DNA of 35,145 nt from a virus: IMG/VR virus record IMGVR_UViG_3300003885_000023, positions 1 to 35,145 of that record. One strand, 5' to 3'. The notes beneath the pieces are model-generated. The model did not search any database, was not told where the DNA came from, and saw only the letters and a list, made by a program, of their open reading frames with translations. Below are positions 1 through 35,145 of this stretch, piece by piece (within the stretch, counting starts at the first letter, position 1; each line of letters starts with the position of its first letter). The translations under genes were made by a program, and so were the position numbers.

Positions 1-34
1 CAATTTTTTTTGGATGGGGCATTCCTGAGAATAT
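1..34. repeat. 34-bp terminal direct repeat, left copy
   Basis: These bases are identical to 35112-35145. The most likely explanation is the overlap left when a circular (or circularly permuted) genome is assembled as a linear contig. A reading frame and the fibre gene cluster continue across the join, which supports circularity. A true 34-bp physical terminal repeat is possible but less likely. Confidence 0.93.
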
Positions 35-47
35 GCAACTTAATTGA
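1..47 (+). CDS. 3' part of junction-spanning 20-aa peptide
   Basis: This is the end of the small reading frame that starts at 35096. On the circular map the codons run through the 34-bp repeat and stop at TGA 45-47, giving a 20-residue hydrophobic peptide. The next gene starts at 56, only eight bases later, so the peptide could be a translated leader coupled to that gene. Its function is unknown. Confidence 0.5.
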   Translation, partial: IFFGWGIPENMQLN

Positions 48-55
48 GAGGAAAT

Positions 56-283
56 ATGGACATCACTACACATAACCGACTGGAATTTACATTAAAGATT
101 GGAGACAACTCGTATTCTTTAAAGGTACCAAATGGAGTGGCCGCAACCGAAGCGATGGAAGCATGCGGATTTTTTTTAGCGTGCCTCGAGAAGTTGAAAA
201 AAGAAAAAGAGGAAGCTCTTGAGGCGGAACAATCTCAAAAACCGGATGAAGAAACTGTTTCTCTAGTTGAGGAAAATATATGA
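56..283 (+). CDS. small acidic protein of the fibre operon
   Basis: The protein has 75 residues. ATG 56 is preferred over the upstream in-frame TTG 44 because GAGAGG lies just before it. The N-terminal half looks beta-rich (residues 8-25). A segment around residues 30-50 with two Cys leads into a strongly charged Lys/Glu helix at 48-62 and an acidic tail. It is the first gene after the circle join and overlaps the next gene by 4 bp (ATGA), so it belongs to the structural fibre operon. I do not recognise the family; a small virion or chaperone-like protein is a guess from context only. Confidence 0.75.
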   Translation: MDITTHNRLEFTLKIGDNSYSLKVPNGVAATEAMEACGFFLACLEKLKKEKEEALEAEQSQKPDEETVSLVEENI

Positions 284-624
284 CATATTCTCGTTTTATT
301 AAAGTAGGATTGGAAGCAGCTCAAGGTGACGACCATACAGGTGCAGGAGTAGCTTACGCTGCTTTAGGCTCTCCCACCTCTAACCCAGCTTATGCGATTA
401 TTATTTCTTCTACTTACGATACCTCTGTATTTTTATCCATAGATGGATCAACCGATCAAATTTTTGTTCCCCCCAGTCAAATGGAAAGATTGGATTTTGG
501 AGCTAATAAAGAAGGAACAGGAAAATTCATTCTTCCTTCAGGAACACAATTTTATTTAAGACAAGGACCTGACGGAGCTCCCACGACGGGAGATCTTTAT
601 ATATCCTTTTTATTCGGAAGGTAA
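280..624 (+). CDS. small beta-rich virion protein, paralogue 1
   Basis: The protein has 114 residues and no Cys, with a predicted mostly beta structure. It aligns along most of its length with the next gene product. Shared elements in order are Y-x-ALG-x-PT (near residue 26), [FV]-x-[FI]-DG-[ST]-TD (near 54), LD-[FL]-x-ANK (near 72) and P-x-GTQ near the end. The two genes have the same length and are three bases apart, so they are a tandem duplication. The compact beta fold and position before the spike gene suggest a virion surface or fibre-associated component. Its start overlaps the previous stop (ATGA). No family name can be assigned from the sequence alone. Confidence 0.82.
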   Translation: MTYSRFIKVGLEAAQGDDHTGAGVAYAALGSPTSNPAYAIIISSTYDTSVFLSIDGSTDQIFVPPSQMERLDFGANKEGTGKFILPSGTQFYLRQGPDGAPTTGDLYISFLFGR

Positions 625-626
625 AT

Positions 627-971
627 ATGGCCTACGGCACACGTGTAATCTTTGAAGCTGTAAGAGAACTCGCAGCTAGCGCGCTTTCGGGAAGTTATGT
701 CGCACTTGGAGTTCCTACAACTGGACATGTAAGACTTCTCTCAATTAATAATTCTGCAGCTGAAGAAATATATGTTTCGTTTGATGGAACGACGGATCAT
801 TTACGTTTATCAGGGAATTCATTTAAACTTTTAGATCTTTCTGCAAATAAAGTAAGAGACGATGGGCTCTTTATTCCTATTGGAACTCAAATTTCTATCA
901 GATTTGTGAGTACCACTACGGTAACAGGAGCGGTTTGGGCAGAAATAATGGATGCGGAGGGAGGAAAATAA
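627..971 (+). CDS. small beta-rich virion protein, paralogue 2
   Basis: This 114-residue protein is the second member of the tandem pair with 280-624. It has the same motif order (YVALG-x-PT, SFDGTTD, LLDLSANK, IGTQ) but low identity elsewhere, so the duplication is old. A clear GGAAGG ribosome-binding site precedes ATG 627, and the gene abuts the spike gene at 972. The likely role is a minor virion or fibre-attachment protein, inferred only from context and beta-rich composition. Confidence 0.82.
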   Translation: MAYGTRVIFEAVRELAASALSGSYVALGVPTTGHVRLLSINNSAAEEIYVSFDGTTDHLRLSGNSFKLLDLSANKVRDDGLFIPIGTQISIRFVSTTTVTGAVWAEIMDAEGGK

Positions 972-2675
972 ATGTCTCAACAAGGGCGTTTAAGAGATAT
1001 CCCCACAGCATTAGAGACATTGACAGGCAATACCGGTGGCGCTGTTCTTCCTGATGGTGCCGGCAATATAGATATAGTAGGTGGCGACACTACCACTGTT
1101 GCAGGAAATCCCGGGACAAATACTCTTACTATAGATGCTTCGACTGCCGGATATCCCATCACTCCTTTTGTGGTAGGTGTTTCTGGACAGGCAGGATATG
1201 CCACTATTCAAGCTGGATTAGATGCAGCGAATACTGCTGGTGGAGGGATGGTCTATGTCCAACCTGGTACTTTTACTGAAGATTTAACTTTTTATGATAA
1301 CATTCAACTCTTTGGTGATTCCGAACAGGCCACAGTAATTGTAGGCACTCACACTCCTCCCACAAGTGGAAATTTAAATATCTTCAGATGTACCTTTCAA
1401 GATGCAACGGCTATTTTTAGTTCGGCGGCGGCTGGGAGCACAACGATTATTATTGAGGACTGTACCTTAAGTGTTACAAATGGTTTCTCTTTCGACATTT
1501 TAAATTGGACAGGATCCGTAGCAGCATTTGATATAGGATTTGGAGGAACTAATGATGGAGCCTTCAGAAATACGGGCGGCGCATCGTTATTTGTTTTTGC
1601 AGCCACTTGGGGAATTGGGAGCGGACAAACTTTTATTGCTTCAGGACTTGTAGAAATTACCACTTCTTTTTTAGGGTGCCCTGCTGATTTCCAAACAGGA
1701 GTCTCAGGGTTTATTGCAACTTCCCAATTGAACGATACAGTCACCTTTTCTAATAATTCTTCGTTAGATTTTTTTAATTGTTCGTTTGATACAGTCGCTA
1801 ATCAAGCCATCACAATGAATTCCTCAGGCGCTTGTTCACTAACTTCTTGTGGAGTCGATTCTTCTAATAATCCTGCGATAGGGGGGACAGGAGCTGGAAC
1901 TTTAACCTTAACTTCCGTGGCTTTTCCTGATAATAATTCCTTCGCTGGCACTCTTACAATCGCTGGGGGAAATCAATATAGCGCTACCTACAAATCGGAT
2001 TACACAAATCATGGAATTATTCTCGGGCAAGGGGCTATCTCCAATATGGTAGCCACCGCAGCTGGGTCCTCTGGAATTCCTCTTATTGGCCAAGGAGGGG
2101 CAGCAGATCCCTTATTTGGAACAGCTATAGTAGCAGGAGGAGGTACGGGAGCCGTCACCCTAACTGATGGGGGTATTTTGTTGGGGTCTGGAACCTCAGC
2201 CATTACGGCTACAGCGCAGCCAGCATCAGGGGAATTACTTATAGGATCAGTGGGAGCGGATCCAGTTCTAGCTACATTAACAGCCGGAGTTGGCATTACT
2301 GTAACCAATGGTGCAGGAACGATTACTATTGATTCCACTGGTGGTGGAATAACTTGGAATGAAGAAACTGGTACCTCGGCTACCATGGCGGTTAATACAG
2401 GAACGATAGCAAATAATGCAGCTCTTGTTACCCTTACTCTTCCCTCTACTTCTGCCATTGGAGATATTCTTCGTGTCACAGGAAAAGGAGCAGGAGGAGT
2501 AAGAATAGCTCAGAACGCTGGAGAGACCATTTATTTTGGTACTTTTACAACCACTACGGGAGTGGGAGGGAGTTTGACTTCAACAGAAACACGAGACTCT
2601 ATAGAATTAGTCTGTATAACGGCTAATGATGAATGGAATGTGATTAGCTCGATTGGAAATTGGACTGTAGTGTAA
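972..2675 (+). CDS. tail spike/fibre with pectate-lyase-like beta-helix
   Basis: The protein has 567 residues. Residues 15-60 carry the ETLTGNTGGAV module common at the start of phage fibres, and a similar LTGDSGGAL stretch occurs in the 804-aa fibre at 32659. Residues about 75-320 begin with YATIQAGLDAA and a VYVQPGTFTE strand, typical of Pectate_lyase_3-type right-handed beta-helices. They continue as short Asn/Ser/Cys-rich rungs. Residues 345-455 hold repeated linker modules (GxGTGAVTL, ITVTNGAGTITI). The last 110 residues form a compact Gly/Thr-rich domain. The role is inferred to be host-surface binding. Whether the helix has enzyme activity cannot be judged. A GGAGGGAGG site precedes ATG 972. 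Confidence 0.85.
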   Translation: MSQQGRLRDIPTALETLTGNTGGAVLPDGAGNIDIVGGDTTTVAGNPGTNTLTIDASTAGYPITPFVVGVSGQAGYATIQAGLDAANTAGGGMVYVQPGTFTEDLTFYDNIQLFGDSEQATVIVGTHTPPTSGNLNIFRCTFQDATAIFSSAAAGSTTIIIEDCTLSVTNGFSFDILNWTGSVAAFDIGFGGTNDGAFRNTGGASLFVFAATWGIGSGQTFIASGLVEITTSFLGCPADFQTGVSGFIATSQLNDTVTFSNNSSLDFFNCSFDTVANQAITMNSSGACSLTSCGVDSSNNPAIGGTGAGTLTLTSVAFPDNNSFAGTLTIAGGNQYSATYKSDYTNHGIILGQGAISNMVATAAGSSGIPLIGQGGAADPLFGTAIVAGGGTGAVTLTDGGILLGSGTSAITATAQPASGELLIGSVGADPVLATLTAGVGITVTNGAGTITIDSTGGGITWNEETGTSATMAVNTGTIANNAALVTLTLPSTSAIGDILRVTGKGAGGVRIAQNAGETIYFGTFTTTTGVGGSLTSTETRDSIELVCITANDEWNVISSIGNWTVV

Positions 2676-2730
2676 TAAGAATGAATGAATGTTTTCAATT
2701 AATAATAGAAAAGAACGACGAACTTTTTAC

Positions 2731-2761
2731 TTTAATATTTATGTTTACTCTATCTTTTTAA
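2731..2761 (+). promoter_or_regulatory. candidate phage promoter/operator with TCTATCTTTTTAA
   Basis: The only sizeable gap in the fibre operon (2676-2777) is very A+T rich. It ends with the 13-mer TCTATCTTTTTAA at 2749-2761. The same 13-mer occurs at 18862-18874 upstream of the outer-membrane protein gene, with a TTTA element about 23-24 bases before it in both places. This looks like a shared promoter or regulator site rather than chance, but no start site is demonstrated. Confidence 0.4.
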
Positions 2762-2777
2762 ATTAAAGGATAAAAAA

Positions 2778-3560
2778 ATGACACAAAATGCGATTAACAA
2801 TACAGCCTCTATCATGGCAATTGATAATATTACCATTGATGGGAATACAATAAGTTCTACTGACACAGATGGGAATATTATTTTAGACCCTAATGGAACG
2901 GGAACAGTTCAAGTAGCATATGGAACTGCAAATGCGATTACCACATACGGAGCAAGTGGTGCGCTGAGTGAAGTAGGTCCTTTAACCGATGGACAGTTAT
3001 CTATCGGATCCACAGGGAATCCTCCGGTGGCCGCAACACTAGCATCGGCTAATAGTGCTGTTACCATTACCAATGGCGCTGGAACCGTTGATTTATCTGC
3101 TAAGATGATACAATATGTAGTGGCCAACGATTCTACTGCCGGATCTACCACTGTTAGGATTCCCTTTAATAATACAATTCCCCAAAATACTGAAGGAGCT
3201 GAAATCATGACGATTACTATTACTCCTACTTCTAGTTCTAGCATATTGGTTATAGATTGTAGAATTGCTTATGATACCGACGCGAATAGTATCCCGGCAA
3301 TAGCTCTTTTTCAAGATACTACCGCAAATGCTCTGGCCGCTACCCCATTACAAGGGTCTAGCTCTGTTACTCCTAGAATGGCAACCCTTTTTTATTCCAT
3401 GGCTGCTGGCACCACTGATGCTACTACTTTTAAAATTCGGGGTGGACCACAAATAGCCACTACTCAAACTTTTTTTTGGAACCAAGCTGATGGGACAGCA
3501 AACCTTTATGGGAGCGGTAGATTTCAAAGTAGAATGACAATTTATGAGTTGGAAGTGTAA
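2778..3560 (+). CDS. tail fibre protein
   Basis: The protein has 260 residues. Residues 10-50 are an Asp/Gly/Thr-rich beta segment (NTISSTDTDGNIILDPNGTG), a form common in fibre shafts. Residues 60-110 contain a linker (SIGSTGNPPVAATL, then ITNGAGTVDL) closely related to the module near residues 425-455 of the spike at 972. The C-terminal 150 residues look like a globular beta domain. It starts with AAAGGA before ATG 2778 after a possible promoter. It is probably a second, alternative host-recognition fibre. Sharing of linker modules between these proteins points to module shuffling. Confidence 0.75.
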   Translation: MTQNAINNTASIMAIDNITIDGNTISSTDTDGNIILDPNGTGTVQVAYGTANAITTYGASGALSEVGPLTDGQLSIGSTGNPPVAATLASANSAVTITNGAGTVDLSAKMIQYVVANDSTAGSTTVRIPFNNTIPQNTEGAEIMTITITPTSSSSILVIDCRIAYDTDANSIPAIALFQDTTANALAATPLQGSSSVTPRMATLFYSMAAGTTDATTFKIRGGPQIATTQTFFWNQADGTANLYGSGRFQSRMTIYELEV

Positions 3561-3562
3561 AA

Positions 3563-3928
3563 ATGAAAAAACTTTTTGAAGGAGCTTCCTTAATTTCCGC
3601 ATTTTTTCTAATTTTGACAACGGTTTCTTTTTTTGTTTTTAATGTACAAAAGCAAAAAGAAAAAACCAACGAGAGAAATAAGGCTGAAAAAGAAATGTAC
3701 AGGCAATCTAAAGCACACGGCAAAGATAAACAGCTTGCATTGGAAGATCAAGAAAATTCATTTTACTATTATTTTGAAGATGAAATGAAAAAATCCGACT
3801 CAAATAAAGAGGAGTTGGATTATTTAAGAAAAAAAACCAATCCTTTGTGGCATTATTATGAAGATGACAAGATAAATATTTTTCCGGGGATTTATCATGA
3901 AAACGGACCTACCCCGTTGGGCGATTAA
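3563..3928 (+). CDS. single-pass membrane protein with charged coiled-coil tail
   Basis: The protein has 121 residues. A hydrophobic helix at about residues 8-28 (LISAFFLILTTVSFFVFNV) is followed by a highly charged Lys/Glu segment (29-60), then an acidic, aromatic C-terminal part. The pattern (N-in membrane anchor plus helical tail) is that of inner-membrane spanins and of small phage membrane proteins generally. The gene is two bases after the fibre at 2778-3560 and overlaps the convergent exonuclease gene by 20 bp (3909-3928). It is one of two i-spanin-like candidates in this genome; the other is at 16496. The function is not established. Confidence 0.7.
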   Translation: MKKLFEGASLISAFFLILTTVSFFVFNVQKQKEKTNERNKAEKEMYRQSKAHGKDKQLALEDQENSFYYYFEDEMKKSDSNKEELDYLRKKTNPLWHYYEDDKINIFPGIYHENGPTPLGD

Positions 3929-4787
3929 TTTTATAAAAACCAATTCCATTGTTTTTCTTAATATACTTATCTACTGCGATTCCATCCATTCGCATTTGCT
4001 CCATATCATACGTTATACGGGGAGCGCATCGCGTCATAAAATACCCAAATGCTGTGAAATTTCCATCATCTCCAAAATCAACAATTTCCTTTTTTAATTC
4101 TTTTTTTCGAGCATCAGCCGCCTTTGCTACGTCATCATGATCACTATACTCTTCTAAAAGCTCCTTAAGGTGAGGATCATCAACTCGAATATAATCCTTT
4201 GACGAAGGTTTTGGAGGCGCACCTCTTTGAATCAACTTCCAAAATTCTTCAGCCTTTTCTCTCATTTCTTTTTGAAGGGTAGGTTGCGCAAAGGCTTCTA
4301 CTGTGAAACAGGATTCACAACGATAGTCCCAAATAGCAACAAATGCTCGGATTGGCTGGCACAACATAATCTGCCATTGAATTTGATGTTGCCAATACAT
4401 AGGAAGAGAGCTATGTTCACGAGCATTCTCTAGGATCTTATCACTTACAGGGCATTTGATCTCTGCTAAGATCTTTTTATCATCGTCCCATCCATCTAAG
4501 GAAGCCTTGAAATGGGGGCTATCTATATCTTCTATGCAAAGAGGTTCCAACTGGAGCTGTTGATTTTCATTGAGCCAATCTCTAGCTCGCCCCTCGTTTT
4601 TAATTCCATGAGCCATAGCTGGATTAATAGGCTGGGGGGCACTGAACCCACACTTTTCATCCCACAGTTGCAGCTGCGTCGAAAACTTGTTGCTCCCCAT
4701 AATAATGCCCATATCGGACGCACCTAATCCATTTCGACGCCACCTCAACCATTCATCTGTTCCTTGAGTAAAGCTCACGGTTTTCAT
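3909..4787 (-). CDS. YqaJ/lambda-type 5'-3' exonuclease
   Basis: The protein has 292 residues. It has the PD-(D/E)XK core of the YqaJ family: GASD at residues 22-25, HGIKNE with Glu65, SLDG with Asp98, and EIK at 109-111 as the E-x-K motif, then a Gln-rich helix (YWQHQIQWQ). Enzymes of this family degrade one strand of dsDNA 5'-3' to give ssDNA for the annealing protein. It is the last gene of the operon ERF-SSB-exonuclease, with its ATG directly after the SSB stop and GGAG inside the SSB end. Its C-terminal 90 residues are charged and helical. Its 3' end overlaps the convergent gene at 3563 by 20 bp. Confidence 0.9.
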   Translation of the reverse strand: MKTVSFTQGTDEWLRWRRNGLGASDMGIIMGSNKFSTQLQLWDEKCGFSAPQPINPAMAHGIKNEGRARDWLNENQQLQLEPLCIEDIDSPHFKASLDGWDDDKKILAEIKCPVSDKILENAREHSSLPMYWQHQIQWQIMLCQPIRAFVAIWDYRCESCFTVEAFAQPTLQKEMREKAEEFWKLIQRGAPPKPSSKDYIRVDDPHLKELLEEYSDHDDVAKAADARKKELKKEIVDFGDDGNFTAFGYFMTRCAPRITYDMEQMRMDGIAVDKYIKKNNGIGFYKINRPTG

Positions 4788-5162
4788 TTAGTTTACTCCA
4801 AAATCAAAAATGGCTGGATCCGAAACAGAAGCATCCTCTTTTTTTTCTTTAGCATGAGAAGGGCTGAAGTCAATAGATAATGCCTTTACAGACATGTCTA
4901 TAGCTGTCTCTCCTTTTTTGTTTTGATAGGTAGATGGAGGATTGAAGTCTCCTACTACAGTTACGCAACTCCCCTTTTTTACATGGGGAAGAATGTGGCC
5001 ACAACTATCTTTCCAACAAGAAATTTTAAACCAGATTGAAATCTTTTCTCCGCCTTGTGTGTGATTTATACAAAGAGGAAAAGAAGTAACCTTAACATTG
5101 TTAGAAGTAAACCTCTCTTCTGGATCTCTTCCAACAAACCCTGTTAAAAATATTTTTTTCAT
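4788..5162 (-). CDS. ssb: single-stranded DNA-binding protein
   Basis: The protein has 124 residues from ATG 5162, chosen because AAGGAGG sits six bases upstream. The open frame extends further, to 5192. It has an OB fold: MKKIFLTGFVGRDPEERFT at the N-terminus, a WFKISCW strand near residue 45, KKGSCVTVVGDF near 62, then the second OB half. The acidic C-terminal tail ends DPAIFDFGVN rather than the usual DDDIPF, so contacts with host partners may be altered. The gene lies between ERF and the exonuclease, as in many phage annealing cassettes. It probably protects ssDNA made by the exonuclease. Confidence 0.9.
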   Translation of the reverse strand: MKKIFLTGFVGRDPEERFTSNNVKVTSFPLCINHTQGGEKISIWFKISCWKDSCGHILPHVKKGSCVTVVGDFNPPSTYQNKKGETAIDMSVKALSIDFSPSHAKEKKEDASVSDPAIFDFGVN

Positions 5163-5163
5163 A

Positions 5164-5871
5164 TTAATCCTCCTTGGCACGTTTAATATCACGAATTCTT
5201 TCTACACATTTAGTGTAGTGTTTAGCAGGTAAATCTGAAATCTTTTGAATGTTAAATCCTTTAAGTAAACTACTTACAATTTCAGGATAGCTGGAAAGTT
5301 CTCCCGAAATAATTTGAAGCTGAGCTTTAGAAATGGTAGAAGATGGAGCTTCCGATCCATTTAGAGATCTAGGGTTTTTCATGGCCACCTCTCCATCATC
5401 ATCTTCATCACTGGCTACTACTCCAGTGACAGCCGAATACATATATCTCCTTAAATAGGTGAGATAGCTCCCCATTGTTTGAATGTCACTTTTAGGAGGT
5501 TTTACTGCCATGTTCGATTCAATCCATTGGCCCGAAGAGTGACAAAGGCGAGTGTAAAGATAAACCCCCTCTTCTTTAGTCACCGTTCTTTGAATAACGC
5601 AAATGCCATTCTTAGCTAAAAAAGGCCGCGACGCTTTAACAACAGACGCTAAATCAGCATAACGACTTTTGAAAAAGGGATTCACACTATCTGTGCGCGC
5701 TACTTCCATCTCTAGTTGTGCCTTAGCAAGGGCTGTAAAAAGCTGATCCAATTCCTCTGATTCAGGCTTCCTTGTTCGTGGTGAAACAGTGGGAGGGTGA
5801 TCGAGCGATTCGATCTTAGCTGTTAAAGCAATAATTTCTTCTGGTGTTTCGTGGTGGTTAAGTGTTGTCAT
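5164..5871 (-). CDS. erf: ERF-family single-strand annealing protein
   Basis: The protein has 235 residues. Residues 40-160 match the ERF superfamily, with the signature NPFFKSRYADLASVVKASRP near residue 64, a QTMGSYLTYLRRY helix near 130 and acidic SDEDDDGE after it. ERF proteins anneal complementary single strands and, in P22-type phages, recombine or circularise the genome. The C-terminal 75 residues are probably a separate small helical domain. GGAG lies seven bases before ATG 5871. It heads the SSB/exonuclease pair and follows the unknown gene at 5881-6213. Confidence 0.9.
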   Translation of the reverse strand: MTTLNHHETPEEIIALTAKIESLDHPPTVSPRTRKPESEELDQLFTALAKAQLEMEVARTDSVNPFFKSRYADLASVVKASRPFLAKNGICVIQRTVTKEEGVYLYTRLCHSSGQWIESNMAVKPPKSDIQTMGSYLTYLRRYMYSAVTGVVASDEDDDGEVAMKNPRSLNGSEAPSSTISKAQLQIISGELSSYPEIVSSLLKGFNIQKISDLPAKHYTKCVERIRDIKRAKED

Positions 5872-5880
5872 TATAATCTC

Positions 5881-6213
5881 CTATTTTAATTCGTCTTCTA
5901 AAAAGTCGTATAGTTTATTTCTGATTTCTTGAGTAGTGTTCTCTTGAGCTTTGTCTACCTGGCGATGATGGGTAACACATACATCATCCGGTGTCATTTG
6001 AGTAATCTCTTCCATTTGTTTCCTCATTCCCTTCTGCGATATGAGATACTTCATTGTATTCAAAATCGTAGAAGTGCATACGGAATTTAATGAATCAAAT
6101 AGCTGCTCGTAAAGAGCATATATCGCTTCTTCTTCGGATGTAAAAAAGCTGCCGATCTCTTCTTCTTGACTAGAAGCGTATTCTACATCGGTATATTGGT
6201 AAGCAGTTAACAT
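5881..6213 (-). CDS. unknown acidic helical protein at head of recombination operon
   Basis: The protein has 110 residues from ATG 6213. A GTG at 6258 extends the frame but lies inside the predicted promoter and has no ribosome site, whereas AGAGGA precedes 6213. The sequence is acidic and helical, with clusters of Glu (EEEIGSFFTSEEEAIYALYE) and Thr/Met-rich stretches. No motif is recognised. It is the first gene of the minus-strand operon leading to ERF, SSB and the exonuclease, so an early function in recombination or regulation is likely from context only. Confidence 0.72.
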   Translation of the reverse strand: MLTAYQYTDVEYASSQEEEIGSFFTSEEEAIYALYEQLFDSLNSVCTSTILNTMKYLISQKGMRKQMEEITQMTPDDVCVTHHRQVDKAQENTTQEIRNKLYDFLEDELK

Positions 6214-6228
6214 GGTGTGGTTGTCCTC

Positions 6229-6290
6229 TGTTAAGGGTTGTCTTAAATCTACCTTCACTATAACATGTCATATGATATGAAAGTCAACCA
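6229..6290. promoter_or_regulatory. divergent early promoter/operator region
   Basis: The leftward candidate has TTGACT (minus strand, 6282-6287) and TATAGT (6257-6262) with a long 19-bp spacer. The rightward candidate has TTGTCT (6238-6243) and TATAAC (6259-6264) with a 15-bp spacer. The two -10 boxes overlap, and a palindrome TCATATGA lies at 6268-6275. The adjacent gene at 6265 encodes an HTH protein, so an autoregulated early switch is plausible. Spacers are off-optimum and no start site is proven. Confidence 0.4.
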
Positions 6291-6567
6291 AAAAGGTATT
6301 ATTTTGACACAAAAAGAAAGTCTTGATACTCAACTTAAACAATACCAACATTTCCTTCGGAAGAAAAAAATTACGTGCGATGTCTTGAGTAAAGAAATGA
6401 ATTATAGTACAAGCCATGTAGTAAAGGTCTTTAACGGCGGATGTCCTCCTGGCAAGAAGTTTATGGGAGAGCTTTTCAAAGCCACCGAAAATCTTTTGCA
6501 AAAAGATCTCACAGACTTTTACAACTTAATACGAGGAACCCCATGGTCATATTTTTTATTGGACTAG
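6265..6567 (+). CDS. HTH (Cro/CI-like) DNA-binding protein
   Basis: The protein has 100 residues from ATG 6265; ATG 6277 in the same frame is an alternative, and neither has a good ribosome site. Residues 30-75 form a plausible lambda-repressor-type helix-turn-helix: KKKITCDVLSKEMNYSTSHV, then KVFNGGCPPGKKFMGEL. It is divergent from the recombination operon and overlaps the putative shared promoter. That arrangement is classic for a small phage regulator. If the TATAAC box drives it, the transcript would start near 6271 and the message would be almost leaderless from ATG 6277. Its last 25 bp overlap the next gene. Confidence 0.65.
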   Translation: MSYDMKVNQKGIILTQKESLDTQLKQYQHFLRKKKITCDVLSKEMNYSTSHVVKVFNGGCPPGKKFMGELFKATENLLQKDLTDFYNLIRGTPWSYFLLD

Positions 6568-6968
6568 CCTTTATGCAGCTCCAACTTTTAGTCGTTTCAT
6601 ATTTTTTATTGAGGTTTTATTCTCGGAGAAAAAGTTTCTCTTCTCTACTCACCCCTTCTTCGTCTGCTTCTAGTCTACTAGATATGGATTCGCGAGTAGT
6701 TCTAATGGAAAAAAAACTGAATCAAATTGCTGATGAAAACCTTAACTGGGTAAACGTGAGCGAGAAACTTCCCACTACCAAACACTTTGTGAGCGTTATT
6801 CTTTCGGAAAGCACACGAGAAGAAAAAGGACTTTTTAATCCCAATGACCAGACTTGGTCTCTTTTCCAAGAAGGCAAATGGAATAAAAATTTATCTTTGC
6901 GCGAAGTTTCTTTGTGGAGGCCGTGGCTTGACGGCTCCAGAACAGGAAATGAAAAAGATACTTCATAA
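6543..6968 (+). CDS. membrane-anchored DUF551-like protein
   Basis: The protein has 141 residues from ATG 6543, which has GAGGA upstream; the open frame starts at 6441. Residues 1-22 are a strongly hydrophobic helix, then a basic stop-transfer RRK. Residues 45-70 are helical. Residues 75-137 resemble DUF551: NWVNVSEKLPTTKHFVSVIL, a Trp-containing middle, and WRPWLDGS at the end. Soluble DUF551 proteins are common in phages and have no assigned biochemical role. A membrane-tethered form is less usual. The gene overlaps the HTH gene and is followed by a minus-strand terminator. Confidence 0.65.
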   Translation: MVIFFIGLAFMQLQLLVVSYFLLRFYSRRKSFSSLLTPSSSASSLLDMDSRVVLMEKKLNQIADENLNWVNVSEKLPTTKHFVSVILSESTREEKGLFNPNDQTWSLFQEGKWNKNLSLREVSLWRPWLDGSRTGNEKDTS

Positions 6969-6994
6969 AAAAGCGCTCAGGAGAACCTAAGCGC
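6967..6994 (-). terminator. intrinsic terminator reading leftward
   Basis: The stem GCGCT-C-AGG / CCT-A-AGCGC with a 4-base loop lies at 6973-6994. On the minus strand it is followed by six Ts (A-tract 6967-6972), so it is oriented to stop leftward transcripts. No minus-strand gene is seen to its right before 16860. Confidence 0.65.
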
Positions 6995-7106
6995 CGAGAC
7001 AACCTATGAGAACCAACCACGATTCATCACTGGATAAGAAAAATCCTACCACTCTATATATTTATTTGATAGGGTTATTTTTATGATTTGAATGAAGGAG
7101 TAAAAG

Positions 7107-7547
7107 ATGAACGAGTTTACAATCCCCGGCGAATACTTCTCCGATTATGATCTTTCGATGGAATCTTTGATGATAATAGGATGTTTTATGTCTGGGGATC
7201 TTCCATCAAATGATCTTTCATTAGGCCATGAAGACCTATGTGTTCATAAGGACGCTCAATATGATATTAGTACGCGCGACCTATTGGAATCTATAACCAA
7301 CATTATTCCAATTTCAGAAGTAGACGTATGGAAAGCCTTCGAAGAACTCGAAGAAAAAAAAGTTATTTATTTTAATTTTTTAGACAACCAACACCGCGTT
7401 GAGTGCGCTTTAGAATTCGATGATGATTATTTACATTTACTCCAAATGAATGAGCGGGAAGAAGATATAAAAAAACTATTGAAGTTTTTCCCATTAATGG
7501 AATTAATGGATATGACTGATTATGACGACGATGGAGTTCTACTTTAG
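7107..7547 (+). CDS. acidic protein with possible winged-helix segment
   Basis: The protein has 146 residues and is very acidic. GAAGGAG precedes ATG 7107. Residues about 58-90 (ISTRDLLESI, ISEVDVWKAFEELEEKK, VIYFNF) look like a small winged helix, with a strand after the second helix. The tail is rich in Asp. The gene lies between minus-strand terminators, just before the replication initiator, so it may be an early regulatory or anti-host protein. No family is recognised. Confidence 0.75.
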   Translation: MNEFTIPGEYFSDYDLSMESLMIIGCFMSGDLPSNDLSLGHEDLCVHKDAQYDISTRDLLESITNIIPISEVDVWKAFEELEEKKVIYFNFLDNQHRVECALEFDDDYLHLLQMNEREEDIKKLLKFFPLMELMDMTDYDDDGVLL

Positions 7548-7562
7548 AATAAGATATTAAAC

Positions 7563-7598
7563 AAAAAAATAAGAGAGGCTTTGAGAACAACCTCTCTT
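7563..7598 (-). terminator. second intrinsic terminator reading leftward
   Basis: A perfect 8-bp stem AAGAGAGG / CCTCTCTT (7571-7578 and 7591-7598) has a 12-base loop. On the minus strand it is followed by a T-rich run, the complement of AAAAAAAT at 7563-7570. Downstream on the plus strand there is no T-run, so it is a leftward terminator. Confidence 0.65.
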
Positions 7599-7655
7599 AC
7601 AAATTAACACTACCTCACCAAAGGGTGTTCTCTCCAACATAGGACCGTTAAAGAT

Positions 7656-7802
7656 ATGTCGAAGAATACTCGTACTATAGATTTAAACCAAGAAGAAAAA
7701 GAATTTAAAAAAAAGAGAGGCCTTCGGATGGGCCTCCCTAACACTTTAAACTTCCTACCACAGGAGATGCAAAAAGCTATGGCAAACAGATCCCCAACTT
7801 AA
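7656..7802 (+). CDS. possible 48-aa basic protein
   Basis: This open frame starts at ATG 7656 and stops at TAA 7800. The product is basic and hydrophilic (LNQEEKEFKKKRGLRMGLPN). The start lacks a strong ribosome site, the frame runs through the leftward terminator hairpin at 7706-7736, and its end lies in the tandem repeats at 7786. It may be an open frame by chance in a 312-base region otherwise holding only hairpins and repeats. Confidence 0.3.
   Translation: MSKNTRTIDLNQEEKEFKKKRGLRMGLPNTLNFLPQEMQKAMANRSPT
7706..7736 (-). terminator. third intrinsic terminator reading leftward
   Basis: The stem GAGGCC / GGCCTC (7717-7722 and 7731-7736) is extended by weaker pairs and has an 8-base loop. 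The minus strand then reads into TCTTTTTTTT, the complement of 7706-7716. It is the third such hairpin within 770 bp, and all three have the same orientation. Confidence 0.6.
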
Positions 7803-7907
7803 CAAAGGAAACTGTCATCACGACAACAGATCCCAAACACAACCAAGGAACCCGCAATCATGAGAAAACAAATCCCCAACTTAACAAAGGAATCTATTAA
7901 CATGAGC
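7786..7907 (+). repeat. three tandem ~41-bp repeats at the initiator start
   Basis: Units start at 7786, 7826 and 7868 (periods 40 and 42). Each begins ACAGATCCC or ACAAATCCCC, contains AACAAAGGAA or a variant, and ends with ATCACGAC, ATCATGAG or AACATGAG. Each unit therefore carries a ribosome-site-like AAGGAA and a start-codon position, which is mutated to ACG in unit 1. Units 2 and 3 give the two possible starts of the initiator gene, ATG 7860 and ATG 7902. Confidence 0.8.
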
Positions 7908-9128
7908 CATCATAATCAAAATCAAGATTTAATCAAAGAAAATTCTCATTTAAAAGAAAAAGATTCCAAAAGAGAGATTTGGCCCGTCGACATTACTCTC
8001 GGTCAAAAATATTCTCTTAAATTTGTAGAAAACGCATTTCTGTGCATGATAATTTTACTTCAACATGTCTATAAGGGGAATTGTTATGCGGGGAACCACC
8101 TATTTAGGGGCGTGTTAGGCATAAAAGATGAATGGATTAGGACGGCTTTAATCAAGTTTCAAGAGATGGGATTGCTTTGGTATTATGTTTATCCCAGTAA
8201 AGATGGTAAAGGGGGTAAGGAGAGATATATTGTTACTCCAGAATCGATCCGTACTTTTCAGGAATATCTCGCATCACAAAAAGAATGGGATCTTTTAGAC
8301 CAATTTCGCACTGAATTCGCCTTAACACCTATTTATCCTCATGATTTAAGACGCACCCCCAAAAAACAGAAGAAAGAGGCACAAGTCGTTGATTCTATAG
8401 AACCCCCAAATTCTGGTGAGAAAGATAGGGTACCCCCAAATTCTGGGGATAGGGTACCCCCAAATTCTGGGGATCATATAAATACTACGTATTTACTTAA
8501 CAATATAAACGACGTTACAGGTAAGGGGGCTGAAGCCCAGCCAGCGCCTTCGGCTGCTGCGCACGTCGTTTCTCTTTGTGAATTGAAGAAAGAACTGGGA
8601 AACTCTTATTCGGAACCAGCTATCGAAATAGGGGTAAAGTGGTATGAGATCCAATCACCTTCCAAAAAAGCCAAAATGAACAACCCAATCGCATGCATTT
8701 CCAACGCTCTCAAGAAGGGATATGCCCAAACTGAAGTGGCAGCCTACAACAAAGAGGTTGCAGCTAAGCTGGCTCAGAAACAAGAGTTGAAAGAGAAGGA
8801 TGAGATAAAAAAATCTGAGATGTGTGCCAATGAGAAATTAGCCCATCAGCTTGTTAAGAATTCCTCACACCTCGATGGATTCAGCTATAAGATGGACAGC
8901 ACATGCTTTAGAGTTTTCAACCACTCAGTGGAAAAAGTTAGAGACCCAGATTCAGAGGCTGGAGGATCAATTTCCTTGATGCCAGATGGAACTAAACGCT
9001 ACGGAAACCCTGCAATTAGGGTAGACTTTAGCCTGCCTCCGAAGGAATTTAGGGAAGCCCTGAAGAAATTCTTCAATGAGTGTCTCTGGAATTTATCACA
9101 AGAAAAACAGATGAGGATGAGATTATGA
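7902..9128 (+). CDS. replication initiator protein (lambda O-like organisation)
   Basis: The protein has 408 residues from ATG 7902 (AAAGGAA upstream) or 422 from ATG 7860. Residues about 20-110 look like a winged-helix domain (a helix with FLCMIILLQHV; IKDEWIRTALIKFQEMGLLW; a KGGKERYIVTP wing). A Pro-rich linker follows, in which VPPNSGD is repeated. Residues 190-300 are helical and charged, and the C-terminal 120 residues may be a separate domain. The repeated linker DNA forms iteron-like direct repeats followed by an A+T-rich stretch, as in the origin inside lambda O. No helicase, primase or polymerase gene is seen, so host enzymes must be recruited. The exact family is not certain. Confidence 0.65.
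   Translation: MSHHNQNQDLIKENSHLKEKDSKREIWPVDITLGQKYSLKFVENAFLCMIILLQHVYKGNCYAGNHLFRGVLGIKDEWIRTALIKFQEMGLLWYYVYPSKDGKGGKERYIVTPESIRTFQEYLASQKEWDLLDQFRTEFALTPIYPHDLRRTPKKQKKEAQVVDSIEPPNSGEKDRVPPNSGDRVPPNSGDHINTTYLLNNINDVTGKGAEAQPAPSAAAHVVSLCELKKELGNSYSEPAIEIGVKWYEIQSPSKKAKMNNPIACISNALKKGYAQTEVAAYNKEVAAKLAQKQELKEKDEIKKSEMCANEKLAHQLVKNSSHLDGFSYKMDSTCFRVFNHSVEKVRDPDSEAGGSISLMPDGTKRYGNPAIRVDFSLPPKEFREALKKFFNECLWNLSQEKQMRMRL
8403..8513. other. putative replication origin: iterons plus A+T-rich element
   Basis: Three copies of CCCCCAAATTCTGG start at 8403, 8433 and 8457. The last two lie in perfect 24-bp tandem units (8424-8447 and 8448-8471). Each core is an imperfect palindrome (CCCC-AAATTC-TGGGG). 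Immediately downstream, 8475-8513 is A+T rich and contains the inverted repeat AAATAC-tac-GTATTT at 8481-8495, a good unwinding candidate. The position inside the initiator gene matches the lambda O/ori layout. The repeats are also coding (VPPNSGD), so some repetition could be at the protein level. Confidence 0.6.
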
Positions 9129-9292
9129 AAAACCTCACAATTTATTATCCCTACGGGACACAACCAGTATTAATTCCCGTAGATGGGAAAGATATGAACA
9201 CTTTTCTGGAACTCCAATACCAACAGAAAATAGAAGAGCTCATTGAGAATGTGACAATTTTAAATGAAGGAGGATTCTATGATCGTATATGA
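9125..9292 (+). CDS. small unknown protein between initiator and RusA
   Basis: The protein has 55 residues from ATG 9125, which overlaps the initiator stop (ATGA). The open frame begins earlier at 9080, but that start lies inside the initiator gene. The N-terminal half is beta-like (MKNLTIYYPYGTQPVLIPVD) and the C-terminal half is a charged helix. It ends 14 bases inside the RusA gene and supplies the RusA ribosome site. Translational coupling suggests a role with the initiator or resolvase; no motif is recognised. Confidence 0.65.
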   Translation: MKNLTIYYPYGTQPVLIPVDGKDMNTFLELQYQQKIEELIENVTILNEGGFYDRI

Positions 9293-9695
9293 AATCCCAG
9301 GGGATCCTATTGCTCTTCAAAGGCATCGTCATTCAGGCAAAAGATGCTACGATCCTCAAAAGAAAGCAAAACAAGCACATCAATGGCATATTAAAAGCGC
9401 CATAAACGGCCTTTTTCCGGCCCACAGCGCCATTAAACTTGTAGTGGAGTACCATATGCCCATTCCAAAAAGTTATTCCAAAAAAAAGGCCTTAGAATGT
9501 CTTTTAGGTCCTCACACCAAGAAACCAGATCTTTCTAACTTGCTAAAATTCACGGAAGATGCGTTTAATGGTATTCTTTGGGAAGACGATTCGATCATAA
9601 CTGAGATCGAAACGAGGAAGTTTTATACTCGAGAGCCCAAGACTGTTTTTAAAATTGAAGCTGTGGCTCAAAAATATATGGAGATGAAATGCTAG
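9279..9695 (+). CDS. rusA: RusA-family Holliday junction resolvase
   Basis: The protein has 138 residues from ATG 9279, with AAGGAGG seven bases upstream; an in-frame ATG at 9264 is less likely. The family pattern is clear: IPGDPIALQRHR at the start, then KKPDLSNLLKFTEDAFNGIL (residues 81-100), with Asp84, Asp94 and the following WEDDSI (Asp103/104) as the likely metal-binding acids. A final VFKIEAV strand completes the fold. RusA enzymes cut four-way junctions made by recombination or replication before packaging. It sits in the replication operon, overlapping genes on both sides. Confidence 0.9.
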   Translation: MIVYEIPGDPIALQRHRHSGKRCYDPQKKAKQAHQWHIKSAINGLFPAHSAIKLVVEYHMPIPKSYSKKKALECLLGPHTKKPDLSNLLKFTEDAFNGILWEDDSIITEIETRKFYTREPKTVFKIEAVAQKYMEMKC

Positions 9696-9991
9696 AACTT
9701 GACGAAGACACGATAAAATTAATCCAACAAACAAAATTAAAGTTTGTTGAAGTCGCTAATAATTTTCCAGACGAAACTCCTATCGGAGTATTAATATATG
9801 CGTTGGTTGAAGTTACAACTGGGTTTTCTATTCCGGCTTTTAATACAACTAAAAATAAAACCCTAGAAGGTATCATCTCTTTATTTAATCAATATTTTGA
9901 TGGAGTGCCAGATTCATTCTTTGTTGAAGATAAACCCCAAGAAAATAATATATTTAATATACAAGATGCAATGGTGGGAACCATCCAATGA
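9689..9991 (+). CDS. unknown helical protein
   Basis: The protein has 100 residues. Its start overlaps the end of rusA by seven bases, with GGAG seven bases upstream. Predicted helices lie at about residues 5-24 (DEDTIKLIQQTKLKFVEVAN) and 30-44 (PIGVLIYALVEVTTG), followed by a looser acidic C-terminal part. The middle is hydrophobic but not long enough to be a confident membrane helix. It overlaps the next gene by ATGA, so it belongs to the replication operon. Family not recognised. Confidence 0.7.
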   Translation: MLELDEDTIKLIQQTKLKFVEVANNFPDETPIGVLIYALVEVTTGFSIPAFNTTKNKTLEGIISLFNQYFDGVPDSFFVEDKPQENNIFNIQDAMVGTIQ

Positions 9992-10146
9992 AGATATTTT
10001 ATAATTTTTCTATCTCTCCCCTTCTGGAAAACCCAATTAAAAATGATGATTTTTATCTTTTCATCGCCTGTATTATTTTTATTACCATTCTATTATCGTT
10101 TTACTTTATTTCTACTAAAGACCCTAAAACAAAAGGGAAAAAATGA
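9988..10146 (+). CDS. 52-aa single-pass membrane protein
   Basis: The small frame starts at ATG 9988, overlapping the previous stop (ATGA), and ends at TGA 10144. Residues about 21-43 form one hydrophobic helix (FYLFIACIIFITILLSFYFI), followed by a short basic tail (KDPKTKGKK). Small membrane proteins of this shape are common in phages and include some holins, but early-operon placement with rusA argues more for a host-interaction or anchoring role. No specific function can be assigned. Confidence 0.6.
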   Translation: MKIFYNFSISPLLENPIKNDDFYLFIACIIFITILLSFYFISTKDPKTKGKK

Positions 10147-10149
10147 AAT

Positions 10150-10190
10150 TGATTGATATAATTACTGTTTGTGATAACATAATGGTATTA
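10150..10190 (+). promoter_or_regulatory. weak promoter candidate
   Basis: A+T-rich intergenic DNA contains TTGATA at about 10151 followed after about 16 bases by TAACAT, and also a TATTAT box near 10186. It precedes the gene at 10219, which lacks a clear ribosome site. This is only a sequence resemblance. Confidence 0.25.
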
Positions 10191-10218
10191 TATTAATTAA
10201 AAGATTCGGTTTTCATAT

Positions 10219-10404
10219 ATGAAAATACTTACAGTTTATGAAAAAAACTCTTTCTATCGATATCAAGACGTTTATGTTTCCCACGAGTTTGAAATCACCG
10301 ACCAAAACAATTTGATTGTCTATAAACGCGATGATATTACCGGTGAATCTAATCTTCTGGCTCATTTCAAGAATTGGGATTATTTTACAATTGAAGAAGA
10401 GTAA
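10219..10404 (+). CDS. small unknown beta-rich protein
   Basis: The protein has 61 residues. Its composition suggests three or four strands (MKILTVYEKN, VYVSHEFEI, NLIVYKRDD, DYFTIEEE). ATG 10219 has no obvious ribosome site, so translation may depend on a short leader or an alternative signal. It overlaps the next small gene by 14 bases. A compact early phage protein is likely; the function is unknown. Confidence 0.55.
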   Translation: MKILTVYEKNSFYRYQDVYVSHEFEITDQNNLIVYKRDDITGESNLLAHFKNWDYFTIEEE

Positions 10405-10546
10405 AAAATATATTTGCACATGCGCTGAATGTGAGTGGTGCAAGGCTGGACTTAACTTCAAAATTTTAGTAGAGGAAGAAATGTCCATGGAGAAGCCTAA
10501 AAAAGAACCAGCGTCTATAAAAAAAATACTTCAAAACCCACATTGA
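10391..10546 (+). CDS. small Cys-cluster (zinc-binding?) protein
   Basis: The product has 51 residues if started at TTG 10391; the same frame is open from ATG 10316, which would add 25 hydrophobic residues lying over the previous gene. A tight Cys cluster, CTCAECEWC, follows the basic start KKSKKYI and is suited to binding a metal ion. The tail is basic and acidic mixed. The start is uncertain because no ribosome site is clear. Genes with such short Cys clusters are frequent next to phage terminases, but no role can be given. Confidence 0.45.
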   Translation: MKKSKKYICTCAECEWCKAGLNFKILVEEEMSMEKPKKEPASIKKILQNPH

Positions 10547-10626
10547 AAATTAATTTCCCTCCTTACTTGAAATAATCATTACAATAATTTAAAAGGAGCT
10601 TTATTAAGAACCACCTTAATTAGGCT

Positions 10627-11088
10627 ATGCAACACGAAATTTCCGTTTCAAAAGAATACATAGAAACAGTATGTGAATGGCTTGAAGCCTGGGCAGCAGA
10701 GGAAGATAGCTGGATCCTTCCACAGTTCTTAAAAAAACATGGAATTGGATGGAGCTACTTCAGATCCTTAATGGATATTTGTCCAGAGCTTCATCATACT
10801 TTTGAGGTAACGATAGCAGGGCTATGCACCAAGTGGGTGCTCTATGCGTTTTCTAACAAAAAGGACCTTCCCCAGCACATGCAAAAAATTCTCATGAAAT
10901 ATCTTCGCGTCTATGACAACCATGCATATTCCGTAGATCAAGATGCTAAAAAAGAAATAGCCAACAACACTAAATTTGCCGTGAACAACTATGCAATTGA
11001 AGACTATTCAAAAGAACGACTTACGGGCCTTTATAAAAGCCTCTACGACGCAAGCGTTAACAAACGTCGAAGTGGAAAGCCGTCTTAA
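10627..11088 (+). CDS. terS: terminase small subunit (probable)
   Basis: The protein has 153 residues. ATG 10627 is the first start after an in-frame TAG at 10621; AAGGAG lies 30 bases upstream, too far for normal use. The N-terminal region (EYIETVCEWLEAWAAEEDSW, then LPQFLKKHGIGWSYFRSLMD) looks like the helix-turn-helix of small terminases, which recognise the packaging site. The rest is helical. The gene sits directly before and overlapping the large terminase, the usual arrangement. Family assignment comes from context plus the HTH-like start, not from a catalytic motif. Confidence 0.7.
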   Translation: MQHEISVSKEYIETVCEWLEAWAAEEDSWILPQFLKKHGIGWSYFRSLMDICPELHHTFEVTIAGLCTKWVLYAFSNKKDLPQHMQKILMKYLRVYDNHAYSVDQDAKKEIANNTKFAVNNYAIEDYSKERLTGLYKSLYDASVNKRRSGKPS

Positions 11089-12430
11089 TGAATTCAAACC
11101 TAGACCATATCAAGCGCCGATTCTGAAAGCTTTAGCTTCTGGTTATAAACGCGTCTTGGCTATTCTTCCGCGCCGCGCAGGAAAGGATATTACAGCATTA
11201 AATTATGTGATCCGTCAGATGTGGGAAAATCCAGGGGTATACTATTATATTTTCCCAACCTATTCCCAGGCTAAAAAGGTTATTTGGGATTCCATTACCA
11301 ATGAAGGGAAGAGAATTCTAGATTATTTTCCCCAAGAACTTGTTCTACAAATGAACTCCCAGGAAATGAAAATTCGAATGATAGCTAAAGGAGGAAAAAC
11401 CTCTCTTTTCCAGCTTATAGGGTCAGATAACTATGATTCACTCATGGGTACCAATCCTCGAGGATGCGTTTTCTCGGAGTATGCACTTCAGGATCCCATG
11501 GCCTATACCTATATACGTCCGATTTTGACGGCCAACGGGGGCTGGGCCCTTTTTATTTCTACTCCCCGAGGAAAGAACCATCTCTGGGCGCTCTACCAGC
11601 TTGCGAAAGAATCTCCTCATTGGTTTTCCTACAAATTAACCATTGAAGACACGGGTCACATCCCTCTTGATGAAATCGAAAGAGAAAGACATGAAGGTCT
11701 AATGTCTGAAGATATGATACAGCAAGAATACTATACCTCCTTTGATATGGGTGTAGAGGGGTCTTACTATAGTCGCTATATCGATAAATGTAAAAGAGAA
11801 TCTAGAATTGGAATAGTTCCTTGGGAAAATGGATTCAAGGTTCACACAGCCTGGGATATTGGAGTAAGAGACAAAACATCCATTATTTTTTTCCAGAACA
11901 TTGGACAAACTGTCCGAATCATTGATGTGTATGAAAATAGCAAACACGGGATTGAACACTACGCCGAAATATTAGGGAACAAACCCTATCTTTATGGCAT
12001 TCATATTGCTCCTCACGATATCCGCGTGAAAGAGTGGGGATCTGGAATTACTCGTTTTGAAAAGGCTCGTCAATTAGGAATTGATTTTACTCTCTCTCAA
12101 AACTATCAAGTTTCGGATGGTATTGAGGCAGCCCGTTCTTTATTTTCAAAACTTTGGATTGACGAAGAAAAATGTGAGGGCCTTGTTAAAGCTCTCGAAA
12201 ACTATAGGCAAGAATATGACTCGAAGAAAAAAGTTTATTTACCTAGGCCTCTCCATGATTGGTCTTCTCATTTCGCTGACTCTTTTAGATATTTGGCCGT
12301 CTCGTTATCTAAGACAGCTGATGGAATTTCTGCCAATGAAATAGAAACGCGGTATCAGGAAGCTATATATGGAAGCGATACAAAACTACCGGCATTTTTT
12401 CAGGATACATATCAAGGGGGGAGCTTTTAA
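10991..12430 (+). CDS. terL: terminase large subunit (packaging ATPase/nuclease)
   Basis: The protein has 479 residues. Walker A is RRAGKD (residues 61-66), Walker B is GCVFSEYA (158-165, catalytic Glu163), and the coupling motif is STPRGK (190-195). The nuclease domain has AWDIG with Asp289, PHD with Asp343 and HDWSSHFADSF with Asp423/430. It pumps DNA into the prohead and cuts it. The start is uncertain: ATG 10991 overlaps terS by 98 bp in another frame without a clear ribosome site, and GTG 11072 is an alternative just ahead of the conserved RLNEFKPRPYQ. A downstream in-frame ATG is too late. Confidence 0.95.
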   Translation: MQLKTIQKNDLRAFIKASTTQALTNVEVESRLNEFKPRPYQAPILKALASGYKRVLAILPRRAGKDITALNYVIRQMWENPGVYYYIFPTYSQAKKVIWDSITNEGKRILDYFPQELVLQMNSQEMKIRMIAKGGKTSLFQLIGSDNYDSLMGTNPRGCVFSEYALQDPMAYTYIRPILTANGGWALFISTPRGKNHLWALYQLAKESPHWFSYKLTIEDTGHIPLDEIERERHEGLMSEDMIQQEYYTSFDMGVEGSYYSRYIDKCKRESRIGIVPWENGFKVHTAWDIGVRDKTSIIFFQNIGQTVRIIDVYENSKHGIEHYAEILGNKPYLYGIHIAPHDIRVKEWGSGITRFEKARQLGIDFTLSQNYQVSDGIEAARSLFSKLWIDEEKCEGLVKALENYRQEYDSKKKVYLPRPLHDWSSHFADSFRYLAVSLSKTADGISANEIETRYQEAIYGSDTKLPAFFQDTYQGGSF

Positions 12431-12681
12431 TGAAGGAACAAGAGTTGGGGATTCATGATTGTTGCAATGACTGTGCTTATATTGTAAACGGATGTTTCAT
12501 CGGATATATGGTGCGATTTTGCATCGAAATGGAGGATGGAAGATTAATGATGGGTAATGGAGAAGAGTGGACTCAAGTTGATTTTTGTCCATTTTGTGGG
12601 GTTGAGGCCGAAGAAAAAATAAAAGAAACAATGGACTTTGAAGACTACTTAATTACTCAAATGAAGGATATTTCCCAATGA
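12430..12681 (+). CDS. small zinc-ribbon protein
   Basis: The protein has 83 residues. Two Cys pairs, CCNDC (residues 11-15) and CPFCG (53-57), with a beta segment between them, fit a zinc ribbon. The C-terminal part is an acidic helix. A strong GGGGGGAG site precedes ATG 12430, whose first base is the last base of the terL stop codon. The end overlaps the portal start by 4 bp. Position between terL and portal suggests a structural or assembly accessory, though small zinc ribbons of unknown role are frequent in phages. Confidence 0.8.
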   Translation: MKEQELGIHDCCNDCAYIVNGCFIGYMVRFCIEMEDGRLMMGNGEEWTQVDFCPFCGVEAEEKIKETMDFEDYLITQMKDISQ

Positions 12682-14741
12682 CACTTTTTCCTCAACTCGA
12701 TAGCAATTTTTACTCTTATCAAACCGAACACGATAAAGACATAAAAGAGAGGATGGAAAAGACTTACGCTAATAGTATTACGATTAATCAGTCCTACTGG
12801 AGCGAGGCCGACATCGACGCAAGATTTAAGGCGGGTGACCAAACTCTGTGGAATGATATTTATGGGAATCTTCCTGCTTTCAGACGGAGAGTGTTTAATT
12901 TCAATCGAATAAGACGCGTCTGCAATATGATTACTGGATACCAGAGGCGCAATCGAAAGTCCACTATCGCAACACCTATTGAGAATAGTGATCAAGAAAC
13001 CGCTGATCAATTCAGTAAAATTCTAATTTGGTCCATGCAAAGAGATAACACGCTTGAAACTATTTCAGAGGCTTTTGATGGCGCTGTCACAACCGGAATG
13101 AACCTTCTTTCGATTTGGATGGACTATCGTGATGATCCTATCAATGGGGACATTAAGGTCGACAATGTATCTTATAATGGCTATCTCATCGATCCATTTT
13201 TTAAAAAACAAGATTTAAGTGACTGTAATTTTATTTGGACGCGGAAATGGCTTACAAAAACCCAACTGAAATCGATCCTCCCCGATCGAAAAAGCGATAT
13301 TGATAAGCTCTATGCCCGAGGAAGTCGTGATGGAAAATTTCAATTTATGCCTGAAGCATATAATTATGGAATGACCGATCTTCTGACGTATGACGAATAT
13401 TGGTATAGAGACTACCGAACTCAAACCCTACTCGTGGACGTCAAGACCGGAGAAACCATGGAGTGGAGAGGAAAGGATGACGAATTAGATTTATTTCTCC
13501 ATCAGTTTCCCGAAATTACCGCCATTGAGAATGAAATTCAAACCACAAAATTAGCGCTGGTGGTTCAGGGTGTCGTGATGTATCACGGACCAAACCCTAT
13601 GGGAATTGATCCTTATCCTTTTGTCCCTGTGCTTGCTTACTACGATCCCCAAATTCCTTATTTCCCCTTCAGAATTCAAGGCGTTGTGCGTGGATTGAGG
13701 GATGCTCAATATCTCTATAATCGTCGCAAAGTGATCGAATTAGACATCTTAGAATCTCAAATTAATTCTGGATGGAAATACAAGGCTGATTCTTTAGTGA
13801 ATCCTAAGGATGTGTTTCTACAAGGCCAAGGACGCGGATTAGCTCTTAAACAAGACGCTCAAATGAGCGATGTAGAACAGATTCAACCTCCAAGCGTTCC
13901 CCCTTCTATGATTGAGCTTTCTAAAATACTTGGAGAAGAAATACAACAAATCTCTGGGGTTAATGAAGAACTTCTAGGAAGTGCAGACGATGATAAATCT
14001 GGTATTCTTTCTATGCTAAGACAGGGCGCCGGCCTTACCACACTTCAGGTTTTGTTTGATCAATTAGACTACTCTCAAAAAAACATGGGAAGAATTTTCA
14101 TGGATTTAATCCAAGCTAACTTCTCCCCTGGAAAAATAAAAAGAATCATTGGGGAAGACCCTCTCCCTCAATTTTATTCAAAAGCATTTGGAAAATATGA
14201 TGTAACCGTCGAAGAAGGTTCTAACACTCCAACTCAAAAACAAATGCAGTTTAAACAATTATTGGCACTGCGGGAGCTCGGGCTTCCCATTCCTAATAAC
14301 ATCCTCTTGGAAGCATCAACGCTTCAAAACAAACAACAGCTCGTGGAAGCGATCGGCGCCCAAGAGGAAGAGCAAGCTCAGGCTCAAAAGATGCAACTCG
14401 ACATTGCTCTTGAGGTTGAGAAGGCTAAAATAAGAGACCTCGATTCACGGGCCGAGGCAAATGCGGGGCTTGGTTTGGAAAGAGCGTCGCGAGTACAAGA
14501 AAACAGAGCTTTGGCTGTCGAAAGATTAGCCGCTTCAGAAAAAGATAGAGATTTAGGAACCCTTAATTTAGTGAAAGCTATGAAAGAGTTGGAGGGGATG
14601 GATCTTACGCAATTGGAAAATCTTTTGAGAATTACGCAAACCATCAAATCCCAAGAATCTTTAAAAGAAAAAGAAGAACAAGCTCAAGTTAAAACCCCAA
14701 ACGTTGAAGAACTGGCTGTAATGGCCGAAGGAGAAAAATAA
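12678..14741 (+). CDS. portal protein (P22 type)
   Basis: The protein has 687 residues, close to the 725 of P22 gp1. The P22-portal family pattern is visible: an N-terminal helix, FNRIRRVCNMITGYQRRNR (residues about 74-92), GAVTTGMNLLSIWMDY, a mid-domain with YHGPNPMGIDPYPFVPVLAY, then a clip/stem region with the EEIQQISGVNEELLG segment near 420. The C-terminal 150 residues are a long Gln/Glu/Lys-rich coiled coil, like the P22 barrel. The portal is the dodecameric ring through which DNA enters and leaves. The start overlaps the zinc-ribbon gene (ATGA). Confidence 0.93.
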   Translation: MTLFPQLDSNFYSYQTEHDKDIKERMEKTYANSITINQSYWSEADIDARFKAGDQTLWNDIYGNLPAFRRRVFNFNRIRRVCNMITGYQRRNRKSTIATPIENSDQETADQFSKILIWSMQRDNTLETISEAFDGAVTTGMNLLSIWMDYRDDPINGDIKVDNVSYNGYLIDPFFKKQDLSDCNFIWTRKWLTKTQLKSILPDRKSDIDKLYARGSRDGKFQFMPEAYNYGMTDLLTYDEYWYRDYRTQTLLVDVKTGETMEWRGKDDELDLFLHQFPEITAIENEIQTTKLALVVQGVVMYHGPNPMGIDPYPFVPVLAYYDPQIPYFPFRIQGVVRGLRDAQYLYNRRKVIELDILESQINSGWKYKADSLVNPKDVFLQGQGRGLALKQDAQMSDVEQIQPPSVPPSMIELSKILGEEIQQISGVNEELLGSADDDKSGILSMLRQGAGLTTLQVLFDQLDYSQKNMGRIFMDLIQANFSPGKIKRIIGEDPLPQFYSKAFGKYDVTVEEGSNTPTQKQMQFKQLLALRELGLPIPNNILLEASTLQNKQQLVEAIGAQEEEQAQAQKMQLDIALEVEKAKIRDLDSRAEANAGLGLERASRVQENRALAVERLAASEKDRDLGTLNLVKAMKELEGMDLTQLENLLRITQTIKSQESLKEKEEQAQVKTPNVEELAVMAEGEK

Positions 14742-15028
14742 TGGTTAAGAAGTATTATCAAGGGAAAAAAGATCGCATGGATGAAAGCCGTGGAATGAAA
14801 AGATATGAAGAAAAGCATAAAGGAAGAATGGATTCCGGTTACATGGGAATGATTTCAGAAGATCACTCTGCACCAGCGAACCTTCCTCAAGGTGTTAAGC
14901 ATGAATATTATCCCAAATGTGATTACGTTGATTCTTATTATATGGATGATTCTATTAAGGGCATTGATGAAGCTAGTGGAGAGAGTGTGCGTAAAGTCGA
15001 ACACAATCATCCTGATAGCAAATATTAA
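14741..15028 (+). CDS. small charged protein following portal
   Basis: The protein has 95 residues. ATG 14741 uses the last base of the portal stop, with GGAG upstream. The N-terminal half is Lys/Arg/Glu-rich (DRMDESRGMKRYEEKHKGRM) and shares a DES-x-G pattern with the product of 15200, so the two may be related. The C-terminal half is acidic, with Tyr and His. Such small proteins after the portal gene are probably minor head components. The family is not known to me by name. Confidence 0.75.
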   Translation: MVKKYYQGKKDRMDESRGMKRYEEKHKGRMDSGYMGMISEDHSAPANLPQGVKHEYYPKCDYVDSYYMDDSIKGIDEASGESVRKVEHNHPDSKY

Positions 15029-15030
15029 TC

Positions 15031-15225
15031 ATGGCGATGCCACGACCTTCAGGGAAGGCCTTGAAAATTGCGGAAGAAACTGTTCCAGGTTTAAATCGAA
15101 ACTTGAGAGGTTCTACGCGCAAAAATAATCGAGGAATTCCTAAAGATGAAGTAGAACTTAAGATAGTAAAAATCAATGAAAACCGAGGAAGGCTTTCTCA
15201 TGGTAACAAAGAGACAAGGATATGA
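15031..15225 (+). CDS. small basic protein
   Basis: The protein has 64 residues and is strongly basic (Arg/Lys throughout). The start is two bases after the previous stop and has no clear ribosome site; ATG 15037 is an alternative. The Asn/Arg-rich middle (PGLNRNLRGSTRKNNRGIPK) suggests DNA or RNA binding or packing inside the head. The 3' end overlaps the next gene by 26 bp. Function unknown. Confidence 0.6.
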   Translation: MAMPRPSGKALKIAEETVPGLNRNLRGSTRKNNRGIPKDEVELKIVKINENRGRLSHGNKETRI

Positions 15226-15460
15226 TTCTCGTCTTGACGAATCTCTCGGAACCAGAAATGGGGCTGAAAGAACATTTCATCAGACAATAAAAAGTCGAAG
15301 AGATGAATCGAAAGGAATGGAGAAACGTGAAAAAAAACGACCGTATAGTGGTGATCATGAGATGGATGTAGACGATAAAAAACGTCTTCGTCATCACATG
15401 TTGTCAGCACATCATAAATTCATGGCTCAACATCATCGTCGAAAAATGAATAAAAAATAA
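15200..15460 (+). CDS. small basic His/Arg-rich protein
   Basis: The protein has 86 residues from ATG 15200, preceded by AGGAAGG; the open frame begins at 15176. It carries two DES motifs: SRLDESLGTRNG near residue 10 and RRDESKGMEKREKK near 33. The first also resembles the start of the 14741 product. The C-terminal tail is rich in His and Lys (HHMLSAHHKFMAQHHRRKM). A DNA-binding or head-interior role is likely from charge and position. It is followed by two hairpins ending in a T-run. Confidence 0.75.
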   Translation: MVTKRQGYDSRLDESLGTRNGAERTFHQTIKSRRDESKGMEKREKKRPYSGDHEMDVDDKKRLRHHMLSAHHKFMAQHHRRKMNKK

Positions 15461-15461
15461 T

Positions 15462-15524
15462 CACTTGTGTTAGATGTAGTCTTACACAAGTGGGAGGGGC
15501 ATTAAAACGCCCTTCCTATTTTTT
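15462..15524 (+). terminator. hairpin plus intrinsic terminator
   Basis: The first stem is CACTTGTGT / ACACAAGTG (15462-15470 and 15484-15492). The second, directly adjoining, is GGAGGGGC / GCCCTTCC (15493-15500 and 15509-15516, one G-T pair) followed by TATTTTTT to 15524. The second is a good rightward terminator. The first may be a processing or anti-termination element. The next gene starts 11 bases later with GGAGG. Confidence 0.7.
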
Positions 15525-15535
15525 GGAGGTAAAAA

Positions 15536-15667
15536 ATGCCATTTAAATCGAAAGCGCAGCAGGCTTACTTATTTGCAAGAGAGCCAAATGTTGCTAAGAA
15601 ATTTGCTAAACACACGCCGAAAGGGAAGAAGTTGCCGCAGAAGGTTTCAAGAAGGAAGAAGAAATGA
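15536..15667 (+). CDS. small basic protein, DUF3008-like
   Basis: The protein has 43 residues, with GGAGG seven bases before ATG 15536. The start MPFKSKAQQAYLFA and the later AKHTPKGKKLP fit the short KSKAQQ family of phage proteins (DUF3008-like) often found beside portal and head genes. The end is a run of Arg/Lys. It overlaps the next gene by ATGA. Likely a virion or head-assembly component; the exact role in the family is unknown. Confidence 0.75.
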   Translation: MPFKSKAQQAYLFAREPNVAKKFAKHTPKGKKLPQKVSRRKKK

Positions 15668-15858
15668 TTTGGCATACTTTTCCCCATGTTCCTGAAGTCG
15701 ATAGTCGTATTATGTTCGTTTTTAAAGGTTGCAAAGATGGAAATTATTTTGAAATGAAGGTAAGGGAAAGGGAAAATATAAATCATATCGAAAAGTGGTG
15801 TTATCGCGATGATTATGTAAATTTAATTAAACAACAAATTGAGGTAAAAAAGAAATGA
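15664..15858 (+). CDS. small Trp-containing protein, distantly DUF551-like
   Basis: The protein has 64 residues. The start MIWHTFPHVPEVDSRIMFVF, a middle strand and the late EKWCYRDDYV recall the short beta domain of DUF551-type proteins, where N- and C-terminal Trp residues pack together. This is a weak structural impression only. It overlaps neighbours on both sides by ATGA, so it is in the same tightly packed operon. Confidence 0.6.
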   Translation: MIWHTFPHVPEVDSRIMFVFKGCKDGNYFEMKVRERENINHIEKWCYRDDYVNLIKQQIEVKKK

Positions 15859-15995
15859 AATATTTAATTAGTATCACAACTTTAATTACTCTTTGTTCTT
15901 GTAGTTATTTTGAAAAGGGAGAAGATTTTTCTCTGGATGTTGAAAAAAAAATTGATCTTCACTTTGGTCCGTCTCCAGTAGATAGTAATCAATGA
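15855..15995 (+). CDS. small lipoprotein (possible outer-membrane spanin)
   Basis: The protein has 46 residues. The N-terminal KYLISITTLITLCSC is a lipoprotein signal: LCSC fits the lipobox with Cys16 as the lipidated residue. The mature part is about 31 residues, acidic then Pro-containing (FGPSPVDSNQ). Small lipoproteins of this size are the outer-membrane partner (Rz1) in two-component spanins, and an i-spanin-like protein is 500 bp downstream at 16496. Entry exclusion is an alternative. It overlaps both neighbours by ATGA. Confidence 0.65.
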   Translation: MKYLISITTLITLCSCSYFEKGEDFSLDVEKKIDLHFGPSPVDSNQ

Positions 15996-16237
15996 AGAAA
16001 AAAATAATAAAACATCTTAAGGGTGACATAAAAGGATATAAAGATGAAATTAAAGAAGATAAAAATCTTATTAGATCTTTAAAGGAGAAAAAGAGTGGTA
16101 AAAAGAGCAAAAAAGCGTGCTGCAAAGAATGTGAACAAGGGAAAACGTGTAAAAATCGAGAAAGGAATGTCTCTAAAACGCGGAGAAGAAGAAAAACTGT
16201 CAAAAAAACGCGGAAGCTCCAACATAGGAAAGTATAA
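15992..16237 (+). CDS. basic coiled-coil protein overlapping next gene
   Basis: The protein has 81 residues. The N-terminal half is a Lys/Glu/Asp helix (IKGYKDEIKEDKNLIRSLKE). Then comes a Cys cluster (ACCKECEQGKTC) and a very basic tail. The start overlaps the lipoprotein stop (ATGA). The last 143 bases overlap the next gene in a different frame, so either both frames are translated or the real protein of one is shorter. The N-terminal helix and Cys cluster look like genuine protein; the final basic stretch is the overlapped part. Confidence 0.6.
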   Translation: MKKKIIKHLKGDIKGYKDEIKEDKNLIRSLKEKKSGKKSKKACCKECEQGKTCKNRERNVSKTRRRRKTVKKTRKLQHRKV

Positions 16238-16430
16238 AGGTGTCGCCAAAGGAAAATTTTGTGGATCTAGTGGAGGAGCGGCGCCAGGTACCTACCCAGT
16301 TGATACTAAAAAAAGATGCAGCGCTGCTTTATCATATGCGCACAATGCTCCAAATCCTTCAGGAATTAGAAAGTGTGTGGCAAGAAAATGTGGTGCAAAA
16401 AGATCTCCCTCTACTGGACGAAAAACATGA
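16095..16430 (+). CDS. basic Cys/Gly protein with SSGGAAPGTYPV motif
   Basis: The protein has 111 residues from GTG 16095 with AAAGGAG eight bases upstream. ATG 16167 is a later in-frame alternative, but AAAGGA abuts it. The first 45 residues are Lys/Arg-rich. The second part (NIGKYKGVAKGKFCG, SSGGAAPGTYPV, then SYAHNAPNPSGIRKCVARKC) is compact and has four Cys. Related sequences are, in my recollection, common in environmental phages as small structural proteins, without a known role. A nucleic-acid-binding virion protein is plausible. Confidence 0.65.
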   Translation: MVKRAKKRAAKNVNKGKRVKIEKGMSLKRGEEEKLSKKRGSSNIGKYKGVAKGKFCGSSGGAAPGTYPVDTKKRCSAALSYAHNAPNPSGIRKCVARKCGAKRSPSTGRKT

Positions 16431-16482
16431 GAAATGATATTATAAGGACTTAAAAACATCAATCCCTAATAAAGGGAGGAAC

Positions 16483-16581
16483 ATGGAGTTAGGTTATGAA
16501 AAAATTCTCGCAATCATATTTGTATTGGGTATTGTGTGGGCTGTGTGCTATTGGAATCGGGAAAGCTTTTTCGGCCTCTGA
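16483..16581 (+). CDS. 32-aa membrane peptide overlapping the next gene
   Basis: ATG 16483 has the best ribosome site here (AAAGGGAGG, 4-5 bases upstream). The peptide has one hydrophobic helix (ILAIIFVLGIVWAVCYW) between charged ends. From 16496 on, it is read in a different frame from the next gene, whose own GGAG lies inside this start. Such a nested pair recalls lysis-gene overlaps (dual-start holins, Rz/Rz1). No homology is claimed. It could also be a leader peptide. Confidence 0.45.
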   Translation: MELGYEKILAIIFVLGIVWAVCYWNRESFFGL

Positions 16582-16855
16582 TTATTCCAATCTTTTCGCT
16601 TTTTCCCATTCTTTAGATATTCATGCCGATGAAGAGAGAATGAAGAGAGATGGTCAAAGTCGAATAAATTCCGAAGCCAATCAAAGACAGCAGCAAGAAA
16701 AGGACAGAAGAGCCGCCGAAGACACAAAAAGATATGAAGAGGCGAAAAAGAAACGGGAAGAAGTATTGGCTCGCGTCAGGGAGAGTGAATTAAAAGCTCA
16801 GCAAGAAACTCTTAAGAATCAAAAAAACTCATTGAGCAAAATGAGAAAGGCATAA
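16496..16855 (+). CDS. membrane/exported coiled-coil protein (i-spanin-like)
   Basis: The protein has 119 residues. Residues 8-28 form a hydrophobic segment (YLYWVLCGLCAIGIGKAFSA), either an uncleaved anchor or a signal peptide with cleavage near AFSA. Residues 45-115 are a long Lys/Glu/Arg/Gln coiled coil. Topology and size match inner-membrane spanins (Rz). It is the last plus-strand gene before the convergent operon. The lipoprotein at 15855 would be the natural partner. This is a topology-based guess, and a tail-fibre chaperone or internal protein is an alternative. Confidence 0.65.
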   Translation: MKKFSQSYLYWVLCGLCAIGIGKAFSASDYSNLFAFSHSLDIHADEERMKRDGQSRINSEANQRQQQEKDRRAAEDTKRYEEAKKKREEVLARVRESELKAQQETLKNQKNSLSKMRKA

Positions 16856-16859
16856 AACA

Positions 16860-17021
16860 TTACTGAGAGAAGGCCTCTCGAAGATCGCATTCTATTTCCT
16901 TAAAGATTTCTTGCTGCTTTTTGTATGCTTCTTTTCTTATAATGGTTAAAGCCTCATTTAGAGTTATATTTTCATCTCCTAAAACATTATCAATAGGAAT
17001 GAAATCAGACTGGTGATTCAT
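16860..17021 (-). CDS. 53-aa helical protein, last gene of minus operon
   Basis: This small frame has ATG at 17021 and TAA at 16860-16862; GAGGG lies six bases before the ATG. Residues 1-20 are polar (HQSDFIPIDNVLGDENITL) and 20-50 form one charged helix (NEALTIIRKEAYKKQQEIF). It overlaps the upstream gene end by 17 bp and stops five bases from the convergent gene at 16855. Function unknown. Confidence 0.6.
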   Translation of the reverse strand: MNHQSDFIPIDNVLGDENITLNEALTIIRKEAYKKQQEIFKEIECDLREAFSQ

Positions 17022-17268
17022 AGTTTCCCTCTGGATTCATATATTTCCATCTTCTGTGTATATTTTTATAAGGATTTTTAGAAAAATTAATCCAAACAAA
17101 AACTTCTTCATTAGCTGCAAGATTCGTAATTCTTGCAATATAATTCAGATATTTTTGTGGGTCTTTTCCTTTTCCTATAGTTCTGGTAGAAATATCTTTA
17201 ATGGGCACTCCGCGAGGTATCGATTTAAAAGGAGGGGGAGGGGGTAAATAGTTAGGTAAAGCTTCCAT
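17005..17268 (-). CDS. small unknown protein with polyproline start
   Basis: The protein has 87 residues. The N-terminus holds a proline run (NYLPPPPPFKSIPRGVPIK). The rest is mixed alpha/beta with several Lys/Arg and Trp (EEVFVWINFSKNPYKNIHRR). It overlaps the genes on both sides. The proline run could bind a partner, but no family is recognised. It lies in the operon with the recombinase and alpha-CTD-like gene. Confidence 0.65.
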   Translation of the reverse strand: MEALPNYLPPPPPFKSIPRGVPIKDISTRTIGKGKDPQKYLNYIARITNLAANEEVFVWINFSKNPYKNIHRRWKYMNPEGNYESPV

Positions 17269-17476
17269 TTTTTATTCCTGGTAAGATTTCTAATAATAGT
17301 TTCATGTTTTCTGAGATTTCATTAATTCTTTTTTCGTGATCTCCATATCTTCTAAAGAGTCCACGTCGTAGATTATCTTGTTGTTCTTGTAAAACTAGAA
17401 TTTTTTCAAAGTTAACTCCCTCTGGAGTAAGAAGACCTTCAAAAAGATCCATTTGTGAATATTCTTGTGTTTTCAT
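17252..17476 (-). CDS. coiled-coil protein
   Basis: The protein has 74 residues from ATG 17476; a GTG at 17485 is an alternative. Residues 20-66 are a long amphipathic helix (ILVLQEQQDNLRRGLFRRYG, then INEISENMKLLLEIL) that probably forms a coiled coil. No strong ribosome site is seen. It overlaps the next gene by 17 bases. A partner of the other small helical products of this operon is possible. Function unknown. Confidence 0.6.
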   Translation of the reverse strand: MKTQEYSQMDLFEGLLTPEGVNFEKILVLQEQQDNLRRGLFRRYGDHEKRINEISENMKLLLEILPGIKNGSFT

Positions 17477-17521
17477 ATTAACCACTGATTTGTTTAATCT
17501 ATAGTTTAACTACGATCCTCT

Positions 17522-17707
17522 TTAATGTCTAGATGTTTTTGTGATGGATTTAATTAAATAATTAACTTCAATGAGCTTTTGATTCATTTGAAGAAGGGTG
17601 TGTGAAATTATTTCAATCATTCCTTCAAGGTGAGCTAATCTTTCACCTATATTTGATGGGTTTGAATTGAGAGATGAATTTTTGTGAAATTTTGATGTAG
17701 GATTCAT
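17522..17707 (-). CDS. small helical protein
   Basis: The protein has 61 residues. A Ser/Asn-rich head is followed by a helix with heptad-like Leu/Ile/Met (ERLAHLEGMIEIISHTLLQM). ATG 17707 directly follows the recombinase stop at 17708, and AAGGAAAATAA in the recombinase end can serve as ribosome site. Likely co-translated with the recombinase. Family not recognised. Confidence 0.6.
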   Translation of the reverse strand: MNPTSKFHKNSSLNSNPSNIGERLAHLEGMIEIISHTLLQMNQKLIEVNYLIKSITKTSRH

Positions 17708-18265
17708 TTATTTTCCTTTGTTTACGTAGTGATAAAAGGTGGGTTTAGAAATTGCAAAGAGCAAACAGAGTTCAGTTACGCTCAAAGATTTTGAGTTGTA
17801 CATGGCGACCATTTTATTTATGCGGTCTGGCTGAAGTTTGTTAGGCCTCCCTATCTTTTTCCCCCTTTTTCGCGCGCCCTCAATTCCTTGGTGTATCCTT
17901 TCGATGTTTCTCATCCTCTCATTTTCAGCCACCATAGCCATGAAATTGAAGATCATTTTTCCGGAAGCGGTATTAGTATCCATATCGGGATAGCCAACGA
18001 TTGCTAAATTAACTCCTCTGACCTGAAGCTCTTCAAGAAGAAGCGCTAAATCCTTAGTAGAACGTCCGAGCCTATCAATTCCGGTGACAGTTAAAATATC
18101 GCCCTTCCTTAGGAATTCCATTAACCTTTCGAATTGGATTTTTTGTGAATTAAATCCAGAAACAGTATCGGAAAATATTTCTTCACATCCATTATCTTTA
18201 AGAAGGGCTATTTGGTTTTCCAAAGATTGCTTTGGGGTGGAAATACGGGCATATCCAAATTTCAT
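17708..18265 (-). CDS. serine recombinase, resolvase/invertase family
   Basis: The protein has 185 residues, the usual length of Tn3 resolvases and Hin/Gin invertases. The catalytic motif is YARIST with Ser9; also present are SLENQ, GIDRLGRST (residues 62-70) and the E-helix NFMAMVAENERMRNIERIHQG. KKIGRP leads into a C-terminal HTH (LSVTELCLLFAISKPTFYHY). These enzymes cut two short sites through a 5'-phosphoserine link. Possible roles are dimer resolution of the circular genome or inversion of a tail-fibre segment, though no inverted repeats around fibre genes were noticed. It lies 12 bases after the alpha-CTD-like gene, in one operon. Confidence 0.92.
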   Translation of the reverse strand: MKFGYARISTPKQSLENQIALLKDNGCEEIFSDTVSGFNSQKIQFERLMEFLRKGDILTVTGIDRLGRSTKDLALLLEELQVRGVNLAIVGYPDMDTNTASGKMIFNFMAMVAENERMRNIERIHQGIEGARKRGKKIGRPNKLQPDRINKMVAMYNSKSLSVTELCLLFAISKPTFYHYVNKGK

Positions 18266-18277
18266 TTTTTTCCTTTT

Positions 18278-18697
18278 TTACTTCCATTTTATATCATGAG
18301 AAAGGAATTTTTTATTAATTTCTTCTATTGCGCCTGCCCCTAAATTTCTAAATAAACGTAGGTCAGAAGGAGTTAATATAAAAACATCTTTTAGCGTAAG
18401 CATTCCTCCGCAGTTTAGAGCATTAAAAGTTCGAGTTGAAAACTTGGCGTTTTCGATGGGCGTCTCTAAAAATTTTCCATCTCCAGCGCTGATTATATTT
18501 TCTATAATAATCAACTTCATATCTAAACTATTAATTTTGTTTTCCCATTCTTCGATTTTTTCATTAAATTGTTCAGCGCGCAATTTGATATCTTCAATAT
18601 ATTTATGGCATTGATGAATTAAAGCAGAGGCTCTCTTGTTAACTTCTTTTTTGTAATCTTCTATGCTTTCTTTCAGCACTTTTATTTCTGTACTCAT
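18278..18697 (-). CDS. coiled coil plus RNA polymerase alpha-CTD-like domain
   Basis: The protein has 139 residues. Residues 1-70 form a charged coiled coil. Residues 80-133 read like an RNA polymerase alpha C-terminal domain: PIENAKFSTRTFNALNCGG, then LTLKDVFILTPSDLRLFRNL, then GAGAIEEINKKF. Relative to E. coli alpha, Arg265 and Asn268 correspond to Arg89 and Asn92, and the NLG loop is kept. Lys298 and Ser299 are replaced by Gly and Ala. The domain binds UP-element DNA and activators in the enzyme. A free copy on a coiled coil could compete with or replace the host domain. It is the first gene of the minus operon. Confidence 0.72.
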   Translation of the reverse strand: MSTEIKVLKESIEDYKKEVNKRASALIHQCHKYIEDIKLRAEQFNEKIEEWENKINSLDMKLIIIENIISAGDGKFLETPIENAKFSTRTFNALNCGGMLTLKDVFILTPSDLRLFRNLGAGAIEEINKKFLSHDIKWK

Positions 18698-18893
18698 TTT
18701 CTCTTCTGGTGAAGGTTAAGAAATTCATGAGTTCCAGGTTATCTTAAGTCCGACTTTCTTTACACTCTTTTTTAACGAAAAAACGTTTCCTCATAGGCCT
18801 TTTTCTTTTTTATATCGAAAGGTAGGTAATGGGTGGTTATTTAACTCCTCATATGGTATGTTCTATCTTTTTAACCTTTAAAAGGAGTTTGTA
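18698..18893. promoter_or_regulatory. divergent intergenic region with promoter elements
   Basis: This 196-bp A+T-rich gap separates the leftward alpha-CTD-like operon from the rightward outer-membrane gene. Rightward, the 13-mer TCTATCTTTTTAA (18862-18874) is shared with 2749-2761 and is followed by AAAAGGAG. Leftward, TAAGAT on the minus strand near 18743 is a -10 candidate without a good -35. A short inverted repeat AACG/CGTT lies near 18775. No RNA gene is seen. Confidence 0.45.
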
Positions 18894-19424
18894 ATGAAAT
18901 TTTCAAAGTTAATTTTAATTTGTAGTGGCCTATTATTAGGAAGTTCTTTAATTGCGGATGAAAGTTCTTTTAATCATTCAGTATATCTTGGAGCGGAAGT
19001 CACTAATAGGGGTGGTATCTATCCTATTTTAGGGGTTAGGTGTGAAGCCTCCTCTTATCTCGTGGATTGTCACGGCGGATATAAATTTTTAAAATGGAAT
19101 AAGGGCCACGAGCATTACATGAGCGCGTCTGTGAATGTATACAAGACTCTCCTGAATTATTCTTCAGGAAAATTATATTTCGGGCCAGGAATGGAAATTC
19201 GACAGGTAGAAGTTGAATATGAGGGTTCTCATTATTCATCACCTTATAAGATGGCTCCTTCTATCACTTTGGGACGAACTTTTAATATAGATAAAACGAA
19301 AAGAATTTTTTTTGAAACATCTTATTTACCTTTACATTTTTTTAGAAGACAAAATTCAAATAAACCTGGTTATCGATCCGAGTCTTTGCATGAAACAATC
19401 TGTCGTGTCGGCGTAAGTCTATAA
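18894..19424 (+). CDS. predicted outer-membrane beta-barrel protein
   Basis: The protein has 176 residues. Residues 1-21 are a signal peptide (FSKLILICSGLLLGSSLIAD) cleaved about residue 21. The mature 155 residues alternate polar and hydrophobic residues in strands (YLGAEVTNRG, YPILGVRCEA, SASVNVYKTLL, KLYFGPGMEIRQVEVEYEG) and end ICRVGVSL, a typical barrel-end strand. Size fits an eight-stranded barrel. Two Cys in the first half (GVRCEA, LVDCHGG) may form a disulfide. It is probably made in the infected or lysogenic host and changes its surface. A strong AAAAGGAG site precedes ATG 18894. Confidence 0.72.
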   Translation: MKFSKLILICSGLLLGSSLIADESSFNHSVYLGAEVTNRGGIYPILGVRCEASSYLVDCHGGYKFLKWNKGHEHYMSASVNVYKTLLNYSSGKLYFGPGMEIRQVEVEYEGSHYSSPYKMAPSITLGRTFNIDKTKRIFFETSYLPLHFFRRQNSNKPGYRSESLHETICRVGVSL

Positions 19425-19551
19425 TCTAATCTTATTTTTTCCTTAGGGCTCCTATTCAGAGAGCCCTTTCATTAAATTAAGAGACACAAACGGGTGTTTA
19501 TTTTTCCTTTGAAAAACGAAAACCATATTCAATCGAATTCTTTTTTTATTT

Positions 19552-19584
19552 ATTTTCCACTTCTAGAGCTTGTCAATATTTAAG
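19552..19584 (+). repeat. 33-bp direct repeat, copy 1 (promoter-like)
   Basis: This copy matches 20100-20132 at 31 of 33 bases; both differences are C/T. It contains TTGTCA (19570-19575), followed after 16 bases by TTTAAA (19592-19597). That would start a transcript close to the ATG at 19606. The two copies flank the recombinase-like gene, so a recombination or binding site is also possible. Confidence 0.75.
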
Positions 19585-19605
19585 GTTTTGCTTTAAAAGG
19601 GGTGA

Positions 19606-20064
19606 ATGATGAAATTTTCAAATTTAAATCATCAAGAACAAGTTAGAGAAATATCTGAGTTCTTTCGCAAGACCGAAAACGAAATTAGAGGGATTAAGAA
19701 GGAGTACAGTGAGATTCTTCTAGAGAGTCCTCTCAAACAAGTCATCGATTTTTGGATAGAACAGGTAACAGAAAAGAATCATCTGAGTAAAGAGACGGCC
19801 GCTAACTACCAAAACTACTTGAAAGACTTGCACTCAAAGGGGATTTTGCTAGAAAAAACCAAAGAAGGCTTTCCGTTTACCCTACAACTATTTACAGACA
19901 ACAGCCAATCCATCCTAGAGGCGCTTTTGAATTATTCAGATCTTTCTCAACAGCAAAAACGGCTGCGTCTAAGTGCCTTGATTTCATTTGTGAATTTTTT
20001 AAACCAGCTCACTGATGGATTCATTCAAAAGCTCTCTATCCCTGAAGAATTTAAGCTTAGATAA
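19606..20064 (+). CDS. truncated tyrosine recombinase-like protein (pGP7/pGP8-like N-terminus)
   Basis: The protein has 152 residues from ATG 19606 (ATG 19609 also in frame), with AAAGGGG upstream. Residues 45-140 look like the DNA core-binding domain of tyrosine recombinases: PLKQVIDFWIEQV, LSKETAANYQNYLKDL, then RLRLSALISFVNFLNQLTDG. The catalytic domain with its Arg/His/Tyr residues is absent. From memory, the order resembles the N-terminal half of chlamydial plasmid pGP8 (for example RAASYISLTRFLNRMTQG). It may bind sites without cutting. Direct repeats lie on both sides. Confidence 0.62.
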   Translation: MMKFSNLNHQEQVREISEFFRKTENEIRGIKKEYSEILLESPLKQVIDFWIEQVTEKNHLSKETAANYQNYLKDLHSKGILLEKTKEGFPFTLQLFTDNSQSILEALLNYSDLSQQQKRLRLSALISFVNFLNQLTDGFIQKLSIPEEFKLR

Positions 20065-20099
20065 ACTATAAGCTGTATTATCCCCACACCCCTATATAC

Positions 20100-20132
20100 A
20101 TTTTCCACTTTTAGAGCTTGTTAATATTTAAG
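20100..20132 (+). repeat. 33-bp direct repeat, copy 2 (promoter-like)
   Basis: This is the second copy of the element at 19552-19584. It contains TTGTTA (20118-20123) and, 16 bases on, TTAAAA (20140-20145). A transcript from about 20152 would give a short leader for the gene at 20177. The conserved spacing in both copies supports a duplicated promoter. Confidence 0.75.
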
Positions 20133-20176
20133 CTTTTAATTAAAAGAAAAATAAAGATAACCCTAACAACCACATT

Positions 20177-20455
20177 ATGAAATACGAATGTCCCTCCTGT
20201 TATTTGCAATGGCAAGATGAAAAAGAACCGTTTAACAATCTTTTTCATCCCCTCTGTACGTTTTGCTCTATCACCCACTCTCAGAAAGAACTTCTTAATT
20301 GGCAAATGGATCATCTTAAAAATATTAATCAACAAAAGATACACGAAGTGTTACGTCATTTCTATAGGTTTGTGGAATTGGAACTTAAGCTATTAGAGGA
20401 AAAAATTAATGATAAAATTGATTACGTGGAACATAAGGACAGCAGAGAAACCTAA
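20177..20455 (+). CDS. zinc-finger-like protein
   Basis: The protein has 92 residues. CPSC (residues 5-8) and CTFC (31-34) form a four-Cys site with His28 and His38 nearby, suited to a zinc ribbon. Residues 38-80 are helical and charged. There is no ribosome site: the leader reads ACAACCACATT directly before the ATG, as for the genes at 32659 and 6213, which do have one. It overlaps the next gene by 47 bases. Function unknown. Confidence 0.65.
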   Translation: MKYECPSCYLQWQDEKEPFNNLFHPLCTFCSITHSQKELLNWQMDHLKNINQQKIHEVLRHFYRFVELELKLLEEKINDKIDYVEHKDSRET

Positions 20456-20669
20456 TACTTTTCGGTACCGTTTTACCTCTTTTGATAAAGATGGATGGGC
20501 AGATGCTCAGTTTTCTCTTCCGATCCCTTTTGATTTGGTAACCATTATGACAGAAAAAGGAGCCTTCCTGGGAGCGTGGTGGACAGAACAAAAATGGGAC
20601 GGTTTGAGGTTAAAATCTACCGATTTAGTAGTTAAGTGGAAAAGGAGAAAATATGATCACATCACCTAA
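20409..20669 (+). CDS. small Trp-rich beta protein
   Basis: The protein has 86 residues from ATG 20409, with GAGG nine bases upstream inside the previous gene. It is beta-rich with five Trp (SFDKDGWADAQFSLPIPF, GAFLGAWWTEQKWDGLRL) and a basic end. It overlaps both neighbours (47 and 17 bases), so this is a compressed operon. No family is recognised. Confidence 0.6.
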   Translation: MIKLITWNIRTAEKPNTFRYRFTSFDKDGWADAQFSLPIPFDLVTIMTEKGAFLGAWWTEQKWDGLRLKSTDLVVKWKRRKYDHIT

Positions 20670-21147
20670 AAAAACTGTAGGTGCCCATGCGGTTGAACTT
20701 CAACAAAAAAAAGATGAAAAAATAAACCCTATTGATCTTCAGAGAGAAATCCACAAAGGAAATACGAACGAGGATTCTTTTGAAAATCAAGTGAGAGTCG
20801 CTGTAGAGAGAGGAATGAAGGATCTTGAAGGAGATTTTTATATCGTGGTCCTTTTTAAAAAAGAACGTCTTCTAAAAAACATCATTCGTCAGTATTTCTT
20901 TCCTCGAATCAGCTGTCCCACTCCAGAATATGATCAGATTGTTTATCAGTATGAAAGAAAAACAGAAAAATTAGAAATGCTCTGGGTAGTCCCTGATAAA
21001 CAAAGCACTATAGATTTGCCTCTTATGGCGTCTTATCTTCCCCATGAACAAAGTGAACTTGTGGGCTTTGTGAGGGATTTTAATTCGGGAAAATTAGATA
21101 GAGTATGTGAGAAATTAAATAAAAAACATTGGATTAGCTTGAATTAA
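20653..21147 (+). CDS. unknown protein upstream of scaffold
   Basis: The protein has 164 residues with AAAAGGAG before ATG 20653. The first 60 residues are polar and helical. Residues 70-150 contain the ordered elements FYIVVLFKKER, SCPTPEYDQIVYQY, LEMLWVVPD and LVGFVRDFNSGKLDRVCEKL. I associate this order with uncharacterised proteins encoded just before capsid genes in environmental podoviruses, from memory only. It may be a capsid-assembly accessory. Its stop is followed by an inverted repeat and a leader hairpin before the scaffold gene. Confidence 0.7.
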   Translation: MITSPKKTVGAHAVELQQKKDEKINPIDLQREIHKGNTNEDSFENQVRVAVERGMKDLEGDFYIVVLFKKERLLKNIIRQYFFPRISCPTPEYDQIVYQYERKTEKLEMLWVVPDKQSTIDLPLMASYLPHEQSELVGFVRDFNSGKLDRVCEKLNKKHWISLN

Positions 21148-21211
21148 AATCGTTTTCATTTTAATTAGAAGGTAGTTCATGACACGTTTCCCTACGTTAA
21201 TGGGACATGAA
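21139..21211 (+). promoter_or_regulatory. candidate head-operon promoter and 5' leader hairpin
   Basis: TTGAAT (21139-21144) and TAATTA (21162-21167) are 17 bases apart. They overlap a 9-bp inverted repeat AATTAAAAT / ATTTTAATT (21142-21150 and 21158-21166). A transcript starting near 21174 would open with a hairpin: TTCATG / CATGAA (21176-21181 and 21206-21211) with an inner TCCC / GGGA stem. This would give the abundant scaffold/coat message a protected 5' end. Confidence 0.4.
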
Positions 21212-21261
21212 TAAAATTTATAAGCTGTAACGCGGGTTCGCAATCGCAAAATGGAGTAACT

Positions 21262-21972
21262 ATGGCATCTCAAACAGAGAATGTAGCTGAAGAAGTTCAG
21301 CAAGAGGAAGTCGTTCAACCTCAAGAGGAGATTTCTTCTCAAAGCCAAAATACTCAAGAAGCTTCTTCTGAAACAACTGAAGAAAATAGTAAAGACTACA
21401 ACTTTAGGAAGTTAAGAGAGGCAAATAAACAACTTGAAGAGAGACTGAGAAAATCTGATGAAATTATTGAAACGTTTACAAGTTCTAATCAAGAAAGTCC
21501 TCCAGAGGCTCCAGAAGAAGAGTTAGGTGCTGAGGATCTCGCTGAAGGCCGACATCTTAAAAAGTTGGAAGCTAAAATCGAGAAATTGATGTATCAAAAA
21601 GAATTGGAAGCTATTCCCGATAAACTTCGAGGAAAATTTTCAGACTTTGATCAAGTTGTGACGAAAGAAAATTTGGAAAAATTAAAAGATTCCGAGCCCG
21701 AATTGTATCGAACCATCAGGACCGGAACGGATCTTTTTGCGAAAGGCGTCTCAGCTTATAAAACGCTAAAATCCCTTGGAATTATACAAGAGGAACAAGA
21801 CTTGTCGAAACATAAAGATCACGTTCATTCTAACCACAGAAAGCCATTAAGTGCTCAAGCGGTTAAAGGCCAAGGAGCTCTACATGAAGCAAACATATTT
21901 GCCAATGGATTGACTCCCGAATTGAAAAAACAACTTCAAAAAGAGATGGCAGAAGCAGTGAAGTCTCGGTAA
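21262..21972 (+). CDS. capsid scaffolding protein
   Basis: The protein has 236 residues. The N-terminal 45 residues are Glu/Gln/Ser-rich and disordered. Residues 45-75 and 95-125 form charged coiled coils (EANKQLEERLRKSDEIIE). The C-terminal part is helical and ends basic (LKKQLQKEMAEAVKSR), which resembles the coat-binding end of P22-type scaffolds. It directly precedes the coat gene, 15 bases apart. GGAG lies before ATG 21262. Composition and place identify it; no catalytic role is expected. Confidence 0.85.
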   Translation: MASQTENVAEEVQQEEVVQPQEEISSQSQNTQEASSETTEENSKDYNFRKLREANKQLEERLRKSDEIIETFTSSNQESPPEAPEEELGAEDLAEGRHLKKLEAKIEKLMYQKELEAIPDKLRGKFSDFDQVVTKENLEKLKDSEPELYRTIRTGTDLFAKGVSAYKTLKSLGIIQEEQDLSKHKDHVHSNHRKPLSAQAVKGQGALHEANIFANGLTPELKKQLQKEMAEAVKSR

Positions 21973-21987
21973 AAACCGAGGAACCTT

Positions 21988-22935
21988 ATGACAACAACCA
22001 CAAATGTGCTACCGGCTCCAGTACAGCAGAGTTTTTCTTATAAACTCTTGTCTGTCCCAGTGCCTTATATGATACATAATATTCCTGCGATGCTTAAGCA
22101 TATGCCCCGTAATGGTGGTACTACACTAAGAATGCGCAGGTATAATCCATTGGCTACAGCTACTGTGCCTCTTGGAAATTCTGGTGTAACTCCCCCTCCT
22201 CAACAATTGACTGCGGTCAATATTGATGCGGAGATTGATTTTTATGGGACTTACATAATCTTGAATGAACAAGTAACCTTGCAAAACCAAGATCCAGTTC
22301 TTAATGAAGCTTCACAAAGACTAGGGGTCAGCCTTCGTCAAACTGAAGATGAATTGACTCGTAATATGCTAGCCTCAACAGCTTCTTCTATTAATTGTAC
22401 AGGTGGTACTAACGGAGACAATCCAACAGAAATCACTCGTTCAGACGTGGATACAGTAATTCGTACCCTCGCTGACAATGATAGTTACACTATTTCGGAT
22501 AACATCGAAGGTGAAGACAGGCTTGGTACAGCTCCTGTTAGGGATGCTTATTTTGCGCTAGGTTCAACACAATTGATTGGAGATCTAGAAACAGTTCAAG
22601 GCTTTATAGCTAAAGCACAATATCCGGCACAAGGTACTACCTTGAGACCAGAATGGGGATCCGTTTCTAACCTTCGTTTCTTGTTATCTAGCATTGGTAG
22701 CACCACAACTGCTGGTTCTAACAATGGTAATGATGTTTTTAATATCTTTTGTGTAGGTATGGAAGCATATGCCGTCGTAGAACAAGATGGTTACAGTGCT
22801 CAATTTATTTACAGACCACCAATTTATGATGGTCCTTTAGCGCTGAACGCAAGCGTTGGATATAAATTTGCTCAAGTTCCACGCATTACTAACGATGCAT
22901 GGGTTATTAATCTTAGAACAACCCTAGCTATATAA
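21988..22935 (+). CDS. major capsid protein (N4-gp56 family)
   Basis: The protein has 315 residues. It shows the N4-gp56 pattern: MPRNGGTTLRMRRYNPLATA (about residue 38) and VNIDAEIDFYGTYIILNEQV near 77. A helix follows with QDPVLNEASQRLGVSLRQTEDELTRN split over about residues 102-127. The middle domain holds GLGS-type substitutions, and the C-terminus is VPRITNDAWVINLRTTLA. This is the HK97-fold shell protein. The gene follows the scaffold. The short AAACCGAGG site upstream is moderate. Confidence 0.92.
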   Translation: MTTTTNVLPAPVQQSFSYKLLSVPVPYMIHNIPAMLKHMPRNGGTTLRMRRYNPLATATVPLGNSGVTPPPQQLTAVNIDAEIDFYGTYIILNEQVTLQNQDPVLNEASQRLGVSLRQTEDELTRNMLASTASSINCTGGTNGDNPTEITRSDVDTVIRTLADNDSYTISDNIEGEDRLGTAPVRDAYFALGSTQLIGDLETVQGFIAKAQYPAQGTTLRPEWGSVSNLRFLLSSIGSTTTAGSNNGNDVFNIFCVGMEAYAVVEQDGYSAQFIYRPPIYDGPLALNASVGYKFAQVPRITNDAWVINLRTTLAI

Positions 22936-22945
22936 GGAGGTAATG

Positions 22946-23923
22946 ATGAACGGTACAATTATACAACAAGGAAGATTTACTTCCGATGGAACCGCCGAGA
23001 CCATAAATCTTAGATCTGATGTGGATTGGATGGAAGTTTTCAATACGACTATTGCGGATGATGATACTCAAACGACTGCAGTGGGAGTACAATTTTATTG
23101 GCAACGTGGATTTGCGGCAGACAGAGGTATTGAATATCAAAAAGCCAATGCTGCTAATGCTTCAAATTTAACCACTTTTTTGGCAACGGGCGGATTTACT
23201 CTTCTCGATACTTCCAGCCAAACCCCTGAAGCTTTAGTGTCCACAATCACTGCTGTTTCAAATGCGACGCCTCCAGTAGTAACAAATACTGGAACTAACG
23301 GTTTGGTTGCTGGTGATGTTGTAAGAATGATCAATATCGTTGGTGCTCAACAACTTGGAGGAATAGATTTCACAGTAGGGAACAGTACTCTTGGTACTAC
23401 AACTTTTAGTCTTGATTACATGGCTACAATAGTTGCCGGAACCACAGGTTCTTGGAGAAGGATTCCTAATGATCCACAGTATTATCCAAGAAAAAGAACC
23501 ATTTCTGCCATTACGGTAGCTGCTAGTGCGGTTATTACTATGACCGTTACTCATGGTTATCTTGTAGGTCAAGCTGTGAGAATTAAAGTGCCCGCAGCCT
23601 TTGGAATGACTGAAATTGATAACATCATTGGTAATATTACTGCCATTAGTACGGCAAACAATACTATCACTGTTGATATTGATTCCTCAACATTTACAGC
23701 ATTCACTTTTGCTTTGACTGCTGGTGTGCCTTTTATCGCGGCGGAAGTAATTCCAGTGGGAGAAACTGCCAATGATACTTTTGCAAACACTCTTGATGAT
23801 GCAACAGATAACCGTTCCCTTATTGGAATGAGATTAGCTGCCGGTGTAGATAGTCCTGCCGGAGCAACATCTGATGTGATTTATTGGAGAGCTGGTAAGT
23901 CTTTTAGTGTTACTAACGAATAA
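22946..23923 (+). CDS. head decoration/structural protein with FCCH-like module
   Basis: The protein has 325 residues from ATG 22946, five bases after AAGGAGG; ATG 22943 is too close. The N-terminal 75 residues look like a small beta domain (LRSDVDWMEVFNTT, VGVQFYWQRG). Repeated Ig-like beta parts follow. Residues about 185-255 contain the module often named E1 FCCH-like in phages: VTHGYLVGQAVRIKVP, FGMTEIDNIIGNITAI, TITVDIDSSTFTAF. The same module recurs in 24357 and 26342. A strong terminator follows. Probably abundant in the virion. Confidence 0.78.
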   Translation: MNGTIIQQGRFTSDGTAETINLRSDVDWMEVFNTTIADDDTQTTAVGVQFYWQRGFAADRGIEYQKANAANASNLTTFLATGGFTLLDTSSQTPEALVSTITAVSNATPPVVTNTGTNGLVAGDVVRMINIVGAQQLGGIDFTVGNSTLGTTTFSLDYMATIVAGTTGSWRRIPNDPQYYPRKRTISAITVAASAVITMTVTHGYLVGQAVRIKVPAAFGMTEIDNIIGNITAISTANNTITVDIDSSTFTAFTFALTAGVPFIAAEVIPVGETANDTFANTLDDATDNRSLIGMRLAAGVDSPAGATSDVIYWRAGKSFSVTNE

Positions 23924-23925
23924 AT

Positions 23926-23952
23926 AAAAAGGGGGGAAACCCCCTTTTTTTT
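23926..23952 (+). terminator. strong intrinsic terminator after capsid genes
   Basis: AAAAAGGGGGG-AAA-CCCCCTTTTTTTT is a five-pair G-C stem flanked by A and T runs. The T-run makes it a rightward terminator. The symmetric A-run makes it likely to work leftward too. It separates scaffold/coat/decoration from neck and tail genes. Confidence 0.9.
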
Positions 23953-23985
23953 CACAAATCATAACTATTATACATAGGAGTCAGT

Positions 23986-24360
23986 ATGACAGCATCATTG
24001 CAAAGACCTCGAAAAAATATGAGGAAGATAACCGATGAAGAAATGAGGAGAGATCGTGAAAAAGATCATAAAATAGTAAAAGGAATATTTAGATGTTATG
24101 AACCTCGTGGAGGCAGCCTGACATTTAGTTTTAAAAAATACAAAGGCGACGATGTTTTAAAATACACATTAGTGGATGGCGAAATTTGTGAAATTCCACT
24201 GATGATTGCTAAACATCTTAATCAAAATTGTTGTTATCCGCGTCACTCTCATGTTTTAGATGCAGATGGAAAGCCTTCTGTAGATGTTGGCAAAAAAATA
24301 CAAAGATGTTCATTTGAAAGTTTGGAATTTCAAGATTTAGATTCGGATGAAAGTTCATGA
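23986..24360 (+). CDS. head-tail region protein, unknown
   Basis: The protein has 124 residues. A basic N-terminus (RPRKNMRKITDEEMRRDREK) is followed by a beta domain with GGSLTFSFKKYKGDD, YTLVDGEICEIPLMIAKHLN and a late GKKIQRCSFESLEF. I recall this motif order from uncharacterised proteins next to coat genes in environmental podoviruses, where it may be a neck or head-completion component. AGGAG precedes ATG 23986. It overlaps the next gene by ATGA. Confidence 0.75.
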   Translation: MTASLQRPRKNMRKITDEEMRRDREKDHKIVKGIFRCYEPRGGSLTFSFKKYKGDDVLKYTLVDGEICEIPLMIAKHLNQNCCYPRHSHVLDADGKPSVDVGKKIQRCSFESLEFQDLDSDESS

Positions 24361-24725
24361 CCGCTTGTTATTCTAATCCTTCTCCTGCCTTTCAACCTGC
24401 AATGCGCATAATATCCTCTATTACGCTGGCAAATCCAGCAGTAATAACAACAAGTATTGATCATGATTATATTACGGGAGAGATTGTTAGAGTAATAGTT
24501 CCAAATAATTTCGGAATGAGACAAATTAATAATTTATATGGAACTATTACTGTAACAGGAGATACCACCTTTAGCATTGATATTAACACTATTTTTTTTG
24601 ATACATTTGCTGCACCGAGTCCTTTGCCTGATGCCTATACGTGTGCTCAAATTATTCCCATTGGAGAAATTAGTTCTACTTTAGCAGGAACCACGAAAAA
24701 TGTCTTACCCTCAGGAGATCGATAA
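24357..24725 (+). CDS. small virion protein consisting of one FCCH-like module
   Basis: The protein has 122 residues. Residues 17-80 are a single copy of the module in the 22946 product: ISSITLANPAVITTSIDHDY, VRVIVPNNFGMRQINNLYG, then TFSIDINTIFFDTF. Even the downstream phrase IIPIGE matches VIPVGE there. The two genes share this unit by duplication. It overlaps neighbours at both ends (ATGA, then one base). Likely a minor structural protein at the head-tail vertex. Confidence 0.78.
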   Translation: MTACYSNPSPAFQPAMRIISSITLANPAVITTSIDHDYITGEIVRVIVPNNFGMRQINNLYGTITVTGDTTFSIDINTIFFDTFAAPSPLPDAYTCAQIIPIGEISSTLAGTTKNVLPSGDR

Positions 24726-25753
24726 TGAGTGCTATTAGCTCGTTAACAGATATTAGAATTAAAGTGAGACGTCTTACTGGCCGTCCTTCCCCTCAACAAA
24801 TTAGTGATGCTCAAATCGATGATTATGTAAATGTTTTTTATCAATATGATTTTCCAGAGCATTTAAGAGTATTTTCCAATACTGGTGCATTTAAATTTAT
24901 GACGCAAGCTAATGTAGATCAATATTCTATGTTATCTCTTACTCCCCTTACGCCAAATTTTAATGAACTTGTAGTGGATTTTGATGGGTCAACTTTTGCG
25001 GCGGTAGATGTTTATTATAATTTACAACCTCCGGCATATATTGCAGGGTATCAAAGTTTTTATTCCCAATCCCGAGAACAGTTTTTTAGAACTTATCCCG
25101 CTCTTGGAGATATTACAACGAGTATTTTGGGAGATGGAACGACAGGACCCTATGCTTTTACACTCACGAATATTCCTGTTTTACAAAATTCTGTAACAGT
25201 AGGCGTGATTGATGATACTGGAGCAACAGTTCAAGTTGAGGATTCACCTCAGAGTAGGACTTCAGGGGATTGGTTACTCCTTAATTCCACTTCTTCATTG
25301 GTTGGAAGCATAAATTATGTTACGGGAGTGGGAACCATCACTTTTGCAAATGCAATTCCAACTGGCAATGAAATCACCCTCATATCTACTCCCTATGCCG
25401 CTAATAGACCTCAAGCAGTATTATTCTATGACAACGTTATCACTCTTCGTCCAGTGCCTGATAAAGCCTATCCAGTAGAATTGAATGCTTTTTTAACACC
25501 AGCAGCCCTTCTTCAAAGCACCTCGAACCCTATTTTAAAGCAATGGTGGCAATATTTGGCTTATGGAGCAGCGAAGAAAATATTTGAAGATTCTCAGGAT
25601 CCGGAAGGCGTAGATCAAATCATGAAGGGATTTAAAGAACAGGAAACATTGGTATTGAATCGTCATATCGTTCAACAAACAAATGAAAGAACGTCGACCA
25701 TCTACACAGAAATGACAGGTTATCCTTATGGCAATTTTAACAATAGATTCTAG
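24725..25753 (+). CDS. head-tail adaptor (P22 gp4-like position)
   Basis: The protein has 342 residues. The N-terminal helices (ISSLTDIRIKVRRLTGRP, QISDAQIDDYVNVFYQYDFP) and the C-terminal helix (QWWQYLAYGAAKKIFEDSQD) resemble podovirus adaptor proteins, which dock below the portal. Between them, residues 130-225 look like an inserted beta domain (GPYAFTLTN, VQVEDSP, INYVTGVGTITF). GGAG precedes ATG 24725. The assignment rests on the gene order decoration-adaptor-fibre-nozzle and helical ends. Confidence 0.7.
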   Translation: MSAISSLTDIRIKVRRLTGRPSPQQISDAQIDDYVNVFYQYDFPEHLRVFSNTGAFKFMTQANVDQYSMLSLTPLTPNFNELVVDFDGSTFAAVDVYYNLQPPAYIAGYQSFYSQSREQFFRTYPALGDITTSILGDGTTGPYAFTLTNIPVLQNSVTVGVIDDTGATVQVEDSPQSRTSGDWLLLNSTSSLVGSINYVTGVGTITFANAIPTGNEITLISTPYAANRPQAVLFYDNVITLRPVPDKAYPVELNAFLTPAALLQSTSNPILKQWWQYLAYGAAKKIFEDSQDPEGVDQIMKGFKEQETLVLNRHIVQQTNERTSTIYTEMTGYPYGNFNNRF

Positions 25754-25762
25754 GAGAAAATA

Positions 25763-26341
25763 ATGGCTTATAATGAAAATATTCCTCAAGGATCTGATAA
25801 TCCTTCCACAAGTCAAGGGCAAATTCTAGCAAATTTTCAGGAAATAGATACCGCATTCAATCTTAATCATGGAAATTTTAATGATGCGGATCAAGGCAAA
25901 CATCTTTTCATGCAAATGCCTGAACAGAGTAGTGCGGCTGCAACAGCAGCAAATGAAGGTGCGATATATACACAGGAAAGCGCATTAACTGGGGTTACAG
26001 AATTAGTATTCCGAAGAGAATCCAATGGAACAGAAATAGAATTTACTGGGTCGACCGCCACTGCCAACGGATGGACGCGTCTTCCTTCAGGAATTTTATT
26101 AAAATGGGGTACAGGCTCAGGAAGTGGTATTACCGCAGTTAGCTTCCCTACAGGAGCATCGATTCCAATTTTTTCTTCAGTTTTAAATGCCATTATTTGT
26201 GTTTCAGATTCAAGCGCTTCTCCCAATACATTTGCTACGCTTCGAGGGTTTACCACCACTACTATTTCAATTTTTGGATCTTCAAGAACAACGACGGGCG
26301 CGACTTCAGCTGCATTTAGATATTTAGTTATAGGAACTTAA
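25763..26341 (+). CDS. tail needle/fibre-like protein with gp53-like C-terminal domain
   Basis: The protein has 192 residues. Residues 1-40 start IPQGSDNPSTSQGQILANFQ, common in phage proteins that dock to tails. Residues 105-190 match the phage gp53-like C-terminal fold: GWTRLPSGILLKWGTGSG, then VSFPTGASIPIFSSVLNAII, and a final AAFRYLVIGT. This domain caps trimeric fibres. GGAG lies seven bases before ATG 25763. It sits between adaptor and nozzle genes, suggesting a short fibre or needle attached to the tail hub. Confidence 0.75.
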   Translation: MAYNENIPQGSDNPSTSQGQILANFQEIDTAFNLNHGNFNDADQGKHLFMQMPEQSSAAATAANEGAIYTQESALTGVTELVFRRESNGTEIEFTGSTATANGWTRLPSGILLKWGTGSGSGITAVSFPTGASIPIFSSVLNAIICVSDSSASPNTFATLRGFTTTTISIFGSSRTTTGATSAAFRYLVIGT

Positions 26342-28516
26342 ATGGTTTTAAAAAGCTTTCTTATAGGACCACTAACTGAAGGTCAACAAAATAATATTGA
26401 GCCTTTTTTTCTTCCCGAAGAAGCATATTTTGAACTTGAAGAAGCGTATGTATGGAGAGGGAGAGTGAGGAAGAGATTTGGATATTCTCTCCTTGGCTCG
26501 AATGATTTAAATTCTCGTCTTCGTATTAATATTGGAACGACTGCTGCCGTCACGGGAAACTTTCCTAGTACCGTGGTTCCTGGGATTATTTTTAAAATTG
26601 GTCAAGTATTTTCGATTGGGACGACAGTTTTTACCGTAAACGCTTTAGGAACTCCTGCTACTCTTTTAACGACTGGAGTCGCAACAGGTACATTTGATAC
26701 AACGACTGGAGCTGTTATAATTACCGGCAATACAGAAAATCCTTCCACAGCCATCTTCTTTTACCCTGCTGAAGCCGTAATGGGATTACGAACCCGAGAA
26801 ACAAGTACCATTAATGCGGAAGATGTTATCGCGTTTGATACACAATTTTCATATATTCGAAGTGGAGGGGGATGGGTACGATTGGGAAGCGCCCTCTGGT
26901 CGGGATCAGATTCAAGTTTCTTTTGGACAACAAATTATCGAGGGGCTAATCCATATGAAACATTTTTTTATGCTGTAAATAATACTGCAGCAGACAATAT
27001 AAAATATATCCCAGAAGGTTCATCCACTTGGACAAATTTCCGTCCTCAGTTCAATTCTGCAGGAACCAATCGATTTTTAGAAACATGCCGTGTTTTACTT
27101 CCCTTCAAAGATCGATTAGTCGCATTTAACACTATTGAAGATGAAAATGGGACCGATAGAAAATATCAAAATCGATGTCGGTTTTCACAAAATGGTGATC
27201 CCACCAATGCTACAACTTCGTGGATTGATGATACAACCGGACGCGGAGGGTTTATCGATGCTCCCACTCAGGAAAAAATAATTACCGCTGAAAGCATTAA
27301 AGATAGACTTATTGTCTACTTTGAAAGATCCACATGGGAATTAGTTTATACGGGAAATACAGCCTTACCTTTTAGGTGGCAGCAAATTAACAACGAACTT
27401 GGAAGCGAAAGCACTTTTTCTGTGATAGGTTTTGATACTTCTGTTATAGGAATTGGAAATGTGGGAGTCCATACATGTAATGGCGTTAATGTTACACGAA
27501 TCGATGAAAAAATTCCTGATGAAGTTTTTAAAATTCATAATGGCAACAGTGGCCCTGAGCGCGTATATGGTATTCGCGATTATTTTAACGAAACTGTATA
27601 TTGGGCATTTCCTGATGCTTCTAATGATCCTACATTTCCAACGCGTATTCTTTTTTATAATTACAGAAATAATACCTGGGCTATTTTTAATGATTCTTTC
27701 ACCTGTTTTGGATATTTTCAAAAGACTAGTGATTTGACTTGGGATACGGTGCCTGATACATATCCTACTTGGGATGAATGGAATAATCCCTGGGGTTCTC
27801 CCCTCTTTCAGTCTGCTTTTAGAGATATTATTGCAGGAAATCAAGAAGGATTTGTTTTTACAATAAATAACGGCCTTTCTTCAAATTCTCAATCTTTATA
27901 CATTACGGATATGGATGCTGCCACTGAGCGGTTGACTGTGATAGATCATAATTTAAAGGTTGAAGATTACGTTCTAGTGGAAGAAGCCGCAGGGATTACA
28001 GCTTTAAATGATACGGTTTTTCAAGTTCAAGAAGTTATTGATAGCGATACTATTGTTCTAGATACTACATTTACAGGCACTTATACTGGAGCTGGAAAGT
28101 TAAGCCGAATTAGCAATATAAAAATTCTTTCCAAACAATTTAATCCCGGAACTCCAATCGGACAGCAATTTCGGGTCCCTTATGTAGATTTTTTATTAAA
28201 TAGAACCACATCTGGTGAAATTTCTCTCAATTATTTGATCGATACTTCCTCAGGAGATGCCATACAAGATCAGGTTTCGAGTTCAACTTTGTTGGGGTCT
28301 AATGTTCTCTATACCCGTACGGAAGATAATCAGACTTTTCAGATTAATCAATCCCAAATTTGGCATCGCTACTATATTCAATCTCAGGCTCAATTTCTCC
28401 AACTTCTTTTTTTTATGGATGATGCCCAAATGAGAGACTTAGCGATTTCCCGATCTGATTTTGAACTTCATGCAATGATTTTTTATATTGAACCTCAAGG
28501 AAGGATTATTGGCTAA
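26342..28516 (+). CDS. tail nozzle/stabilisation protein (P22 gp10-like position)
   Basis: The protein has 724 residues. The start (IEPFFLPEEAYFELEEAYVW, then RGRVRKRFGYSLLG) is the typical docking segment of podovirus nozzle proteins. Residues 150-460 form repeated beta-propeller-like blades (IRSGGGWVRLGSALW, NRCRFSQNGDPTN, FRDIIAGNQEGFVF). Residues about 518-590 again hold an FCCH-like module (LTVIDHNLKVEDYVLVEEAA). The C-terminal domain is beta-rich. It starts directly after the fibre-like gene and overlaps the next gene by one base. No membrane helix or enzyme motif is seen. Confidence 0.82.
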   Translation: MVLKSFLIGPLTEGQQNNIEPFFLPEEAYFELEEAYVWRGRVRKRFGYSLLGSNDLNSRLRINIGTTAAVTGNFPSTVVPGIIFKIGQVFSIGTTVFTVNALGTPATLLTTGVATGTFDTTTGAVIITGNTENPSTAIFFYPAEAVMGLRTRETSTINAEDVIAFDTQFSYIRSGGGWVRLGSALWSGSDSSFFWTTNYRGANPYETFFYAVNNTAADNIKYIPEGSSTWTNFRPQFNSAGTNRFLETCRVLLPFKDRLVAFNTIEDENGTDRKYQNRCRFSQNGDPTNATTSWIDDTTGRGGFIDAPTQEKIITAESIKDRLIVYFERSTWELVYTGNTALPFRWQQINNELGSESTFSVIGFDTSVIGIGNVGVHTCNGVNVTRIDEKIPDEVFKIHNGNSGPERVYGIRDYFNETVYWAFPDASNDPTFPTRILFYNYRNNTWAIFNDSFTCFGYFQKTSDLTWDTVPDTYPTWDEWNNPWGSPLFQSAFRDIIAGNQEGFVFTINNGLSSNSQSLYITDMDAATERLTVIDHNLKVEDYVLVEEAAGITALNDTVFQVQEVIDSDTIVLDTTFTGTYTGAGKLSRISNIKILSKQFNPGTPIGQQFRVPYVDFLLNRTTSGEISLNYLIDTSSGDAIQDQVSSSTLLGSNVLYTRTEDNQTFQINQSQIWHRYYIQSQAQFLQLLFFMDDAQMRDLAISRSDFELHAMIFYIEPQGRIIG

Positions 28517-29028
28517 TGAGTTCATCTTTTACTGGGAATCCCAACAATTTTTTACCCGAGAGCCACATTTTCCCTGAGGATAATGCTGAAGAACACGATG
28601 TCAAGCTCCGTCAATATCTTAATAATATTTCTTCTGCTGTTAATACTAAGGATAGCGGCTTATATACGGATGAAGAGGTAATAACCGGCCAACAGTTTGT
28701 CCCGACTTTTGGAACCAACACGAGTTCTAATTTGAATTATCGGGATGTTTTTAGAAAAGTTATTGATTTCGGAGCTCTTCCCAATGCTACTGTCAAATCC
28801 GTAGCCCATGGGATTGATTTTGATTCAAACTTTACCTTAGTTAAATTATATGGTGCAGCAACGAATCCGGGAAATCAAGCTGTTGCTTTGCCTCATTCAA
28901 GTACTTTAGCCTTGGCTAATAATATTTCTGTTTTTCTTACTACTACTCATATACAGGTTCAAACTGGAATAAATCGATCAGTCTTTACACGATGCTTTAT
29001 CATTGTAGAATATATGAAAGTAGTGTAA
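28516..29028 (+). CDS. small tail-associated protein
   Basis: The protein has 170 residues. The start region NNFLPESHIFPEDNAEEHDV and the NISSAVNTKDSGLYTDEEV segment resemble small tail-fibre-linked proteins of podoviruses. Residues 75-165 look like a beta domain (YRDVFRKVIDFGALPN, VKSVAHGIDFDSNFTLVKLY) similar to a carbohydrate-module or fibre-tip fold. The start overlaps the nozzle stop by one base. Function not established. Confidence 0.7.
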   Translation: MSSSFTGNPNNFLPESHIFPEDNAEEHDVKLRQYLNNISSAVNTKDSGLYTDEEVITGQQFVPTFGTNTSSNLNYRDVFRKVIDFGALPNATVKSVAHGIDFDSNFTLVKLYGAATNPGNQAVALPHSSTLALANNISVFLTTTHIQVQTGINRSVFTRCFIIVEYMKVV

Positions 29029-29057
29029 AAGAAAAATTAAAACACAAAGGTATTAAT

Positions 29058-29612
29058 ATGGCATTTATGGACTTTTTATTCGGGAAAGGTGCAAAAACTA
29101 AGACTAAACCAATCTTTAATCCTCAACAAGAAGCTATTTTAAATCAGCTTTTGGGAGGCCTACAACAACAATTACCTCAAGGATTACAAAACCTTCAAAA
29201 TATTTTAGGTGGAGGAGAAGAAGATTTTGCAGCTTTTGAAAGACCTGCAAGGCGAGGATTTGAACAAGAAACTCTTCCAACTATTGCTGAAAGATTTACT
29301 GGTGCTTTCGGTCCAGGATCTCAAAGATCTTCCGCATTTGGTCAGGCGTTAGGAACTGCAGGAAGAGAATTAGAAGAAAATCTTCTAGCAAAACGGATGG
29401 GATTACAAACGGATGCTTTATCACAATTAATGAGCATGTTAGGACCAGCCACCTCTCCCCGCCAGTATCAATATCAACAACCCAGACGCACTGGTTTTCT
29501 AGAAAGTCTCTTAACCTCCACGGCACAAGGATTAGGAGCGGGTTTTACTGGAGGTTTAGGACAAAGTTTGGGAGGAAAATTAGGAGTTAAAATGGGAGGG
29601 TCACCTTTATGA
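29058..29612 (+). CDS. internal (ejection) protein 1
   Basis: The protein has 184 residues from ATG 29058, with AAAGG seven bases upstream; the open frame starts at 28992. It is rich in Gln, Gly and Leu with amphipathic helices (QEAILNQLLGGLQQQLPQGL). The C-terminus is a Gly-rich hydrophobic stretch (GLGAGFTGGLGQSLGGKLG). In P22-like phages three such genes after the tail genes encode ejection proteins that form a channel for DNA through the host envelope. The order and composition fit. Confidence 0.7.
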   Translation: MAFMDFLFGKGAKTKTKPIFNPQQEAILNQLLGGLQQQLPQGLQNLQNILGGGEEDFAAFERPARRGFEQETLPTIAERFTGAFGPGSQRSSAFGQALGTAGRELEENLLAKRMGLQTDALSQLMSMLGPATSPRQYQYQQPRRTGFLESLLTSTAQGLGAGFTGGLGQSLGGKLGVKMGGSPL

Positions 29613-30586
29613 CAATTTATACTACACCTGAAGCGTTTATAGATCCTACTCCTACTTTTGGAGAAAAATTGGGGACCTCACTTGGTACAGGCATTTCCTC
29701 GGGTTTAGAAATGCTTTTGCAAAGCAAAATGCAACAAATGCAACAACAACAAAAATTTTCTCAACTTCAATCGCTTTTAGGAGGCGCTCCCCCTTCAGAA
29801 CCATCGGTAGAAGGAGAAATTCAGGAGAGGAAACCCCCATCCGAGGTAACGGATGAACAAATTTTAGCCATAGGGCAGCTAGACCCGAATTTAGCTCGTC
29901 TCCTCCAAGCTCAAAAAGAAGGAAGAACAAAAATTACAGAGGCTAAGGCAAAAAGAGAATTTGAAAGAGCAAAACCTGTCTTAGCAAGAGCCGATGAAAG
30001 GGCAGAAGGAATCACTCAAAAAGAACAATCACTAAATCTTATGGAAGATGCGGTTCAAACCGGTAATTTAGGATTTTTTTCTCCTGATAATTTAGCTAAA
30101 ATTACAGGAGTTGAAGGCCTTCGTACTCCTAAAGGAGCTCAATTTATTTCTTCGGGGAAGGAATATTTTTTAGGATCATTAAAAAGAGCAGGCGCTCGTC
30201 CTAATCAATGGATAGAACAACAAATTCAAAAAATGTTACCTAGTATTGGAATAACAACTGAAGCGAACCAAACTATTTTAGAAGCCCTCAAAATCGAATT
30301 AGCTGTAGAAAAAGAACAACTAGATATCATTGATCGCCTTTCACAAGAAGATGAAGATAAATTAGGATATATTCGCGGGAATCTTGGTCAAAGAACCAGA
30401 AAAGAACTTCAAAAATTTGGCGATTCTGAACAAAAAAGACTCCAAGAGCGTCTCAGAGAAATTCAAAAAAAAGACACGGTGGAAACTGGTGAAGTAATAA
30501 TGATTGATCCTCAAGGACGACGACGAGCAGTAGAAAAAAAAGACGTGAGAGAAGCTAAAACTGCAGGTTATAAATTAACATCATGA
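29609..30586 (+). CDS. internal (ejection) protein 2
   Basis: The protein has 325 residues. A Gly/Ser/Leu N-terminus (FGEKLGTSLGTGISSGLEML) is followed by a Gln/Met helix (QMQQQQKF) and long charged helices rich in Glu, Lys and Arg. The C-terminal domain contains VIMIDPQGRRRAVEKKDV, a short beta/helix motif often seen at the ends of phage internal proteins. It overlaps both neighbours by ATGA. Role inferred from place and composition: channel or core protein injected with the DNA. Confidence 0.7.
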   Translation: MTIYTTPEAFIDPTPTFGEKLGTSLGTGISSGLEMLLQSKMQQMQQQQKFSQLQSLLGGAPPSEPSVEGEIQERKPPSEVTDEQILAIGQLDPNLARLLQAQKEGRTKITEAKAKREFERAKPVLARADERAEGITQKEQSLNLMEDAVQTGNLGFFSPDNLAKITGVEGLRTPKGAQFISSGKEYFLGSLKRAGARPNQWIEQQIQKMLPSIGITTEANQTILEALKIELAVEKEQLDIIDRLSQEDEDKLGYIRGNLGQRTRKELQKFGDSEQKRLQERLREIQKKDTVETGEVIMIDPQGRRRAVEKKDVREAKTAGYKLTS

Positions 30587-31887
30587 GTATTCAACAATTC
30601 GGACGGATTTTAGAAGAAGAGCCTGCTCTAGAAAAAGAACCTCAAACATTTGGAAGAGTGATAGGAGAAGAGCCTAAAAAGTTAACCGTTTCACAAAAAG
30701 CTGCACGTCGAACTCCCGCAGGGAGAGGAGGAAGAGCAGCTGCACGAGGAGGTTTAAAAGCTTTAGGAAGCGTTTTGGATTTATTTAAAGTTAGTGTAGA
30801 TCCTGAAAAATATCCTGAAGAAAAATTTTCTTTTAAAGAAGCAGTTGATGTTCTTTTGCCCCAGCATCCGGAAGCTGGATTTGCAGAAAAAACAATTGAA
30901 CGCGGTTCAGAAATTCTTCCTTATCTTTTAGGGGGAGAAGCCGCTTTGATTCCCAAGTTGGGCAGAGCCGGATTAGCAGCATTGCTAGGACAAACTACTG
31001 AAGAATTAGGGGGCGGAGAATTAGCTCAAACTGGAGCTGAAGTATTAGGATTAGGTTTGCCTGGCCTTAGGAAAAAGATTGTTCCAAAAAAAGCTCAGGA
31101 AAAATCAGTGGAGATGTTAAGGCGAAGAGGGCTTACTGAAAAAGAGATTGCTCCACTCATTCCTTCCGAAAGAAAAAGTGCATTAGTTGGAAAATTAGGT
31201 GCTCGAGGATTTAGAACTCAAAAAGCCGCCAAAAGAACTAGAGAGGCTCTAGGCGACTTGTACTCTCAAATAAGTGCTGAAGGAGAAAAACTCCCTATTC
31301 TTTCTTCTAATAGAGCTTCTCTTTTAGAATCACAATTAAGAGATAAACTTGAAAAATTACCTTCTTCTCTTAGGAGACCGGTAGAACAAGACTTGACTGA
31401 TCTTTTTAAAAAGCCGGTGAAAGCTGATGAATTAATAAATTTTTGGCAGGATATTAATTCTCATATTGACTGGAGAAAAATGGGTCACGGCAAAAAACGT
31501 TTAAATTCTCTTAAAGAAACACTTTTTGAAGGTATTAAAGATATTAGTCCTGATCTCGCTCAAGATTTTGAAACGACTAATGCACTTTATGGAAAATTTA
31601 ACACACTATATAAAAATCTTAAGCCTAGAGATTTAGATCGATTAATCGCTCTAGGAGAAACTGGAGCGGTTATTGGAGGTCTTCTTAAGTTCGGTCCGAA
31701 AGGTGCAATTGGAGCTCTCATTCCTGAAGTGGGAAGAAGAGTGGCTTCAGAAATGTTAATTAATCCTCGATTACAAAACCTCACCAAACAAATGGTAAAA
31801 GCTACTCAAGCTAATAAAATTGTTATTGCTAAAAAAATTAGCGAGCAAATTGAGAAAGAATTAAAAGAGAAAGACATCGACCTTTAA
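30583..31887 (+). CDS. internal (ejection) protein 3
   Basis: The protein has 434 residues. FGRILEEEPA and FGRVIGEEPK near the start are a small internal repeat. Residues about 100-160 contain hydrophobic Gly/Ala/Leu helices (LGRAGLAALLGQTTEELGGG) that could insert in membranes. The rest is helical and basic. Near residue 350 comes another Gly-rich helix (LIALGETGAVIGGLLKFGPK). The last of the three overlapping ejection-type genes. No peptidoglycan-hydrolase motif was found in it. Confidence 0.7.
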   Translation: MSIQQFGRILEEEPALEKEPQTFGRVIGEEPKKLTVSQKAARRTPAGRGGRAAARGGLKALGSVLDLFKVSVDPEKYPEEKFSFKEAVDVLLPQHPEAGFAEKTIERGSEILPYLLGGEAALIPKLGRAGLAALLGQTTEELGGGELAQTGAEVLGLGLPGLRKKIVPKKAQEKSVEMLRRRGLTEKEIAPLIPSERKSALVGKLGARGFRTQKAAKRTREALGDLYSQISAEGEKLPILSSNRASLLESQLRDKLEKLPSSLRRPVEQDLTDLFKKPVKADELINFWQDINSHIDWRKMGHGKKRLNSLKETLFEGIKDISPDLAQDFETTNALYGKFNTLYKNLKPRDLDRLIALGETGAVIGGLLKFGPKGAIGALIPEVGRRVASEMLINPRLQNLTKQMVKATQANKIVIAKKISEQIEKELKEKDIDL

Positions 31888-31890
31888 TCT

Positions 31891-32016
31891 TCATTCCCCC
31901 CTATAGTATCCATGATCATCATCACAACACTCACAGCATCGACAGCAGTTTGTGTTGCTTCCTCTACATATCCAAATGACTCCAAAGATAAAAACAATAA
32001 CTGCTAAAAAAGTCAT
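31891..32016 (-). CDS. 41-aa Cys-rich membrane microprotein
   Basis: ATG 32016 has AAGGAG eight bases upstream, and the frame ends at TGA 31891-31893. Residues 2-17 are hydrophobic (TFLAVIVFIFGVIWIC), then a basic turn and a remarkable cluster NCCRCCECCDDDHG. Seven Cys in the cluster (8 in total) suggest metal binding at the membrane surface or palmitoyl/disulfide chemistry. It is the last gene of the small minus operon with the sigma-4-like gene. Function unknown. Confidence 0.65.
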   Translation of the reverse strand: MTFLAVIVFIFGVIWICRGSNTNCCRCCECCDDDHGYYRGE

Positions 32017-32018
32017 TA

Positions 32019-32360
32019 TTAATTCTCCTTTTTTATATAATGAATATTTAATCTGGACAATTGTGAATACATACTAAGTAAAACATTATATAAGTATAAT
32101 TCCATTTGGTGCTGTTTTAATAAACATTTATTTCTTATATTAAATTCAAAATAATATTTATCAGGATCAAATACACAATCCTCTGCATATTCGAGTTTCC
32201 TTTTTACTTTCAAAATTTTCTGTCGGATCCGTGGTGGTGTAAGATTATAATCCCTGGCTATTGAAGAATACGTTTCTCCTTTTAAATATCTTAAATACAT
32301 GCGCATTGTTATTTCAAACTTTGCTGATGGATCATAGAATCTTTTTAAGGGATTGTTCAT
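32019..32360 (-). CDS. sigma-70 region 4-like DNA-binding protein
   Basis: The protein has 113 residues. Residues 13-58 read like sigma region 4: a helix (EITMRMYLRYLKGETYSSIA), then RDYNLTPPRIRQKILKVKRK, matching the pattern in which the recognition helix follows a T/S-PxR turn. The regions 2 and 3 of a full sigma factor are absent. The second half is aromatic, with three scattered Cys. Standalone region-4 proteins of phages (for example T4 AsiA partners and gp33-like factors) redirect the host polymerase. It overlaps the ribbon-helix-helix gene by 4 bp. Confidence 0.65.
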   Translation of the reverse strand: MNNPLKRFYDPSAKFEITMRMYLRYLKGETYSSIARDYNLTPPRIRQKILKVKRKLEYAEDCVFDPDKYYFEFNIRNKCLLKQHQMELYLYNVLLSMYSQLSRLNIHYIKKEN

Positions 32361-32542
32361 TTTGTTTTCTCTATTTTAATATGCGAGTCTTCACCTTTTT
32401 CGATTAATTTTACTTTCTCAATAAGTATTCGATTTATAAATGTTCCTAGCGGGATGTTTGAAAACGCCGCATAGCCCTTAATTTTTGCCATTAGTTTCTC
32501 TGAAATGTTTACTGTAAGTCTTTTAATTTTAGGTCCATTCAT
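32357..32542 (-). CDS. ribbon-helix-helix (Arc-type) regulator
   Basis: The protein has 61 residues. The pattern KRLTVNISEKLMAKIKGYAA (strand then helix A), then FSNIPLGTFINRILIEKV (turn and helix B) is a ribbon-helix-helix domain, and the C-terminus is charged. Such proteins bind operators as dimers. It is first in the operon with the sigma-4-like gene, so an autoregulator is likely. AGGA lies ten bases before ATG 32542. The rightward fibre promoter is in the same gap. Confidence 0.78.
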   Translation of the reverse strand: MNGPKIKRLTVNISEKLMAKIKGYAAFSNIPLGTFINRILIEKVKLIEKGEDSHIKIEKTK

Positions 32543-32658
32543 ATGTGTATTCCTGCTTTTCTGTATTCTATCACACTAAATACAATAAAAGCACGACTTA
32601 AAATTATTAAATATATTATTACAAAAGAAATGACAACCCTATTTTTGAGGACAACCAC
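32543..32658. promoter_or_regulatory. divergent control region of RHH operon and fibre gene
   Basis: On the minus strand TGATAGAAT (-10 box at 32565-32570, extended TG) is a candidate promoter for the RHH operon. Rightward, the very A+T-rich 32598-32635 (with TATTAT) may serve the 804-aa fibre gene. The fibre leader ends GAGGACAACCACATG, a 13-base match to the leader of 5881-6213. RHH binding sites are expected here but were not identified. Confidence 0.45.
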
Positions 32659-35073
32659 ATGGCTAAAAGAACCACGGCATACGGAACAAATAATCCTTTA
32701 CAAGACGTAATGCCCCTTCCTGTAATTGCTACCCGTGTACCGGCTACAACCGATACCCGTTATGAACTTGGACAAAAATGGATTAATACATCCACAAACC
32801 AAGCTTGGGATTTAACAAGCGTTGTAGCGGGAAGTGCTACTTGGGCTCTTTCTTCTCCGGGCGCTTCAGATGTAGATACTTTGACGGGAGATAGTGGAGG
32901 AGCGCTTTCTCCAGCAGCCGGGAATATTACACTTACGGGGGGCACAAATATTACAACACCTGGTGCGGGTTCTACAATAACTTTCAATTTGGACGCAGCA
33001 ATCACACTCGCAACTTCAGTTACTACTCCTATTTATACGGTTGCTGCTGCTACTGATATGAATATTAGGGCCTCGACTGGCCAAGATGTTATCATCAGAA
33101 TGGGTGATAATGCTGGAGCTAATAATGTTTCATTTCAGGATTCAGATGATGCAGAAGTATTTGCTATCGATTCTAATGGTGGGATTGGCACTTTAACAGC
33201 TTTGACAGTGGCGGGAGCCTTTACGCAAACCGCAGGCGTTGTAAGTATCAGTGAAGATAATTCTGCGAATGCTGTAGGAATTGCAAATGGAACAACTGCG
33301 AGGGCGGTAACACTAGCGAGCTCAGCTGCAGCACATACAGTGACGATCGGATCGGCGACTGGCGCGGCTTCTTTGGATCTGGTTGCAGGAACTGGAAACT
33401 TCACCTTAGAGGGAGCAACAGCCTCAACATATGATATTTCTGGAACGGGCGCTAACACTGGCGCCATCACGATTTCGGGTGGAACAGGAGCACAAACGAC
33501 TAATATAGCAACGGGCGGAACTGGAATTAAAACGTTGAATCTTGCCACCGGAGCCATTGGAAACGTAGTTACGATCGGCACCGTTACAGCAGCAGCGAGT
33601 CTCGATCTTCTGTGTGGAACTGGAAACTTCACCCTCGAAGGTAATGTCGCCTCAACTTATGACATTTCCTCAACTGGAGCTAACACAGGAACAGTTACTA
33701 TTGCAGCTGGAACAGGGGCGCGAACTGTCAATCTGGCTACAGGAGGGACTGGAGTTAAAACCGTTAATCTGGCTACCGGTGCTATAGGAAATATCGTTAC
33801 AATTGGTACTGTCACAGCAGCAGCGAGTCTCGATCTTCTGTGTGGAACTGGAAACTTCACTTTAGAAGGTAACGTAGCCTCTACATACGACATTTCTTCT
33901 ACAGGAGTCAACACCGGTACTGTAACAATTGGAGCCGGAACTGGAGCGAGAACTGTTAATTTAGCGACAGGTGGAACCGGGATCAAAACGGTTAACCTTG
34001 GGACTGGAGCAATTGATAATGTAGTGACAATTGGTACCGTAACAGGAGCTGCAAGTTTAGATCTCCTTTGTGGAACAGGAGACTTCACCCTCGAAGGGAA
34101 CGTCGCTTCCACCTATGATATATCCTCAACAGGAGTCAATACTGGAACGTGTAGGTTCGCTTCGGGTACTGGTGCGAGAACTGTCGAGCTAGGAGGTGGT
34201 GGTACTGGTATAAAGACAATCAATATCGGCGCTGCTGCAACAGCAGACGTCATTACCATTGGTACCACTACTGGAGCTGGAAGTACTACAATTGTAGCCG
34301 GAACAGGAGACATTATACTAACTGGAACCGTTAAGGACATTCAGACAGAGCACATTTTTAGTTCAGGTACTGATTTAACAGTAACTCAGTCTCCAATCAT
34401 GCAATCCGCTCTTACGACTGGAGCAGCTCCTTCGGGTGCCGATGGCGACGTCAATCTAATGTATCTACAAGACGGATGCTTAATGGAAAGTTTTATCATA
34501 GGCACCCAGACTATCCTGGCCCCTCGCATGAGTGCTAATGGTCTGGCCATTGAATTGGATAATACTAACGCAGAAGGTGTGGAATATAACTTTGGCGCCA
34601 GAAGTAATGCTAAACATGCTTATACCATTGGAACAAGTGCAGCTTTCTTCTTCTCAGCCACTCTAACGGTAGTGGACCTTAGTGGGTGCGCTCCTTTGAT
34701 GGTTGGATTTAGAAGGGTGGCAGCAAATAATAGTGTTATAGCTGACTATACGGATTATTTTTGTGCAGGTCTGAACACCGCTACTTCTATCACAGAGGTA
34801 GTTCTTTTAGATGAGCTGAATGGAGGAGGACAGACAATAACTAATAGTACTACTGTTTGGACCGGCGGAGACACCGGAACAACGACTATTAGAGTTCTTG
34901 TTTCAGCTGCAGGAGTTTGTACTTATACAATCGATGGTGGAGCTCCGGCTGTCACAAATGCAGTGACTTTCGATAATGCTGACGTCGTAATGCCATTTAT
35001 CCATTTTCTCAACGGCGCTGATGTAGCTGGAGAAGTTGCCTTAACTGCGATGAGCTGTGGATTCCAAGCTTAA
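32659..35073 (+). CDS. long repetitive tail fibre
   Basis: The protein has 804 residues. The N-terminal 60 residues are a docking domain (ATTDTRYELGQKWINTST). At 73-110 the LTGDSGGAL module resembles the start of the 972 spike. Residues 230-533 are four tandem 76-residue repeats (TIGT-V-T-A-ASLDLLCG; FTLEGNVASTYDIS; GTGARTVNLATGGTG). The C-terminal 230 residues form a separate globular domain with a YADYF-like core (IADYTDYFCAGL). The shape fits a long trimeric fibre with a tip. It is the first gene after the RHH region and starts the late fibre cluster that runs through the circle join. Confidence 0.83.
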   Translation: MAKRTTAYGTNNPLQDVMPLPVIATRVPATTDTRYELGQKWINTSTNQAWDLTSVVAGSATWALSSPGASDVDTLTGDSGGALSPAAGNITLTGGTNITTPGAGSTITFNLDAAITLATSVTTPIYTVAAATDMNIRASTGQDVIIRMGDNAGANNVSFQDSDDAEVFAIDSNGGIGTLTALTVAGAFTQTAGVVSISEDNSANAVGIANGTTARAVTLASSAAAHTVTIGSATGAASLDLVAGTGNFTLEGATASTYDISGTGANTGAITISGGTGAQTTNIATGGTGIKTLNLATGAIGNVVTIGTVTAAASLDLLCGTGNFTLEGNVASTYDISSTGANTGTVTIAAGTGARTVNLATGGTGVKTVNLATGAIGNIVTIGTVTAAASLDLLCGTGNFTLEGNVASTYDISSTGVNTGTVTIGAGTGARTVNLATGGTGIKTVNLGTGAIDNVVTIGTVTGAASLDLLCGTGDFTLEGNVASTYDISSTGVNTGTCRFASGTGARTVELGGGGTGIKTINIGAAATADVITIGTTTGAGSTTIVAGTGDIILTGTVKDIQTEHIFSSGTDLTVTQSPIMQSALTTGAAPSGADGDVNLMYLQDGCLMESFIIGTQTILAPRMSANGLAIELDNTNAEGVEYNFGARSNAKHAYTIGTSAAFFFSATLTVVDLSGCAPLMVGFRRVAANNSVIADYTDYFCAGLNTATSITEVVLLDELNGGGQTITNSTTVWTGGDTGTTTIRVLVSAAGVCTYTIDGGAPAVTNAVTFDNADVVMPFIHFLNGADVAGEVALTAMSCGFQA
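33346..34257 (+). repeat. four tandem 228-bp (76-codon) coding repeats
   Basis: Units begin at 33346, 33574, 33802 and 34030, exactly 228 bp apart; a partial fifth starts at 34258. Protein repeats are nearly identical in places (for example LDLLCGTG and EGNVASTYDIS). The DNA differs at many synonymous positions, such as CTCGATCTTCTG versus TTAGATCTCCTT for the same residues. The first unit is the most divergent. Confidence 0.92.
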
Positions 35074-35095
35074 AATAAATAAGGAGGCAATATTG

Positions 35096-35145
35096 ATGGT
35101 AACATCCTTGACAATTTTTTTTGGATGGGGCATTCCTGAGAATAT
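35096..35145 (+). CDS. 5' part of junction-spanning 20-aa peptide
   Basis: AAGGAGG at 35081-35087 lies eight bases before ATG 35096, a textbook ribosome site. The frame continues through the terminal repeat to TGA 45-47 on the circular map, giving a 20-residue peptide with the hydrophobic core SLTIFFGWGIP. It lies between the long fibre and the 56-283 gene. Its ribosome site makes translation likely, but its length makes a leader or coupling role as probable as a real product. Confidence 0.5.
   Translation, partial: MVTSLTIFFGWGIPEN
35112..35145. repeat. 34-bp terminal direct repeat, right copy
   Basis: Exact copy of bases 1-34; see the left copy. Counting one copy only, the genome is 35,111 bp. 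Confidence 0.93.

Follow-up and report, generated by a model that had tools for sequence, protein, structure and literature searches.

What does a phage gain from encoding its own small version of the RNA polymerase alpha-CTD, a domain already known as a target of phage modification and binding? The question arises from a 139-aa protein encoded in a virus record of 35,145 bases (hereafter, the window). An earlier note on this DNA had described an alpha-CTD-like domain carried on a coiled coil, encoded at the head of a reversed six-gene operon, and proposed that it could divert host polymerase to phage promoters or block host activators.

All six minus-strand ORFs of this run are present where they had been placed, from 18697 down to 16860 (Table 1). 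The gene for the 139-aa protein leads six tightly packed co-directional genes, a serine recombinase among them; neighbors are separated by 12, 0, or 36 nt, and two pairs overlap by 17 nt. Such spacing suggests that the six genes may be co-transcribed. A search for a sigma70-type promoter ahead of 18697 on the minus strand found none; terminator-like hairpins are somewhat enriched in the region (six found versus 2.6 expected in shuffles), which is weak evidence. The cassette had been described as a serine recombinase with four small helical proteins; the recombinase and the small ORFs do exist, but the 87-aa ORF is not evidently helical. Relatives of the 77-aa protein were detected in about ten related phage contigs, with E values from 6e-19 to 8e-4, and short ORFs like the 53-aa one adjoin the recombinase in the phages L002, L004, and L006/L008, as judged by eye. 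An Rfam search over 15-21 kb of the window returned no match, and defense-system profiles gave no more than coiled-coil-level noise for the window proteins.

Table 1. Features of the gene run led by the alpha-CTD-like protein (window coordinates)
Feature	Coordinates	Strand	Basis
139-aa protein, coiled-coil-like helix (residues 2-66) plus alpha-CTD-like domain (residues 75-130)	18278..18697	-	Pfam PF03118, AlphaFold, Foldseek, L002 orthologue
Alpha-CTD-like domain (PF03118 match)	18308..18475	-	E = 5.7e-11 in own-genome search; residue table
Small serine recombinase, resolvase/invertase type, 185 aa	17708..18265	-	Pfam Resolvase, HTH_7; PHROG
61-aa helical protein, function unknown	17522..17707	-	L004 relative, E = 1e-4; PHROG 34126 (unknown function)
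77-aa protein, QMDLFEG...LRRGLFRRY motif	17252..17485	-	widespread recombinase partner
87-aa ORF, weakest of the six gene calls	17005..17268	-	no relatives by phmmer
53-aa helical protein	16860..17021	-	relatives in L009 and L013 at about 1e-4
Terminator-like hairpin closing the gene run	16865..16879	-	weak evidence

We then assessed the identity of the domain. Pfam RNA_pol_A_CTD (PF03118) matched the C-terminal half of the protein with E = 2e-9 and 37.5 bits, above the curated cut-off of 23.8 bits, and the same search listed no HhH family at E<=1. The best PDB sequence matches were alpha subunits, and NCBIfam rpoA models aligned to the protein through their C-terminal part. An AlphaFold model, built from three sequences only (the window protein and two relatives), consisted of one long helix and a compact helical head with a mean pLDDT of 83.6; a prediction of the domain alone without an alignment reached a pLDDT of 38 and was not used. 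When the model was compared with the PDB by Foldseek, 50 of the 50 listed matches were alpha-subunit or RNAP entries, with E values from 5.8e-4 and an rmsd of about 1.0-1.4 Å to isolated alpha-CTD chains. The generic helix-hairpin-helix domain that the earlier note had weighed against its own reading is thus not the best match. With profile and predicted fold in agreement, we take the alpha-CTD-like domain to be real, and "phage-made alpha-CTD" is a fair label. The alpha N-terminal assembly domain is absent, the 139 residues comprising the helix and the CTD only.

In this lineage the domain has lost most of the canonical contacts to DNA and sigma. In an alignment to an enterobacterial alpha, from which we take the residue numbering, the window protein keeps Arg-265, Asn-268, Asn-294, Gly-296, and Glu-302 and carries the replacements C269A, K298G, S299A, D259N, and E261K. 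The 265 determinant for DNA (Arg-265, Asn-268, Cys-269, Gly-296, Lys-298, Ser-299, and Glu-302) is therefore incomplete, and the 261 determinant for the sigma contact, which has acidic residues at 259 and 261, reads Asn and Lys in both the window protein and its L002 orthologue. A G-x-G hairpin is retained in the head (residues 120-122). The L002 protein, the closest homologue (63% identical), occupies the same position before the same recombinase and additionally has His in place of Arg-265 and Gln in place of Asn-294. The description of a domain that keeps the DNA-contact Arg and Asn and loses Lys-298 and Ser-299 is thus accurate for the window, but because of the histidine in L002 the kept arginine is, on this alignment, not a conserved feature. 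Comparison of the two genes by NG86, a rough estimate because it uses two sequences, gave dN 0.27 and dS 0.99 (dN/dS about 0.27) for the whole ORF and dN 0.22 and dS 0.85 for the alpha-CTD head alone, indicating that the ORF is under purifying selection relative to L002.

These residues bear directly on the proposal that the protein reads UP elements and in this way brings host polymerase directly to phage promoters. Arg-265 and Asn-268 are present, and dimers formed through the coiled coil could bind tandem sites; against this, the window protein has neither the alpha N-terminal domain nor the sigma-contact acidic pair, Cys-269, Lys-298, and Ser-299 are gone, and L002 has replaced the arginine. 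The claim is weakened accordingly, and we regard direct steering as very improbable. Canonical UP-element reading by the window protein is unlikely because contact residues are lost and no alpha N-terminal domain is there to tether it to the polymerase, and we do not claim canonical DNA binding for it.

A related phage preserves what the window protein has lost. L004, which shares 84% portal-protein identity with the window, encodes just downstream of its recombinase a 230-aa helical protein with a Pfam alpha-CTD match of 55.2 bits. This domain keeps Arg-265, Asn-268, Cys-269, Asn-294, Gly-296, Lys-298, Ser-299, and Glu-302, as well as the acidic pair (Glu at both 259 and 261). With every canonical contact in place, the L004 form fits the idea of the earlier reader better, and it could still bind UP-element DNA. 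The window and L002 form most likely acts through protein contacts.

Among 50 records related by their portal protein, alpha-CTD genes were found in two and resolvases in 15; both counts are lower bounds because many of these records are fragments. In all three phages found with such an alpha-CTD gene it directly adjoins the recombinase gene, lying upstream of it in the window and in L002 but downstream in L004. Because only these three were found to carry one, the gene looks like dispensable cargo. A scan of genome contigs with the 139-aa protein gave no relatives. A weak extra match in L020 (8414-8710) was rejected, being by eye a relative of the window gene at 20177-20455 and not an alpha-CTD. 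Two of the short GenBank phage records matching alpha-CTD were examined (L143 and L144, unannotated and unverified); their matches are RpoA-like ORFs of full length (316 and 324 aa), probably host sequence, and were set aside. HhH/alpha-CTD folds are also used outside transcription, and the L004 domain weakly resembles part of the BREX PglW kinase (NCBIfam, PADLOC).

The constant neighbor of these genes is a small serine recombinase. The window enzyme has both the resolvase catalytic domain (Pfam Resolvase, 9.4e-35) and a C-terminal HTH_7 (1.9e-8), and its PHROG match is to a DNA invertase (6.4e-55). Such proximity raises the possibility that the 139-aa protein is an architectural DNA-binding partner of the recombinase, as Fis and HU are for invertases and resolvases. 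All three alpha-CTD genes directly adjoin a recombinase gene, and the G-x-G hairpin could hold the DNA backbone. Yet 13 of the 15 related resolvase records have no detectable alpha-CTD gene, and therefore the recombinase does not need the alpha-CTD protein. No convincing inverted recombination sites, such as would flank an invertible segment, were found among the repeats in the window, a record that may be incomplete, and the other recombinase neighbors vary freely: depending on the phage, they include short zinc-ribbon-like ORFs, SDR-like and cupin-like ORFs (by eye), and membrane or coiled-coil proteins. We consider a role as architectural partner unlikely. Since the flanking genes differ between phages, the cassette looks like a variable accessory locus. 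One such cassette, in L087 (1-906, minus strand), contains a U-box protein (Pfam, 23.7 bits; cut-off, 21.4), and RING/U-box genes have been reported in Parachlamydiaceae (PMC4209131).

The probable host was approached through the portal protein. When 84,980 species, represented by one genome each, were scanned with a portal profile, three loci were confirmed. They lie in MAGs of Simkaniaceae, Parachlamydia, and Methanomicrobiales, and the Methanomicrobiales case is probably misbinned. Portal relatives occur in 4 of 151 chlamydial genomes, and the contigs examined are phage-sized. The window also has, at 19606-20064 on the plus strand, a 152-aa ORF that resembles a tyrosine recombinase in its N-terminal part only and lacks the catalytic domain; over 148 residues it shares 50% identity with part of a chlamydial chromosomal recombinase (a 330-aa open frame on a 1.17-Mb contig). 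This integrase-like ORF had no match in a plasmid collection. The host is probably an environmental chlamydia.

Chlamydial chromosomes themselves encode larger proteins, about 385-450 aa long, that contain an alpha-CTD-like domain internally (L135:3160-4428, L137:3275-4546, L141:3356-4552, and others), several of which adjoin queC/queE-like genes. Like the window protein, they have replaced the Lys-298 and Ser-299 equivalents (G-x-G hairpin); unlike it, they are much larger, place the domain mid-protein, generally lack Arg-265 and Asn-268, and form a separate branch of the domain tree. The profile of this family scores the window domain at 28.5 bits, versus 18.5 bits for a chlamydial RpoA profile. 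These similarities, and the loss of most contact residues, would fit a degenerate alpha-CTD whose fold has been kept for generic binding of proteins or nucleic acids, in an accessory gene that plays no part in transcription; elsewhere the cassette holds other cargo unrelated to transcription, such as the U-box protein. On the other side stand the intact alpha-CTD of L004 and the domain tree, in which the window domain is closest to L002 and next to L004 and falls with RpoA, apart from the chlamydial chromosomal family, although its long branches and many open forks give weak resolution. We judge the generic module rather unlikely. An alpha-CTD profile run over the 151 chlamydial genomes matched almost only long open frames, mostly RpoA, with no free small protein among the matches listed.

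We favor, tentatively and at somewhat short of even confidence, a transcription modulator encoded by the phage, in which a long helix, probably a dimerizing coiled coil, carries an alpha-CTD-like head. The helix would dimerize, and the head would work away from the polymerase, occupying partners or sites of the host alpha-CTD. These could be an activator or some other transcription protein, or else AT-rich DNA upstream of promoters, which might be held through the G-x-G hairpin. Host transcription would thereby be damped or redirected. In favor of this reading are the profile and fold matches, the purifying selection, the intact L004 domain, and, as described below, the sigma-4/alpha-CTD proteins of other phages and the T4 precedent; against it are the lost contacts, the histidine of L002, the lack of an RNAP-tethering domain, the small number of phages found with the gene, and the use of such folds outside transcription. 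We find a decoy or adaptor role for a coiled-coil dimer more plausible than canonical UP-element reading, and the blocking of host activators by such a protein, the second half of the original proposal, is conceivable. Such a protein would mimic a host component, could disturb gene reading in the infected cell, and, as a decoy or adaptor, would be a new takeover tactic. The phages concerned are tailed and apparently infect environmental chlamydiae, about whose phages little is known. The intact L004 domain and the eroded window version form a natural mutant pair that could reveal which surface matters. A search of the literature (without preprints and with few subscription journals) found no phage described as making its own free alpha-CTD copy, which is a weak indication of novelty; databases already contain stand-alone alpha-CTD-like proteins as such, e.g. 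NCBIfam PRK07758, which weakly matches a chlamydial chromosomal protein and the phage protein of L175.

Finally, we compared the window protein with known systems. It shares with RNA polymerase alpha (PF03118) the fold, the profile match, Asn-268, Gly-296, and Glu-302, and Arg-265; it differs in the long helix that replaces the alpha N-terminal domain, in the loss of Cys-269, Lys-298, Ser-299, and Asp-259/Glu-261, and in having no LGM(R/D)L tail. A viral scan with a pattern built from the L004, window, and chlamydial RpoA ends detected phage proteins of 288-332 aa that combine a sigma-70 region-4 domain with a canonical alpha-CTD (L175:3257-4180, L176:3257-4168, L178:3389-4255, and L179:3380-4378), some with an N-terminal HTH_17; the region-4 match is above the Pfam cut-off in three of these four. 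Like the window protein, they are phage-borne and have a helical linker with the alpha-CTD towards the C terminus, whereas they keep the canonical Arg-265, Asn-268, Lys-298, and Ser-299, possess an HTH/sigma-4 part, and lie on contigs not found among the portal relatives of the window phage. Their presence in unrelated phages suggests a broader reuse of the alpha-CTD in phage regulators. It is conceivable, if somewhat doubtful, that tailed phages of Chlamydiota and these unrelated phages independently converted the host alpha-CTD into free regulators of two builds, coil-alphaCTD and sigma4-coil-alphaCTD. As a class of polymerase mimics, these would act at promoters by competing with alpha-CTD and sigma region 4 or by bridging them, and the window member would have shifted from DNA to protein binding. 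Separately, the window has a 113-aa ORF (32019-32360, minus strand) with a sigma-70 region-4-like HTH containing "RIRQ" (TIGR02937, E = 9.4e-5; Pfam Sigma70_r4, E = 0.0016; both below cut-off), for which no counterpart was found in 29 related records.

Phage T4 provides a precedent for attack on the same surface, as it modifies Arg-265 of alpha (PMC2988021). The likeness of the T4 takeover factors Alt/ModA and AsiA/MotA to the window protein lies in the target only, alpha-CTD or sigma region 4; those factors are enzymes or sigma binders, not copies of the alpha-CTD.
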